This document shows positions 1 through 64,000 of a stretch of 64,000 bases of DNA, in pieces (within the stretch, counting starts at the first letter, position 1; each line of letters starts with the position of its first letter). Position numbers and translations under genes: made by a program. The notes under the pieces were generated by a model. That model ran no database searches and had not been told where the DNA came from. It saw only the letters and a list, made by a program, of their open reading frames with translations. The DNA is from Nitzschia sp. pyKryTriq1 (taxonomy: Eukaryota > Bacillariophyta > Bacillariophyceae > Bacillariales > Bacillariaceae). The DNA is taken from assembly GCA_956465555.1 (NCBI GenBank), contig OY101129.1:558001-622000 (forward strand), written 5' to 3'.

Positions 1-123
1 TACGTACGGTACCGCTACTATGGTCCCAGGGGTCCATGTAATGGCGCGAAGAGCACACAGCACACAGCGGGCTGCTACAGGTAGATCCTTTCATTTGTGT
101 CAAACAATAACACTTCGAACAAC

Positions 124-1074
124 ATGGTACAACTACATCTTCTTAAATCAGTAGCGAGACATCGTGGAAGGGGCTCGGGAAATACCACTCGTATGACGAA
201 AGTGGCGTTGCTGTCCACCACGAAACACAACAATAAGAACATCAAGAATCCCAAAGAAATGGTGGAAGAAATTCGGCGACGGATGCAACAGAATCGTGGT
301 GATCCTGTGACGGCATGGGAATCTCTATGGCAAGATGGTATCACACCATGGGACTTAGGTGGTCCAACCGATGCCCTGATATCGGAGATCAAGGGCAGAT
401 CCTCTCTTCGCCTGCCCTCCATGACACTGATACCTGGTTGCGGATCTGGATACGATTTGGTTTCCTTGGGGAGGTACCTCGATCTTGAAAGCGATGAAAG
501 AAAAGAAGAAGCATCCACTATTATCGGACTTGAACTGTCCAAGACGTCCTTACAAAAAGCAAAATCACTGTTGGAAAAGTCACTGGACAGTGACGGGCCT
601 TTCAAGCGAACGACAATTTTACTGCTCGAAGGAAATTTTTTCCATGCTCCTTCGTGTTGGAAACCATTCTTCAGTACCGACGACGCCACAAATAATTTCA
701 GTGACAGCCGATCGCCGCTTCCTACTCTTTCATCGGAGCAGACATTTGATTTGATTTTTGACTACACTTTCTTTTGTGCCATCCCACCTGATCAACGGAG
801 GATGTGGGGGAGCCAAATGTCAAGGCTTTTGGCACCGCACGGAAATCTTCTCACGTTGATGTTTCCATACCATGCATCTTCGAAAAGAACTGTCGATGCA
901 GAGACACGAGGGCCTCCCTATTTGGTATCTCTTGATACGTATAAAGATGCACTAGTTGGAGGCGATCAAGAACGACTGGAGATGGACACCCCACTACCCT
1001 ATGCAAGTCTGGCAACGGCACGACAGCGGCAGGGCCAGGAAGTTGTAGGTTGGTGGTACAAGGCTAAGCTATAG
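124..1074 (+). CDS. TPMT/HOL-like S-adenosylmethionine methyltransferase
   Basis: A 316-residue protein of the thiopurine/thiol S-methyltransferase family, which moves the SAM methyl group onto thiols, selenium compounds or halides. Seen: the family entry motif WESLWQDGITPWDLGG at residues 65-80, SAM motif I (LIPGCGSGYD, 102-111), an acidic GLELS loop after it, and the FDYTFFCAIPPDQR segment that follows the central strand. The first 45 residues are basic and Ser/Thr-rich, which would suit a mitochondrial or plastid presequence (inference). The open frame runs upstream to a GTG at 97; the first ATG, 124, is taken as start. The family is known from plant HOL-type methyl halide transferases and bacterial TPMT. 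Substrate cannot be told from sequence. No intron is needed. Confidence 0.8.
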   Translation: MVQLHLLKSVARHRGRGSGNTTRMTKVALLSTTKHNNKNIKNPKEMVEEIRRRMQQNRGDPVTAWESLWQDGITPWDLGGPTDALISEIKGRSSLRLPSMTLIPGCGSGYDLVSLGRYLDLESDERKEEASTIIGLELSKTSLQKAKSLLEKSLDSDGPFKRTTILLLEGNFFHAPSCWKPFFSTDDATNNFSDSRSPLPTLSSEQTFDLIFDYTFFCAIPPDQRRMWGSQMSRLLAPHGNLLTLMFPYHASSKRTVDAETRGPPYLVSLDTYKDALVGGDQERLEMDTPLPYASLATARQRQGQEVVGWWYKAKL

Positions 1075-1209
1075 CATCTAATCCTTCTTTTAAAATGAGA
1101 CATGATGTGGGATATCATATATGTATACGTACTTGTCGTCGAACTTTGTCTGCTGACTGTATTCTCCTCAAATCCATGGCTGAACGACAGTGCCAGCACA
1201 ATTTTACCT

Positions 1210-1848
1210 CTACGAGGAACAACAACCAAGCTTAACTCCCTTCACAGTCGGACAGCACTCTCCAATTAATCCCAGTTTATCACAACTCGGGTTCCTAGCA
1301 CAGGACGAGTGGCTGCCGGAAACGGTACTAGCCTCTTTTTCTTCAGTCGTATCAGGGAGCTCAACAGCAACAAGAGAGGCGTCTTTCTCATCGTCGTCCT
1401 TCTTTATCGAGGTGCTAGTAGTCGAGCAACATCCAAGATTTACACCTCCATCTGTAGGACAGCAAGCTCCAGTCAAACCTAACTTCTCGCAATCTGGATT
1501 TCGGGAGCACATTTTGCTGTCGGTAATAGTACTTGATGCGTGCGGTGTATCCACCTGATGTGGGGAGACATCTACTGCGTTGTCATCGTCACCACGATCG
1601 GATGGTATCTTTGACGTAATACTGGACGCATTACCGGTGCTGCTAGCCTTGGGCATTGCATTCTTCTCTTTCAAATTCGAGCAACAGCCGAGATAGACAC
1701 CTTCCTCTGTTGGACAGCAAGCCCCCGTCAAACCAAGATACCGACAGCCTAGGTTCTGAACGCAAGATTGCTGGTCTAGATCCGTGGAAAGTTGTTTAGA
1801 TGCCACACCCGAGCTTTCGTGGTTTTCCGGCGCACGTATTGTTGTTGC

Positions 1849-1879
<31 letters not shown>

Positions 1880-2106
1880 GCGTACTCGTCGTGAATACTC
1901 TTTGCTAGTAATGCCCCAGATCCGCTGAGAAGAAGCACTGCTAGCAAGATCGGGAAAATCACCCGAGCGCATCGCTCGATTTTTTCTCGTAATGACAACG
2001 GCAACGGAGGTGTCGTCATAACGGTTTCATCGCATTCTTCGAAGAGTGGAGATTCTGAATCTGATAGCTTCACCTCGGTTGGAATGGAGTCGTATCCTTT
2101 CGCCAT
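1210..2106 (-). CDS. membrane-anchored protein with three six-cysteine repeats
   Basis: A 298-residue protein with a cytosolic-looking N-terminus, one hydrophobic helix (about 47-68, IFPILLAVLLLSGSGALLAK), a poly-Thr linker and three 28-residue Cys repeats at 115-142, 200-227 and 269-296. Each repeat has the spacing C-x5-C-x8-CC-x9-CC with the core LGL(T/I)G(A/E)CCPT and ends in LGCC. Spacers of about 57 and 41 residues are Ser/Thr/Asp-rich. The helix near the N-terminus and the Cys pairs suggest a type II anchor or uncleaved signal with the repeats outside the cytosol, held by disulfides (inference). Similar short modules occur beside secreted hydrolases in diatoms, to my knowledge, but no enzyme domain is present here. 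Function unknown. The poly-Thr tract is coded by an (ACA)n-type microsatellite. Confidence 0.75.
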
Positions 2107-2683
2107 GATTCTGTTCAGTAAAACAACAAGCGGTGGTACACACGCAATGGTCAGATCTTTTTGAATGATGAACTGCTGAGGCGGGTGTTGTTTGATGGTG
2201 GTAAGAAGGATGGTAAAGATGAATTGTGTTTGCCCTTACCATCAAAGAGGGTATCCGTATTCTCCCTCCTCCCTCTCTATGCTCTTCGTCTACTCTCTGT
2301 ATACCCTCTCTACTAGAGCTAGTGCCGGTAGAAGTTTTGTTTTTTGTGGGACTCGAACGAGAAGCGCGTTATGTTCGTTGTTTTGTGTTTTTAATGATGA
2401 GTGAGTGAGTCACGAGAAAAAACAACGGGCACGAGGCGGCACTGCTGCATATGATGGATCATGATCATTCAACTAATGCAGTCAAATTTAAAGAAACTTT
2501 GCCAGTGCTTTCCCCATCTTCTCTCTACAAGACGAAACGCTTATACTAGGCACTACTCTATGGTATAGCTAGAGTAATGTTAGACCGACTGACTACGTCG
2601 CGTCGCCCCAAACGTTATGCACGGCAATCAGAAACTACTAGAAAGTATAGTAGACGAGTGTCTACTCTAGCTAGCTGTGGAGG
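2107..2683. other. intergenic, 577 bp
   Basis: Lies upstream of the Cys-repeat gene and downstream of the helicase, both on the minus strand. It should hold the Cys-repeat promoter. T-rich near 2335-2400 with a short GAGT run (2398-2412). No further gene is seen. Confidence 0.5.
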
Positions 2684-5455
2684 CTATGCTTCGTCGGAGC
2701 CTTCGCCGTACCAAAGACCATGCTCACGACAGTAATCGAGCCAGACAGACCAAAGTGGATCTTTTGTCATGACCTTTGGGTTTCCAACAACAATCAAGAG
2801 ATCTTGGGCACGTGTCAAGGCCACGTTGACCCTCTTTGGTTGCTGAAAGAGTCCCGAGTTTCGGTTGATATCCGAGGGCACAAAGGTTTCGTTTGAGCGG
2901 GTCAAGGAGAGGACAATGACTTCCCGTTCGACTGCTTGAAAATCTTCCACCATACCCACATTGACTGCATTCAAATTTCGAGATCGCAAGAGCCGACGAA
3001 TGTACAATACTTGTGCTCGAAAGGCAGCCATTACGCCAATGGAAGAAGTTTTGACTCCATTTTGACACAGAGATTCGACAATTTCTGCCACAGCACGGCC
3101 CTCTTGCTGATTGCACCATGAATTTGAACCCCAGAACGATTCAACTGACATGGAAAAGTCTTGACCAACGACGCCTAGAAAATGGATTGGCCAAGAGTAT
3201 TGCTTATCTGGGCACGGATAAGCTGGTTTCGAGTTGGACTCGATCCTTCGTAGGGCACGACACCATTCAACCTCTTCCGTGTCCGCGGGATGTACACTCT
3301 TTAACTTGTCCAAGTAAAACAGCTTGCTAGGCATGTGCAAAAAGGACGGGTGTCCACGATAGCTCAACGTCAGAAAAACAGATAGATGTTGGTCTTTGCC
3401 TCCTGTCTTGTCATTTTCTCCCTGAAAGGAATACTCGATCAACTCGTCCATGGTTCTCCACGTATCTTTCGTGGGTGGGCCCATCAAATGGCCTCGACCA
3501 CCAAACTCTGGTAACCGCAAAAGCCGTTCTAGAAAGGATTTCTGCAATCCAGGACTTGCAAATCGACTGTACACGTCGGGGTTCAGTTGCCGCGGATCTC
3601 CACATAGCGCTATTTCCACCTTGGGTATACCCGAAGCATCATCCACAACGACCGAAAATGGAATCAAAGTTTCGGGCTCGCTCGCTTGTGCTGCCTCGTC
3701 GATAAACAAGTGCGTAAAATAAGGAGCATCGGTACCTTGGATATCTATCGTCAGTCCACCCACGGCAAAGTGTCTTGGAACGAAGCTTCGGAGACACTGG
3801 CGCCTGTTTCGCAAGGACCCATTGGTCATACCACTAAGGAAGAGGATATGTGCGTCACTGCACGTACAAACCACCACTTGAAAGTTAAGAAATTCGCCCA
3901 TACTTGGAAGCACAAATCTTCCTTTGTCATTTTGGCGTGTAAATCCCAACATTTCAACTGGGACGGTTTCGACTGGTCGACTCATATCATACATTCGAAA
4001 TAGCCGTTTTCGATCCAAATACTTGCTCAAACGACGTGTCACGACATCACAGGCAGTATGACTAGGCGTACACACCAGGATGCGTTTGGTGGGTCTCGCA
4101 GTACCAGCAGCGCCACTATGGCCTTTGATTTGATCATCCAATTCCAGGCTTTTCAATAGCGCCATAAGCAAGGTTTTTGTCTTGCCAGTGCCTGCTGGTC
4201 CAGTCAGGATCATAGGAGGTCGCATGATGTCGCTGGTGGGATCAGCCGACCGGGAAACCACCATCTTGACGAATTGATATTGCTGCGAATTAAGGGACTG
4301 CAGTTCCGGATCCTTAGCAGTGTCCAATATGGCAGCCACGGCCGAACTGTTAACTTGAACTTTCGGGCGTTGGGAAGGGAATAAAAGTTCTTTGGATGTT
4401 TCAAGCTGCAGTGATCTTAGCCATTTGAGTGCCGCCAAACATCGATCGAAATCGGTCGTCGATGGAAGGAAACGAATGCCCATTTTCCGCCTACCCAGGA
4501 CATCTGACTGTAGTTGAGGTACCCAGGTTATGATGACCCTGTCCGTTTGTTTTGTATTGGCTGCGCGTACCGTATCGACAATATTGGCCATTATCTCAAG
4601 TGGTTCCCGTCCGAGACCTAATGGTGCCATGGGCCGCAACAATACTACATCTCCGGGTTTCAATGCGGGTCGAGCATCGCAAATACCCGGAATTTCCAAG
4701 ACGGCACGAGATATTATCTCAGGGTTCGGCGACTTGGTCCTCTTCATCATATTCTCTTGGCGAGTCGACTTCTTCTTCGACTTTCGCCCAGCAGCAGCAG
4801 CAACAACAGTCGGGGAGGAAACTGCGCTGGGAGCCCCATCAAACCTTGGCTGAACGATGGTGTGGTATTGAGTGTATCTCTCGTAAAGCATCATATTTTC
4901 TTCAAATTCCTCTTGCAAAAGCCCCCCAAAGACGCTGATATAATCATACAGACTTGTAATGCCCCGTTCCACGTCCGCGAAATCGCGGCGAAAGGTGGGA
5001 TGCAATCGCTGCGCTCCCGCCAGGGAAATCGCAAACTGAGGTGTGGCCACAATACCAGGAAGATCTACCCAAGGATACCCTTCGACATAATGTCTCATTT
5101 TTTGACAGACACAGTAGAGGGCTTGGGCCACCGAGGCGCGATATAAATCCATAGCGATGGCAAGGCTGCTGGAAAGCGCTTGCGCGGGCCACGACGTCCC
5201 CACGGGGAACAGAAAAACCTGCCGCCACTCGGCAGGGACAAACGCGGGAGCCATCAACGAGTGAGCATCCATGGTGGCTAATTTTTGAGGAGGCAATTCG
5301 CTTGTGGTGTTGAGTTTTCTGTTGTTGGCATCATTGCTGATGTCTGGCAGATGATGCAGATGATAATGCCTGTCCTCTTCTTTGTGGTGGTTGGCATCAT
5401 CCGCATCCGCATCCGCATCATTGGGGGCGACGGCGTTTGCCTCCAGTGGGCTCAT
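2684..5455 (-). CDS. superfamily 1 RNA helicase, MOV10/SDE3-like
   Basis: A 923-residue SF1B (Upf1-like) helicase that would unwind RNA using ATP. Seen in order: an Asp/Ala and His-rich N-terminus, a region with LKPGDVVLLRP (about 265) that fits the family's beta-barrel, a Q-motif-like LNSQQYQFV, Walker A GPAGTGKTKT near 419, Walker B LFIDEAAQASEPET near 584, motif III LCGDPRQLNPD near 618, then YRGHPSF, the EDFQAVEREVIVLSLTR motif and NVALTRAQDLLIVVGNP near the C-terminus. MOV10/SDE3 proteins act in small-RNA silencing and retroelement control; that role is inferred from family only. The open frame extends 23 codons upstream from a TTG; the first ATG is chosen. It is divergent to VPS28 across about 960 bp. 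Confidence 0.87.
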   Translation of the reverse strand: MSPLEANAVAPNDADADADDANHHKEEDRHYHLHHLPDISNDANNRKLNTTSELPPQKLATMDAHSLMAPAFVPAEWRQVFLFPVGTSWPAQALSSSLAIAMDLYRASVAQALYCVCQKMRHYVEGYPWVDLPGIVATPQFAISLAGAQRLHPTFRRDFADVERGITSLYDYISVFGGLLQEEFEENMMLYERYTQYHTIVQPRFDGAPSAVSSPTVVAAAAGRKSKKKSTRQENMMKRTKSPNPEIISRAVLEIPGICDARPALKPGDVVLLRPMAPLGLGREPLEIMANIVDTVRAANTKQTDRVIITWVPQLQSDVLGRRKMGIRFLPSTTDFDRCLAALKWLRSLQLETSKELLFPSQRPKVQVNSSAVAAILDTAKDPELQSLNSQQYQFVKMVVSRSADPTSDIMRPPMILTGPAGTGKTKTLLMALLKSLELDDQIKGHSGAAGTARPTKRILVCTPSHTACDVVTRRLSKYLDRKRLFRMYDMSRPVETVPVEMLGFTRQNDKGRFVLPSMGEFLNFQVVVCTCSDAHILFLSGMTNGSLRNRRQCLRSFVPRHFAVGGLTIDIQGTDAPYFTHLFIDEAAQASEPETLIPFSVVVDDASGIPKVEIALCGDPRQLNPDVYSRFASPGLQKSFLERLLRLPEFGGRGHLMGPPTKDTWRTMDELIEYSFQGENDKTGGKDQHLSVFLTLSYRGHPSFLHMPSKLFYLDKLKSVHPADTEEVEWCRALRRIESNSKPAYPCPDKQYSWPIHFLGVVGQDFSMSVESFWGSNSWCNQQEGRAVAEIVESLCQNGVKTSSIGVMAAFRAQVLYIRRLLRSRNLNAVNVGMVEDFQAVEREVIVLSLTRSNETFVPSDINRNSGLFQQPKRVNVALTRAQDLLIVVGNPKVMTKDPLWSVWLDYCREHGLWYGEGSDEA

Positions 5456-6413
5456 GTTGTTGTTGTTGTTGTTGTGAAAGTGACAACAGCTAGACTCTAG
5501 CAGCGAGTGAACTCTGTGTGTCAAGACAGTACGAAGTACTATCAGCAGCTATTGGGCGACCAGCTGTACCGGGGTACGTGTGGGTACACTTTGGAACTTG
5601 TGATCTTGGTAGTGGATAGAATTGGAATAGAATCATCATCATCATCGATCATCGTCTAATACTGTACGAAACGGCACTCGTAGAGTATACTGTAGTGTGT
5701 CCACAGTACGAACCTGGTACTCTAGTTGTTCTTTACGTGTTTGTTCGTGTTTTCTCTTGTCTCCCTCATTCCACATTTTCTACGTACCGGCCGGCGTGGG
5801 GCGGCCTGATTTTAATTTCCTGATGGGCTTAATCATTCTCCTTTGATCTGTTCTTCATGTATGTATAAAATACATTGAAAGAATGTTCTTTTAGACGTGT
5901 GCGTGAAAACCGTTTGATGCGTAAGATGGGACGTACCTGGTATGTTCAGCAAGCTACTTGTACCACAGGCTACAGTGTGTAGCTGTACTGGTGGTACTGG
6001 TACAGGGTACCAGTACAGGTAGTACCGGTACAAGTACAGGTGGGACGCGACGTCTCCTTCAATGTCCGATAATGTCCGACGTCGGATGACGATAATCATT
6101 CGAGTGGGTCGGCTGGATCGTGAGTTGTTGAATGTACATACAGCCAAGGTACAGCGTACATACCGGTACTTGGTACTCGCCGTTTTGGCTGTGGGGCAAA
6201 AGACGCACAATAAACGCAACACGGAACAACTCTCTGCTCTCTCCTCTCATCTCCGTCACCTGCGTTACAAGTACTGCGGTACCACTACGAATAGTGCAAA
6301 GTGCAACCTGCAACCTCAGTCCATCCGCCTTTGTCCTTAACCCCGTTGTCACATAGTCGCTCCATCAAAGTATTCATATCGACCCACCAAGAAGAACAAA
6401 GCGACTCAAGACG
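5456..6413. promoter_or_regulatory. divergent intergenic region between helicase and VPS28
   Basis: 958 bp that must contain both promoters. It holds a dense GTAC/CCGG palindrome tract at 5965-6040 (alternating GGTACC, CAGTAC and ACCGGTAC) and more copies at 6155-6180. A short (ATC)n run lies at 5634-5650. No coding region is supported. Confidence 0.45.
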
Positions 6414-7064
6414 ATGCCGTCGTTTGTTGATGATGATGAGGAAGAAGAAGGAGTCGAATTGTATCGAAATTCGCGAGAACGCCAAGCCTACGACGACCAA
6501 GCGACGCTATACGCCATTATTCTAGCCACAGAACACTTGGAACGAGCCTACGCCCGAGATGCTATTGATCCACAAGAGTACTCGACGGAATGTAACAAAT
6601 TGATTAGTCAGTTTCGATTAGCCGAAAAGGCCGTCAAAGATGACATTACGACGGTCGAAGATTTCATGAAGCTGTACGAAATGGACTGTCCTCGAGCGAC
6701 CGAACGACTCTTAATCATGGGCGTCCCCGAGCCGATTCGATCGGCACATGGAAGTACCGCGGCCGGAGTGGCTGTCACAGTGGCGGAAACGGTGCAACAT
6801 TTTATTACGACCATGGATGCTGTCAAATTAGAACAACGGGCAGTGGATGAATTGCAACCGCTCCTCAGTGATCTCATGGATTCCTTGACACGACTGCCGG
6901 AAACTCCCAACGATTTCGAACCGAATCGAAAGGTCCAAAAATGGTTACAGAAGCTGAATGCTATGCGAGCAGTGGAAGAAATCGATGAAGAAGACTCACG
7001 GCAGTTATATCATGATATGGACTCGGCGTATGCGGAATTCACTCGCTACTTGAAACGGGCATAG
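6414..7064 (+). CDS. VPS28: ESCRT-I subunit VPS28
   Basis: A 216-residue protein, close to the usual 210-240 of VPS28. The N-terminal core (about 10-110) has the family helix pattern LYAIILATEHLERAYARDAI, then YSTECNKLISQFR and FMKLYEMDCPRATERLL. The C-terminal four-helix domain (about 120-216) has TVAETVQHFITTMDAVKLEQ, DELQPLLSDLMDSL and the closing YHDMDSAYAEFTRYL. VPS28 binds VPS23 and VPS37 in ESCRT-I and bridges to ESCRT-II for sorting ubiquitinated cargo into multivesicular bodies. The start has an acidic DDDEEEE stretch right after it. No intron is seen and all parts of the family are present. Confidence 0.93.
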   Translation: MPSFVDDDEEEEGVELYRNSRERQAYDDQATLYAIILATEHLERAYARDAIDPQEYSTECNKLISQFRLAEKAVKDDITTVEDFMKLYEMDCPRATERLLIMGVPEPIRSAHGSTAAGVAVTVAETVQHFITTMDAVKLEQRAVDELQPLLSDLMDSLTRLPETPNDFEPNRKVQKWLQKLNAMRAVEEIDEEDSRQLYHDMDSAYAEFTRYLKRA

Positions 7065-7843
7065 TTTTAGTTAGTACAGCTGGCTCTTTTATTAGAGTGA
7101 CCGACACAAGCACCTTGTAAATATTATAATAGACTACCGGTATGGATGAGTATCTCAACCAAATAATCACCAATCCGATTGAGTGGACTACCAGCGAGAG
7201 TACTGTGCATAGAGGCAGGATTGTGCTTGTGCAATAGTTCTTTGCGCCGCTCGGTTCCACATCATCTTGACGATACTAAGGATAGGAAGTACAGGTACAG
7301 TAGTCGTACTGTAAAGCTATATAGCTCTACTCTCTCCTCCCTCCCTCCCTCTCTCTCCAACTCTCTAGTACAGTACTACCTGGTAGAGAGAGAGAGAGAG
7401 AGCTCTCTCTCTACTACTACTACTACTACTACTACCTCTACTACGAGTACTACTACCGGTAGAGAGAAGAGAGTATATGGTACCGACGAGAGGAGTGAGT
7501 CGGCCAAAATTGGGAGCGATCGATTGATGATTGATTCATTCGTTCGTTCATTCACGTTTGTTTGGGTCGTGGGAGAAACTTGGGCGTTTTGTCGCCGTGT
7601 GCGACTTTCCGACTTTCTCACTCTCCCGCGCTCTATATCGCGTCTCTTTTCTCTTCGCGTTTCGCGTCACTCCTCTTCTTCCAGCATTTATTTTTGTGAC
7701 AATGAAAGAAGAAGAAGATTGGTTCGGCACTTTTTCATTTTGGTAAGACACTACTTGCTTGTTATCATAAAAAGTGTAGTAGTGCGTGGTGTTTCCAGTA
7801 CGTACGCAAATATTATCATCGCATTGTACATGGAACGAAGATC
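7065..7843. promoter_or_regulatory. TPK upstream region with CT/GA and CTA microsatellites
   Basis: 779 bp between VPS28 and the K+ channel. It holds CT-rich runs (7324-7370), a (GA)n run facing a (CT)n run around an AGCT centre at 7384-7414 that can fold on itself, a (CTA)n run at 7412-7436, and ACCGGTA sites near 7137 and 7453. Probably the 5' region of the channel gene. Confidence 0.5.
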
Positions 7844-10690
7844 ATGGCACCCAAGTCGTCCTTGGATAAGGATTCTTCATCGTCGTCCAACAACAGTGAC
7901 ATTGCAGAAAAAGCCAAGCAACAACAACAACAACAACAACAACAACACAGCGATCAATTGGCAAATGAGATCCTTAGGGAAGAACAAGGGAATAAGAACA
8001 TTATAGAACGACCACGATCCAGATTTGCAAGGGCAAGTAGCACCCGATCATTGAAGGAAGGGACGGTTTCATCATCATCAGCATTTTCGTCTCCTGTTGT
8101 TGGTGGTGGTAATCACGAGAGCCCATGTCGTCGTCATGGTGTCGACAGCGTGGACGATAGTATGAACCACGCCCACAGTCCGAGTCGGCGGGCTCCTCAT
8201 CCTCGTGTACGAACAACGATTAGAGCCAATCGAAAGAAATCGAAATCGGCATCGGAAACGATTCAAGCATGGCACGATCATCATGATATATTTGCAACTC
8301 CCATCAGCAATATGGTATATAAGCCACACGCATGCTTCAATCAGCATGACGAGTTGTCCTTACCGTCGTTGGAGCAACCATCCTCATCATCCACCACCCC
8401 ATCTACGAATACTACGAAACGAAATCATAACAACAAGTTTGTGGCAAGAGCTGCAGCACTGCTAGCCGATATTCCGGAACTGGCCACGGCAAAGTATCAC
8501 CACCGCCACCATCGCAGACAACGATCGAATCTTTCAAGGATGAGTAGCACTCGATCGTTTGAAGATGACCTTATGCACTACGGTGGTGGTGGTGGTGACA
8601 CGCTCATGGTAGATCCTCTGAATGATAATGATTCTGGGACAACACCAATAGATGGAGGTGGTGATACTTCTGCTGGTGGTGGTGCCGGTGGCGTTGTGGT
8701 CGACCGAAGGGCTCTACGAAGAGCCAATCGAAGAAAAACGAAATCAGCATCGGATACCATTCAAGCATGGCGAGAGGATCTGTTCTCAATACGCAATCAT
8801 CCTAGTAAACAGACGAAGCAGAAGAATCACCACGTGGATTCTACTAATGATATGGCGGAACGGAGAACGACCACGATCACTCCAGTAGATCTTGACATGT
8901 TGAGAAGTCTGGAACATGATTACTCGGCGGCGGCTCAACGAAATGCCGCACAGGACAGAGCGCAACGAATCTGGGCGTGCCGTGCGGGCCTTTCATCAGT
9001 CCTTTTTATGGTCGTCTATTTGGTCATTGGTGTCCTTGTCTTCCTTCAGCTAGCCGACGATGATGACGATTGGAACAATCTGGATACTTTTCTCTTTGCC
9101 GTCTATACTTCGACAACGGTAGGCTTTGGTCATATTACACCTCCCGACAGACCTGCTTATTATTTCTTCAACACTATATACCTCATGGTGGGTGTCGCTG
9201 CCATGGCGATCATGGTTGCTCAAGTGTTTCAATGGATGGAACTAGAGGCAGCACGGGCCCGCGACCTTCGCAGAGCCAGAGAACTTGCCGACAGAAGTGA
9301 CACTAACGCGACCGAGGGCAACAACAAGAACAAATCATCGCGCCGATGGACCTTGATGAGATTCTGGCGATGGACGGATCGCTTCCTGCCTTGGTTTCAA
9401 GAGACAAACCAAGGACGTGTACTTTCTGTCGTCTTTACCTTGACATTTATTGGGCTCATTGGCGCGGTTCCCATTGGACTGGTGGAAGGCTGGTCGTTTC
9501 TAGAAATGGTATACTTTGCATGCGTGGCAATGACGACGGTTGGTGAGTACTTTTGCTTTGCTGACACTATCTGGAACCGAAGATGTGTACCATATACGTA
9601 TGCTATTGCACTGACTGACACTTTCCGCGCTTATCGATCAACAGGATATGGTGACCTGGTCCCAGAAACGAGAGCTGGAATCAAAATCTGTCTTGCGTGG
9701 TTGCCCTTGAGCGTCATTTTCTCTTCGGTGTATATGGGTTCCGTGGCTACGTGGTATTTGAATTTATCGGCCAGAGGGATCCAGAGCATTCAAACGTCAT
9801 TGAGTGCTGATATTCACTCCCACCGAGGGGTGAACCCTACTTTGGATCGTTCACCTCCTGAAAGGCTCAGCAAAGTGCAACAACAAGCCGCACTTGGCGG
9901 TGGCAAGGTAGATGGCGATAATGACGATCAGAGCGACGAAGTCTCTTCTTTGAATTCAGAAATGGCCGCTGATGTTGAACTTAGTGATCAAGGATCTCTG
10001 GATGATTCGGTAGTGATGGAGGGAGATGATGTGGCGCCACTAGTAGTGTTTGAGAATATCAACTCAACGTTGACTACGATGCAAGATGTAATTGATGCCA
10101 TCCATAAGAATACAACAGATCATCAATTGCTTGCTGTCACCAGCCAAGAAAACAAGACTGTCACAGATTCCATGAAATTTCTGTCCCTTCAAGATGACGA
10201 GGCGGACAAGCCTTGTTTTGCGCTGCGAGTGTTGGTGAAAGAACGCATGGCCTCCATTATTGCGTACGACATTTGCGGAGGAGCCCATCATGTTGATGTG
10301 AAGGATACCTTTATTGTAGTGAGAGTGGGTCAATGGAAGGAAGTGGTCAACAAATGGCTCGTTCCGAGCGGAGCATGGAAGGCCTTTCGGGCTGCCGCTC
10401 TGGAGGCGATGATGCTGGCTGGTGAGAGAGCCCTTATCCGCGAGGGCCCCGCCGCTCTCTTTCGCCTATCTCCCGACGAATTCCACAGCATGTTCAGCCC
10501 CCTCGTGGCCGCCATGGGGGACCCAGACACGCTTGAGGGATGGCTCCGTAGCACAGATGCGCAAGCACAGAAGTTGTTCCAACAGCATCGAAACCAGGGT
10601 GCCAGGACTGGAAAGCAACACAAAAACTTGACGGTGGAAGGCGACGTTGTCCAACTTCCCAAAGGTGCCGGTCTTATTTTCCAATCTTAA
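7844..10690 (+). CDS. two-pore-domain potassium channel (two exons, 7844-9542 and 9645-10690)
   Basis: Spliced product of 914 residues. Seen: TM1 about 381-403, first pore loop with TTVGFGH (424-430), TM2 about 440-463, TM3 about 526-547, second filter TTVGYGD (564-570) and TM4 after it. Two pores of four helices mark a TPK/K2P subunit, which dimerises into a K+ leak or vacuolar-type channel. The second filter exists only after removal of a 102-bp intron (9543-9644, GTGAGT...ACAG); the intron has no stop and a multiple of three bases. The long N-tail has a polyQ run and two copies of a basic module (RANRKKSKSASETIQAW near 127, RANRRKTKSASDTIQAW near 293), each preceded by an SSTRS site. The C-terminal 250 residues match no domain I know. 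Confidence 0.87.
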   Translation: MAPKSSLDKDSSSSSNNSDIAEKAKQQQQQQQQQHSDQLANEILREEQGNKNIIERPRSRFARASSTRSLKEGTVSSSSAFSSPVVGGGNHESPCRRHGVDSVDDSMNHAHSPSRRAPHPRVRTTIRANRKKSKSASETIQAWHDHHDIFATPISNMVYKPHACFNQHDELSLPSLEQPSSSSTTPSTNTTKRNHNNKFVARAAALLADIPELATAKYHHRHHRRQRSNLSRMSSTRSFEDDLMHYGGGGGDTLMVDPLNDNDSGTTPIDGGGDTSAGGGAGGVVVDRRALRRANRRKTKSASDTIQAWREDLFSIRNHPSKQTKQKNHHVDSTNDMAERRTTTITPVDLDMLRSLEHDYSAAAQRNAAQDRAQRIWACRAGLSSVLFMVVYLVIGVLVFLQLADDDDDWNNLDTFLFAVYTSTTVGFGHITPPDRPAYYFFNTIYLMVGVAAMAIMVAQVFQWMELEAARARDLRRARELADRSDTNATEGNNKNKSSRRWTLMRFWRWTDRFLPWFQETNQGRVLSVVFTLTFIGLIGAVPIGLVEGWSFLEMVYFACVAMTTVGEYFCFADTIWNRRCVPYTYAIALTDTFRAYRSTGYGDLVPETRAGIKICLAWLPLSVIFSSVYMGSVATWYLNLSARGIQSIQTSLSADIHSHRGVNPTLDRSPPERLSKVQQQAALGGGKVDGDNDDQSDEVSSLNSEMAADVELSDQGSLDDSVVMEGDDVAPLVVFENINSTLTTMQDVIDAIHKNTTDHQLLAVTSQENKTVTDSMKFLSLQDDEADKPCFALRVLVKERMASIIAYDICGGAHHVDVKDTFIVVRVGQWKEVVNKWLVPSGAWKAFRAAALEAMMLAGERALIREGPAALFRLSPDEFHSMFSPLVAAMGDPDTLEGWLRSTDAQAQKLFQQHRNQGARTGKQHKNLTVEGDVVQLPKGAGLIFQS
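9543..9644 (+). other. intron splitting the second K+ selectivity filter
   Basis: GTGAGT donor, ACAG acceptor, 102 bp. Exon 1 ends with the first base of a Gly codon; joining to GATATGGTGAC gives TVGYGD. Unspliced, the frame stays open and places 34 residues inside the filter. Confidence 0.85.
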
Positions 10691-10790
10691 CATGAGGTAA
10701 CATGAGGTAGTAAACTATACGTAACTTTTACTAGGTAGGAAGAATAAAGCCGATTGATTGACTGATTGATTAATTGATGTTGGATGGACT

Positions 10791-12633
10791 CTAGATATTC
10801 CGGACATAACGCTCACTGTATAGGACCGTATTCATCCACCCCGACACCAGACATGCTAATCCAATCGGCAGGAGCAAGGCCGCCGACACCCACCCCACTT
10901 CCATCCCGGCCGAAAAGGCCAACACAAAAAATGCCGCAAAGGAAAGTGCACTCCACACCACCCCCAAGGTGATTCGCCGCTCGTACAAAAAGACCCGCTT
11001 CCATTCATCCAACATGGTAAAGGCCAAACAAAAGTCTTGCATTAAAATCCGTGTATTGGCCCCTGTCTTCATGGGTAGTGTTTGCGCAATCGCATGCACC
11101 ATGGCCATTCCGGAAAGTATATGCAGTGGTGGCCATGTCGATGGGAAGAGTAGTGGATCGGGCTGAAAGGGACGAAAGTCCCTTCGACGACGATAATACT
11201 TATTATTATACTGAGATGGATGCCGTTGCAATCGTGTCAGATTAAGGAGCCAGGTTTCCGGGTCGCGAAGCCAAGCTAAAACATGCCAGGGCCGAGTGAA
11301 GAAGGTGGATGCCGAAAACAAATTGTCACTACTAGTTGCTTCCACCGTCTGAAGTCGCAACGCGGGATATTTTTTCATCTTTGTGAAGGGAAGGAAGGAT
11401 TCGAAAAAAAGCATAGAGAATCATCATATGAGCCAAAGGTGATGGACACCATCATGCATACAATATCATACCGTAATCTTTCTCCTCCCGCGATCTGAAT
11501 TGAAAAGAAGTTTGACTTACCCAGAAATGAATCGATAGACTACCCCCCAAGACGGACACCACCCATACGGTCCCAAACCAATACCGACAGGCAGCCACCG
11601 GCAAAAAACAAGGTGATCGATGCAGAAACAAGCGGGCCACGGATCCTGTCAACACCATGGACACTAGCTGCAATCCCATTCTCCCACATGCCCGTAATGC
11701 AGACGGAATTTCATATTCTTCCATCCATGCGGCATGTTTTCGGTACGTTGTTCGTAAATACCGTCCATTGTAATAGTCATAGATTATCACTCCGACGGTA
11801 GTCAAGACGCGTCGTGCCACAATCATGGGTGCCAAGAGTCGTAAGGTGGCTCCAAAGGCACCGACAAAACCGATCGAGGCCTTTCCCAGATTCTGTGTCA
11901 GTCGTAGAAATGAGGACGGACTGACGGAAATGGAAAATTCCATATTGGGATGACGCTCATTGAGAACAAGTGATGATGATGATGATGATGATGATGGTCT
12001 GGTCATTTCGGTTACTGCTGGAAGTAATAAAAATAACTGCCGAGGTATTGTTCTCATCTTGGAAACAATCAGAGATGCCGTAGTGGAATTTGCTGCAGTG
12101 CTGGTGCTTTCTTCTTCCGAATGGCTATTATTGCTTGTGGTCGAGGTCGAGTTGTTGGTGGAGTCTTCCTGAACATCATCATGACTGGAGAGCTCGGTCA
12201 ACTTCTGCATGACTTGCTTTCGTTCTTCTTCTTTTGCTTGTTGTTGTTGTTGTTGTTGCTGCTGCTGCTGCTGTTGATATTGATGCTGCTTTCTTGTTTT
12301 CGCTTCTGCTTCTCTGTCGTACGAATACTCGTCGTTTAGTTGAATTGTGATGGTCCCCCGCCGCGAACGATGACATGGCCAACGACTGGATACATACGAG
12401 TAGGGTAGTGATGGTGGTGGTGGTGGTGGTCCTCCGTCGTAGTGGGTGTTTTTGTTTTTGGATAGTGGCGACGACGACGACGGCGGCGGCGACGACGACG
12501 AATGTGAAAATGGATCGGCGGCACCACAGGTCCTTGTCGTTGTCTGATCGATCAAGAGAAAAACGCCGACCCACAACCACTGACTTGATATTCGCCGCCG
12601 CCTTCGATGCAGGTGTTCTTCTGCTGACATCAT
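10791..12633 (-). CDS. conserved-looking multi-pass membrane protein (exons 12633-11521 and 11378-10791)
   Basis: Two frames joined by a 142-bp intron (11379-11520: GTAAGT donor, pyrimidine-rich tract, AAAG acceptor, phase 0) give 566 residues. The N-terminus (WLWVGVFLLIDQTTTRTCGA) looks like a signal peptide. A disordered stretch rich in Ser, Arg, Thr and Gln (polyQ about 120-132) follows. The second half has hydrophobic helices around GFVGAFGATLRLLAPMIV, LQLVSMVLTGSVARLF and FGTVWVVSVLGGSLSIHFW, and two near the C-terminus (LGVVWSALSFAAFFVLAFSAG and WVSAALLLPIGLACLVSG). I do not recognise the family. It faces the channel gene tail to tail with about 100 bp between them. Confidence 0.7.
11379..11520 (-). 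other. intron of membrane protein gene
   Basis: 142 bp on the minus strand. The donor GTAAGT follows a Trp codon; the acceptor is CACAAAG after a pyrimidine-rich tract. Phase 0. Confidence 0.75.
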
Positions 12634-13177
12634 CCTTGGTAAAATCGATATTCAGAGAGACAACAATGACAATGCAAACAATAACGGATGAATCATCAAT
12701 AACAATACTGTAGGGAGAATAATGAATTCATTATTGATGCCGAATGATGCCGATGGTTTTGGCAGTTGGCAGTGTCAATACCTGGTACTGGTACCGGTAG
12801 TCAATAGTGACTGACTCGCGTACTGGTACCAGGTATATCATACCTGGTACCGGTACCGGTAGAGCTCGGTATCGATTCTACTGCAGAAAGATTTTTGAAT
12901 GAGCGCAACGTTTTGACACGACGGAAGGCGAACAGACGCTTCAGGACTCACATCTCACATCTCACATCGTACTCGTATTCGTATTAGTCTGGTACTCTAC
13001 TGTCTCCTGCTAACTACTATGCGAAGTATTGAGAGTTGTAGTTGCTACAATTAATCTACCTCTAGTAGTAGTGATACTGTAGGTATGAGTGGCAATCCTC
13101 TTTGAACTAATGCTGAGTAGTTATACCGGTACAGCATACATACGGTATCTACTACTCCGTACTTCGCTCTTACGAAG
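12634..13177. other. intergenic with GTAC palindromes
   Basis: 544 bp upstream of the membrane protein and downstream of the phosphatase. It contains a strong run of TACCTGGTACC / ACCGGTAC units at 12778-12865, self-complementary over several lengths. No gene is seen. Confidence 0.5.
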
Positions 13178-14380
13178 CTAGTAGTACGAGGAAGGCGGCC
13201 GAACCAGCATGCAAAATGATCGTAGCTCACAATTCTCGAAATCGCCACGCATATAGTCTTCAAAGGATAATTCGTGACCATGATCGGGATGTGTCACCAT
13301 TGTATTCTTGGCATATTCAAACAATTTGTTGTTGTTGCTGCTGCTGTTGTTGTTGTTGTTGTTGTTCGTGCTAGTGGTACACGTAGCTGTTGTTCCTGCT
13401 CGATCATCCAGTTGCAATTGAGGCATAAGCTTTGGAACGCCTCCCTCTTGCCCCCAATTCAATATACACCGCAAAAAGGCCGAATGCGTACAAACCACTA
13501 TCTGCGATTCGGGTCGTCGTTCCAGAGCCTGCAATCCCACAAATCCTCGGTCTGCCACACGATACAATTCTGCCGATTCCATGTGACTATCCCAGTCCTC
13601 TCCCAGCCGCTGTCGATATTCGTCCCAAATGGCATCATGGTTGTGTGCACCACAATACTCTTCTTCAAACTTTACGTTACGATCCGGAAAATGCAACTGG
13701 AACTCCCGACGAATCTCATCCAAAGGACGCCGCCGATCGCATTGGTAATTCACAGTTTCCCTGAATGCTTCATGGGCCTCCACATTACAAGTGCCAGCAA
13801 CGTGTTGCAACAAATAATCATGAGGGATGCTGTAAAGTGCCGTTTGTATACATCGAGTCAAGGTGGACGTCAAGATACAAGTCGTCTCGTCCTTCTGGAG
13901 CAACATGGGAATTCGTGCCGCCAGTGCTTGGCATTGTGCGTGCCCTGCTTCGGTCAGACGGGCATCGATTTGACCTCGACTTTTATAGTCTGGTGTTGGC
14001 TCGCCGACATTGTGGGTGCCCTCGGCGTGTCGGACAAGGTGAACGAGTTTGACATTTTGTTTCCCATGTCGTTCTTGTAATGTTTCCCACTGATGGGCGG
14101 GGAAGACTCGCCAGGAGTAGGGCTGCTCCTCCATCGGAGACGAAGTGGTCGAAGTATTATCAGCAATATTACTACCAGTAGTCACAGAGTCGTCGTCACC
14201 ATTTAATGCCATAGTCGTCGTCACCACAGAACGTTGAGATGGCATTTTCGTTACTCTCAATGAGCGAAAACACGGCGCAACAAATAATGCTTGGCTACAA
14301 TAATTGTTGCGAGTAGTAATATTAGGAAGGAGGAAACAGCACCAGGCGGGCAGTGACAACGAGAAGGAAGAAAGTCTCAT
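13178..14380 (-). CDS. histidine phosphatase (phosphoglycerate mutase-like), plastid presequence likely
   Basis: A 400-residue member of the histidine phosphatase superfamily. Seen: the catalytic RHG-type motif LVHLVRHAEGTHN (about 113-125, His 118 being phosphorylated in the family), RLTEAGHAQCQALAAR, the phosphate-pocket LTSTLTRCIQTA, a long insert with the acid residues near EAFRETVNYQCDRRRPLDE, and the second catalytic His in VCTHSAFLRCIL. A poly-Asn tract follows. The N-terminus (LSSFSLSLPAWCCFLLP...SQALFVAP) looks like a signal peptide followed by a cleavage site resembling the diatom ASAFAP motif, so plastid import is likely (inference). The frame reaches upstream to a GTG; the ATG at 14380 fits the signal peptide better. 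Substrate is unknown; relatives dephosphorylate sugar phosphates. Confidence 0.82.
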   Translation of the reverse strand: MRLSSFSLSLPAWCCFLLPNITTRNNYCSQALFVAPCFRSLRVTKMPSQRSVVTTTMALNGDDDSVTTGSNIADNTSTTSSPMEEQPYSWRVFPAHQWETLQERHGKQNVKLVHLVRHAEGTHNVGEPTPDYKSRGQIDARLTEAGHAQCQALAARIPMLLQKDETTCILTSTLTRCIQTALYSIPHDYLLQHVAGTCNVEAHEAFRETVNYQCDRRRPLDEIRREFQLHFPDRNVKFEEEYCGAHNHDAIWDEYRQRLGEDWDSHMESAELYRVADRGFVGLQALERRPESQIVVCTHSAFLRCILNWGQEGGVPKLMPQLQLDDRAGTTATCTTSTNNNNNNNSSSNNNKLFEYAKNTMVTHPDHGHELSFEDYMRGDFENCELRSFCMLVRPPSSYY

Positions 14381-15220
14381 GTGAAAGATAACAAACACAA
14401 CACTGGACACTGGCGCTACTTCCAGTTCGAATGAATGCGCAATCAGAAGGATAGTGTCTGCAGCACGAATGAATGAATTCTATCCAATGAATCATCATCA
14501 TCATCGGCAATTCTGTACCGGTAGAAGCAATGGGGAAAAGGCAGCAGGATGCAGGATACCAATAATATACCGGTATATCCAAAGACAGTCGTAGAGTGTT
14601 GTTCGAGTGCAAGGCTGGATTGCCCAGCAACGGACAGACGACCCCCTGACGTCACGGGCAGATACCAGCTGACACGCACGCAGGATATCTCCGAGCCAGC
14701 GGTCCTCATCCTCGTCCAAGCCAGGCGGCAAGTGGCAATCCGGTTGCGAAGTTTCGTCTTTTTCATAAATCAAGTTACTACTTGAGAAATTATTCGTCAT
14801 CAGAAAGGATTTCTGTTGCTAGTTCAGAGAGAGCTGCCTGTTGATCTTTGGCATCTTTCCTTGCCGTCATTCTTACCTTTGGAGTCGTGGTCCAATCCAA
14901 TCGTGCGTAATCGTGAAGGCTGGTCGCGTCCGTCCGTCGTTCTGTGAACGTCTGTTGTATGTACCGTAGGTATTACCGGTAGATAAAATAATATTCGAAC
15001 ACCCGCCCTCCAACAAAAAGTGACGAAAAGAAAAAAGAAAGGTTGACACCGACCGACCCAAGACACACAAAAAGTCAAAGGTCTTCTGTCTTCTCTCTTT
15101 TCATTGCATCCAGCTATTGTATCTCCCACCAACAATTTGGCGCCAACCCTAACCTCTTACTCTGTGGGTACACACACAGACAGTGATTACTGACTGTGTT
15201 ACAGAATCATCATCAGCAAT
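14381..15220. promoter_or_regulatory. divergent intergenic region
   Basis: 840 bp between the phosphatase and the secreted GPx-like gene. Features: ACCGGTA at 14517, 14567 and 14974, and a palindrome TTGGCGCCAA at 15137-15146 about 75 bp before the downstream gene. A 99-codon minus-strand frame (14501-14800) has an ATG but no recognisable domain and is not called. Confidence 0.4.
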
Positions 15221-16042
15221 ATGTCATTCCAGACAGCATATTTTTTTTCGACAGATGACATCATCATGGTCCGCAAGAGCTTCCGAATTCGATCGAAAAC
15301 ACGAACCGCGAGTGCTCTCCTTCTCGTCCTACTTCTGATAGTGGCAACTATTGGCGGTACATTCGCTTTTCAATACAAAAAAGATTCTTCAGATGATTGT
15401 TCCGATTGGGGTCAAGTTGAATGTCAAACAAGCCCCACTTTGTGGTTTCAGTGTCCCATCACGTGTGCGAAAAGCCTCGAAGTGGAGGGGAGCATGGCAG
15501 AAATTCACGATGACCCCGAAGCCTTCTTCCAATTGACAGTCACCAAAGCAGAAGACGGCAAAACTCTTTCTCTAGAGAACTATGAGGGATATGTGACAGT
15601 CTTTGCGGTGGTTCCTACGGCATACACCGGCATGGCGAAGTTTTACTATGACATGTTGGAGCATATTGCCTCGGTCTACCCATTCACAGTACAATTTATT
15701 GTATTGCCTTGGCAATCTTCCATGGATGATAATACTGAAGAGGGTGGGGATATCGAAGATGTGTTTGCGCCACATCGCTACACCAAACCAAAGGTGGTTC
15801 TTTTGGAACAAGTCGCCGCCTCGGCACGTCCCACTCATCATCCAGCACTCGAATATCTCCTCAATGCCAAAATTGTCGCAGGAAATGGAGAAGATACAGA
15901 GCTTAAGGACGATCGGGTGACCACCTTTCTGGTGAGCTCCGATGGCATGTTTGTGGAACGACTGGTCTCTCCTACCATTACCTTGCTCGAGCGGCGACTA
16001 GGCGTTTATTTGCTGCAGCTTTCCATGTCACCGGAATTATGA
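15221..16042 (+). CDS. secreted thioredoxin/GPx-like protein without catalytic Cys, paralogue 1
   Basis: A 273-residue product; an internal ATG at 15266 (residue 16) would give a cleaner signal peptide (SALLLVLLLIVATIGGTFAF). After it comes a four-Cys segment C-x7-C-x9-C-x3-C ending in CPITCAK, reminiscent of the last half of a ShKT domain. The rest follows a peroxiredoxin/glutathione-peroxidase layout: YEGYVTVFAVVPTAYTGMAK where the family has its redox Cys, then QFIVLPW and the late strand VTTFLVSSDGMFVERLVSPT. No Cys lies in the active-site loop, so a redox function is doubtful. It is homologous to the genes at 16422-17237 and 33496-34428. Fold assignment is inference from pattern. Confidence 0.68.
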   Translation: MSFQTAYFFSTDDIIMVRKSFRIRSKTRTASALLLVLLLIVATIGGTFAFQYKKDSSDDCSDWGQVECQTSPTLWFQCPITCAKSLEVEGSMAEIHDDPEAFFQLTVTKAEDGKTLSLENYEGYVTVFAVVPTAYTGMAKFYYDMLEHIASVYPFTVQFIVLPWQSSMDDNTEEGGDIEDVFAPHRYTKPKVVLLEQVAASARPTHHPALEYLLNAKIVAGNGEDTELKDDRVTTFLVSSDGMFVERLVSPTITLLERRLGVYLLQLSMSPEL

Positions 16043-16421
16043 CGACGAGAATGAAACGTCTTTACAGTGTGTCTAGGCGTAAGTCTTGAAGTAGAAAGTC
16101 CATCTAGAATATCATTTCTGGTAGGAACTTGTTCATGAAGAAAGAACATGCGTCCCAGCATATGGGCAGTGGATTGACATTTGGGTTACATGGTCGACGG
16201 AGTACTCACCGACGCGAAAACTGCCGCTGGGATGCTGTAGGACCGAAGAATCGATATCACTGCTGCCTCAACAGAAACGGCAAACATCATTGACACAAAG
16301 CATTTTTAGGCTATCAATAATACTTATTCTCTGTTGTCAAAGTTTAGTGTGCATGCCCTTATACTAATGCAAAAGATTGTGATCCCCCAATAAGTTTCTA
16401 TATTTTATTTTATTTAGACAG
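16043..16421. other. convergent 3' intergenic region
   Basis: 379 bp between the 3' ends of the two convergent paralogues. AT-rich near 16305-16425. No gene or repeat is seen. Confidence 0.5.
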
Positions 16422-17237
16422 TTACATCGTTTGGGCACCGGAGATGGCTTGACGTGCGGACACTGGTTGGCCTCCTCCGTATTTTTCAATTGCAGCTTGG
16501 AGAGTCTCCAAGGTAGGAGCGACAAGACGTTCCGCCAAGGTTCCGTCCGAGCTCACCACAAAAGTGGTCACTCGGTCCGTGTAGACATCGAAGTTCTTCG
16601 CCCCTTCTCTATGCAGCAACGATTGAATAAATCGCAAGAATGGATGACCTCCAACTTCATGTGGTGTGACCTCGGGCAAGAAATGGACTTGTTTTTTCTT
16701 GTCCATGTAATTTTTGTGTTCTCCGTAGGGCATGAGCTCAAATCGCGGGTGTTCCAGTGTGTAGTCGTGAACATCGATAGGCAAAAGGATTGCCTCGATT
16801 GTCTCGGGGTAGAGGTTACGCACATGTTCCAGCAGCTCGTAGTTGTATTGCCCGAAACCTTCCCAAAGAGGCGAAAACGAAAACACGGTAACTTTTCCGG
16901 GAGCCATTTTGCTCATACTCAGGTCGGGGCCTTTCGTCATGGGAAAAGACATGTCGTAAAAGCTGCAGCGATCGCTTCTGCAAACTCCTAGGGAACTCTC
17001 AAAATGGAGTATTTCAGAGCAAGAGAGAGCACACTGTTGAAAGGATTGTCTCTGGTTGACGCAAAACAGCCGAAAATCTTCCTCATCGTTGCTTTTTACG
17101 GCTTCGTCACAAGCCGCACCGGAATAGTTGTGATCAAATACGAATTGAAAGGGTTTATATTCTTCTTCGGTCTCCGACGCGGCCACAGCAGCGAGGACGG
17201 AAAAGAGAGAGATGAGTTTTGGTGTAGAAATGAGCAT
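16422..17237 (-). CDS. secreted thioredoxin/GPx-like protein without catalytic Cys, paralogue 2
   Basis: A 271-residue protein with a clear signal peptide (LISLFSVLAAVAASE). The Cys segment reads C-x15-C-x9-C-x3-C (the last three in FCVNQRQSFQQCALSC), followed by an extra pair in GVCRSDRCSF absent from the other copies. The core has GKVTVFSFSPLWEGFGQYNY in place of the redox loop, then EAILLPIDVHDY and DRVTTFVVSSDGTLAERLVA. As in the neighbour, no Cys stands at the expected catalytic point. It lies tail to tail with paralogue 1, 380 bp apart, which suggests an inverted local duplication. Secretion is inferred from the signal peptide; function is not known. Confidence 0.68.
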   Translation of the reverse strand: MLISTPKLISLFSVLAAVAASETEEEYKPFQFVFDHNYSGAACDEAVKSNDEEDFRLFCVNQRQSFQQCALSCSEILHFESSLGVCRSDRCSFYDMSFPMTKGPDLSMSKMAPGKVTVFSFSPLWEGFGQYNYELLEHVRNLYPETIEAILLPIDVHDYTLEHPRFELMPYGEHKNYMDKKKQVHFLPEVTPHEVGGHPFLRFIQSLLHREGAKNFDVYTDRVTTFVVSSDGTLAERLVAPTLETLQAAIEKYGGGQPVSARQAISGAQTM

Positions 17238-17815
17238 GATATAGGGAATGATGTAGCTTTCGTCGAGGGAGTTGGGTTGCCTGTGTCGTCGGTCGAAATG
17301 AATTTTATGAGATGATAGTCACGATGGTTCCGGTCTTCGCACTTATTCATCGCGTGTTTGATTTTCCCAACGATGACCCGTCGGCGGCACTTTGCCATAG
17401 GTAAGAATATCCGAAGTGCTTTTGGATTCCCCGAAACCCTTGAGAAAATAATATTTCCCCAAAGCCTGCAGGTCACGCACGAGGTCTCCGCAGTCATACA
17501 TTACGAACTCTGTCGAATCCATCGAATGGATGATGAGTTTTTTTTCCCCCTTCCCTTTTTTTGAAACACGCGTGCTTCGTCGTTGTTCTTCGCCACTTCC
17601 AGCACATCACCATCTCATCATCATTCATCTTCATCAAACATTATCCGACCGGGTCGGCGACGAGATACTGTAATAAAAAACGTAATAAGCATACCAGGAT
17701 ACCGGTATGGCAATCGGGACCACTTGTCTTAATACGATCGGATACAAATACCAGACAATAAATAGACTAGACTCGAATAAAACGAAAGAGAAGGGTACTG
17801 ACTGCTGCCGCATCC
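17238..17815. promoter_or_regulatory. divergent intergenic region
   Basis: 578 bp between paralogue 2 and the FUSC transporter. It holds T-rich and ATC-rich stretches (17538-17640) and one ATACCGGTAT site at 17699. No other gene is seen. Confidence 0.4.
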
Positions 17816-20800
17816 ATGGAACACATTTCGAAACCCGAACGGATTCGTGCACCTGAAATGCCGACAACAGAGGAATCATCATCATCACCACGGGTCTCAA
17901 CTACCCGACAACCTCCTTCCTCGTCTGGACAGCTGCCTGTATTATCGCGGAGAAGACGCCGTACGCCATCACCAGAAGAGCATGTTGGTATCAAGCATCG
18001 TTCCTCGAGCTGGCCGAATTTTGGACTCCTTGGTGGCGGTGCGCATGGGCAAACGAGAGATGATTCCATCATGCTGAATACTAATCGAAGCCAAACAATT
18101 GCGATCGTGGATCAGAGTAGCAAATGGAATCTTGACATTGAAACAGGACAGATCGAACAAGACGTCTTAGGAACGCCAGCTTCTTCATCGTCGTCAAGCT
18201 CAGCCGGCTCCAACAAGAAAAAGAAAGGAGAAAAGGGCAACCGTTCCAAACGATGCTGCTGTAGCATGCACGATGTAATGCATCAAATCGAGCAGGCAGG
18301 TGGAGACTTGCCTGCTCGTCTGGGAGCAGCGTTGCGCGCCTCGATGGGGAGTGGCATATTCTTTTCGGCGTTGGTCTTTACGAATCCAAAGTACCTGGGT
18401 GCAATTTGGATCGGCAACATTTTCTTCCATTCGGCACTCCAGGGGAACGTTGGTGAAGCGCTTGAAGCTGCCAGTGGTTTTACGAAGAGCATTTTTCTGA
18501 CCACATTGCTCAGTTGGCCGGTTGCTTATGCTTTTGGTCAAACGACAGAACACGTGGCACAAATTTGCCTTCCTATACTGACGGTTGTACTTTCCCTTGT
18601 GATCATGACTTGCCCTTGGTTAACGTCGCCGAATCTTATGATTCTGGTAATGTACGTCATCATTGCAGCCCCTGTGCGATTCCCTTCGACCACTTGGTGG
18701 GAGCCACTAGGGTACATGGGTTCGTACTTGATTGGTCTGGGTATGGCTGTCTTCATGAACCTGATACCCTTATTCCCGCCAACATTTCGACCGAACACGG
18801 CCACACGACAAGTGCATGTTCTCATGGACCGGCTCTCGAAAGACTTTTTCCTTCTCTTCGTTCAAAGTCGATATTATACTTACAGCAACGGACGATCACC
18901 CAAAGTCGCTCGAGCAGCAGGCGCCGCCATTGAAGTCCTGGTCGGTCGGATGACCAATGCGATCCAAGGGCTCAAACGTCTCCTTCCAGCAGTAAACATT
19001 GAGCTCTGGTGGCTACAATGGGGACTCAGCAGTGATCCTTCCGTACCAACGGTGGAGCATCTGGCTCGATGGATCCAGTTTTTGGAAGGGATCGTTACCG
19101 ATATGAAAATGCTTCGGTGTGCTCTCAATTCCAGGTTCTTGGGTGAACAAGAAAATGAGTATGCCGACAAACGCACCATATCTACCGGCCACATTCGTCA
19201 GGTTATCTCAATGGAGCTGGGACAGGACTACCATCAGTTTATTGACTCTTTGATTCATTTGAGTGTAGCATGCAATCGCCAAGCGGATCCGACCTCCCCT
19301 CCTTGTTTGCACTCACCATCCGCCGCAGCGGTACCAAATGGTCCTCGTGCCATGGTGCTGGACAATAGCCAACTTTCGAATTCCTTGAACTTGACAAGAG
19401 CGGCCCTTGGAAGGGCGTTGCATCGAGTGACAAAGGAAGTACAAGCAGCAAGGTCTAGCAACGACCTGCACACTACAATTCCGATATTCGCTCATTTGGC
19501 GCGTCGATCTACCTCAATGAACTCCTTGCTTTCAATTGCAGCATCGCTTTTGGAATATTCTACCACAATCAATAATGAAGACAAGTTCAATAACAAAGTC
19601 GGAGCTGCTGACGCGAACGAAGATCATGAAGACCTATTTCCTACTCCTGCGCTGATGGGTTGGTGCTGCAACAACATTCGCGGGCTTGGGAATTCTTTTT
19701 TAGATGCTTGGTGGCAACCAAAATGGTTCTGGAGAGACCCCCAGAAACGTCGACTGGCCCTGAAAACTGCGGTTGGAATGATGTTTGCTTCGCTTTGGAT
19801 CGCAGTTCCTCAAATGTGGGCAGTTTCCCAACCGTTTGGTTTGTGGCCCGGTTTGACGGTCGCGAGCGTTAACCTTGCCACTACTGGAAGCTCATTCCAC
19901 AAAGCTATCGATCGGCTCGTGGGTACCTTGTTTGCTGCAGCATATGCCTTGCTAGTGGTGGAATTTTTCTCTGGCGATCAAGACACGGCAAAGATTCCTG
20001 CGATCGCCTTATTTACGTTTGCTGTCATTTATCTCAAGAAAGATGATCACGCCTACCAGTATTCGTATGCAGCGACAAGTATCGGAAGTATGATGTACGG
20101 CTCGGTGAAGAACAGCTATGACGTCAAGGGCTACATCCCGCAACGTATTCTGCTTATCTTCGTCGGAGTCATCACATTCTCTCTTGTGGAGCTTCTTCTT
20201 TTCCCAAGAAGCAGTCAGCGCGTTGTCGAGGCGAAGCTTCTTAAATATTTTGATCTCCTTGGGGCGTTTTTCAAAAAGGCGCGGGACTTCTCTCACATTA
20301 TGCAACGAGAGACAGCGTCTCCAGAAGAGGATAGAGACGAAAACGGTAGTTTGTCAGATGCCAAGACATTCATGAGCCTTGGAGAGAGTCGCAGGTTGAT
20401 GGAACCCGAGGCCAACCATTTCTTCCAAGAACTATTGGCAGCCGAAGGAGCACTGCGATCTAATAGTCTGACTCTAAAGACTGAACTTGGATCTGCTTTG
20501 TTGGAACCATATTTTGGTTTCTCACAAAAGCTTCATGCTCAATCGATCAATGGCATGGTTTCTGAGATAGGCGAGTCGGAGATACAGGCGTTACTTTTAG
20601 TCAAAGCGTTGAAGATGGTCGCCCAGTACACAGAGCACTCAGAGGCATCAAGGGCAGGCGGCATTGCCTTGAAGGGTTGGCCTAGCGCGTATGCCTCGTT
20701 CTTGGACAGGGCCGGGAAACAAATGGATATCGTTTGCCAGGATTTATCTGCGGCATACCCTGACGGATTTTTCCGACCCCAAAACGGCAACACACTTCGA

Positions 20801-21031
20801 GCTATTACTGCTGCTGCCGCATTTCGAGATTTCCGGGACGTTCGTCTGAGTATCATCACCAGTTGGTCGGAGGAATTTCAAGAGTCAGCAGGAAATGTCA
20901 GTCTTTTGGATCCAAACGAACTAATCGTGATGGGAATCACTACATCGTTCATCCTTGAGCTGTGTCGCCATTTACAACTAGCTGGTCGCAACATGGAATG
21001 GGCTGCTGCACACTTTCCAACCTTTCAGTAA
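17816..21031 (+). CDS. FUSC / aromatic acid exporter-type membrane protein
   Basis: A 1071-residue protein with the duplicated layout of FUSC-type transporters: a disordered N-tail, a first membrane bundle at about 165-320 (IFFSALVFTNPKYLGAIWIG, ILTVVLSLVIMTCPWL, LILVMYVIIAAPVRF, YLIGLGMAVFMNLIPLF), a long soluble middle, and a second bundle at about 645-800. The second bundle begins with RRLALKTAVGMMFASLWIA and has GLWPGLTVASVNLATTGSSF, IDRLVGTLFAAAYALLVVEF, AIALFTFAVIYLKK and ILLIFVGVITFSLVELLLFP. Relatives include bacterial fusaric-acid resistance/YccS proteins and plant ALMT channels; organic anion efflux is likely but the substrate is unknown. No intron. A broken copy of its 3' part lies at 25404-25552. 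Confidence 0.8.
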   Translation: MEHISKPERIRAPEMPTTEESSSSPRVSTTRQPPSSSGQLPVLSRRRRRTPSPEEHVGIKHRSSSWPNFGLLGGGAHGQTRDDSIMLNTNRSQTIAIVDQSSKWNLDIETGQIEQDVLGTPASSSSSSSAGSNKKKKGEKGNRSKRCCCSMHDVMHQIEQAGGDLPARLGAALRASMGSGIFFSALVFTNPKYLGAIWIGNIFFHSALQGNVGEALEAASGFTKSIFLTTLLSWPVAYAFGQTTEHVAQICLPILTVVLSLVIMTCPWLTSPNLMILVMYVIIAAPVRFPSTTWWEPLGYMGSYLIGLGMAVFMNLIPLFPPTFRPNTATRQVHVLMDRLSKDFFLLFVQSRYYTYSNGRSPKVARAAGAAIEVLVGRMTNAIQGLKRLLPAVNIELWWLQWGLSSDPSVPTVEHLARWIQFLEGIVTDMKMLRCALNSRFLGEQENEYADKRTISTGHIRQVISMELGQDYHQFIDSLIHLSVACNRQADPTSPPCLHSPSAAAVPNGPRAMVLDNSQLSNSLNLTRAALGRALHRVTKEVQAARSSNDLHTTIPIFAHLARRSTSMNSLLSIAASLLEYSTTINNEDKFNNKVGAADANEDHEDLFPTPALMGWCCNNIRGLGNSFLDAWWQPKWFWRDPQKRRLALKTAVGMMFASLWIAVPQMWAVSQPFGLWPGLTVASVNLATTGSSFHKAIDRLVGTLFAAAYALLVVEFFSGDQDTAKIPAIALFTFAVIYLKKDDHAYQYSYAATSIGSMMYGSVKNSYDVKGYIPQRILLIFVGVITFSLVELLLFPRSSQRVVEAKLLKYFDLLGAFFKKARDFSHIMQRETASPEEDRDENGSLSDAKTFMSLGESRRLMEPEANHFFQELLAAEGALRSNSLTLKTELGSALLEPYFGFSQKLHAQSINGMVSEIGESEIQALLLVKALKMVAQYTEHSEASRAGGIALKGWPSAYASFLDRAGKQMDIVCQDLSAAYPDGFFRPQNGNTLRAITAAAAFRDFRDVRLSIITSWSEEFQESAGNVSLLDPNELIVMGITTSFILELCRHLQLAGRNMEWAAAHFPTFQ

Positions 21032-21222
21032 AATAATAGCTTGAGCAGAAGGATTACGTCGGAACAATTTTTGCTGGCTGGCATGGCTGACTCATTCGAC
21101 GACTTCGAGATTTTAGCATGCGACCTTTCATATTTACTCGTTGTCGCCGCAGTTTGTCGGTGCATGGCCTTTCTTCCCGGAGTGATGACCCAGTACACAC
21201 ATCCTACTACTAGCTAGTGATT

Positions 21223-22725
21223 TTAGTGCAAAGATAGCCGTTTAGCAAATTCGGCCATGTAGGCATCAAATTGATAGATTTGTCGATGATCAAAGATGTG
21301 TATGTAGTCTTCAATGAGGCGCCTTTTCTCGTGGTAATCCGATGCAGGACGAGACAAGATACTATCCAAGGACTTGTGAAACGCTTCTTCGCTCGATACA
21401 TCGACCAAATATGTTAGATTTCTCAACGGCACAAAGGACGGTAAAATATCATACTGGACTGGGTTCGTAAAGAGGGGAATGGTCCGCGAAAGGAGCAAAT
21501 CCATGACCCGATTGGAGCCCCACGTATCACCACGTGCGTGAAATCCATATTTCGCTTGTGCTAGGGCGGGGCATTGCTCCCCCTCACCACAACGGGAGAC
21601 GGAATAGTTGCCACGTCGTAGCCATTGGCAGATATCGCTACGCGAGGCGCGCCTGGGGTCGTCAGGTATCATCGCTGCGATCATGGCAAAGTCGTGGATT
21701 CTTTCATGATCATCATCTCGAGACGAGTTACAGGGCTTTCCCACGTACCAAGAAGGTATAGTCGAAACGTTGTTGCTGGTGGGGATTGGCCACGAGCTTT
21801 CAAAGTTGATAAAGTTGCACTTGAAAAGATTTGGTGCAAATGTGCGAGTGTGATTGTTTGGCGGGTTATAGTGACTGTGAACGACTACGTGGTCCTTTCC
21901 TTGGGAACGTCGAAAGTACTTCGATCTGCTCAATTGCTTGCCAGCAAATTTATAGGCATGGTAAATTCTGCCTTTCTTCGTACCCTCCCAGACATCCCCG
22001 CGAAAGCACTTTTGCGAAGGCGCCTTTTTTAGATTCACGCATAGCTCTTGTTCAGCTACAGCATTCAGCAAGAGAGGCACAAAGAAGAGTTTTGCCTCGG
22101 ACGGATCCTTGGTACGCATCGGATGGCGAAGAGAGGCTCGATACAGCCAGAGATCGTCTGAATGCTTGAAACTGGAATAATCCCAATTGTGATCGAACCA
22201 TAGACCCTTACCAAATGTAACATTTTCCCAATTGAGTCTGGAGTCGCTGCCATATACGTAGTAGGGAACTTGGAGCATCAATGGTCGTTCATGGTGGGTA
22301 GTAGTAACCTTCTCTTTCTCCTGGTCACTTTCGTTCGTCAGCACTTCTTGAACTCTATTTGTGCTATGATTTTTAGAAGAGGACGGCGACGGACTGATGT
22401 GTTGGCGACGGGTGATGGTGGCACCGTCCTCATCAATTCTACTACTGGCAGCACCGAGTGAATTGTTAGCAATAGAGGAGGCAAAAACCACCTTGGTTGG
22501 CATTACCATCTCCTCCTTCGTTGATTGTTTCATGGAAGCATTGGCCTTCTGGAAGGAAACCATTTGCTGGAAAAAGCAAGCCCCCAGCAGCACGGCCAGG
22601 ACGAGGACCCGTCCTCCTCTTTTCCTCCTTGCCCCCCAGCAGGAGAAGAAGCGGTCGCAAGCAGCAGCAGCGGCATTGAATTGTCCTGCTGGAAGCAGAG
22701 AAAGCGGTGGCAACTCCTCGACCAT
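21223..22725 (-). CDS. exostosin-family glycosyltransferase (GT47)
   Basis: A 500-residue type II membrane protein. A short cytosolic tail leads into one helix (about 37-57, RVLVLAVLLGACFFQQMVSF), then a Ser/Thr-rich stem and an exostosin domain from about 150. Typical pieces are LMLQVPYYVYG, LRHPMRTKDPSEAKLFFVPLLL, KDHVVVHSHYN, the CQWLRRGNYSVSRCG segment where exostosins have RxxLx, YGFHARGDTWGSNRVMDLLLS, and the TIPLFTNPVQYDILPSFVPL donor-site region with a closing SILSRP. Exostosin-like enzymes add sugars to polysaccharides or glycoproteins in the Golgi. The acceptor is unknown; a cell-coat or frustule-associated polysaccharide is one possibility (inference). Start is an ATG with no in-frame alternative upstream. 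Confidence 0.83.
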   Translation of the reverse strand: MVEELPPLSLLPAGQFNAAAAACDRFFSCWGARRKRGGRVLVLAVLLGACFFQQMVSFQKANASMKQSTKEEMVMPTKVVFASSIANNSLGAASSRIDEDGATITRRQHISPSPSSSKNHSTNRVQEVLTNESDQEKEKVTTTHHERPLMLQVPYYVYGSDSRLNWENVTFGKGLWFDHNWDYSSFKHSDDLWLYRASLRHPMRTKDPSEAKLFFVPLLLNAVAEQELCVNLKKAPSQKCFRGDVWEGTKKGRIYHAYKFAGKQLSRSKYFRRSQGKDHVVVHSHYNPPNNHTRTFAPNLFKCNFINFESSWPIPTSNNVSTIPSWYVGKPCNSSRDDDHERIHDFAMIAAMIPDDPRRASRSDICQWLRRGNYSVSRCGEGEQCPALAQAKYGFHARGDTWGSNRVMDLLLSRTIPLFTNPVQYDILPSFVPLRNLTYLVDVSSEEAFHKSLDSILSRPASDYHEKRRLIEDYIHIFDHRQIYQFDAYMAEFAKRLSLH

Positions 22726-22969
22726 GCTTGCCTTGAAAGAGGATGCATATCGCAGCGACTTTCCTCAATCCTCACCTCCGACGATGGATAATATCAACGA
22801 GCTATGATGAGTATTACGCAAAATAGCAGATGATACAACGTATTCACATCATTCTGCTGCGTTGCGCATCGCGATCAGGTTCGAGGCAGTCTGTCCACCT
22901 GACCTCGAAGCCTCAGTCGAACCTGTCCAAAAGGGTCAATCGAGTCAAAGGTTTTAGGCCGACGAAAAG

Positions 22970-24037
22970 ATGTCTACCGCAGGTACGAACCTTCTCGCCT
23001 CATGCTACAAAACTTCCGATCACGACTCTGGCGTTTTCTACTTCTTCCAAACCGTCATGCTTGAAATGGATTTTGCCCACCGTTCCACTCCTCTGCCCTC
23101 TGCCACAATACCCGTAGAGCGAGTTATACGGCTTTTGAAAATGAGGGCGACGCCATGGCGGCCATTGTGGAATCTTGTCACTCCTGGGTCACCATCACCA
23201 TCCTATCCATTAGGCTTCACTCGTTCCGGGTCGCGATCCCCTCTTTCCACAACTAATTCTGCACACTTGTACTCGGCAAGGTATACTCTTCAACGTAAAC
23301 AGCATGCCATGTCTACAAGCACCGAATCATCGTCGTCCTTTGTTGACCAGAGAGTACGTGCAACTTACAAGTGGTTCGAGAGCGTTGTCGTCGGCGAAAA
23401 ACTCTGCCCGTTTGCTCCTCCCCTGCACCAAAATCCCGGCCTGATGCATGTCGTCTGTGCCCCGGCCAATGCGAATCGACGGCAAAGCATCGAGCTCTTG
23501 CACCAAGAAGCCCAAGCATTGGTGAGCCACCAGCACCTGCATCATGACCATGTCCATGATCAGGGGGAAGATACTGCCGCTACCGATACCACCAATGCTG
23601 CTACCACTACACCATTATTGCCAAAGCACGAAACAACTCTGGTAGTATTGGATAGTCCCGAATGGTCTAGGGATTTTCGAGAATTCATTCGATTTTCTTG
23701 GGACTTGCAAGAGCAAGTCATCGAACAAGCCAATCTACTGGGTACTTTGCAGTTAGTTTTCTTTCATCCACTGGCGACCCATCAAACGTATGGAATGATA
23801 GAAGGGGAAGGCGGTAGTACTACTAATCCCGGTGATTACACCATACGATCTCCGTATCCTACCGTCCATCTGTTGCGAGAAGTTGATGTCTTGCGAGCCG
23901 TGCAAGGGGGCTATCCCAGTCTTGAAACCTTACCCGCGAGGAATCAAGCCAAGTTGATTCAACAAGGCATCGAAACGTGTCGACGAAGAATTGCAGATTG
24001 TTATACATTCGCAGGAGCTGTAAGGGCAGATAAATAA
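22970..24037 (+). CDS. DUF1415 family protein
   Basis: A 355-residue reading frame; the conserved part starts near residue 115 and matches the DUF1415 layout: RVRATYKWFESVVVGEKLCP with FAPP after it, LVVLDSPEWSRDFREFIRFS, LLGTLQLVFFHPLATHQTYG, NPGDYTIRSPYPTVHLLREV and the end ARNQAKLIQQGIETCRRRI. DUF1415 is common in proteobacteria and found in algae; its biochemical role is unknown. Three ATGs could start translation: 22970, 23141 and 23309. The one at 23141 gives MRATPWRPLWNLV followed by a basic, Ser-rich stretch that resembles a mitochondrial presequence, so it may be the real start. An Asp/His/Ala-rich insert (about 185-215) is low complexity. Confidence 0.8.
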   Translation: MSTAGTNLLASCYKTSDHDSGVFYFFQTVMLEMDFAHRSTPLPSATIPVERVIRLLKMRATPWRPLWNLVTPGSPSPSYPLGFTRSGSRSPLSTTNSAHLYSARYTLQRKQHAMSTSTESSSSFVDQRVRATYKWFESVVVGEKLCPFAPPLHQNPGLMHVVCAPANANRRQSIELLHQEAQALVSHQHLHHDHVHDQGEDTAATDTTNAATTTPLLPKHETTLVVLDSPEWSRDFREFIRFSWDLQEQVIEQANLLGTLQLVFFHPLATHQTYGMIEGEGGSTTNPGDYTIRSPYPTVHLLREVDVLRAVQGGYPSLETLPARNQAKLIQQGIETCRRRIADCYTFAGAVRADK

Positions 24038-24116
24038 GAACGATCACAGGCGTTATGAGTGCAGTATAGTTGTGTCGGTACACTTGATTGGATTTTTCAT
24101 GGGAGATTATCTGTTT

Positions 24117-25142
24117 TTAAAATGAGGATTCTACGATTCCTTTGAGTGTTTTCGGCTCGTGCACAATTTTGGTTGCCTCTTCTAATCGCCGGCTGTTCAT
24201 ACTTATGTCCAAGGGAGACGTGGACGATGTTTGTTCGGCTGACAATATAAATTTCCTATCATATCCCAGATGGTCAAAGACGGCCTGCGCCAGGTCATAA
24301 CGATTTACTCGCACGGGGCCTCCCATGTTGTAGATGGCAAAAACTGACGCACCAGAAGACGAAGAACCATCATCTTTGTTTCTGTCGAGTGCAATGAAAT
24401 GGTCAATGACCCGACAGATATGTGCGACACCAACAACCGTGCGATATTCATTGGTAAAAAAGGTTGTCTCTTGTTGATCGCGGGATGCACAAAAGTGCAA
24501 AAATGTATTGTGAGCCTGCGATGGCGGTGCTGGGCCCAAAATGATACTGGAACGTAAAATAATCGTGCTGCTCTTTGCCACCAACTGCCGCTTCTGAAGA
24601 AACTTTTCCATATCCAACTTTGTTTGAGCATACACATTGATTGGTTTCGGGATATCGGCATCTTCATCGTACAGGCCTTGCGTCAAAGTGTCCTTGGTGC
24701 CATCGTAGACTTGGTCGGTCGAAAGGGCAATGAGACGGGCCGACTTGAGTTTTCGGAAGAAATACTCGGGAACATTCATCTTTCTTGCCCTGTCAGGGTC
24801 TTGTTGGCATATTTGGGGACTTGCTAGCGCGGCTGTATGAACGCAAACATCGAAAATTGTGTGTTCTTCAAAGAGGTCGTCGACGGAGGATTGCTGGGTT
24901 AAATCGCAGGAGATGGGGATCACCTGAACTTTGGAAGGAGGCGACGCGAGCGCCTCTTGGACCGCTGACGCAAATGCAGAGTTTTGATGAAAGACAGCCA
25001 CAACAATGTACTTTTGTGGCGACGTACAAGTAGTATCTTGTTCAGGTATGCCAGTTTTAATCCAGTGCCACAACAAGTGCTGACCAAGATACCCCGAGGC
25101 GCCGGTTAGCAAAATCTTGGTGGAGGGGTGCGTGGCTTTCAT
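24117..25142 (-). CDS. RmlD-like NAD(P)-dependent sugar reductase / MAT2B-like
   Basis: A 341-residue extended short-chain dehydrogenase. Starting at the ATG at 25142 puts KILLTGASGYLGQHL (nucleotide-binding GxxGxxG) within the first 25 residues; an upstream in-frame ATG (25232) would add 30 hydrophobic residues. Other motifs: DVCVHTAALASPQICQQDP, the catalytic Ser/Tyr/Lys set (LIALSTDQVYDGT and NVYAQTKLDMEKFL with YxxxK), and ILRSSIILGP. The pattern fits dTDP-4-dehydrorhamnose reductase and the MAT2B regulatory subunit of methionine adenosyltransferase, which shares this fold. Which role applies cannot be told. It is convergent with the DUF1415 gene, with 80 bp between them. Confidence 0.8.
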   Translation of the reverse strand: MKATHPSTKILLTGASGYLGQHLLWHWIKTGIPEQDTTCTSPQKYIVVAVFHQNSAFASAVQEALASPPSKVQVIPISCDLTQQSSVDDLFEEHTIFDVCVHTAALASPQICQQDPDRARKMNVPEYFFRKLKSARLIALSTDQVYDGTKDTLTQGLYDEDADIPKPINVYAQTKLDMEKFLQKRQLVAKSSTIILRSSIILGPAPPSQAHNTFLHFCASRDQQETTFFTNEYRTVVGVAHICRVIDHFIALDRNKDDGSSSSGASVFAIYNMGGPVRVNRYDLAQAVFDHLGYDRKFILSAEQTSSTSPLDISMNSRRLEEATKIVHEPKTLKGIVESSF

Positions 25143-25275
25143 GATTATGATACAACAGATTTCTGTGGCCCGCTCTTTGTTTTTTATATGAAAAATACAG
25201 AGTATATCTCGAATCATCGAATAAACTCCCAAAGTGTGTTTGTCGTTTGTCGTCTGCTATTATCTCGCTGCGCGC

Positions 25276-25308
25276 GGGGGCTCCATCCTACTATTAGGAT
25301 GAGCCCCC
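25276..25308. repeat. near-perfect inverted repeat (hairpin)
   Basis: Arms GGGGGCTCCATCCTA and TAGGATGAGCCCCC pair over 14 positions with one bulged base and a CTAT loop. It is flanked by GCGCG and ACCGCGC. It sits about 135 bp upstream of the RmlD-like start codon. Confidence 0.7.
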
Positions 25309-25403
25309 GAGAACCGCGCATCCGTGGGAACCATTATGTGAGAACCCTCGCGATACACCGTGCTGGAAAATTCAAAAATCAAAAACGCTTGCAAGTATAT
25401 TGT

Positions 25404-25552
25404 CTAGCTCGAAGTGTGTTGCCGTTCTGGGGTCTCGGAAGTATCCGTCAGGGTACCAGTATAATATATGCTGCAGCTACATAGTAAATCCTGGCAAAAG
25501 ATATCCATGTATTTCCCGGCCCTGCCTGTCCAAGAACGAGGCATACGGGCTA
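25404..25552 (-). pseudogene. fragment of a FUSC transporter gene
   Basis: About 150 bp whose reverse complement matches the 3' part of the FUSC gene (20689-20810) closely. Both share runs such as GTATGCCTCGTTCTTGGACA, GCCAGGATTTA, TACCCTGACGGAT and ACACACTTCGAGCTA, but the fragment has extra inserted bases, including about 25 bp before the TACCCTGACGGAT run. It is too short to work. It could come from this gene or a paralogue elsewhere. Confidence 0.75.
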
Positions 25553-25778
25553 GCAATATTAAGCATCCGTTATCCTTATTCATTTCCCAGACGACGGCAA
25601 CACAAGAAAATCGCACGCAAATGCTTTCTTTCTTGTAGAAATCCATATCTATCATGCTACTTGACGCTACATATGTACACTTCCCAAAGAGTTGGAAGTG
25701 CAGAAATAGGATACAAACGACTCCGTCGTCCTTGGCAGTATATAACGTCCCGTGCTTGTCCGTAATCCTAAACTCAAC

Positions 25779-27260
25779 TCAACTCAATCCTTCTCGTTCC
25801 TGAGCAAACCGCGATTTGCGTTTGGTCTTCGTGCTGCTGCTGCTGCTGCTGCTGCTGTTGTCAGCAATATTGGTTGTCGGCAGTTGCTGTCGCGAAGCAG
25901 CAAACCGAGAGGGCTTGTTTCCGGTCCGTTGCACGGCGGGAGGACGCTCCACAATCGCCGGTGGTCGTTCCTGTACAACCCCCGAAAAAATACTTTCTTC
26001 CAATGGTCGTAATGCGGATGGCATCGATAACGGTGCATTATTCGTCTTTGTTGGTAGTTTTTGCGTTCCAATCCGAGGAATTTCTTGTACTTGATTCTGT
26101 GTGGTATCAATAACGATTTTCGAACGTTTGCCGGGTAGAGCAGCAATATTAGTTTTTGCTGAGGATAATGACGATGAGGTCGGATGAGTTCCAGGGCTTG
26201 TCGTCGAAGCATTTTTTTTTGGTTGTTTTGGCTGGGATTTTGTCGAGGCATTCAAAAATCCCTTTTTCCAACCAGCCTTGCTTGATGAGGATGACGTTTT
26301 TCCTCCTTTGATTCTCGCACTACTGCCACTGCCACGACCCTCTTGTTCTTCTTCCAGACGCGCCAGCTCCTCCAATCGTTGCAACAACTGATCATATTGT
26401 TGATCTGACAAAGCTTTCAGTGGTGCCTCTTCTTGTAACAAGGAAGAGGTGGTGGAAGAGGACGCCTCTTGACCACTACCACCGCCACTACTTTTCTCGA
26501 GGACCGTGTCCATCCAATTCTTACTGTGATTGTTACTGTTCTTGTGCGGTGATGGTGCTTCCTGGCCTTCCTTGGTTTCACCTAGGAGTTCATAATCATT
26601 ATCATGTAGATTCCAGAGTGCCTGCAATTGTTGATTCAAATCAATGACATCGGTTCGGATAGGGTTTCCACTGGCATCGTACTCTTCGTGAATTTCCACA
26701 AAGGATGCCGCTGGTTCTGGTTCTGGTTCTGCTGCTGCTGTACCATGTTGCGGCTGCCGAGTAGTTGTCTTTTCGTCGGTGGCGATAGCGTGGGCAGCAG
26801 ACGGATGATTTGTCTTATTGTTGCCATCGTGGTGGATCTTGTTGCTGCTTTTTGCCGTGGTGCTACTAGTTTGCTTCTTCTTGTTCTTCGAGTATTCCTG
26901 GTGTTGTCGCAACCATTCTATGGCCTGAGAAGTTGTCAGTTCCACGTCGTTTTTGTCTCTGTCTTTGTTGTTGTTGTTGTTGGATGATGATGATGATGGA
27001 CGAACCACCACGACTTCCTCGCCCGTCGTTGGATCTTTTTTGGGTTGCAACTGGCCTGGTATAAATGCATATTTGGTCAAGGGGATGAGCACTGGACGTC
27101 CTTGCAGTTTGGTAGGTTCCGTAGAAGAAGTAGTAGAAGACGACGATGGCGACGGTGACAAGAGCGCCGTCTCTAGCAAGTCATCGACTTGGGTGCAAGA
27201 TAAATGATTGGGAGGGGGTGGGAGCGACGATGATGGTGATTCTTTTGCTTGTGTCGCCAT
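25779..27260 (-). CDS. URI1-like unconventional prefoldin
   Basis: A 493-residue protein. Near residue 55 it has RPVLIPLTKYAFIPGQLQP, which matches the prefoldin beta strand of URI1 (known there as PFGPFAFMPGKL), followed by a helix with SQAIEWLRQHQEYSKNKK. A second conserved patch is DVIDLNQQLQALWNLHDNDY. The C-terminus has FSGVVQERPPAIVERP, GNKPSRFAASRQQ and a final KRKSRFAQERE, like the DUF3835 motif shared by URI1 and yeast Bud27. URI1 works with RPB5 and the R2TP/prefoldin-like complex in RNA polymerase assembly. The first coiled helix is short and the middle is low complexity (Ser, Asn, Lys), so the call rests on the strand and the C-terminal motif. A GAAT microsatellite lies just upstream. 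Confidence 0.6.
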   Translation of the reverse strand: MATQAKESPSSSLPPPPNHLSCTQVDDLLETALLSPSPSSSSTTSSTEPTKLQGRPVLIPLTKYAFIPGQLQPKKDPTTGEEVVVVRPSSSSSNNNNNKDRDKNDVELTTSQAIEWLRQHQEYSKNKKKQTSSTTAKSSNKIHHDGNNKTNHPSAAHAIATDEKTTTRQPQHGTAAAEPEPEPAASFVEIHEEYDASGNPIRTDVIDLNQQLQALWNLHDNDYELLGETKEGQEAPSPHKNSNNHSKNWMDTVLEKSSGGGSGQEASSSTTSSLLQEEAPLKALSDQQYDQLLQRLEELARLEEEQEGRGSGSSARIKGGKTSSSSSKAGWKKGFLNASTKSQPKQPKKNASTTSPGTHPTSSSLSSAKTNIAALPGKRSKIVIDTTQNQVQEIPRIGTQKLPTKTNNAPLSMPSALRPLEESIFSGVVQERPPAIVERPPAVQRTGNKPSRFAASRQQLPTTNIADNSSSSSSSSTKTKRKSRFAQEREGLS

Positions 27261-27921
27261 ACTCTAGAGTACACACTCCTTATGGCGTGAAATTGAATGA
27301 ATGAATGAATGAATGAATGACTCAACAACTAAACGTAAAAGAGGAGAACAAAGGTCGGGGTATTAGATGGCATACGGTACGTACCAGTACCGGTAATAAC
27401 ACGAACTCGCTGCGGCCTGCGCGGCGGCGGATTTACTCGATTATCGCGGCGGTACAAGGCATAGGGGCTAATCAAGTATGTATGGATAGAAGTCTACGCA
27501 ATACGAGTAGGAGATGACAAACCGTCGGTCATCATCCGTCGCCATGGTCAACATTTTTTTTGTACTCCCTCCTGCGGTTCGTACCGCCCGGTGCGGTGTA
27601 GACCTAACGCTGCGGTACGTGTATGCTGGTACCGTACATACCGCGACCGCTCGCATCAAAGAGCAAACCAAACGCCCCGGCGCGGCAGCATCATACAAGT
27701 AGTAATAGAGCGGCGTGGTCAATCCACCGTCCATCACCGCATGAAAACAATAAGAGACAGCTTGGTCGTGTCGATGCGAGGCTCTTATTCCATGTTTTGC
27801 TTGTGCTGCCCGCAATACCAAACAAAAGCCCCCTCATCCTAAACCATCCATCGCTCTCTATCTACGTGCAGTCATCCATTATACAGGCCTACCTTCTTTC
27901 CCTCTCGCTCTCTAATTCACC
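27261..27921. promoter_or_regulatory. divergent intergenic region
   Basis: 661 bp between the URI1-like and DHHC genes. It holds a (GAAT)n tetranucleotide run at 27293-27318 and GTAC palindromes at 27375-27395 and 27620-27640. CT-rich DNA precedes the DHHC start. No further gene is seen. Confidence 0.45.
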
Positions 27922-29829
27922 ATGGTGAATCCCGCGCCCGCCAGTGCCAGTGCCAATGCTTCGACCTCCGCGCAGCAGCAGCAGCAAAGTAGCCGACGCT
28001 CCTTTCAATTTTGGTGTTGCAACAGCAACACCAGCAGCAACAGCAACAATGGGCGTGTTGGTGGGGGTCGCTTTCAATTCCGATCCGATAATTTGTTTGA
28101 CACTGTGCTGGATACCGTGACTTGGGCCGTCGAGAAATTCGTCTTGATTTTGGGTCCTCTCTTGATTGGCTTTGCTTCCGCAATCATTGGTGGATTGAGT
28201 TGGACCTTTTTCACCATTTTGTTGCCCATGATTCAACACAAACATGCCGAAAGTCCATGGTCGTGGATGGTTGCTGTGGGCCATATTGCCATTGTGGTCT
28301 TTTTCTTGACGGAAATCATCTTCAATTATTACATGTGCGTCCGGACGCCCAACAAGGGTCCGAACTATGATGCTGTGGTGAGGGAATTGGCAGCCGCGAC
28401 CGATTTTGTTTTTCCCGAAACACCGCAAGAAGTCGAATCTTTTCGACGAGATTATGAAGCGCGCATGTCAATTCGAGTCCAACGGCGGCAACAGCGATCG
28501 ATTCAGGATATCGAAAAAGCACGAATACTATCGCAGTACCAGCAGCAGCAGCAACAACAGCAGCAACAACAGGATACCACAACCTCCACCACGGAAACGA
28601 CGAATCCCAAAAATGGAATCGTTGTAGACACCCTATCCATATCGAATGGATTGTCAGTCGCTGATAATGATACCTCTCCTTCTGCCACTTCTACGAATGG
28701 AGGAGGAGGAGGAGGAGGAGGAGTCAAGATTCGAAAGACGACGGCCGCTCACAAGCAACAGCAACACAAACAGCAGCAAGAGCAAAAGAAGAAAAATCAA
28801 CCATTGCCCTCCCCGCAACAAGTAAGGAATTGGATGCTCATGGCGCATGATGAGTGGGGATATTGTCAACGGTCCAAACAACCCAAACCTCCAAGATCCC
28901 ATTATGATCATGTCACCAAAACATTGGTTTTGTGTTTGGATCATTACTGTCCCTGGATGTTCAATGCGAGTACGTACACGATACACGCACACACGCGTAG
29001 TAGTAGTGGAGGACAAGAACGAACGAACGAATTGTTGAATGAATGAACGAATGCCTTCATCATCACGATGGAACGCACGCCAATGACTGACTGACTGACT
29101 GACTCACTCGCCGACGAGGACAACTCACACATTATTTTTTCTCTGTACTTTTTGCATTCGTGGCGTCCCTCCACATCCACACACAAAACAGTCGGATATT
29201 TCAATTACCGTTACTTTTGCAACTTTTTATGGTTCGTGGAATGCGGTATGATGTACGGTATGATTCTTTGCTATGAACCCTTTCAAAATACGACGGGAGT
29301 CTTGTACAAACAACAAGCGCAAGAATTCCGTCGGACGGGAGAATGGAAACATATATATCCCATGGTCCCCATCAATTCCGAACGTCTTCCTATATCATTG
29401 GCATTCATGTTGTGTTTGGCGGTGGGGATTGCGGTAGCGATGCTAGGAGGCTTTCATCTCTACTTGTGTTTGAGTGCCCAAACGACGATTGAATTTCATG
29501 GCAATTTCATGCATCGAAGAACGGCAAGACGGTTGAATAAAAAGTGGACGAATCCGTATAGTTTGGGCTGGCGAAGGAATTTTCAACAAGTGTTTGGGGC
29601 ACAACTCCCCTGGTGGAAGGCCATTTTGATTCCATCGAAACGAGAACCGGAATTTTTGCCCCTGCCCTTGCCAGGAGATTTAGGTCAACGGGCCCAATAC
29701 CGAAAGGGTACATGTCACACAGATACGGAAACAGAACTACTTCTTCTACTGAGTGGTGGTGGTAGTGGCGGTGCTGGTGTGAACAACCCCAACGCTGCAA
29801 CTTCTGTGAAAGGAGCCGAGAGTGTGTAG
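27922..29829 (+). CDS. DHHC-type S-palmitoyltransferase, DHYC variant (exons 27922-28969 and 29192-29829)
   Basis: Spliced length 561 residues. Two hydrophobic helices (about 68-100 and 110-135) precede a Gln/Gly-rich loop. The Cys-rich domain then contains DHYCPWMFNAIGYFNYRYF, with the catalytic DHYC at 340-343, and two more helices follow. The family transfers palmitate to protein Cys residues. The Cys-rich domain aligns without gaps to the usual pattern, but most zinc ligands are replaced: CxxC reads CQRS, HHC reads HYD, and NNC reads FNA. Yeast Akr1 also uses DHYC. The 222-bp intron (28970-29191, GTACGT...ACAG, phase 1) falls right after MFNA and holds ACTG and GAAC microsatellites. The start has a CACCATGG context. 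Confidence 0.83.
28970..29191 (+). other. intron inside the DHHC cysteine-rich domain
   Basis: 222 bp, GTACGT donor and AACAG acceptor, phase 1. It contains a (GACT)n run at about 29082-29105 and in-frame stops if retained. Confidence 0.8.
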
Positions 29830-29997
29830 TTTACGAATGGGGAGTAGCCGAAGTACAGTAGAGTGTATTCTTTGACTGCACTCTTGGCAACTACTATCAG
29901 AACCTACTGCTCTTCGTAGTAGAATAGAATCGCACATAGCAAATAATCAGATCCGTGCAAAATACAGTAGATGATAGGCAGTGCCGTAATTTTATTA

Positions 29998-30474
29998 TTA
30001 CGGCTTGAGATCCTTCCCATCCGGCCCCACGACGCCCTTTTGTAAGACTACGTTTCCATAGGGTCGTCGTTCGAGTGTCTGGACGACGGCAAAACAAGTC
30101 CTGGCTTCCTCGTAAAAGGCGAATCGTTCGATGGGACCAATGTTGACATCTGATGCATGCTCTAAGATGGCACGTTTGGATTCCGCCAAGACTTCTTCGC
30201 CCGCCGGTGGCAGTGCCAATCCTTCGGAAGGTGCCATGTACGTGACGGGCGTCTCGACAAAGTAATCCAATGGCAATACACTGCAAATTGCGGACAAGGC
30301 TTCGGGAAGGGAGGTAGTCAAAACGACACACTTTTTCGAGGTAGTCTTCGTAGCCACTTCGGCGGCGGGGAAATTGCAGTCACAAATCACCAACTTGTCA
30401 CCATGGCCCATGGACCGAAGGATATACAGCAAATCTGCCGTCAAAAGCGGGTCAAGGCCTTTCAGTAGTCCCAT
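29998..30474 (-). CDS. L-fucose mutarotase / RbsD-FucU family
   Basis: A 158-residue single-domain protein, the usual 140-155 length of RbsD/FucU. Seen: an opening LKGLDPLLTADLLYILRSMG, the active-site GHGDKLVICDCNFPA (His and Asp used for ring opening in the family), LDYFVETPVTYMAPSEG and the C-terminal FYEEARTCFAVVQTLERRPY followed by YGNVVLQKGV. FucU interconverts the anomers of fucose and related sugars, feeding salvage to GDP-fucose. The spacing of the motifs fits FucU better than RbsD. It is a compact gene with no targeting signal, divergent from the acyl-CoA synthetase gene. Confidence 0.9.
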   Translation of the reverse strand: MGLLKGLDPLLTADLLYILRSMGHGDKLVICDCNFPAAEVATKTTSKKCVVLTTSLPEALSAICSVLPLDYFVETPVTYMAPSEGLALPPAGEEVLAESKRAILEHASDVNIGPIERFAFYEEARTCFAVVQTLERRPYGNVVLQKGVVGPDGKDLKP

Positions 30475-31056
30475 ACTTGACTATTCTTGTACTGTTGTGT
30501 CTGTTTAGTAGAGAGACGTATCGAACGAAGAAAGGGATGATACAGCGGTTATACAATTGAACGAAGGACGAAGGATGCCATACTGTAGCACAACAATAAC
30601 ATCATCGCATCATCGTGCTCTCGGACCTCGGAGACAAAGGAAAAGATCCCTCTTCTCGCACCATCTCGCGTCGCGTTGTCGGATGGAACAAAGATCGCGG
30701 CTATGACGCATACTTCTCTCGGATCCTTTTAGCGTCACAAAAACTACAGTACCGGTACCTGGTACTCGTACGACGAGCGACGAGTTCGAATAAGCACGAC
30801 TCTGAGGGTCGTGACTCGACTTATTGGTGAACCTAATTTTTTGATATGCCCTTCGGATTATTCCCAGGAACCGACCGACCGTCATCAACAAACCCAAAGA
30901 GCGAGAATGGCGAAGCTCATGCTATCACACGCAAAAACGCGGCGCAGAGCGGTCGGTATCTTCTCGCTCTTCTTTTTTATGGGGATTCGCATCGCACAAT
31001 CTGACTGTCAGCGATGTTGTTGACACAAACTTTGCATCAACACTTTTAACTCTACC
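30475..31056. promoter_or_regulatory. divergent intergenic region
   Basis: 582 bp between the fucose mutarotase and the acyl-CoA synthetase. It holds a GTACCGGTACC cluster at 30749-30775 and a GAGGGTCGTGACTCG-type inverted motif near 30800-30820. No gene is supported. Confidence 0.4.
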
Positions 31057-33352
31057 ATGCTCGATAAAATCGGATACGTTCTGGCATTGCCGGTCTTTAT
31101 TTTGGACGTTATCCTGTACCTCGTCTCCTTCATACTGTTTGGCACTGCTGCTGCGAAAAAGAAAGAAAGCAAGAAAACCAAAGACGGTCTTTACAGTGTC
31201 ACTCGTGGGAACGCCACAAAGACGCATGGAGCTCCGCGGAGTTCCAGCAATGCAGAACTCTTGGAAACATTTGAAGATTGCCAGACAATTTATGAGATGA
31301 TTCAAGCCTCTATTCAGAAATATGGTGCTGGTCGTGTGGCTATGCAAAATCGAAAGTTTGTGGGCTTGAAAAAGCTCAAGGAATCGGATCGATTTACGAC
31401 CAAGGTATTTGACGACAAAGCAGGATTTGAGACAATCACTTATCAGGAACTTGGTAGGATGCTAAAGAACTTTGGTGCTGGTCTTCGTGAACTTGGCATG
31501 GCGCCGATCCCTCCACACGACCCCGACGACTTTGAAAATGTCAAGGGAGAATTCAAGATGGTGATTTTTGAAGATACCTGTGCCCAGTGGACGATTGCAC
31601 TCCATGGTGCACTTTCGCAGAGTATGACCGTGGCGACATGCTATGCAACTTTGGGTCATGACGCGGTCGTATCGGCTGTGCAAGAAACGGATGCAACGGC
31701 ATTATTTGTGAACTGGAAGCATGTGGAGGCATTTGCCAAGAAAGCCAGTGAGATGCCATCCCTCAAGGCTATCATTGCATCTACAAATGAAATGCCCCAG
31801 GACGCAAATATTTACAGCCCTCCAAAAAACAGCAAGTTGAAAGTCATCACTTTTGATCAAGTGGTGGAGAATGGGAAGGAAAATTCGTACGACGTGATGC
31901 CACCCAAGGTACGTGGGACCCATTTTTTCAATCTGGAGTCCGAAAGATAGTTCATCTCCCACCCCTCAGTCTCATGCTTATGTCAACGTTTTGTGCACGT
32001 AGCCTTCAGATATCGCTGTCATCATGTATACCAGTGGCTCGACAGGGAAGCCAAAGGGAGTCATGATGCGCCACTCAAATCTCGTCTCTGGAATTTCTGG
32101 AATGATTACCAACGTCCACCTTCGTCCAGGCCAAGAACAATTTGTTTCATATCTGCCACTGGCGCACATCTTGGCTCTTCAAATTGAAAACGTCATGTTG
32201 AGTATCGGTGCGACTTTGTGTTACACTGATCCGCGAGAAATGTCGAAATCCTTGAGCATGTTTACTCCCACAGTCTTTGCTGGCGTACCCAAGGTATACG
32301 AGATGCTCAAGGCAGGCTTGGAAAAGAAACTCCAGAGCGGACCAGCCGCCCTCCGAATGGCGTATGAAACGTTGTTGGATTGGAAAATATTTGTCTTGAA
32401 AATGGGTTTTGACACACCCGTCTCGAACAAATTCTTTGATCTCATTGCGAAAAAGTTATTCGGCGGCCGACTTCAATTCGCCGTGACAGGCGGTGGCCCC
32501 ATGGGAGGTAGTCTTCACTACTTTGCTCGAGCGGTATTCAACTGCCCTGTGATCCAAGGATATGCCTTGACGGAAACATGCGTCGGAGGTTGTTTCCAAG
32601 CACTTGAAGATACTCGTATTGGTGTCGTTGGCCCCCCGGTACCATGTGTCGAGGTCATGCTGCAAAGTGAGCCTGAATTCAAGGATACCAATGGGAATGC
32701 GTATCTACATACCGACACCAAGGGAAGCAAGGGAGAAGAGGTCTTGGGCCGAGGGGAAATTTGCATGAGAGGTCCGTGTATTTCGGTCGGCTACTACAAA
32801 AATCCCGAAAAGACCAAGGAAGAGTTCGATCCCGAGGGATTCTTCCACACAGGAGATATTGGGCAATTTACCAAAGACGGCGTCATCCAAATCATTGATC
32901 GCAAGAAAAATCTTGTCAAGCTCAAGGGTGGCGAGTACGTTGCTGTTGAAGCTATGGAGACTGCCTTTACCGCATCCAAGTATGTGAACGCCCTTTGCGT
33001 GGTGGCCAATGGCGACTTGGATGGTCCACTAGCGATTGTTGTGACCGAAAACGGTGCACTCAAAAGGTGGGCCAAGGAGCAAGGACTATCAGGTACTAGC
33101 GCAGAAGAGTTGTCTTCCAGCAAGCAAGCCAGAGAAGAAGTCATCAGTAGCATGGTCGCCGAAGGAAAACGAGCTTGTTTGACAAGCTTGGAGTTGCGCA
33201 TCAAGGACTGTTGCCTAATTACAGACGACGAATGGAAACCTGGTCATGGCATGACCGCATCAATGAAATTGGATCGAAAGTCCATCTTCAAGATCCACGA
33301 GAAGGAACTGCGTGACATGTACAAGAGACAAGGCGTGATCATTTCCGATTAA
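31057..33352 (+). CDS. long-chain acyl-CoA synthetase, ACSL3/4-like (exons 31057-31908 and 32003-33352)
   Basis: Spliced product of 733 residues. The N-terminus is a membrane anchor (VLALPVFILDVILYLVSFILF). The adenylation domain shows the AMP-binding loop YTSGSTGKPKGVMM near 293, PLAHILALQIEN, VTGGGPMGGSLHYF, GYALTETCVGGCF, and the hinge/ACSL motif region FFHTGDIGQFTKDGVIQIID with RKKNLVKLKGGEYV. The enzyme makes fatty acyl-CoA from free fatty acid, ATP and CoA on ER or plastid-associated membranes. The 94-bp intron (31909-32002, GTACGT...GTAG, phase 0) lies a few codons before the P-loop; joining gives MPPK-PSDIAVIMYTSG. Length and anchor fit the animal ACSL3/4 clade. Confidence 0.92.
31909..32002 (+). 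other. intron of acyl-CoA synthetase gene
   Basis: 94 bp, GTACGT donor, CACGTAG acceptor, phase 0; includes a stop in the exon 1 frame. Confidence 0.85.
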
Positions 33353-33495
33353 GGAATGCTGCAATTGGACATGGCCAAACCACGTACCCGGTCATTCCTG
33401 GAATCATTCAAATTCCATGCTTTGACGCGAGCGTTATACGCTTTAGGCTCGGTGCCTTCCCAAGTAGCTCCAATACATATATAGTTCTTGATTAA

Positions 33496-34428
33496 TCACA
33501 AGTCATCGTATCCAATGGTTTTGAGATAAATCCCAATGGTTCGTTGGAGTGCGGCCATGGTGGGTACCGTCATGCGTTCCACAAAGTATCCATCCGAGCT
33601 GACGATGTACACGGTCAATCGATCCGTCGGCAAATCGACCTGGACGATTTCCCCACGATGATTCTTGCTGGCGGCTCCACTCCTTGGTCGAATGGACGTT
33701 AAATGTTGTACCCATGGATGCGTCTCGATGGCGGATTCTTCTTCCAAAATGACAACTTTGGAATCATCTCGGATTTTGATATGCACTCCTTCTCCCACGT
33801 CAATCGGAAGAATGACAAATTCCACCTTTGGCGTAAATTTCGAATGCAGTGTCTCCATCATTTCGTAGTAATAAAAGGCCATACCTGGAAGCATGGGCAG
33901 TATCGCAATCACTGTCACATGCCCTTCAAATCGATCCGCGTCTATGCGTTTTCCTTGAAAGGTACGAAGAGTCATTCCTGCATCCCATAGTGCATCTGGA
34001 TTGTCCTCCGCCGTCCCCTTCATGCCTTCTTGTTCCAAATACTTGGTACACATGGCGGGACACTGCAAATATGCATGCGAAAAGATATCGGATTGACAAT
34101 GCGTCAAAATGGAACGACAGTCTTTGCGAATATCGGTATCAAAGGGGGCCAGCAATTGGCGCTTCGTCTTGTCATCTTGATTAGTAGCTTTTTCATAGAC
34201 ATCCAAATTCTCCACGGACGGTTGGGGATATGAACTGCTTCTACTCCGAGTAGTGTCGCTTGTACGGTCGTCTCGTTTGCGCGGTGGTGGTGGAATATCT
34301 TGTTGCTGGGCTTGCGAGAATTCGGCGGTGATGAGGATGAGGATGACGATGACGAGGAGAGGAAGTGACAGTAAGAACTGGACGCTTGGTCTCTTATAAT
34401 AACAATTGGTGTACCCTTGGAATGCCAT
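33496..34428 (-). CDS. secreted thioredoxin/GPx-like protein without catalytic Cys, paralogue 3
   Basis: A 310-residue member of the same family as 15221-16042 and 16422-17237. It has a signal anchor (FLLSLPLLVIVILILITAEF), an added Pro/Arg/Ser-rich spacer, then the Cys segment C-x6-C-x11-C-x3-C ending in CPAMCTKYLEQEG. The core shows FEGHVTVIAILPMLPGMAFY at the redox loop, EFVILPIDVGEG, KVVILEEESAIETHPWVQHL and the late strand LTVYIVSSDGYFVERMTVPT. The last motif, (V/I)SSDG-x-(F/L)-(V/A)ER, is shared by all three proteins and is the best family mark. The catalytic Cys is missing here as well. It is convergent with the acyl-CoA synthetase gene. Confidence 0.68.
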   Translation of the reverse strand: MAFQGYTNCYYKRPSVQFLLSLPLLVIVILILITAEFSQAQQQDIPPPPRKRDDRTSDTTRSRSSSYPQPSVENLDVYEKATNQDDKTKRQLLAPFDTDIRKDCRSILTHCQSDIFSHAYLQCPAMCTKYLEQEGMKGTAEDNPDALWDAGMTLRTFQGKRIDADRFEGHVTVIAILPMLPGMAFYYYEMMETLHSKFTPKVEFVILPIDVGEGVHIKIRDDSKVVILEEESAIETHPWVQHLTSIRPRSGAASKNHRGEIVQVDLPTDRLTVYIVSSDGYFVERMTVPTMAALQRTIGIYLKTIGYDDL

Positions 34429-34966
34429 GTCGTCTCGTCCTCAAGAGCTTCGTATTACGAGTTGCAATCGTGGAGTAGTCTACTGCTGCTACTGTGCGGT
34501 CAGTATTATGTCATCTGCTTCGTCCAGTCACATGCAGTTTTCCAACAGATCGTGATCGTGGCGGCTGTGCGTGAGTCCGTTCTGTATTTTATGATGTTGA
34601 TGTGATGGTCGAAAAAAAAGCCAAACTAATAATTTTTTATCTGGAAAGGCGCACCAAAAAGAGGGAGTCGAATGTGTCAAGACAATGGCGTCATCATGTA
34701 GAGTGCTAGTATGTAGTCGTACATAGTAAAGCAGCAAACTGTATACTCTCTACTAGTAGTAGAGCACCGTCACGAGGACCCACGACGCGGCTCTCGCGAT
34801 ACGGCCGTAGTACTAGGTACTGCCTGCTGCCTTCCACCAGGAGCTAGTAGATATACTCCAGAGTAGCTGCTGCTGGTCCTCGTCCTGCTGGTGCCTTCTT
34901 CCTCCTCTACTAGTAGATTGACGAGTAGTAGGAGTACTACCACGTAGCTCGTCTACTAGTACTACT
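34429..34966. other. intergenic with CTACTAG-type repeats
   Basis: 538 bp. It holds many CTACTAGTAG and GTAGTAGAG units (34740-34980) that run on into the 3' end of the next gene, plus a T-rich stretch at 34615-34640. No gene is seen. Confidence 0.5.
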
Positions 34967-36082
34967 CTACCGTAGTAGTAGAGCACTACCATCACGACGC
35001 CGCTCAGTCGTGTAGTACTGGCTGCTGCTCCTCCTTCTTCTACTACTACGGAGAGGTTCTTGGCTGATAGTACTATTGCCGTTTGGAAAATCGCAATTGG
35101 ATCCAGATCCAAGCATCCTGGAATAAAAGAAAATCTGTTTTGCCTGCGGATCTTCCATGGCATAATCACAGCAGCAACCTACTCCGCCGAGTCTTGGAAA
35201 GTCGTTGTACCGAGGCACATTGTTCAAATTTATTTCTCGTAGTAACAACGTCGAGAAGCTCTTGAGCTCTGTTGGCAAGGCATCGTAGGCATTCTTATAG
35301 ATGGAGGTTCCCAAATGAGAATGCAACTTAACCGTCTTGTGATAGTATCCAAGCAAGAGATCCAATACATTTGAAAAGACGTCATGTCCCTGGGTGGCGA
35401 ACAAAAATGACATCGCGAGTCCTTGATTGTCATATTGAACAGACGACACAAAGGTAATGTTGTCGTTTGGAGGAATATATGGCACAACGACTTGCATGTC
35501 ATTATCCGTATAAAGCCCTCCTCGCAGTTTCAAGGCAGCGGTTCGACAGATATCCGAACGGTACGGTCCGACTGTTTCGTTTTGATAAAAAAATAGTAAT
35601 TCAGGTTTCGTGGCATTGATTGCTTCCACGCAGGCCTGGTGGCCATAAAAATAAACTGGCGCGTTGGAATCGTTCCAAGCCTGTCGAAAGAGGCGAATGG
35701 TGTGATTAACGTTGGCAATGACATGAGGTTCCATTTCGTGGATACCCGAATACCGCGTGTCGACAAAGATAAAATGTCGCGGAATCGTATGCCGTGGTTC
35801 TTGCTTTTGCTTTTGCTTCTGGTTTCCCCCGGGCCACCAGTCCTGCAACGATGAGGACGACGTTGTTGCTAGATGGGGAAGAACGCTTCTTTCATCCATG
35901 GATGCTGTTAGTGGTAGGCGTGAGATGACATGATCGGAAGAGGTCAGGCCCCGTATTACTAGTACAGCACAGCCCCATAAGATTATGGCTGCTATTGTTG
36001 TTGTTGTTGCTGCTGCTGCTCTAGCTGGCCACCACCAGGAGGAACCGCGACGTCGAAGACCGACTTTTGTCTCAAGTTTCAT
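34967..36082 (-). CDS. DXD-motif glycosyltransferase (Gly_transf_sug type)
   Basis: A 371-residue type II membrane protein: a basic cytosolic tail, one helix (about 23-42, TTTIAAIILWGCAVLVIRGL), a stem with a Lys/Gln run, and a catalytic domain with IPRHFIFVDTRYSG, RLFRQAWNDSNAPVYFYGHQ, and the donor motif SDICRTAALKLRGGLYTDND, where DND is the metal-binding DXD. The pattern is that of OCH1/alpha-1,4-GlcNAc transferase-like sugar transferases of the Golgi. The last 40 residues (Arg/Ser-rich, SSRRRRSSSQYY) are coded by CTACTAG-type repeats and may be an acquired tail. The frame begins at a TTG; the ATG at 36082 is used. Acceptor unknown. Confidence 0.75.
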   Translation of the reverse strand: MKLETKVGLRRRGSSWWWPARAAAATTTTIAAIILWGCAVLVIRGLTSSDHVISRLPLTASMDERSVLPHLATTSSSSLQDWWPGGNQKQKQKQEPRHTIPRHFIFVDTRYSGIHEMEPHVIANVNHTIRLFRQAWNDSNAPVYFYGHQACVEAINATKPELLFFYQNETVGPYRSDICRTAALKLRGGLYTDNDMQVVVPYIPPNDNITFVSSVQYDNQGLAMSFLFATQGHDVFSNVLDLLLGYYHKTVKLHSHLGTSIYKNAYDALPTELKSFSTLLLREINLNNVPRYNDFPRLGGVGCCCDYAMEDPQAKQIFFYSRMLGSGSNCDFPNGNSTISQEPLRSSRRRRSSSQYYTTERRRDGSALLLR

Positions 36083-36452
36083 TGCTGTTTTCTTGCTGAT
36101 CGTCTGGTCCAATGTTCAATCCTTGTAAGCGATGTGTGTTTCGATAATTTCTTTCGTACTGTACAACGTCGAACATTGGAATTGGCGCAGAGCCATACTA
36201 CTGAATGCTGTTTGTACCTGCGATGGTATTGCTAGCTGCTACTAAAGGTACCAGTCAGTTCTCGTACAGTACAAGTACCGGTACAGGTACCGGTACCGCG
36301 GTACCGGTACCAGGTACCGTACCCCACTGGTAATCGCACCAAATCTGCTCGCAACACGTCGGTCGTCCAACGCTCGCGCACCGCAAAATTTCACATTTCC
36401 GTCTGTTGTCTTCCGCGTGCAAAAAGGTCTACATACTGTACTGTTCCGGTAT
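36083..36452. other. intergenic with GTAC palindrome cluster
   Basis: 370 bp ending at the retroelement. 36240-36325 is one of the densest runs of GGTACC and ACCGGTAC in the window; nearly all of it is self-complementary. No gene. Confidence 0.5.
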
Positions 36453-36612
36453 TGGCCACCCCCAACGAACGAAGGACAGACAAGAAGTCGAACGAACACC
36501 CAAACCCGAAACCGATACCAAGAGAGACGACCGATGAACCTCATAAGATCATCGAGTCAACCTCGGTATCGCAAATCCCAACTTCGGAATTCTAGATTAA
36601 TTAGCTTTAAAA
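36453..36612 (+). repeat. split direct repeat A1 (second copy A2 at 37446-37605)
   Basis: 160 bp, starting TGGCCACCCCCAACGAACG and ending TTAATTAGCTTTAAAA. The copy at 37446-37605 has the same length and shows no difference on inspection. Confidence 0.9.
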
Positions 36613-37250
36613 GCAACTTTCAAACCATTCAATGGCGCAACCTAGTAACCCGAAGTGGAAGGATTTCCTCCAGGAGCGGATCCAACAGGAAGGATCATGG
36701 GCGAAGGCGAAATCGGAAGGGCCACTCGACAATCTCGAACCGACGAACAACACAACAACCGAAACGATGAAGCTCGAGGTAGCAGCCTCAGGTGGAGACG
36801 CCACAATGTTGGTAGCCTTGAACGAAGGAGAAGTCAAATTCGTCCACAACATTACCTTGGCGAAGACCCAAGAGGGCTTCGTCTTGGTAACCTCTGCACA
36901 GTCGGGACCGTCCCAAACCGGTTGAGAATCACGAGCCATATCGTACTGGAATCGATCAGAGATCTCTGCCGACTATACGGCGGAAAGAAGACATTCGGAT
37001 TTGACCCTGAAGAAATTGGGAACAAGTCACTACGGTCAGGCGCCGCCATGGCCCTAGCACTTAGCCAACGGAACTACTCAGAAATGAAGATCATGATTTT
37101 GGGGCGGTGGAGATCCAACGCATTCATGGCGTACATCAGACCCCAGATCATCGAACTCACAAGCAACCTCGCTGAGGACATGGTCGACCTTTCAGGAACC
37201 GACGCGAACAACCAAGGCGACGAGATGAGGCTGGATTTCTAGTTCAATGG

Positions 37251-37445
37251 CCGCCCGCCATCCCTTCACACCTTGACAAGGACGAGGCAAGGAGATGTAC
37301 CCAAGGGTATCCCCGAGAGAGGACGATCCTGCTACGCAAATCGGAATCGATCAGGGGCATAGGCCAACGAATTATTTCACTAACAGTACTATACCATCGG
37401 TCTACAGTGTCCGAGAGAGTTGAGGGTTTGTTGGCGCCTGCGCCA
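37251..37445 (+). repeat. split direct repeat B1 (second copy B2 at 37608-37802)
   Basis: 195 bp, starting CCGCCCGCCATCCCTTCAC and ending GTTGGCGCCTGCGCCA. B1 abuts A2, a junction like that of the circular intermediate of this class; B2 closes the element. Confidence 0.9.
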
Positions 37446-38069
37446 TGGCCACCCCCAACGAACGAAGGACAGACAAGAAGTCGAACGAACACCCAAACCC
37501 GAAACCGATACCAAGAGAGACGACCGATGAACCTCATAAGATCATCGAGTCAACCTCGGTATCGCAAATCCCAACTTCGGAATTCTAGATTAATTAGCTT
37601 TAAAAACCCGCCCGCCATCCCTTCACACCTTGACAAGGACGAGGCAAGGAGATGTACCCAAGGGTATCCCCGAGAGAGGACGATCCTGCTACGCAAATCG
37701 GAATCGATCAGGGGCATAGGCCAACGAATTATTTCACTAACAGTACTATACCATCGGTCTACAGTGTCCGAGAGAGTTGAGGGTTTGTTGGCGCCTGCGC
37801 CAACCGGTACGAACGCTGTATTCGTACCGGTCCGTTCAGTGTGTACAGGGGTGTACTAAAGTACCGCAGTACCAGGTACAGTATCGGTACCAGGTACCGG
37901 TACAAGATATTAGTCTACCGGGTACGTTTGCGCGTACATACTGGCACTGCGTACACACACAGTACTGTAGATTATTGAGAGATTGTGTCTGTCCGTCACC
38001 CCAAACGGCTCATCATTTTCATGTCATTGCTGCCGAAGCATCATCATGTTTTGTTATTTTTTCATTTAT

Positions 38070-38085
38070 GGTGGCGTACTAAAAA
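38070..38085 (+). repeat. left terminal inverted repeat of the transposon (right copy 42152-42167)
   Basis: GGTGGCGTACTAAAAA is the exact reverse complement of the right end. TTAT stands immediately outside both ends. Confidence 0.85.
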
Positions 38086-38468
38086 ATATGGGCAGAAAAG
38101 GACTGAATTAGTGTTTCCTGTAGAATCCGGTACTCAAACGTACACGACTGGATCGCAATCTCGCCGAACTAGATAGCCAATTTCGGCGAGCTACTTGGAT
38201 GCATTATATGTGTCAGACGTTAATGTTGCGCATGCAATACTTTTTACTTAGACTGTGTAGATGGTAACTTTTGACTGTTTGGAGAGTTTCCGCACCTTCA
38301 ACGGAAACCTAGTGCCTAGGTAGTCATTTTGTCCTAAATAGCCGGTTTCTAGCCTTCCTAACTTTATACAGACATGAGGAAGTGCGGAACTTTCGGAAAC
38401 TAGGCGAAGTTAACGTCCCTGGCATATATAGAGTAGACTAGTAATGAACTTCTTTCATGTGGGATACT

Positions 38469-41076
38469 TTATTCATCGTCTTCCAGCTGCATTCCATCGA
38501 ACATTGCTATCTCGTCATTTTCACTGTAACATGGAATCTCTTTTGAGTCGTCTGAGTCGCACTCTTCATCCTCGTCTGCAAAGTCGTCCATGGCTGAATT
38601 CCATTCGCGTACCGGTCCACGCAGGGATAAGTACCGTGAGAAAATGTCGCAGCGACATACCAATGCACTGAATATGCGCAATAATACGGATACTCGTAAA
38701 CGAACTGCTGCCAAGGCGCCATAAAGCAATGAGAAAGCACTCACCATAATATACTTCTGCATCCTCGTCCCAGGAAAACATTGCATCATGCCATCGGGCG
38801 ATGTCAAAGTCAAAAGCAGGATGACCAATGCATCGGAAGGATCCAGGAAGATGACCCACACGGTCACATGTCTGGCAGGTAAGTGTTGCATCAAAGGGAG
38901 GAATGGTTACTTGACTTCGTACAAGCTGACACCATGTTTCCATATTATCTTCTTGATATTTGTCATTCCAAGCACAGAATTTAGAGCTGGAGCGACTGTG
39001 CCCAGCAATGCAGCACTTTGTGCAAGTTATGCCGGAAGTCTTCTGTCGTTTGGAGTGTGGCTCATTTGATTGTGGCTCACCGCCAAAAGGTCCAGCCATT
39101 CCTGCACGATAGGTTAGGCCTTTCCGTTCGTCAGCTTTGTCCTTGATAGTTCCTTCCCGAATCTTTTGATTGCGACTTTGACACATGCGTGCCTTGACAT
39201 CAAACCGTTTCTTACGCTTCGACTCTTTGTCCTTTTTGTTGTCCCGTCTCCGCAGATATTCTTTTGTACTGCTCGTCATGGGTATGTCCATTGCACCAAA
39301 TATTTGAGTAAGGGATGCACAATAACCAATACTGTCAAAAAGAACGACCAGGTAAGCTCGACCTTGCTCGGACATGGACTTGCAGAACACCATGTTCTTG
39401 GGAATTGTCGTAGTGAACTGCGAGTTGATGTTTTCGCATTTGTTCGTGTTGTAACCATGATGGATATCGGCTAACCGCTCCTCTTCGCAAAATGTTTTGA
39501 ACAGTGGTAGGAGCCACCCGTACAATTGTGGGAACTTGGCTTTGTCTCGGTAGTACTTCTTCTTCGCATCAAGTTCCTCGGGGGATAAACCTTTAGCCTT
39601 GCACCACGAAGACTCACAATTGTCGTGAACACCAAAATGGTGCTCAAGGGAGTTCATCACTTTGTCACGCATCTGTAGTAACGGTAAGTAGGCATACATA
39701 CGAACGGCGTATCCGACCCCCTTTTTCAAGCGCTCCGCGTCGCATCTTGTCATTCCCATCCGCTCACTCTTCTTTTGTTTCGTTTTAGAAAATAAAAGCT
39801 TCGCAAAATTCTTGATTCGATGATTGATATCTGACAGAAATTTTATTTGGGGATGCTCTGATGGTAGCTGCCCATTTTTGTTTGTTGGCGTCGATGGGTG
39901 AGTTAAGATTTTGCGGACGGACGAATCGTCGTCCATAACAAAAGTATCGATGTAGGCCTGACCTTTGCTCTTTTTCATGATGTCCTTTACGCAGACAACA
40001 GCCCCGTGTGGCTCCATCCCCTTGGAGCTACCCGTGTAGTTCATGGGGCATGGATGATCCTTTGTTTCCTCGTCCATTTCGTCCATTTCTGCGGATTTGT
40101 CCGAAGGCCGGCACTTACTGCATACCTTGCTCATGCAGTGGATGGAAACAACCTTTCCGGTCAGCAGGCCGACAATCAAAAATATGCCTGACATTGCATT
40201 GTAGAGGAAGCCCGATGCTCTTCGACTCCATCGAGTGTCTCCGCCGACAATCAACCCAACAGGTAGATTGGTATCGGCAGGTCCATTTTTGGTACGAGTA
40301 AGCGACATTTCTTTTTGCAGATTGGACATTATCTGTTCCTCACTTATCCTCTTTATTCTCAGGGACAGACGCTCTTCAATGGCCCGGTAGTCGTTCTTGA
40401 GGCATCCGGGTCCAAGATTCAGCATGGCGCCAATGAGCTGGGCTGCCGCTACTCCTTTGCCCATCATCATGCAAAGGAGTACGAGCCGAACATTGAGGTC
40501 GACCTGTTGGTTCTTCGGAATTTTCTTTTCATCCTTCCCACGCATTGTTTCTAACTTGGTGACGTGGTGGCAGTTTTTACACTGCCACCGAAGAGAAGAA
40601 GCGCAACCCTCGACAGTACAAGTCAAGTTTGCCTTGCCCGGCAAACGACAAGCGCGGCAAATGAATGAATCTGCCAGGAATTTCTTCAATTCACTGTAAG
40701 GAAGGAGAACATTGTGGTCTTCGATACTCTCACTCAGTTCGCTCGACTCCGCCGAATGATCGATAATAGTCTTTCTGTTACGGTTCCATCGAATTGTTTG
40801 TGATACATCTCTAGAAACTTCGGAGTTGTTTGTTGACGCTGGAGTAATAGTAGTATTCGTAGACTCCTCATCAAGGCGCCTACGTACGCTGTCCAAAGGA
40901 GTCAAGGGTAGTCGTCGACGACTGTCTGTCAACGTTTGCATAACACCCAAATTATTGAGATCTCGAGACAGGGTCGATCGTTTCGAGCACGATGAATCCT
41001 GGGATTCAGGATCAACATTCTCTATTTCTGGTACATCGGTGTCCCCGCTATCGCTATCGCTATTGTCGTCGCCCAT
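38469..41076 (-). CDS. DDE transposase, Mutator/Kolobok-like (exons 41076-38745 and 38593-38469)
   Basis: An 818-residue protein after removing a 151-bp intron (38594-38744, GTGAGT...TTCAG, phase 1). An acidic/Ser-rich N-terminus leads to a zinc-binding region (SFICRACRLPGK, CTVEGC, CKNCHH). The catalytic core shows GGDTRWSRRASGFLYNAMSG (first Asp about 280), GLLTGKVVSIHCMSKVCSKC, FVMDDDSSVRKIL (second Asp about 382-384), KFLSDINHRIKNFAKLLF, HHFGVHDNCESSWC, and NTNKCENINSQF (Glu about 548). This is the order found in Mutator-like/Kolobok transposases. Two zinc knuckles (C-x2-C-x4-H-x7-C and C-x2-C-x4-H-x6-C) and a very acidic tail supplied by exon 2 end the protein. The frame continues upstream to a GTG; the first ATG is used. 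Confidence 0.78.
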
Positions 41077-41164
41077 TTTAATAATAAACGTTCCAAAAGA
41101 ATCCCCACCGCCGCCGCATTTACAAAAGACTCCTCCCACTGCTCTTCATCGCCGTCTTCATCGA

Positions 41165-41260
41165 TTTTGGCGCCTTCATCGATTTTGGCGCGCCAAAAAG
41201 GAAAAAGAACAAAGGGAACTCCTCCTACCCGTCAATAAATAAAATATGGCGCGCCCATTG
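41165..41260. promoter_or_regulatory. bidirectional transposon promoter with E2F-like palindromes
   Basis: The core is TTTTGGCGCGCCAAAA (41183-41198), a perfect 16-bp palindrome that contains the E2F consensus TTTSGCGC on each strand. An adjacent half copy CGATTTTGGCGC (41162-41173) repeats CGATTTTGGCGC at 41180-41191, and ATGGCGCGCCC lies at 41246-41256. It sits between the two divergent transposon genes, about 110 bp from the transposase ATG and 250 bp from the other ATG. Cell-cycle control is inference. Confidence 0.5.
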
Positions 41261-41445
41261 AAGATTTATGGGCGTCGCCTCTGATGTAGTCGTATTTTCT
41301 TCGTCGTCGTTTTCCGAATCCTTCCCTTTGCGCCGTCGCCCTTTGTATTCCGCCGCCGCTGCCGCCGCTGCCACTACTTCATTATTTTATTTCCCCGGTT
41401 GATTGCTGTTTTATTATTATCATTATCATCACCATCATCATCATC

Positions 41446-41907
41446 ATGCTCTCCAACCCTGCTCGTCGCAATGAAAGATGCGCCAATGTGAGAAACAACA
41501 ACAACAACAACAACAACAACGGTGACGACGAGGCCTCTTTTGTCGTCCTTGACGACGCCGGCCACTTACCTTTCGGACCAGAGCCCGACTTGGCCGACAT
41601 GCCAGAGCCAGAGCAAGAGCCGGAAGAGCCATTTTATTGCAGCCAATGCAACGAAATCGTTTGCATTTGGCTGCAGCTGTATGGTTTTGTTGCTGAAATG
41701 GAGAGCATCGTCGAACCGCCTCGTGTCGACGACGAAAAAGCGGATCGATCGCGTGCTCGAAAGGTGCTCTATCGAGCCATCACGATGCACCTTTTCGGAC
41801 CGCTCGGACGCGGAAATCGTGTGAAGCTCCCAGCATGCGTTTTAGAGGGAGTACGCGCTATGTATCCCGATCCGGACGAGCAATACATGGGCCACTACGA
41901 CAGCTAA
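41446..41907 (+). CDS. small transposon protein with P2X7 intracellular (ballast)-like domain
   Basis: A 153-residue protein inside the transposon, divergent from the transposase. After an Asn-run and a Pro/Glu-rich stretch comes FYCSQCNEIVCIWLQLYG, a Cys cluster, then ARKVLYRAITMHLFGPLGRG, NRVKLPACVLEGVRAMYPD and EQYMGHY. The order YR...FG....(I/L)LP.C....(I/V)R..(F/Y)P....QY.G(F/H) matches the C-terminal zinc/GTP-binding ballast domain of vertebrate P2X7, and the GPLGRGNR form is what I associate with free-standing relatives of that domain. In P2X7 this part binds zinc and guanine nucleotides; its role in a transposon is unknown. It could be an accessory factor for transposition. No transmembrane helix is present. 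Confidence 0.62.
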   Translation: MLSNPARRNERCANVRNNNNNNNNNGDDEASFVVLDDAGHLPFGPEPDLADMPEPEQEPEEPFYCSQCNEIVCIWLQLYGFVAEMESIVEPPRVDDEKADRSRARKVLYRAITMHLFGPLGRGNRVKLPACVLEGVRAMYPDPDEQYMGHYDS

Positions 41908-42151
41908 ATTTGTCGCGAGAAATGAAATCCCGTCTTCGCTTGTTTGATGTCTTCCGTCCGAAACGGTCATCATTTATGGGAGACGTGTTCTCTACTTTAT
42001 TCGATCTTAGTGAATGGATAACATATAAAAATTTCATCATGGAATCTCTATTGATTATTCTTGTTCATTTTAGACTGCTGATTCGAGAATTCCGTCACGG
42101 TAAGATTCCAAAATGACCAATCCGGGAAGTCGAACCAAAATCCTGCAAATA
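41908..42151. other. right internal end of transposon
   Basis: 244 bp between the accessory gene and the terminal repeat; AT-rich, with no gene seen. The matching left end (38086-38468) holds the inverted pair CTCGCCGAA/TTCGGCGAG at 38160-38191. Confidence 0.5.
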
Positions 42152-42315
42152 TTTTTAGTACGCCACCTTATGTCATCATGTTGTTTAGAGTTACGAGGAC
42201 TGTACGAGTATCAGACCGATCAACCTGTACCACTATTATTCGTACCCTTCCTCTGCTCTACTAGTAGACTACACTCAGTCTAATTGCAAGTCAGTAGTAG
42301 TATTGTGCTGGTACG

Positions 42316-43757
42316 ATGCCACCCTCGACGAATCATCATCCAAATCGCAATATTAATTCCGCCAATTATTGGGGGGTCAGTAGCAGCGTGGTGGATGCCT
42401 GGTTATCCAAGGCGATCCGGCGGGTGGTGTTCGTCTCGCTGGTGGTCCATTTGTTGCTACTGGTGAAGAATAGTTCGAAATCGACAGGAAGATGGCTGGA
42501 ATCTATTGCCGCCTTTCAAGATTTGGAGGACTTTCCAACAATGTCCTTTTGGGGTGAAGCAACACACGAAGTATTAGAAAGGAATAACGACACTCATTAT
42601 CTCAATGCTAGTGATGCGGCTACCAGTAAGAATGGAACAAGAAAACAACAACAATTATTGTCATCTGCCGACATTCGAGCCCCACGCACGACGCATCGGA
42701 TTCCTCTCGAAGAATTAATTCACAGCAGTCCAAACGTCACATGCAATCCTGGAAAGTCCAAGAAATATTTGATCGACAGCACAATCAATTTATCCGAAAA
42801 CAGCCACAACAATTCTTCTTCCCGCCGCAAAATCCCCAAGATTGTGCACGTCACTTCCAAAACACGTTGCATGACTCCCACCTTTATTCGCAATATTGAC
42901 AAGTGGCGCTTTCCGGGCTATTCCTTGCTGTTTCATGACGATGCGGCCGTCGATCGGCTCTTGGCGAAATATTGGCCGGAATTCCCTCAGTTGCAACTCT
43001 TTCAAAAATGCAGTATCTCGGGGGCAGCCAAGGCGGACATCTGGAGACTGTTGGTCCTATGGGAATATGGCGGCATTTATACAGGTACGTACTCGTGCGT
43101 GTATACCGTACCACAAGTACTATGTACATGTTTGTTCCAAACAAGCAAGCAAGAAAACGTATCTCACGTTCTTCTATCACAGATATTGACAATGCTCCTG
43201 GTCCCAAATTTGACAATGGAAATATTATTCAAGACGACGACGATGCTTGGTTTGTCGTCGAGCGAGTGGGTGTCCTGAGCCAGTATTTCATGGCGGCATC
43301 ACCGAAACATCCATTGATCCATGTCGCCCTTACTTCCCTATTTCAACGATTGTTGGAGGTGGAAAATATCCGTAAACAATATGTACCCTTTGTCACTGGA
43401 CCCGGGGCGATGAAAGTGGCAATGATGAACTTTATGAAAGACGGCAAAAAGCTATTTAAGAAAGGAGTCAAGCGGGGCAAGTACATTGGGGTGGCTGGTC
43501 GAAGTGTCACAGTCGTTGGATCGAAAGGAAAAGCTACAGAGTATGTCAGGCGGGAATCCGTTTCGGGTATTGACAAAAGGGGAGGATATGTGGCCATGGG
43601 AATGCAACATTTTTCCGGCAAAAAGGGCAGAGACCAAGCGCCCACCAGTTCCTGCTATGAGCACCTGTATAAGGAGACCAAGAAGCTTGTGAATGAACAG
43701 CGTCTGCAGGCGGAGAAGGACTGGCAATCGTCAACGACGGCAACGACAATGACGTAA
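42316..43757 (+). CDS. DXD sugar transferase, GT32-like, paralogue A (exons 42316-43084 and 43183-43757)
   Basis: Spliced length 447 residues. A signal anchor (RVVFVSLVVHLLLLVKN) lies near residue 40, followed by an Asn-rich stem. The catalytic part has KIPKIVHVTSKTRCMTPTF, YSLLFHDDAAVDRLLAKYWP, CSISGAAKADIWRLLVLWEY, GGIYTDIDNAPGPKF with the metal-binding DXD at 257-259, then DDDAWFVVERVGVLSQYFMA and VTGPGAMKVAMMNF. This is the layout of OCH1-like alpha-mannosyl/other sugar transferases of the Golgi. The 98-bp intron (43085-43182, GTACGT...CACAG, phase 1) splits the first Asp codon of DXD. Its sister is at 46546-48107. Start codon is an ATG; acceptor unknown. Confidence 0.85.
43085..43182 (+). 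other. intron splitting the DXD motif, paralogue A
   Basis: 98 bp, GTACGT donor, ATCACAG acceptor, phase 1; joins G to ATATTGAC to form Asp-Ile-Asp. Confidence 0.85.
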
Positions 43758-44359
43758 CAAAAGACAATGCGATTTTTCTTCTTCTCCTTCTGTACCGAGT
43801 ACGCTAGAGCGAATGCAGGAAAATGGGAGCAAGCGGAGGAGGAACATCATCATCAGCATCTAATCTACTCGGACGTTGCATTTTTGCTGATACAACAACA
43901 TGGTTTCCAAACTTCCACTGCATACGGCTGGCTACTAGTGGAACAATCTAGAAGTACCTATGGAGTGAATCATCCATCATTCATGGCTGCCTACTACTTG
44001 TACTTTGATCTCTCGATCTATTTTTTTGAGATGTTCTGATTGGACGCCGGTCCCAGTTCCGAGGGTTCTCCGCGGACGAACACGTACATTCTACGTGTTC
44101 CTTGTGCTACAACAAACTACCGGCGCCTCGACTGCGCGCGCGGCATAGCAAGCAGTCAGGGGCGGAAGGATCTTCTTTGTCGCAGCGTCTGGCGGATGAT
44201 GAATGAACGATGAATGAATGAATGAATGAATGATGATGGATCTGATCGCATTGGTTTTTGTTTCTTCATGGCACGCACGACGACGACTCTCGTGGCATCG
44301 ACCGACGCCAACAACAACAACAACAACAACATTTTCCTTGGTTGTCCCTTACGTTTAGA
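43758..44359. other. intergenic, 602 bp
   Basis: Between paralogue A and the NUMOD-like gene. A (GAAT)n run lies at 44203-44230 and a CAACAACAA stretch at 44308-44330. A 90-codon frame (43767-44039) has an ATG but no domain and is not called. Confidence 0.45.
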
Positions 44360-45958
44360 ATGGTTTGTCCCGCCGCCCGTCGCCCGTTGTTCTCGATGCT
44401 GCGGGAAGAAAAGGGAAACGACAAGACCACGGCCACCACTCCTCGAGAACAAGAAGAAGGAATTGCTACTATACGACCAACAACTACGTCTCCCGGCGTC
44501 CCATCGACTGTCAACAACAAACACAACACTATCAATAGTGCCGATGAGATCGCGAAGGCACTTGTGCAAGCTGCTAGACGACAAGCCTCCGCGAGGACGG
44601 TGCTGACAGATGATGATGATGATGATGATTCGGATGTTCGTGTTGGTGGTGTTGGTCCCACTCCGACGAGCAAGACGACGACGGCAGCGGATCGAATCGC
44701 CACGGCATTATTGGAAGCAGCCCGGCGGGAGTCGTCATCATCAGCATCAGCATCATCCACGATTTCTTCATCGTCGGCCCCCGGATTGTCCACGGCGGCG
44801 GTGACGACGACGACCAGCAGTAGCAACCAGCAAGAGACAACCGCCTCGACTTTCTTGTTGCTCAGCACGGCAGCGGAGGAGGAGAAGGTACTAGTAGCAG
44901 CATCACCAACATTTGAGCAGGCCGCCAGTAGTAGTAGTGGTAGGAGTACGATTACTGCTGGCGCTACCCGACGAGAAGAAGAAGAAGATGATGGTGATAA
45001 CTCCTCGCCGATGACCGCGATCCTGCCGGGGGTCATGCTGGCGCCCCCCAACAAGAACAAGAAAGCCAAAGCGACTATGACGACCCGTGCTACTACTGGA
45101 CGACGAGCTTTGAGCAAGGTCACGGACGATCCATTTTTGGCCCAGTTTCTTGCCGCTGGCAAAGTTTGGCGCGAAATTCTAGAACAAGCGCCCGTCGAAC
45201 AGCTGGATCGAAAGACGGGCCAAATCCTCCACGTGTTTTCCTCGGGCAAGGAAGCGTACACGAGATATTGTTCTTTTTCCAACAAAACGACGACGACGAC
45301 GACAAGAACACATAAAGGGAAGAGCAGCAATCCGCAGCACCAGATTTGGCGCTTTTGTCGAGCTCTTGCAGGTCGACCCAATCATATATTTCATGGCTTT
45401 TATTGGCGTTTGAAAGGCTCGGCAATGCATCCCAAGATCCCCTCGCGTCCTCTTTTTGATGCAAGCAAAGGACTACAACAACCACAACGGCAACTACAAC
45501 AAGAGCAAAATTATGATTCTGTCAAGAAACACGAGCCTGCAAGAAGATCACCACCACCATCCTTGTCCTTGTTCTTGAAGACCGGTCGTCCTTGTGTTTC
45601 TGTTTTGGAATCATCCTCGCTTCCCTCCGCCTCGTCTGCATTTGTCCCGTATCCTGCTACTACTAGGGATGGTGGCTCACTCTTCAAACGATTTGAATAT
45701 CTAGAAGAACAAAAGAAAGAAGAAGCAAAAGCAGCAGATACTTCGTCGTCACCATCCTTGTTGTCCTTCTTGTCGTCGAACGAGGATGATGATTCGGCAC
45801 CGAGCAGCAAGAGCAGTGCTGCTATAGTCCCCCCAGAGCAAAAGAAGATTAGGAGAAGCAGTACTATGGGACTTGGTGATATCCTGGGGCGAGTCCCTGG
45901 GCAATCATCATCATCATCATCATCTCTTGTTCGAAGAATTTCATCCAGTGACTATTAG
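44360..45958 (+). CDS. low-complexity protein with a NUMOD1-like repeat
   Basis: A 532-residue protein, mostly Ser/Thr/Ala/Asp-rich and disordered. Two short repeats DEIAKALVQAARRQAS and DRIATALLEAARRESS lie near residues 55 and 115. The only folded-looking part is at about 255-345: FLAQFLAAGKVWREILEQAP, VEQLDRKTGQILHVFSSGKE with AYTRY, then IWRFCRALAGRP and FHGFYWRL. The order (valine-x-glutamine)-D-x-x-T-G-x-(I/V)-x-x-(F/Y)-x-S...EA and GF-x-WR matches NUMOD1-type modules that occur singly in many diatom proteins. Such modules resemble DNA-binding pieces of homing endonucleases; DNA binding is only a guess. The frame is open upstream to a TTG at 44258; 44360 is the first ATG. Confidence 0.55.
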   Translation: MVCPAARRPLFSMLREEKGNDKTTATTPREQEEGIATIRPTTTSPGVPSTVNNKHNTINSADEIAKALVQAARRQASARTVLTDDDDDDDSDVRVGGVGPTPTSKTTTAADRIATALLEAARRESSSSASASSTISSSSAPGLSTAAVTTTTSSSNQQETTASTFLLLSTAAEEEKVLVAASPTFEQAASSSSGRSTITAGATRREEEEDDGDNSSPMTAILPGVMLAPPNKNKKAKATMTTRATTGRRALSKVTDDPFLAQFLAAGKVWREILEQAPVEQLDRKTGQILHVFSSGKEAYTRYCSFSNKTTTTTTRTHKGKSSNPQHQIWRFCRALAGRPNHIFHGFYWRLKGSAMHPKIPSRPLFDASKGLQQPQRQLQQEQNYDSVKKHEPARRSPPPSLSLFLKTGRPCVSVLESSSLPSASSAFVPYPATTRDGGSLFKRFEYLEEQKKEEAKAADTSSSPSLLSFLSSNEDDDSAPSSKSSAAIVPPEQKKIRRSSTMGLGDILGRVPGQSSSSSSSLVRRISSSDY

Positions 45959-46545
45959 TCTAGACTTTCCCTACTAGTAGTAGTAGAGCTGCACCTACAA
46001 TTCTTAATATTATGAGACGAGCTTTTGGAATGGGACATCCTCGGCCGCTCGACTCCTCCTCCTCCCCAGCATTCCTTGTTGTTGACACATACTTCGCACT
46101 AACTGCGTAGCAAGATTCATTGTTTCAGCAATTATACTAGTAGTAGCATTCCGACGATATTATCCGATGATCGTCAAACTGAATGATAGAAGATTTTGGA
46201 TCGTCTCTCTACTCTCCACTAGCTAGTAGTAGAGAGTCGTCCCAGTAGTCCGAATCTACTACTACTACAGTAGCTCAAGCTAATCTACTCTCTCTACCCG
46301 AGTACCGGTACTGGTACCAGGTACCGATAGTAGTGCAAGAGCGGTGCACGCGCCCGCCCGCCCGCCGCCAGAAGCCCATACGGACGGAGTACGTACGCAT
46401 TTTTTCATCCACTCTATCGACTTCTCGACGCAATGATTCTATTTCGAAAATAGATGCAGTGAGCTTGTAGTCGTACCCAATTTGTATGCATTATGTTTAG
46501 AACCAATACCATATACATACCGGTAGCGCAGCCCCCCTCCTCAAC
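45959..46545. other. intergenic with CTACTA and GTAC palindromes
   Basis: 587 bp upstream of paralogue B. CTACTAGTAG units at 45970-45985 and 46215-46275, and a GAGTACCGGTACTGGTACC run at 46301-46320. No gene seen. Confidence 0.5.
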
Positions 46546-48107
46546 ATGGTGGATAAAACAATAATCGAAGCCAATAATCCAACACATCCACACCGATTTG
46601 TGATTGGCAAATTCGTCCTCTTACTGTGCCTAACGGGCCACTTGCTTTTCTCGGTCTTCACGTGGTCCACGACAACCGACACGTGGCTGGCCACTCTGTC
46701 CGCATCGTCGCCATCATCAGTGTTGTCGGGGGAGGAGATCATCATGTCTGCTTCAGGAGGCGGCGATGATGATTCCCGTCATTATCATTTGCCGATTTAT
46801 GCTGCCAAACAAGAATTTTCGACGGTCTTTTCCACCGACAACAACGAATACCACGATCTTCGTGCGCCCCTGTATTCCGATCGAATACCCTTGATGGATC
46901 TGGTGCAAACTACTGGACCATCAGATCCAGCATGCCATTCTACTTCAGCCAAATTCAACATGTCCATCTTCGATTCCATCATTGTCGAAAAGAGCACAGC
47001 CACATCCACTACTCAGAATACTCAAACGAGTGCTAAACGAAAGATACCCAAAATGATTCACATGACGTCCAAAAGCCGATGTCTTACTTCCAAAATCAAG
47101 GACAATATTATCAAGTGGAAAGAAGAATTGCCAGACCATTCCATCTACTTTCATGATGACGCTGCGGTCGACAGGTTACTTTCCAAGTATTTTCCTGGCT
47201 TTCCTCATTTGCAGAATGTCAAAGCATGCAGCATCTCGGGGGCGGCCGTGGCCGATATTTGGCGGTATCTAGTTCTATGGGAATATGGTGGCATTTATGC
47301 AGGCAAGAAGAAGTTATCTGTATTTGCAAGGAGTGTTGCTCGTGGAAGTAGTGAGGGTCTTTGTTTTTTGCTAACCCTCTCTCTTGCGCTTGTTTTGTTT
47401 TTCATCCTCTCTCTCTCCATCTCTCTCTCTCTCTCTCTCTCTTTACTACGGATGCACTACCCGTGTGTATTTTAGACATTGATAGTGCACCGGGGCCGAA
47501 ATTCGCTGGAGGGTCGGTCATTGACGACAATGATGACGCATGGTTCGTGGTGGAACGGATTGGTGTCCTGGGCCAGTATTTCATGGCATCGAGTCCCCAT
47601 CATCCCATCATGTACCTAGCGTTGATGCAATGCCTCGCAAGGTTGGTCAGCTTGGTCGATTCCATTGGAACGCAGTACGTGCCATATATCACTGGACCGG
47701 GTGTGACCAGAGCGGCCATGATGCTATTCATGAAAGACAAAGACAATTTTCAAACAGTCACAGCGGGGACCTACAAGGGTTTGGGTGGACGGACTGTCAC
47801 TGTGGCCGGAGACCGTGCCCATAGCGACGAGTGGATCGAAAGGGACGCCGTCCGGGGCAAGCAACAGGAGTACACTGCCATGGAGATGAAACATTTTGTA
47901 AGTTTTTGTTTTTATTGATTCGTAACATTGCTGATCGGTTGTTAGAACGGTTCTGGCCTTTCTGTTACTCACTATCACCTCGCATCCTTCCTTCTTTGGT
48001 GTTAGAGCAAAACCAAGAACGAGAAATTCAAGGATTCTTGTTACGAGCACATGTATAAGAAAGCCATCGAGGCAATGGAAGAATCATCAACAGGCAATCA
48101 TCCGTAA
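46546..48107 (+). CDS. DXD sugar transferase, GT32-like, paralogue B (exons 46546-47302, 47476-47897, 48006-48107)
   Basis: Three exons give 426 residues. Membrane anchor FVLLLCLTGHLLFSVFTW near residue 30; catalytic part with KIPKMIHMTSKSRCLTSKI, IYFHDDAAVDRLLSKYFPGF, CSISGAAVADIWRYLVLWEY, GGIYADIDSAPGPKF (DXD 253-255), DDAWFVVERIGVLGQYFMAS and ITGPGVTRAAMMLFMKD. The end CYEHMYKKAIEAMEES matches the CYEHLYKE end of paralogue A. Intron 1 (47303-47475) starts AG-GCAAGA, a GC-AG intron at the very place where paralogue A has a GT-AG intron, in phase 1 within DXD. Intron 2 (47898-48005, GTAAGT...TTAG, phase 0) is absent from A. Same orientation as A, about 2.8 kb apart: a local duplication. Confidence 0.83.
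47303..47475 (+). other. GC-AG intron splitting the DXD motif, paralogue B
   Basis: 173 bp. The donor is AG/GCAAGA, the usual shape of GC donors; the acceptor TTTTAG follows a long CT tract (47405-47442). The junction gives GCAG-ACATTGAT, coding Ala-Asp-Ile-Asp. Confidence 0.75.
47898..48005 (+). other. second intron of paralogue B
   Basis: 108 bp, GTAAGT donor, GTTAG acceptor, phase 0, with a stop in frame when retained. Confidence 0.75.
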
Positions 48108-48439
48108 AACAGTACTGGGTATAATGCAACTAATACACGTACGCTCTAGCTAATAGGAGTAGATATTTGTATACATCATCATTCAACACGGTGAATAATA
48201 CAAAAATAAGACGGCTTTACTTTGACAACGGAATTCAAAAGAATTCTTCAGTTCAGTTGTGCGAGCAGTGGAGATGACCTTAGGCCATTTCCTCCAAGAG
48301 TGCAAGTTATTCGATTTCAGGAGTTTGAAGCTGCCGACAGGCAGCAGCAGCAGCAGCATTTTGCTATATAGCGAGCCCGAACAACCCACGCAAATGCAAT
48401 GCTGTATAGTTGGGCTGCGATCATCAGCTCGTCGGTGAT
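48108..48439. other. convergent intergenic region
   Basis: 332 bp between the 3' ends of paralogue B and the tetraspan gene. A CAG-type triplet run lies at 48340-48358. Nothing else seen. Confidence 0.5.
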
Positions 48440-50284
48440 TTAATTCTCCAGCCGAGCCAAATCTTCGAGAATTGCCATGGTTTCTTCTGGCGAAATATCA
48501 GTTTCGCCGGGTGTCATTTCGCTCACTGCGTCATAACTGACTGTGCGGGATTTGGGGGGAATCGCTAGCGATTCGAGAGGCATGTCTCCTTGCTTTTCTG
48601 TTCTACTACTCAACCCCACACGAACGGGACTTGATGAGCCAACCTTGGGAGTGGCGGATGACCGGTCTTCCTCCCCGCGTCTAGTGGTGGATGTTCGGGA
48701 AATGCTATGCGTAAGAACGTAATCTCGAGCACCCTTCTGGACTGATCTATTTTGGGAAGCCGCGGCATTGTCCATCTGCTCGTCGAACGGTGTGGGGTTT
48801 TCTTGTTCATCCCGGGTTTTCAATTTTTTCTTTTCTTCGCTGCCATCGGGACAAATGATAGTTACCTTAATCGCCTTCTTCTTTGCGGCGGGCCCTTCAC
48901 GTGCGGCTGACCGCTGCTCCTCCTCACGGGGCGCCCTTCGAAGTCGATTTTTCAGAGACGCAATATATTCGGCTGCACTCTTGCGGGGTTCTTCCTCGGC
49001 TTTCTTTTCTTCTACTTCTACTCCTTCTGAATAAGCTTCCGACTCGTCGTCTTCATCGTGAAGCAAGGATGTGTCTCGGTTCACTTCATCAGAGGGGCCA
49101 GGAATTTCAACTTCTTCTGAGTCGTCCCATGAAAAGGGACCGGTGATGGGCTGAATTTCCCTTCTCTGAGACTCGGGGGTTGCGGTGCTATGTTCTTCCT
49201 CATTATCGACCTTAGTCTTGAGGAGACCTCCCAAAGCCCAGCGTCCTCTTCCAAACGCCCAGAATGATCGACGTTCCTCTCCTTTTTCCTCGGGAGTAAC
49301 TGACACAACCGTCGAGTTTCCGACAGGTGCCTCTAAATCGTGGAAAACTTGATTATGCTCTTCCACACTTGCGTATTGCTCCTCCACCTTCGGGTGTTCC
49401 TCTTCCACATTCGAGTATTGCTCGACAGGAGCCATTGGAGCAGGCCGCCGCTTATCTTGGACGACAGGTGCAGGACGCTGCTTATCTTGGTCGAATTGCC
49501 GGAATGGAGGTTGCTCGTAGGAATCTGCCACGGGGAAGTCATTTCGCTTGCTTTCTGCGCTCCAATAAGCGGGTGCTCGAGGGGGCGATTCACGGAAGGC
49601 AGCAGGATCCGCCCGAGCACTACTCTCTCGAGGAGGCGCCGACAATTCATCGGTTCCTTCTCGGCTGTCTCCACCCGATGGGATGCTGATCTCACCAACC
49701 TTTACATCTCGGTCAGTGTTGCGCCACGCCTTGGTTTCCTTCGTCCAGTCCGGAGGGCGGAGGCATTGTGTCCACAAAGTCATAACCACAAACAGAACAA
49801 TACTTGTGATATTCAAGTATCCTCCTACTGCGACGGAACAAGTTTGGCGATTGATGTCCATATTACACGGCTCGCTTTCAAACATAAGAAAGATTGGTAC
49901 TTCCATGACTGCCGCGCAGGCAGCCAGGATTGATATCGAGCGCCAGGTGAAATTGGAGGGAGGGACGAGTACACTCAAGGTCCACGCTAACAAGGTAGTC
50001 AAACCGCCCAAGGCGAGGCTGACGTATAGAAAGATTTGGCTCAGGTTCCACATGCGATCCGATTCCGTGTAAAATGGGGATTCACATTGCACTCCAATAA
50101 AGACCGGATCTCCTGATTCCAGCTCCAATCCGTCTGGCGTCATTAGCAATCGATCAGGCATTGGGGTCACCTCGAGATAGCTGCAGTTGAAGCCTGCAAC
50201 GAGGCAGAAAACGAATCCTGCCGTGGCTAGACATGCCACAGAGACGGCAGTCGCCCGATGAGCAAAGGCGTGAACGTTTCCCAT
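48440..50284 (-). CDS. four-helix membrane protein with long acidic/Ser-rich tail
   Basis: A 614-residue protein starting MGNVHAFAH. Four hydrophobic helices lie in the first 180 residues: SVACLATAGFVFCLVAGF, IFLYVSLALGGLTTLLAWTL, SISILAACAAVMEVPIFLMF and ITSIVLFVVMTLWTQC. The loop between helices 1 and 2 has two Cys (C34, C68) and that between 3 and 4 has two (ESEPCNMD, RQTCSV), as in tetraspan-type proteins with disulfide-bonded outer loops. The remaining 430 residues are disordered, with Glu-rich and Pro-rich stretches and repeats such as EEHPKVEEQYASVEEHNQV, and are probably cytosolic. I do not recognise the family. The frame runs upstream to a TTG (50395); the first ATG, 50284, is used. 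Confidence 0.7.
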   Translation of the reverse strand: MGNVHAFAHRATAVSVACLATAGFVFCLVAGFNCSYLEVTPMPDRLLMTPDGLELESGDPVFIGVQCESPFYTESDRMWNLSQIFLYVSLALGGLTTLLAWTLSVLVPPSNFTWRSISILAACAAVMEVPIFLMFESEPCNMDINRQTCSVAVGGYLNITSIVLFVVMTLWTQCLRPPDWTKETKAWRNTDRDVKVGEISIPSGGDSREGTDELSAPPRESSARADPAAFRESPPRAPAYWSAESKRNDFPVADSYEQPPFRQFDQDKQRPAPVVQDKRRPAPMAPVEQYSNVEEEHPKVEEQYASVEEHNQVFHDLEAPVGNSTVVSVTPEEKGEERRSFWAFGRGRWALGGLLKTKVDNEEEHSTATPESQRREIQPITGPFSWDDSEEVEIPGPSDEVNRDTSLLHDEDDESEAYSEGVEVEEKKAEEEPRKSAAEYIASLKNRLRRAPREEEQRSAAREGPAAKKKAIKVTIICPDGSEEKKKLKTRDEQENPTPFDEQMDNAAASQNRSVQKGARDYVLTHSISRTSTTRRGEEDRSSATPKVGSSSPVRVGLSSRTEKQGDMPLESLAIPPKSRTVSYDAVSEMTPGETDISPEETMAILEDLARLEN

Positions 50285-51039
50285 TGTCTGTGAGATAATA
50301 CAATGGTGGCACTCGATTTTTTGTGCGTGCTGGTATCCAAAGAATGGAATAACTGTGATGTTGCGCAACAAGCGGCGGGAAACCAACAAGGGCAATTATT
50401 GTGCCGTATGATGTTGTGCACAAATTCTTCAATCTTGTAAAGGAGTCTCAACTTGGCGATTGCAAAATCTTTTGGCATGTTGTCTGATACTAATTATCGG
50501 CTGTTTCCCATGGAAATTTATGGAGGCGCATATGGACCAAAAATTTGGATGGTAAATATTTAGAATGAAAATCTTTATGTTTTATACAGGTTTGAATAAA
50601 ACATTGATTAGCAGTCGTGACATTTTCGGCCAAGATTTTCCCGGCGCCATAAAAGCAAGATCTTCGACTAAATTGACCATGTAGACACTAACTCTACTAC
50701 TAGCGTACATACCGGGCATTAGTTGCTTTCCATAGTACAAGTACGAGTACTAAAACCGCACGGGTAATATGGTACAATACGGTACTATTGGTTCTACTGG
50801 TTCTACGCCCACGGTCGGTATGCTGAATATCACTGACGAAATCGCTGCATAGTAGTAGTAGAGTTGTTGACCGAGCAATAGTCTACTATGATCCAGTCGT
50901 ACCCTGAAGAGAGTTTAAAGTATGGTACTGGTAGTAGAGACTTATTCTTCGGAGGCAGCGCAGAGCATCTCGTCGTCCCTTTCATCATCCCGTCCTCACC
51001 GCCGAACCATAGTACGGGCGACGCCTCACTCACTTCCCG
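50285..51039. other. intergenic, 755 bp
   Basis: Upstream of the tetraspan gene and downstream of the sulfotransferase gene. TTTTCCCGGCGCCA at 50635-50648 resembles an E2F site. 50865-50975 is related to 54633-54770 (see findings). No gene is seen. Confidence 0.45.
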
Positions 51040-52635
51040 TCATGATCTTTCAGAGAATGGCGGGGGCGGCTGGAGGGCAAGATCATCCGTGATATATGTA
51101 TAGTGAAAAATGCGCATCAATTCAGGGTCCAGCGCCTCGCGGGAATATTCAATCTCGTCATGATTCATTTCAAAGTATCGCTGTGTCGCATCTGTATTCT
51201 TTTTCAAAACGTCAACCAGAGTTTCGCCTCGTTTGGTATTACCGTGCGTCTTTGCTGGTGCGGTAAGTACGCGGACTGCTGTTACTGGGTGGTGACCATG
51301 AGTTCCTGGGCTAGAAATGGTAACAAAGGGTGCCTTCGTTTCATTGAGCAGGGCCTCTGATTTCCAGTCTGCCCCAATACATGCCTGGATGGCATGTATG
51401 ACTTGTGGTAGATGAAGCATAGTATCTTCATATCTCACAATCAATCGGGGAAATGGTGCATGCAGATATTGATTGTAGAAGTCGTTCCAAACATGGTACA
51501 GGGACGGCCATGACTGTGTCGTTTCCGGTATGCGTGCTTGTAAACCATGTTCAAGCCGAAGTGCGTCGTCAAGCGACTTGCCGCCAAATTTAATTGCAAT
51601 TCCTTTGCCGTGAATGCTCCTAGGATTCATCGTTATCACAGGGCATTCTCTACCCGTTCTGCCCGCCCAGCTCAAATCATAGGAGTTGGTACATGTACTC
51701 TTGCGCCAAAAAAAGGGATCTCGAATGACCACAATTGGCAACACGTTGGCATGTTCAATGGGGTCGCGGCCAACCCCTTGTGTGAAGATTTTGGGGTTGT
51801 GTTTCCACCAAGGTACAGTTTTGAAGGGCTGGTGATGCTTTGGATTCCCCAAATTAAGTTGCAAATTGTGTAAAACTGCATTGGTTCCTGTATTGAATGT
51901 TCCCGCAATTCGAGCAGTTGTGTTGGCCCCCCACCGACGTCGGAAGCTCTCACATTGCTCCATACCTATTATAATTGGCCCTCCCGTGTAAGTGGCTTCT
52001 TCTTTTGTTGGAGCCACGATATCTATCGGAGACGACTCTTTCTTCGTAGCTAGCAGTAGTGGTGCTGATATCCCGTTGTTGACAATCACGGTGCTGCTAG
52101 TAGTAGAATTAAATCCGGACGAATAGAAAAGGTGGACCGCATTTTCGATTATTTCTTTCGCCGTAGCCACCACGGTCTCCTCTTCAGTGGTCTTTTTCTC
52201 GCTGTGTTGGGTTCCACCCACCATCGTGGTCTTTCGAAGAAGCTCGACGAGCCCATCGAAAGAAGGCATCCCCTCGGTGAGGGCGGGAGGTGTAAGAGGA
52301 GGATCGACCATGAAGGACGCATGATGACGTGCTGCTGGTGCTATTTCATCATGACATGTGCAGATCCTTGAAGACGATTCATTTTGTGCTGCAGGCATAA
52401 TACCATAATAAAAATCAATATCAGCAGTACTCATGGTCTCAAGAGCTTTTTCTGACAACGCGTATGTTTCTTTAGAGACATGAACAACCACAATGAGCCA
52501 CACTACCGGTATGACCATCGCATCTCTTCTTCGCCTTCTACTTCTTCGCCTTCTTTGTTTGGCGGGACCAGCAGCAACATATCCTGCTGGTGTTATTGGG
52601 CTATGGTTGTAGCCTTGTCTCTCCCCTCCACTCAT
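51040..52635 (-). CDS. sulfotransferase-like type II membrane protein
   Basis: A 531-residue protein. A strongly basic tail (RRRRSRRRRR, 28-37) is followed by one helix (41-55) and a stem, so it is probably a Golgi resident. The C-terminal half has a PAPS-dependent sulfotransferase pattern: IAGTFNTGTNAVLHNL at about 243-258 where the family has the 5'-phosphosulfate loop, LPIVVIRDPFFWRKSTCTNS at about 299-318 for the 3'-phosphate site, LYHVWNDFYNQYLHAP, and LIVRYEDTMLHLPQVIHAI. The family sulfates sugars or proteins. The loop Gly-Thr-Asn-Ala replaces the more common Gly-Thr-Thr-Leu, as in many algal members. Acceptor unknown. Arg/Lys before the helix sets the cytosolic side. Confidence 0.7.
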   Translation of the reverse strand: MSGGERQGYNHSPITPAGYVAAGPAKQRRRRSRRRRRDAMVIPVVWLIVVVHVSKETYALSEKALETMSTADIDFYYGIMPAAQNESSSRICTCHDEIAPAARHHASFMVDPPLTPPALTEGMPSFDGLVELLRKTTMVGGTQHSEKKTTEEETVVATAKEIIENAVHLFYSSGFNSTTSSTVIVNNGISAPLLLATKKESSPIDIVAPTKEEATYTGGPIIIGMEQCESFRRRWGANTTARIAGTFNTGTNAVLHNLQLNLGNPKHHQPFKTVPWWKHNPKIFTQGVGRDPIEHANVLPIVVIRDPFFWRKSTCTNSYDLSWAGRTGRECPVITMNPRSIHGKGIAIKFGGKSLDDALRLEHGLQARIPETTQSWPSLYHVWNDFYNQYLHAPFPRLIVRYEDTMLHLPQVIHAIQACIGADWKSEALLNETKAPFVTISSPGTHGHHPVTAVRVLTAPAKTHGNTKRGETLVDVLKKNTDATQRYFEMNHDEIEYSREALDPELMRIFHYTYITDDLALQPPPPFSERS

Positions 52636-53524
52636 TGTGATTCCTTGTGTTTTGTCCTTTTCGTATTACCGCGGTAATATAGCGATAAAACCGCATGATG
52701 GTTAATGGTTTCGCTTTTATCATTGTACCAGATACGTATGTTCAGTGTTCACAGTGCAGTGTGCTTGTGGTGCGTTGTGCGTGATGATGTGCTTGCTTAT
52801 TTTGCTTATTGCTTTATTGCTTGCGGCTTGGCCGTGAGTGATTGACTACTCCGATCAGATGATTCATCAGTTCCATCTTGCTTGCTTGGTGTTTCTCCTA
52901 TCGGTATCCAATATCCATATGTGACGTCACTGTCCGTCCATCGTCCGTCAATGACCGATACCGGAGCCATAATGCTCTCATCACCACTAGTCTCATAAAT
53001 CTACTAAGCTCCTCTTATTGATTTACTTCACACGTAGTGACAGAGCTTAGTGATTTTTCTTGGTTTTGACCATGATGTCCTCCCGTATTCCCAGTGTCAA
53101 AGACACTTACTTCCAGCACAAAGTGCTCACTCGTCTCCAGAAGTCGAAAAATGAGTGTTTTTGGGTGCATTTGGGTGGGGGGGAAAGGGCATTTGGGAGC
53201 TCAAAAATGATGGAGTAATTGGGTCACGTTCGAATCACGGACGTGGTCATTTTTATTTTTGGGTGTCTTGCGATGACGTAGGCAGAGTAGATTCCGTTAA
53301 GTAAATTAGAAGTTGGATGACCGTAAATTAGAAGTTAGATATATTAGGGGTGCGTCGCGGTGGCACCTTCATTCTATTCATTCAGCATCCCGCCGGGGAG
53401 CCCGCAGCTAGTCTACGAGCGACTACAGCTACGCGAAATACTATGTAGCATCATACTTCTAATCACATCAAATACAATCCTTCACTGAGGAGTCAAAGAA
53501 TAAATCATTGAAAGAAGTGTAATA
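52636..53524. other. intergenic, 889 bp, with an LTR-type gag trace
   Basis: Between the divergent sulfotransferase and Mpo1-like genes. T-rich with GCTT repeats near 52770-52830. A short stretch at 53072-53218 resembles a Copia gag and is listed separately. CCGTAAATTAGAAGTTAGAT-type sequence is repeated at 53304-53342. Otherwise nothing. Confidence 0.45.
53072..53218 (+). mobile_element. trace of a Copia-type gag (fossil)
   Basis: About 147 bp coding IPSVKDTYFQHKVLTRL and, after it, VHLGGG, which recall the start of gag and the LGGG patch in Copia elements of diatoms. It is a small broken remnant; no other part of the element is recognised nearby. Confidence 0.35.
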
Positions 53525-54232
53525 ATGACGGTTCCTTTAAGTTTGTTGGGCGCTCATATCTTTGCCGCCGCTGGGATGACAGTCGTTGTTCAAGCGGCTT
53601 TAGGCTTTCACGACGCCAAAGATGCCCTCGCATTCTACGGCGTGTACCACCGCGAGCCTCGCAATCAGTTGGTGCACTTCTTTGGAGTTCCTGGCATTTT
53701 ATGGTCAATCCTCATAATATTTGTACATTTGCCGATTCCGTATTTTGGATCCAAACTAAGGAAGAGCCTGCCGGCCGACTATCAATTGACCTATGGACTT
53801 GTTTTGAGTCTGTTTTACTTGATATTCTACCTCCGAATTGATCCTCTGGGCGGGACACTTTATGCTCCGATATTGTGCGCCATGTATATATCTGCAGTGT
53901 ACATGCACCGAAGTGATCAAAAGAAATCAGGTGGCACCGCTTGGGCTGGAACTGGCCGTCTTATGGCCTTTGCTGTTGTTGTTCATGTCTTGAGCTGGTA
54001 TGTTCAAATTCATCTCGGCCACAAAATCTTCGAAGGGGCACAGCCAGCCGTCATGCAATCCTTGGGCGGGGCCCTGACTGTAGCTCCATTGTTTGCATTT
54101 TATGAAGGCTTGTGGCTAGCGGGAATCAATACGGACCTTCAAAATAAAACACAACAGCTGGTCGACAAGTATACAGTCGAATTGTGTTCATCAGGAGTCG
54201 ATATGCGAGTTTGCAAGTCACTATCCCTTTGA
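53525..54232 (+). CDS. Mpo1/DUF962 family 2-hydroxy fatty acid dioxygenase
   Basis: A 235-residue ER-type membrane protein of the DUF962/Mpo1 family. Seen: ALAFYGVYHREPRNQLVHFF with GVP (first His cluster, about 40-60), hydrophobic helices from ILWSILIIFVHLPI onward, FAVVVHVLSWYVQIHLGHKI, FEGAQPAVMQSL and APLFAFYEGLWLAG. The conserved His residues (in YHREP, VHFFG, LGHK) bind iron in the family. Yeast Mpo1 removes one carbon from 2-hydroxy fatty acids made from phytosphingosine, so this gene points to sphingolipid base breakdown. Length and motif order are complete. No intron. It is divergent from the sulfotransferase gene. Confidence 0.9.
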   Translation: MTVPLSLLGAHIFAAAGMTVVVQAALGFHDAKDALAFYGVYHREPRNQLVHFFGVPGILWSILIIFVHLPIPYFGSKLRKSLPADYQLTYGLVLSLFYLIFYLRIDPLGGTLYAPILCAMYISAVYMHRSDQKKSGGTAWAGTGRLMAFAVVVHVLSWYVQIHLGHKIFEGAQPAVMQSLGGALTVAPLFAFYEGLWLAGINTDLQNKTQQLVDKYTVELCSSGVDMRVCKSLSL

Positions 54233-54930
54233 TGAATGCATACTATTCTTGAAGAACGTGATCGCTGGCCATTCACATTACACCTTCTCGTAAGCAGTCT
54301 TCAAGACTTGGCAGCTTCGTTCAAAGTTCACTTCATTCCTATTCTTGTTGCAAGTCATCGCGACTAAATCATTTCAACTGACCGCAATGATCCTGTCCTA
54401 CAGATCTGGTGTTGGTCTACATGTACTTGCAGCTCGTAGGTATTCATTTATTCCATAGGAGAAATAAATTGTAGTACGTTCAACAATGAAATCATCATCA
54501 TCAACAACAGCATCCTACAACGTTCTTCAGCAGCATTTCGTCGCAATCGCAATAAATTCCTTGACCCAAGGTTAAGAAAGATCACAACCACAATAACTCT
54601 GCGCCTACCCTTGAAGAAATCGCTTTAGTTGTTTGATCGAGCAACGATAGTCTAATTCGTAGGATCAAGTAGTACTCGGAAGAGAGAGAGAGAGCTATAT
54701 TGAGTAGTAGCAGAGACTTCATCTACATAGAGACTTCATCTTCTGAGGTCGCGAAGAGCAAGATCGATTTTGGACCGCACGAAGCAACTCAAAAGAAACA
54801 ATGTTCAAATGCATGTGGATTTGAATACATATTCTTATACTACGTCGTTGTTGCTATTGTGGTCGCAGTGACCGGTTGCGATGATTGTCACTGTTGCTGT
54901 TAACGGTTTGTCCTCAACGACAAGTTGCTT
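54233..54930. other. intergenic patchwork of degenerate local copies
   Basis: 698 bp between Mpo1-like and MYND-SET genes. It contains a broken copy of the 3' end of the methyltransferase gene at 56.4 kb (54513-54583) and a stretch related to 50865-50975 (54633-54770). A frame at 54700-54903 lacks an ATG start and is not called. Confidence 0.55.
54513..54583 (-). pseudogene. fragment copy of methyltransferase gene 3' end
   Basis: About 70 bp matching 56386-56452, with shared runs CCTACAACGTTCTTCAGC, GCATTTC, TCGCAAT and ACCCAAGGTT. It covers the last codons, the stop and some 3' flank of the gene at 56400-57407. Extra bases and substitutions are present. Confidence 0.7.
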
Positions 54931-55914
54931 CTACTTGCCTTCGACAAGTAGATAGTTTCGATGCGACGATGGATCGGCAACCAAAGTCTTGAGGCGCGTA
55001 ACCTCTGGGTGCTCTGCATCCCCAGTGTAGGCAAGCACTGCTTCGTAGGCCTTGCTGGTATAATGTCTCCCGTCCCGAAGATATTTCCTCTTGGTAATGG
55101 TGACTTGGTAGAGATCATGGTATGTTCGCATATACAACCAGTCGGATATACCTAGATCATCATAAATAGACAGGGGAGCCCTGCCTTTCTGAAGCGCCAT
55201 GTGGGTTTGTCCCATGCTACCTGCATCCAGAATGGCACTATCCAGCCTAATGGCTTTCGTAAGTTTAGCCTCAATTGACGCATAGGAGCAAGCCCGGCAG
55301 TGGCATACAAAACCATACTGGCTCTGGAGCTTCATTCTTCTACCAGGATTTGAGCCAGTTACATAGGCGATTGTAATCTGCTCACCTGGGCTTATTGAGC
55401 GAGCCGCGACCACGATTTTGACACCACGGTTTTCAAGATACTGGTGGTCGGCATTTGCAAGACATTCATGGTACATACGAGACATAGTCACAAAGAGGCC
55501 CGTCTCTCCAATGTCACCCAATGGACTACATGACATGCCGTTGGTCAAGAGCTTCTCCATAAATGAACCATCGATGGGAGCGAGTGAAGCAACGGCTGAC
55601 TCGGCACTTGGTGGGACTTCACGCTGGTCCGGAAAAGCGGTTGGAACGCTAGGAAATTTCAAGAGAGGCCGTTCCACCATGATCTTATCGTTCTTTTGGA
55701 AAGACCGCAGTGCAAATGCCCCCAGGCCAATCCCGTGTACTTGTCGAATCTCGAAGTCGAACCCCAATTCGCCCGACTTGCCACAGTACACTCTGTGGCC
55801 TACTTTCCAATCTTGACGCTGACACTCTTTCGAGCAAAAGAGCCGCTTTTTGCATTTGCCACATTTGAGCAAATGCACGGCCGTTGTGTAGCAGTAGGCA
55901 CAGTATGCTTCCAT
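54931..55914 (-). CDS. MYND-finger SET-domain protein (SMYD-like)
   Basis: A 327-residue protein. The first 45 residues are a MYND zinc finger: CAYC, LLKCGKCKKRLFCSKECQR, QDWKVGHRVYC, all seven Cys and the His in place. A SET domain follows: FEIRQVHGIGLGAFALRSFQ for the N-terminal part, MSRMYHECLANADHQYLENR where SET proteins have NHxCxPN, then VVAARSISPGEQITIAYV and a post-SET-like FVCHCRACSY. SMYD enzymes methylate lysines of histones and other proteins. The catalytic NHS-type motif reads MYHECLANA here, and the Tyr in TIAY is kept, so activity is plausible but unproven. No intron or targeting signal. Confidence 0.82.
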   Translation of the reverse strand: MEAYCAYCYTTAVHLLKCGKCKKRLFCSKECQRQDWKVGHRVYCGKSGELGFDFEIRQVHGIGLGAFALRSFQKNDKIMVERPLLKFPSVPTAFPDQREVPPSAESAVASLAPIDGSFMEKLLTNGMSCSPLGDIGETGLFVTMSRMYHECLANADHQYLENRGVKIVVAARSISPGEQITIAYVTGSNPGRRMKLQSQYGFVCHCRACSYASIEAKLTKAIRLDSAILDAGSMGQTHMALQKGRAPLSIYDDLGISDWLYMRTYHDLYQVTITKRKYLRDGRHYTSKAYEAVLAYTGDAEHPEVTRLKTLVADPSSHRNYLLVEGK

Positions 55915-56399
55915 TGTCTATGGTAACTTTCTGACTGAAGAGGTTGGATAGCTACGCTCCAATTATATTGTACGATGTCCTTGCTGTTTCGCTGAAAGAT
56001 CTAGCTGGCGGCGAGCGCAAATGGACTGCTGACCTTGGGGTGGATCTGGATGGCATGGCATGGCAGCCGCCCATGCGTCAGGAGTTTGACTCTGACGGGT
56101 ACACGAAAATCTGAAGATCACTCTTTCTTCCACTTCCATAAGTACGTACGTCGTACTATCTTGGTGCAAGTACAAGTGCTGTCGTCCCCTTCGTTCCACT
56201 TTGATTGCTGTGTCAATGAATGCCTGTCGTATGGTTGACACAGATCATGTGCCGATGGACGAGTATTCTACAAGAATTTTCGTCGTTCAGCGCCGTTCAA
56301 AATGGAGACATATCCATACTTGTAGTCAGATATTTCCTCCCGGTAATGACAACTTCCTACAATCGTAGAGCTTAATTTTTCGCCTTCCTACAACGTTCT
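55915..56399. other. intergenic, 485 bp
   Basis: Upstream of the MYND-SET gene, downstream of the methyltransferase. It has a GTACGTACGTCGTAC run at 56140-56155. No gene or clear repeat. Confidence 0.4.
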
Positions 56400-57407
56400 T
56401 CAGCTGCATTTCATCGCAATAAAATCCTTCACCCAAGGTTCAGACAGATCATAAACGCAAGTGTCGTCTGCTTCAATGTTGGGGTGGGTAGGTATACAAT
56501 TATCACTCTCTGGAAAAGAAAAAGGTTCGGCCGAAAGATTGTTCGGATACCAACCTCCTTCTTCGTGGATGTTGTTGTTCTTGCGGTTCGTTCGGTATGT
56601 AGTCGAAATTAGAATTTGGGCACCGGACTTGAATACGTTGCAAAAGAACTGGACGCCTTGGTCAAGGTGCATATGCTGAATGACATCTCTCACGTGTACC
56701 AAATCAAAAGGTTTCTCTTCACCTTCTCTATCTTGAACCCTGGGAAGAGTGCATTTCGTTGCATCCCAAAAGTAGAAGCGTTTGTTGACATGGTGAGCGA
56801 AACGTTGCTTGTTGACTTCGATAACGGCACTGGTAATATCTAAACCCACGTAGAGAGGCAACGAATCTGTCTCAAAGCTATCATGTATCCAATTGACGTC
56901 TCCACATGGAATGTCCACCATTGTCTTGATATTGTACTTTGCAATTGTATCCTTGATGATCTGGAGAGAAGCTTCAGTGGCAGGGCCAAGATCGCTTCCA
57001 AGACCGGATGCGGATATCTTTCTTGTTTTTTGAGGAGGCCAGTGTGCATCACCGTAGAAGTCTGATGATTTTAGGGTCGTCGTTCCCCAGAGGCCTTTCT
57101 TGTATATCTGGTCAAAGTGACCTCTTGACGGCGAGTCGCACTGATCTGGAACGACCTTAAAGTTCGATGATGGGAATGTGACTGTAGCAGCATCACTTGA
57201 TGACTGGGTATCAACCTCCGTTGCTGTGTCTACCGGTAGTGATAGACACCCGTTTCCCGCCTTGGCATGGTTCTCCTCCACTGACGACACCAAAACCAAC
57301 GAAAAAGGATCACGATAGTACACTCGTGCTAGTAAACCAGCACCAACAATCGATATCATCATTTTCCTTGCGAATGATGCTTTTTGCCGAGGCTGAGAAT
57401 GCTTCAT
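56400..57407 (-). CDS. class I SAM-dependent methyltransferase, membrane-anchored
   Basis: A 335-residue protein with a basic N-terminus and one hydrophobic stretch (MISIVGAGLLARVYY, about 17-31), probably an anchor. The catalytic region starts near residue 150 with IKTMVDIPCGDVNWIHDSFE (motif I, SAM-binding), YVGLDITSAVIEVNKQRF, FYFWDATKCTLPR, FDLVHVRDVIQHMHLDQGVQ and ILISTTYRTNRKNN. The end EPWVKDFIAMKC is shared with the broken copy at 54513. The substrate is unknown; the anchor suggests secretory membranes and thus sugar or lipid O-methylation (inference). The open frame starts two codons earlier at a TTG; the ATG at 57407 is used. Confidence 0.78.
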   Translation of the reverse strand: MKHSQPRQKASFARKMMISIVGAGLLARVYYRDPFSLVLVSSVEENHAKAGNGCLSLPVDTATEVDTQSSSDAATVTFPSSNFKVVPDQCDSPSRGHFDQIYKKGLWGTTTLKSSDFYGDAHWPPQKTRKISASGLGSDLGPATEASLQIIKDTIAKYNIKTMVDIPCGDVNWIHDSFETDSLPLYVGLDITSAVIEVNKQRFAHHVNKRFYFWDATKCTLPRVQDREGEEKPFDLVHVRDVIQHMHLDQGVQFFCNVFKSGAQILISTTYRTNRKNNNIHEEGGWYPNNLSAEPFSFPESDNCIPTHPNIEADDTCVYDLSEPWVKDFIAMKCS

Positions 57408-58100
57408 GTTCAATGTTGTTGCTTGTTGTAACTACTTCTTGTAGCCTACAGGAAGTATTGTGAAGAAGTTTGATGTTCGACGAGAAAAATGCGAGACGAG
57501 AGATGATGAAGAATGATACGTACCGGGTACTGATGAGAGACCCGTCGGTATGAAAGCGTGACATTTTTTGCATGTCATGTCTGAGAACCCGGACATATCC
57601 GTTTCGTCGTCCGCGATAAGAAGCGGAAGTCGGCTGCAAAAGAGAACGAATGTGGCCATGCTGGCGCGGAATCGGCCGTACGTCGTACGTATTGGCGACC
57701 GATGTCCCAGGGGCTATTAACTATGATCCAACGTGCGAAGATAAAGTGATTTACGTACTCCGAGGACTGTAGACTGTAGAGGCCTTCAGAATGTCCGAGT
57801 GTGGTTTGGCGGTAATGACCATTTCGCGTCCGCATGCAGGGCGCAGAAATTTTTTATGCGAGTACATTCGAGCGCGCGAAAGCGCTAGTAATAGACATTA
57901 TTTTATTTTTATCCACGCGATAGCGCTAGTAATAGACATTGTTGTACATTCGAGCACGCGATAGCGCTAGTAATAGACATTGTTGTACATTCGAGGACGC
58001 GATAGCGCTAGTAATACTACCATAACTTTCATGTGGTAACGACAACAACACAACAAATAATAACGACAACAACAAAACACAAAACATTGGCTCATGCATA
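57408..58100. other. intergenic with 41-bp tandem repeat
   Basis: 693 bp between two divergent methyltransferase-type genes. A four-copy 41-bp tandem repeat lies at about 57863-58015 and a CAACAA-rich stretch at 58040-58085. No further gene recognised. Confidence 0.55.
57863..58015. repeat. tandem repeat, 41-bp period, about 3.7 copies
   Basis: The core AGCGCTAGTA starts at 57881, 57922, 57963 and 58004, exactly 41 bp apart. The unit is GCGATAGCGCTAGTAATAGA followed by CATTGTTGTACATTCGAGGAC. One unit differs over about 17 bases without a length change. Confidence 0.9.
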
Positions 58101-58643
58101 ATGGAAATGCTATTATCAACAGACGCGCTCATTGTTGCTTTTGAACCTGACCCAAGAAATGGAGCACAAGTGACAACGACACTGATGGCTATGGAACCCC
58201 AGTATCGGAACCGTGTCTCATTCATACCTATTGCTTTAGGAGTTGCGCAGGCAGAGGCTCAGATTTTTACGGCCTCTGACGACAGAGGGAATGCCGTTGT
58301 CAACGCCACGACGAAAGACCAACCCAACCAAGTGATGCTAGCCCCCGTAGCGATTCAAGTGGAAGCTTTGGATGATATTTTTGGGTCCAGTCGTGACGAC
58401 TCATCTCGCATTGCCTTGATCAAGATGGACGTTCAAGGCTTTGAATGCAATGTCATGGATGGCGGGAAGCGTACATTTGAGAGTGCGAAGGCCTTGAAGA
58501 CCGAATTGGATGATCATTTCTTAACGGGCAATGGCTGCTCAAGCGATAGTCTTCGTGACAGAATTAAACGCTCGGGCTTCGACTCATTGCATGAACACGG
58601 AGCTGATATCATTGCGAAGCGAACATCAATTGCCGGAGCGTAA
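58101..58643 (+). CDS. FkbM-type methyltransferase, 5'-truncated
   Basis: A 180-residue frame matching the middle and end of FkbM methyltransferases: VAFEPDPRNGAQ at 12-23, FIPIALGVAQAEAQIF, VEALDDIF, IALIKMDVQGFECNVMDGGK (about 108-127) and the closing FDSLHEHGADIIAKR. FkbM enzymes O-methylate sugars and polyketides. The usual start of the domain, with the Gly-rich SAM motif before AFEP, is missing, and the first ATG lies only 11 codons before it. A 41-bp tandem repeat ends 85 bp upstream. Either an upstream exon was not recognised or the gene lost its 5' end; the second seems likelier, so this may be a pseudogene. Confidence 0.6.
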   Translation: MEMLLSTDALIVAFEPDPRNGAQVTTTLMAMEPQYRNRVSFIPIALGVAQAEAQIFTASDDRGNAVVNATTKDQPNQVMLAPVAIQVEALDDIFGSSRDDSSRIALIKMDVQGFECNVMDGGKRTFESAKALKTELDDHFLTGNGCSSDSLRDRIKRSGFDSLHEHGADIIAKRTSIAGA

Positions 58644-59041
58644 GTGCTTACGATTGAAAAAATATGAATCGTCGTGAGAGCCCTGCTACCGGCCCGAGTA
58701 AAAACAATTACAACTTATAATGTTCAACTACCAGGTGACCGTAGTTGCTTGTATGGCTAGAGTAGAGTAGCAACTCGACCGTTATGTCCGGGACTTGCTC
58801 GTTTCCAGCCCCAGCACCATTCCACTTTACGGCAGCTTACTTCATTCGAAGAACCTTTGCTCCACCACCACCACCACCTGCTGCAAGTCTATCCTCTACA
58901 TATTTGGTACTCAATTTGAGCATGGCATATTCGATACAGTCGCTTCCCCACATGATATTGGGCTCTTTATGCTGACGATACAGAAGAAGAAAACGGAGTT
59001 GTCAGGATCCGAAAATATTACCAGCAGGTGAAGAACGTTCT
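58644..59041. other. intergenic, 398 bp
   Basis: Between the convergent FkbM-like and METTL24-like genes. A (CCA)n run at 58862-58878. Small open frames here show no family pattern. Nothing recognised. Confidence 0.4.
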
Positions 59042-60247
59042 TTAAGGCTGGTGTGGATGTATGCTACTTACAAACGTCACGTATCCAGCCTTTTGAAGAT
59101 CGGAAAAGAAGTCCTGGGCAATAAGCGGGACTCGATGCACTTCCACTAGAATTTGACGCAAATCGGCGTTAATCCAGTCTTTGTAGGTAGCCCATTCACA
59201 TCCTTCGCAATCGATCTTGAAAATATCGATTGGCCGCCCTTCATGACCTAACTCTTTTATTGTTTCTTGAAAAGTCTTGAATGGTTTATTATCAATTTTC
59301 ATTTGGCCGAATCCATTGCTGCGTGCTTCTTTAGTCTCAACATAGCTTGGCTTTAGCCCCCAGTTGTGGAAGAAAATATTATTCCTTCCCTTTGGAACCC
59401 TCCCAGCCCAATTTGTAAAATCGAAGGTGTGAATCTCGCAAGCTTCTCCAACAATGTCCAGTAAACCCTTCTCAAATCGGAAATCTCCGTTGGAGCCTAC
59501 CGAGTAAACGAGACACCCAGTTTTGATTTCCTTGCCGGCGGTTTGATTGGTCAATCTGCCTTCTTCTTTGTAATCTTCCATTCGTCGCTTGGATTGTGGA
59601 ATCAAACGCTGAGGATCGCATACCCACTACTCGTACGTAGCGATAAAGAATGTGCGACAAGCCCACACGGAGAGAAATATATGAGTTTGAGTTTGATCAG
59701 CGAATAACAAGAAATGATTTGCTTCTGGATGTGACCCGCATATCGTTTCGACCTGACGACGAGCAGGCAAGAAAAAATGTTTTGTATTACTGGTACGTAC
59801 CTTTCCTCCATCGCCCATCCCCACCTTGGTATCGTGTCGGCAACTGAAGTCTGGGTCCCAGTTCTTTTGATACCAGGCTTCTGGTCTGTGCGAATCAAAA
59901 AGAGGATTTGACTTTCTTTCATTGTTGACCCTCCTCAGTGTGATGTTTCGCAAAACTTCCCAGTCGTCTTGAGGAATATTGTCAAAGAAGCCAAGTGATT
60001 CTTCGAGCGCCATGGCATATTTATCTTCCGTCGTCGTTGTTGATGTTTCTGAAATGTCGAAGGACGAACTGGGCGGGCAATCCCCACGAATCCCATAAGT
60101 CATGGGGCCCAGCAAGTCGGCGCTTAGACTCACATTTTGATAAACCAACAAACCGATAACTGTGGCGCCAAATGTCAGGATTGACAGCTCCCGCAACGGG
60201 AAAGGGATTTTAAGTCCACTTCTTTGATTCTTCGTTGAGATACTCAT
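59042..60247 (-). CDS. METTL24/FkbM-like methyltransferase, type II membrane (exons 60247-59801 and 59626-59042)
   Basis: Spliced product of 343 residues. An N-terminal anchor (LSILTFGATVIGLLVYQNV, about 18-36) leads into a stem and then WYQKNWDPDFSC. The 174-bp intron (59627-59800, GTACGT...GAGTAG, phase 0) joins GDGGK to WVCDPQRLIPQ. The catalytic part has CLVYSVGSNGDFRFEKGLLD, CEIHTFDFTNWAG, FFHNWGLKPSY and IDIFKIDCEGCEWATYKDW, the hallmarks of the METTL24-type (Methyltransf_22) branch of FkbM-like enzymes. Retaining the intron keeps the frame open until the acceptor's own TAG. The frame begins upstream at a TTG; the ATG at 60247 is used. Substrate unknown; secretory-pathway location is inferred. 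Confidence 0.8.
59627..59800 (-). other. intron of METTL24-like gene
   Basis: 174 bp on the minus strand, GTACGT donor, ACGAGTAG acceptor, phase 0. It is open for 57 codons, and the only in-frame stop is the TAG of the acceptor. Confidence 0.8.
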
Positions 60248-60815
60248 CTTGAAGCGTGAGAGTTGTAAGGTACTGTACCATACAGATAGTGACAACAAGA
60301 ACGGTCGGTTTATACAAGTTACAAGTAGACTACTTCTATTACCGGTACAAGTATGGTACTATTCTGGTATTAGCTATGAGAGTTTGTCTCTCGTCAACGG
60401 TCAACGGTTGTGTCGCCGGGCGGGCGAGAGAAAAGAAGTGAAAAGCCGCTGTGATGATCGTCTCATTATTATTTTTTGAATTATCAGGCCATACAGACAG
60501 ACGACAGTCAGTACAGACAGCAAGACTAAGAATCGAATGAGTCAATTTCCAGGCTCCTCCCGCGACTCATCATCCTCGTGAATGCGTTGAGGTGTTCGAA
60601 GTACGCATAGTATTATGCGATGTGAAAGTGTGAATATTGAAAAGATACACGCTAATGTATCACGGTACCCGCGATGACTCCGGCGGATGACTACCGGTAT
60701 GATGCTATTGTCTTGATTCTTCTTCTGGTCTTTTTCTTCTCCTCGTTTCCTGCGATTCGCGACGATACTCTGCATTTCTGCATCGACCTTTGATGCTCGA
60801 CGACGCCCCACTACC
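60248..60815. promoter_or_regulatory. divergent intergenic region
   Basis: 568 bp between the METTL24-like and JmjC genes. ACCGGTA sites at 60341 and 60693; CAGACAGAC repeats at 60490-60525. No gene. Confidence 0.4.
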
Positions 60816-62449
60816 ATGGCAAGAAGAAGAACAATCCATCGGACCTTATTATTTCATGCCATCATCCTCGCGACGCTTGCCGTCGTATCCATAAAAAGCC
60901 TACCGTTAGCAGCCTCGGATGATGGTTCTGACAGCAGCGAGGAGGAACGGGGGATGGCAAGGCTCCTAGGAGGGCGAGAAGAGGCGAAGCGTTTCATCGA
61001 AACAGTGTGGGGCGGTGATCTGCCATATTTTGTCCCTGCATCTTCATCAAATGATGATGATTCTACCGATCTTCTATGGTCGTTGGGACTCTCAGAACAC
61101 TACTTAAAGAACAATAATGGCAACCCTTGGGAGTTCGAAGAAGGTAAAGGATATGTTGGCTGACACGTATAAGAAGTCACCCGTGGTATGCCATGCCTTT
61201 CTCATCACTTATTCTTGAAATCCTGCCACCAGACATTAAGATCGTGAAAGATGGCAAGGTGTACTACGAGGCTAGTGAGCCGGGGACATGGAAAGATGTA
61301 CAAATGAGTCTTATCGAGGGTGCTACGGTTGTGATGCACAATCTCCAGTTCCGGCATGACCCAATCCACCGCCTCTGTGCAGAACTGGAGGACGAATTGG
61401 AGATATTTCTTGGTGCTAACTCGTACCTGACACCGGCTGGCTCTACGGGGTTCGACCCTCATTATGATTGGCATGATATCCTAGTTTTACAGCTGGAAGG
61501 AACAAAAACATGGACAGTTTGCGAGCAGCGGGGTGTGAATATTTACAAGCATCGCCAAGGAATGAGCCGACAAGTCTTGCAGCGCGGAGGAGACTTTGGA
61601 AACTGTACGGAGTTGGTCTTTCGACCTGGCGACTTGTTTTACGCACCTTTGGGCACAATTCATTATGCCAAGGCAAATGAGCAAAATGAAACTGAAAAGA
61701 ATAACCCAGAGTCGTATTCCATGCATTTGACTTTGTCACTGATCCGGCAACAGTTCACTTGGGGTCAATTCTTGACCGATGTTCTGGAAAGTCAGACTCG
61801 GGACTTTTCGGCGCGACTGTCTCTAGTTATTGCCTCCAACAAAAAGCTGCAAGCTCAAATTCCGATAAGCTTGCTGCACGAAATTGCTTATTCTCTTGGC
61901 AATGAGGATCTACCTCCTGATTTTATTGAGAAGCTCCGTGGCAAAGCGAAATTGATTGTACAAGATGAGCTGTCGTCCTCTGGTCAGCTCGGCACTACAT
62001 TGAAGACACTTTTGGATAGCTCAAACGACGTTTTCGAGGAGACGGTCCACCTGTTTCGATTCAAGATGGTGATGGGGAGGCTCAAAGAAAAATTTCGCTG
62101 CCCTTCGAAAAACTACCCTGGCGACCTGCGTACGCTATCTTTCCGACGGCTTCGTCATCAAAGAATGATGCTGCAAGAAGACGACCACGTGGGTTCCATT
62201 ATCGTGACTGGAGAAACCAAAGAAGATTTAATCGTTTTGCCTCTTCGTTGGAGCGACGGTATACGCTACGCCCTCGGTACCCTCGGTGCGGGTGGCAAGT
62301 TCTTCACGGCTCAAGATCTTGTCGTGAATGCGAAAATGAAGGATGGAGAGGCGATCAAGATGATCCAAGAGCTTCTGAATGCTTGTCTATTGGACTGGAG
62401 TATAAAGGATACATCGTCGCCCCCACAAGACGAGTCTTGCGTCGCATGA
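60816..62449 (+). CDS. JmjC-domain oxygenase with signal peptide (exons 60816-61143 and 61233-62449)
   Basis: Spliced length 514 residues. The N-terminus (RTLLFHAIILATLAVVSIKSLPLAA) looks like a signal peptide or anchor. The 89-bp intron (61144-61232, GTAAAG...CCAG, phase 1) joins FEE to DIKIVKDGK. The JmjC/cupin core has SYLTPAGSTGFDPHYDWHDI with the iron ligands His186 and Asp188, LEGTKTWTV where the Lys binds 2-oxoglutarate, and FRPGDLFYAPLGTIHYA with the third ligand His253. The C-terminal half has a helical dimerisation-like part and a winged-helix-like end, as in ribosomal oxygenases MINA/NO66, which hydroxylate His in ribosomal proteins. A secretory N-terminus is unusual for that group, so the substrate may differ. 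Confidence 0.83.
61144..61232 (+). other. intron of JmjC gene
   Basis: 89 bp, GTAAAG donor, CCACCAG acceptor after a pyrimidine-rich stretch, phase 1. Confidence 0.75.
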
Positions 62450-62510
62450 TGAACAGAAGAGTAGCTAGCTAGTCTACAGGTACCGCTATAGTCAAGATAA
62501 TTATTTTTTC

Positions 62511-62655
62511 TCAGCGAGCGTTGACATCAATGACAGATAAACCGGCCAGCACTCGTTTGTCGAATTTCTGGGTGACAACGTCTCGGTACGAAGGGTCCAT
62601 TGGTTCTTCTGGCTTCTTTGCTTTCGCTTTTGACTTTGTTCTTGAATTTGATGAT

Positions 62656-62689
<34 letters not shown>

Positions 62690-63296
62690 CGCCTTTGGGG
62701 ATATTATCCGCGAGGGCTTCCGCATAGGCTTTGATAAATTCAGATTTTTCAAAGAAAGATGCCGTCGAGATCCCTCGATCCTTGAGTTCTTTCTTCAAGT
62801 CCCCAACTTTCATAGTTTTGGCCTCCTCCATGGCTTTCTGGTATCGATCGTCCCTAGTAGAAGAATCGGTTGGTTTCCTTGTCGATTCCTCAGACTGTTT
62901 CCGTGTAGTACTAGCACCCTCTCCATTCACGGTTTCGTCGCCAGCTTCTTTTGGTTTCATGCCATCAGCGCGGGCCTTTTTTAGGGCATCCATGAAATCT
63001 ATCTTTTCAAGCATCGCCTTGGTCGAAACGCCATAGCTTTCCAATTCTTTCTTCATTTCTGTCGCCTTCATGGTAGCAATATCGGGGAGATCAACAGCGA
63101 GAAATAATAACGAACTTCTCGACGGCGAATTTCCTCTTGGAAACGCTGAATCAATAAAGTTATTCCGCTGGTGATTCGACGATAATGGCGCAATAAATCC
63201 CATCGTCAACGTTGTCAAGCAAGTCAAAGTGGTAGCAAGTAGCCATAGCAGTACTGGTACGGTACATGCTGCTCGACGGCTGGATATCAGGGGCAT
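62511..63296 (-). CDS. plastid-targeted protein with two SAP-like motifs
   Basis: A 261-residue protein. The N-terminus (VPVLLWLLATTLTCLTTL, then TMGFIAPLSS) has a signal peptide and a site like the diatom ASAFAP motif, with Phe after the cut; import into the plastid is likely. Two related 33-residue helical motifs follow: MKATEMKKELESYGVSTKAM near 75 and MKVGDLKKELKDRGISTASF near 162, each with the L-x-x-E-L-x-x-(Y/R)-G-(V/I)-S-T core of SAP-like domains, which bind nucleic acids in some proteins. The spacer is Glu/Thr/Ser-rich; a poly-Ser run (about 204-216) is coded by a trinucleotide repeat. The end has YRDVVTQKFDKRVLAG. A role in plastid nucleic acid binding is inference. Confidence 0.72.
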
Positions 63297-64000
63297 GGTG
63301 CTGTCGGGGGTTGTTTCTGTGTTAACTACTACTTTAAAATCGGGGTCTGGCTGTCAGAGATTTTATTTTGTGAATGAAAGAGGAGTCAGAGATTTTATTT
63401 TGTGAATGAAAGAAGTTACAATAACTTGGAACGACAAGATGGTCGTCAGGGATGAGATGTTCGAAGAGTTCGAAAGAGTGCATGATGCGGTAGGTCGTGC
63501 GTCGTGCGATGAGAAGAAAAGCTGATGACTGCGATGCGTGCATGTTGTGGCGGATGCGTTGGAGGCATCGTGATAATCATCGCATATCAGGAAAGGTCGC
63601 TGCAGTTCTCATCGCGATCGTGCTTCTTCTTGAGTTTTCCCGCCAAAACGGGGCATTTTTCAGCGCGGTGGTGGCATACTTCGTACGAGAGCGAAATAAA
63701 TATACAGTACAGTACTTCGTAAAAATAAGCGCCGCGAGTGCAAATTTGTGGCAAGTGAGGACGGAGGAGGAGTCGTCAGTCGTCAGTCGATCAGTCCCGA
63801 CGCAAATGAGATAATCCGCAGTCTGTCCAGCGTACGAGAAAACCTCCCGGAGTGACGAGTGTTCGTCGTCTCATAGCAATCACTCTCTCTACCGGTACAG
63901 TAGAGAGTATTCTACTCTACCGGTAGTAGTCTATGAGTCATGCGCTGTACTCTCTCTAGTAGAGAGAGAATGTAGGACACGACTGCGTGACTAGGTAGGA
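63297..64000. other. right-end intergenic region
   Basis: 704 bp upstream of the SAP-like gene. A 34-bp near repeat of GAGATTTTATTTTGTGAATG occurs twice (63356-63412). TTTTCCCGCCAAAA (63635-63648) is a canonical E2F-like site. CTCTACCGGTA and TAGAGAGAG palindromes crowd 63880-63970. A 105-codon frame (63497-63814) begins at GTG and is not called. Confidence 0.5.
63635..63648. promoter_or_regulatory. E2F-like site
   Basis: TTTTCCCGCCAAAA matches the consensus TTTSSCGC on both strands. It is 340 bp upstream of the SAP-like gene start, or may serve a gene beyond the window. Confidence 0.4.

Follow-up and report, generated by a model that had tools for sequence, protein, structure and literature searches.

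A probable Kolobok-type transposon of the diatom Nitzschia carries a KolX-like gene for a protein resembling the P2X7 ballast domain

Organization of the element and its transposase gene

The window, the whole stretch of 64,000 nucleotides from Nitzschia sp. pyKryTriq1 that was analysed, harbors a 4098-bp transposon (positions 38070-42167) containing two divergent genes, a transposase gene on the minus strand and a small ORF on the plus strand (Table 1). The terminal inverted repeats are identical at 16 of 16 positions, confirming the perfect ends reported in a first-pass annotation of this DNA. The TTAT flanks described there are likewise present on both sides, but TTAT is the site of this particular copy, the usual target of its subfamily (subfamily A) being TTAA. 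The same search for TTWW-flanked inverted pairs gave none when run over the remaining 14 overlapping 8-kb tiles of the window, and none when one 8-kb locus was simulated as 200 order-1 Markov copies, so chance does not readily give such pairs.

Table 1. Features of the window element and elements of subfamily B.
Feature	Position in window	Strand	Remark
Target-site copy TTAT, left	38066..38069	.	
Left terminal inverted repeat GGTGGCGTACTAAAAA	38070..38085	+	
Transposase gene	38469..41076	-	PF20700; key residues assigned by eye
Predicted transposase intron, 151 nt, GTGAGT donor	38594..38744	-	plausible model only
Spacer between both divergent start codons, 369 bp	41077..41445	.	possible shared promoter
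KolX-like ballast-domain protein, 153 aa	41446..41907	+	profile, PDB ranking, fold search, Cys positions
Right terminal inverted repeat, reverse complement of GGTGGCGTACTAAAAA	42152..42167	-	
Target-site copy TTAT, right	42168..42171	.	
Subfamily B element L041			2645 bp
Subfamily B element L042			1615 bp
Subfamily B element L043			1560 bp
Subfamily B element L045			2496 bp

Starting with the ATG at 41076, the transposase frame extends through 836 codons without a stop. It matched the Pfam family PF20700 ('Mutator-like transposase') with an E-value of 4.6e-49, which was its sole match at E≤1, and no other PF20700 match was found in the genome (40.65 Mb, 20 contigs). The DDE transposase that the first-pass annotation called apparently open was thus borne out, and the intron that the annotation placed in the gene is no more than a plausible model; splicing would yield an 818-aa product with an acidic tail. 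Inspection by eye revealed the motifs D280, DDD382-384 (with the second D inside), D416-I-N-H419 and E548, a finger-like H479..C492 between DxxH and E548, a second finger-like motif C319xxC322..H341xC343 after the first D, and zinc-knuckle-like motifs at the C-terminal end. No THAP domain was matched in Pfam at E≤1.

Copies and subfamilies in the genome

The 331-bp left end gave at least 10 matches in the genome. Among the genome loci examined, five copies of subfamily A possess both ends, namely the window copy, C5:91552-93003, C2:2921109-2922342, C17:25214-27009 and C1:884122-885017. The last four are internal-deletion derivatives whose aligned pieces are 97.8-100% identical to the window copy, and this high identity therefore suggests recent movement. 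An intact small ORF (99% identity) is retained in the C17 derivative, which has no transposase; the C5 derivative has other sequence in place of the central part of the small ORF, and the C2 and C1 derivatives are devoid of it. Further copies with the same ends, for which the first-pass annotation had suggested a search, therefore exist, but both genes are whole only in the window copy among the copies seen. Ends without the small protein, named there as evidence against the pairing, occur at C2 and C1, but in derivatives that are also without transposase.

TTAA adjoins nine of the 14 subfamily A ends (eight left and six right) and TTAT two, both of the window copy, while three have neither; this count leaves out the left ends at C6 and C15:1303583 and the identical right end at C5:2486383. 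The C17 and C1 copies have lost two bases from the very start of the left end, both at the same point. At C17:27009, C1:885017 and C2:2922342 the left ends have no TTAA, although the right ends of the three derivatives do. Subfamily B (GGTGGATATGTA...) showed TTAA on both sides in 4/4 elements examined (Table 1), and subfamily C, with perfect ends (GGTGGCACACACCAGT), is represented by one 2178-bp element (L058:3298-5475) that also has TTAA on both sides. The subfamily B transposase remnant in L041 is 29% identical to the window transposase where the two align and keeps the second D, DxxH, the finger and E; L042, L043, L045, L046 and L058 contained no match to this transposase at E≤1.

Across the three subfamilies, all seven places in the genome that resemble P2RX7_C lie between inverted-repeat pairs, which supports the view that the small protein belongs to the transposon. 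Apart from these seven places, no inverted-repeat pair was found around the small-protein fragments at C11:352375, C13:601904, C10:204641, C10:212862 and C5:2243385 in the stretches examined; the fragment at C5:2243385 has a right end with TTAA. Weak matches to the small protein (E 0.003-0.54) were obtained in C6 (two), C1 and C3.

The subfamily C element encodes a longer ballast-type protein of 385 aa (L058:3906-5066, minus strand). Pfam gave no match over the N-terminal part of this protein, which by eye bears a slight resemblance to an OB-fold domain. A second frame, L058:3353-3904, with a zinc knuckle match below the cut-off of that family, is arranged tail to tail with the 385-aa gene, unlike the divergent pair of the window. 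It was rejected as the subfamily C transposase, as its collinear similarity to the tail end of the window transposase is weak and not significant (E 0.004 for two sequences without composition correction; hhalign probability 2.6%).

Superfamily assignment

MuDR/Mutator elements generate target duplications of about 8-11 bp. A MuDR/Mutator element was rejected on account of the 4 bp present here, and piggyBac was rejected with PF20700 as the only transposase match at E≤1. The published marks of Kolobok elements include a 4-bp TTAA target duplication, 5′-RR and YY-3′ termini, and a DDE transposase with C/DxxH and mostly a finger before the E (PMC9587614). TTAA flanks were seen in subfamilies A, B and C as described above, the termini of all three are GG...CC, and the DxxH, the finger H479..C492 and E548 were recognized by eye, with these motifs also in L041. 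Given TTAA at 9/14 subfamily A ends together with the GG/CC termini, the element is of the Kolobok type as judged from its ends and motifs; the Pfam name of the transposase domain is Mutator-like. Kolobok transposases usually carry the THAP domain (PMC6004289), which was not matched in the window transposase; THAP is not named as a defining feature in the available text of PMC9587614.

Resemblance of the small protein to the P2X7 ballast domain

The P2RX7_C profile (PF20478) matched the whole 153-aa protein with 20.0 bits (E 6.9e-4) and residues 59-153 alone with 21.2 bits, both below the curated Pfam cut-off of 23.5 bits. The relatives from subfamilies B (16.0 bits) and C (21.0 bits) also scored under this value; the subfamily C match is longer (profile positions 88-192, E 3.5e-4). 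When the PDB was searched with a profile, P2X7 ranked first at an E-value of 0.14; a single-sequence phmmer search of the PDB with the window protein returned no P2X7. In a Foldseek search with a low-confidence cropped model, the 11 best matches were all P2X7 and were placed on residues 473-589; the full-length model has a pLDDT of 39, and the fold search used the cropped model exclusively. The likeness to P2X7 is real though under the Pfam cut-off. The ballast-domain-like protein of the first-pass annotation was thus recovered by the profile search proposed for it, by PDB rank and by fold, at a score short of the curated value.

The P2X channel domain was not matched in the 153-aa protein by Pfam, and the PDB held no credible solved relative of the subfamily C protein. 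No true bacterial or viral relative was found in the scanned viral contigs and genome contigs. The one hit, L059, was rejected as a relative, its frame being amidohydrolase-like by eye and the common octamer a chance occurrence.

Candidate zinc ligands of the window protein are C65, C68, C73 and C131, while C12 lies outside the domain. The domain of subfamily A contains four cysteines, subfamily B has the same four counterparts and one other, and subfamily C has six; the second Cys cluster of P2X7 is not recognisable in A and B. As the published KolX has seven conserved zinc cysteines (PMC9587614), the four in A and their counterparts in B suggest a single four-Cys zinc site in these proteins. 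Contacts to GDP in rat P2X7 are made by R546, H547, R574, R578 and K583 (PMC7016195). According to the profile alignment, two of these five are kept in subfamily A (counterparts of R546 and R578), while H547 is replaced by K, R574 by L and K583 by D. Metazoan ZCD proteins outside P2X7 are described as retaining only R546, H547 and R578 (PMC7016195), so the two kept contacts neither prove nor exclude binding. From the residues present, nucleotide sensing by the putative partner protein, one of two functions offered in the first-pass annotation, is weakly supported, and the other, zinc sensing, would have to operate with a site reduced to four candidate cysteines.

Selection on the small ORF

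Comparison of the small ORFs of subfamilies A and B gave a dS of 1.03 and a dN of 0.278, corresponding to a dN/dS of about 0.27 (137 codons, simple Nei-Gojobori count). The small proteins of A and B are 61-64% identical, compared with 29% in the aligned part of the transposase. Within subfamily B, three synonymous and no non-synonymous changes separate the C5 copy from the C4 copy over 194 codons. Between the window copy and C17 there are no synonymous changes and one non-synonymous change, and between the B copies C5 and C3 none and three, respectively, so that recent copies show no constraint. The noncoding stretch from the small ORF to the right end (41908-42090) is conserved relative to L041, L042 and L045, with 39 identical bases running, while the outermost ends differ. 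Some conservation near the small ORF may therefore serve the DNA, and the stretch could be a binding region for the transposase or KolX.

Proposed function and alternative explanations

We consider it probable that the element is a Kolobok-type cut-and-paste transposon of a diatom, composed of a DDE transposase and a KolX-like accessory protein with a reduced P2X7 ballast fold. The transposase would bind the 16-bp ends and excise the element; insertion would then take place at TTAA-like sites and duplicate 4 bp. The KolX-like protein would be made from the divergent gene, possibly expressed via the shared spacer, and is predicted to fold around one zinc site of four cysteines. It may act as a zinc-stabilised helper of transposition by binding either the transposase or the subterminal DNA of the element.

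If the small ORF were instead a host gene fragment picked up by chance and hitchhiking without a role (transduplication), one would expect what is seen in several copies, which moved without an intact small ORF, and in very close copies, which show no selection; the ends suffice for non-autonomous derivatives. Such an origin is nevertheless quite improbable, as 0/7 of the P2RX7_C-like places lie outside such elements, the protein is common to two subfamilies with transposases that share only 29% identity over their aligned part, the dN/dS ratio between A and B is about 0.27, and Kol0 elements are described as regularly carrying KolX as their second gene (PMC9587614). Slightly less credible still is convergence, in which an unrelated transposon protein would have acquired a short Cys/aromatic motif. 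The scores below the curated cut-off, the unrecognisable second Cys cluster in A and B, and the failure of phmmer together with the profile E-value of 0.14 are in line with it. Against this, the Pfam profile, the rank in the PDB, the fold matches and the genomic setting agree, and subfamily C has its own longer match inside another perfect TTAA/TIR element.

The main rival to the helper role leaves the identity of the protein unchanged and differs in function only. The small protein would be a regulator, either a repressor or a silencing antagonist, possibly gated by zinc or guanine nucleotides, and not a cofactor of the reaction. The divergent gene arrangement, the intact small ORF without transposase at C17:25214-27009 and the retained R546 and R578 counterparts point in this direction, whereas the lost H547, R574 and K583 counterparts and the small number of copies speak against it. 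We regard a regulator as unlikely, and the present evidence is compatible with either role.

Comparison with Kol0 elements and P2X7

Kol0 Kolobok elements encode KolX, which is reported to have the P2X7 ballast fold and to be the ancestor of P2X7 and probably also of Nanor (Kojima and Bao 2022, PMC9587614). That a transposon spread the domain ahead of its acquisition by P2X7, as the first-pass annotation proposed, is therefore supported and already in print; on the view published by these authors, animals would have captured a relative of the KolX-like protein as the ballast of P2X7. Like Kol0 elements of the type Kolobok-1_XT (PMC9587614), the window element combines TTAA-type 4-bp flanks, RR/YY termini and a DDE transposase in which DxxH and a finger precede the E with a second gene for a P2X7 ballast-like C-terminal domain, the latter seen in individually weak but agreeing matches. 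In contrast to Kol0, placed in animals by that source, its host is a diatom, its protein has four candidate zinc cysteines and not seven, and the target of this copy is TTAT, with no THAP match. Kolobok of the diatom Fragilariopsis cylindrus is mentioned in the available text of the same paper without a statement on whether it carries KolX. The window transposase also differs from Kol0 by its CxxC..HxC after the first D; a second (CCHC) finger at this place, which may be the same one, is listed for KolobokP, E, D, 5 and a few solitary families (PMC9587614). A few piggyBac families carry ballast-fragment proteins (PMC9587614), from which the window element is distinguished by PF20700 and by GG/CC termini unlike those of piggyBac.

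The window protein shares the C-terminal motif L-P-x-C...R..Y-P.....Y.G with the P2X7 ballast and Nanor/ZCD proteins (Rump 2020, PMC7016195), including counterparts of Y550, C572, R578 and Y/F581-P582. It differs from P2X7 in being without channel domain, in the absence of the second Cys cluster in A and B, and in keeping 2/5 GDP contacts. The domain was reported as not found in fungi, plants, bacteria and Monosiga and was called an invention of Metazoa (Rump 2020, PMC7016195). The searched literature on KolX, or on the P2X7 ballast domain and transposons, yielded nothing beyond Kojima and Bao 2022, and searches for the domain under its Pfam and InterPro names returned, by title, only P2X7 or unrelated subjects; subscription papers and Repbase may hold a diatom KolX.

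Tentatively, and with somewhat less than even confidence, we propose that the ballast domain is an old transposon protein of Kolobok elements across distant eukaryotes and not an animal invention, and that diatom elements keep a minimal form with four Cys and probably a single zinc, paired with a transposase that may stand outside Kol0. The pairing would therefore be older than Kol0 or have arisen more than once. What is new here is that the host is a diatom, that the Cys set is reduced and that the transposase is possibly not of the Kol0 lineage, its second finger not being listed for Kol0; the general idea is not new. The diatom element would extend the range of the domain beyond animals, and its minimal form points to the residues that are kept, namely the four cysteines and the counterparts of R546, Y550, C572, R578 and Y581-P582. 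The structure of the P2X7 ballast has been solved with its zinc and guanine-nucleotide sites, the role of which was called unknown (PMC9859053), and a transposition system offers a test bed for the original job of the domain.

Genomic surroundings

Matches to PF03842, the silicon-transporter family, occur at eight places of the genome, with E < 1e-260 at seven, and make a diatom host very probable; one of 14 control genomes was also matched, under the cut-off. Light-harvesting matches numbered 72. For L055, one of these light-harvesting proteins, chains of 9vfj were the best PDB matches and fucoxanthin chlorophyll a/c proteins ranked lower. Around the element, three of eight frames scanned belong to the glycosyltransferase DXD family PF04488 (34967-36112, minus strand; 42316-43278 and 46546-47475, plus strand). 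A 195-aa frame at 36655-37242 (plus strand), with no Pfam match at E≤0.001, resembles by eye the catalytic end of a mobile-element tyrosine recombinase.
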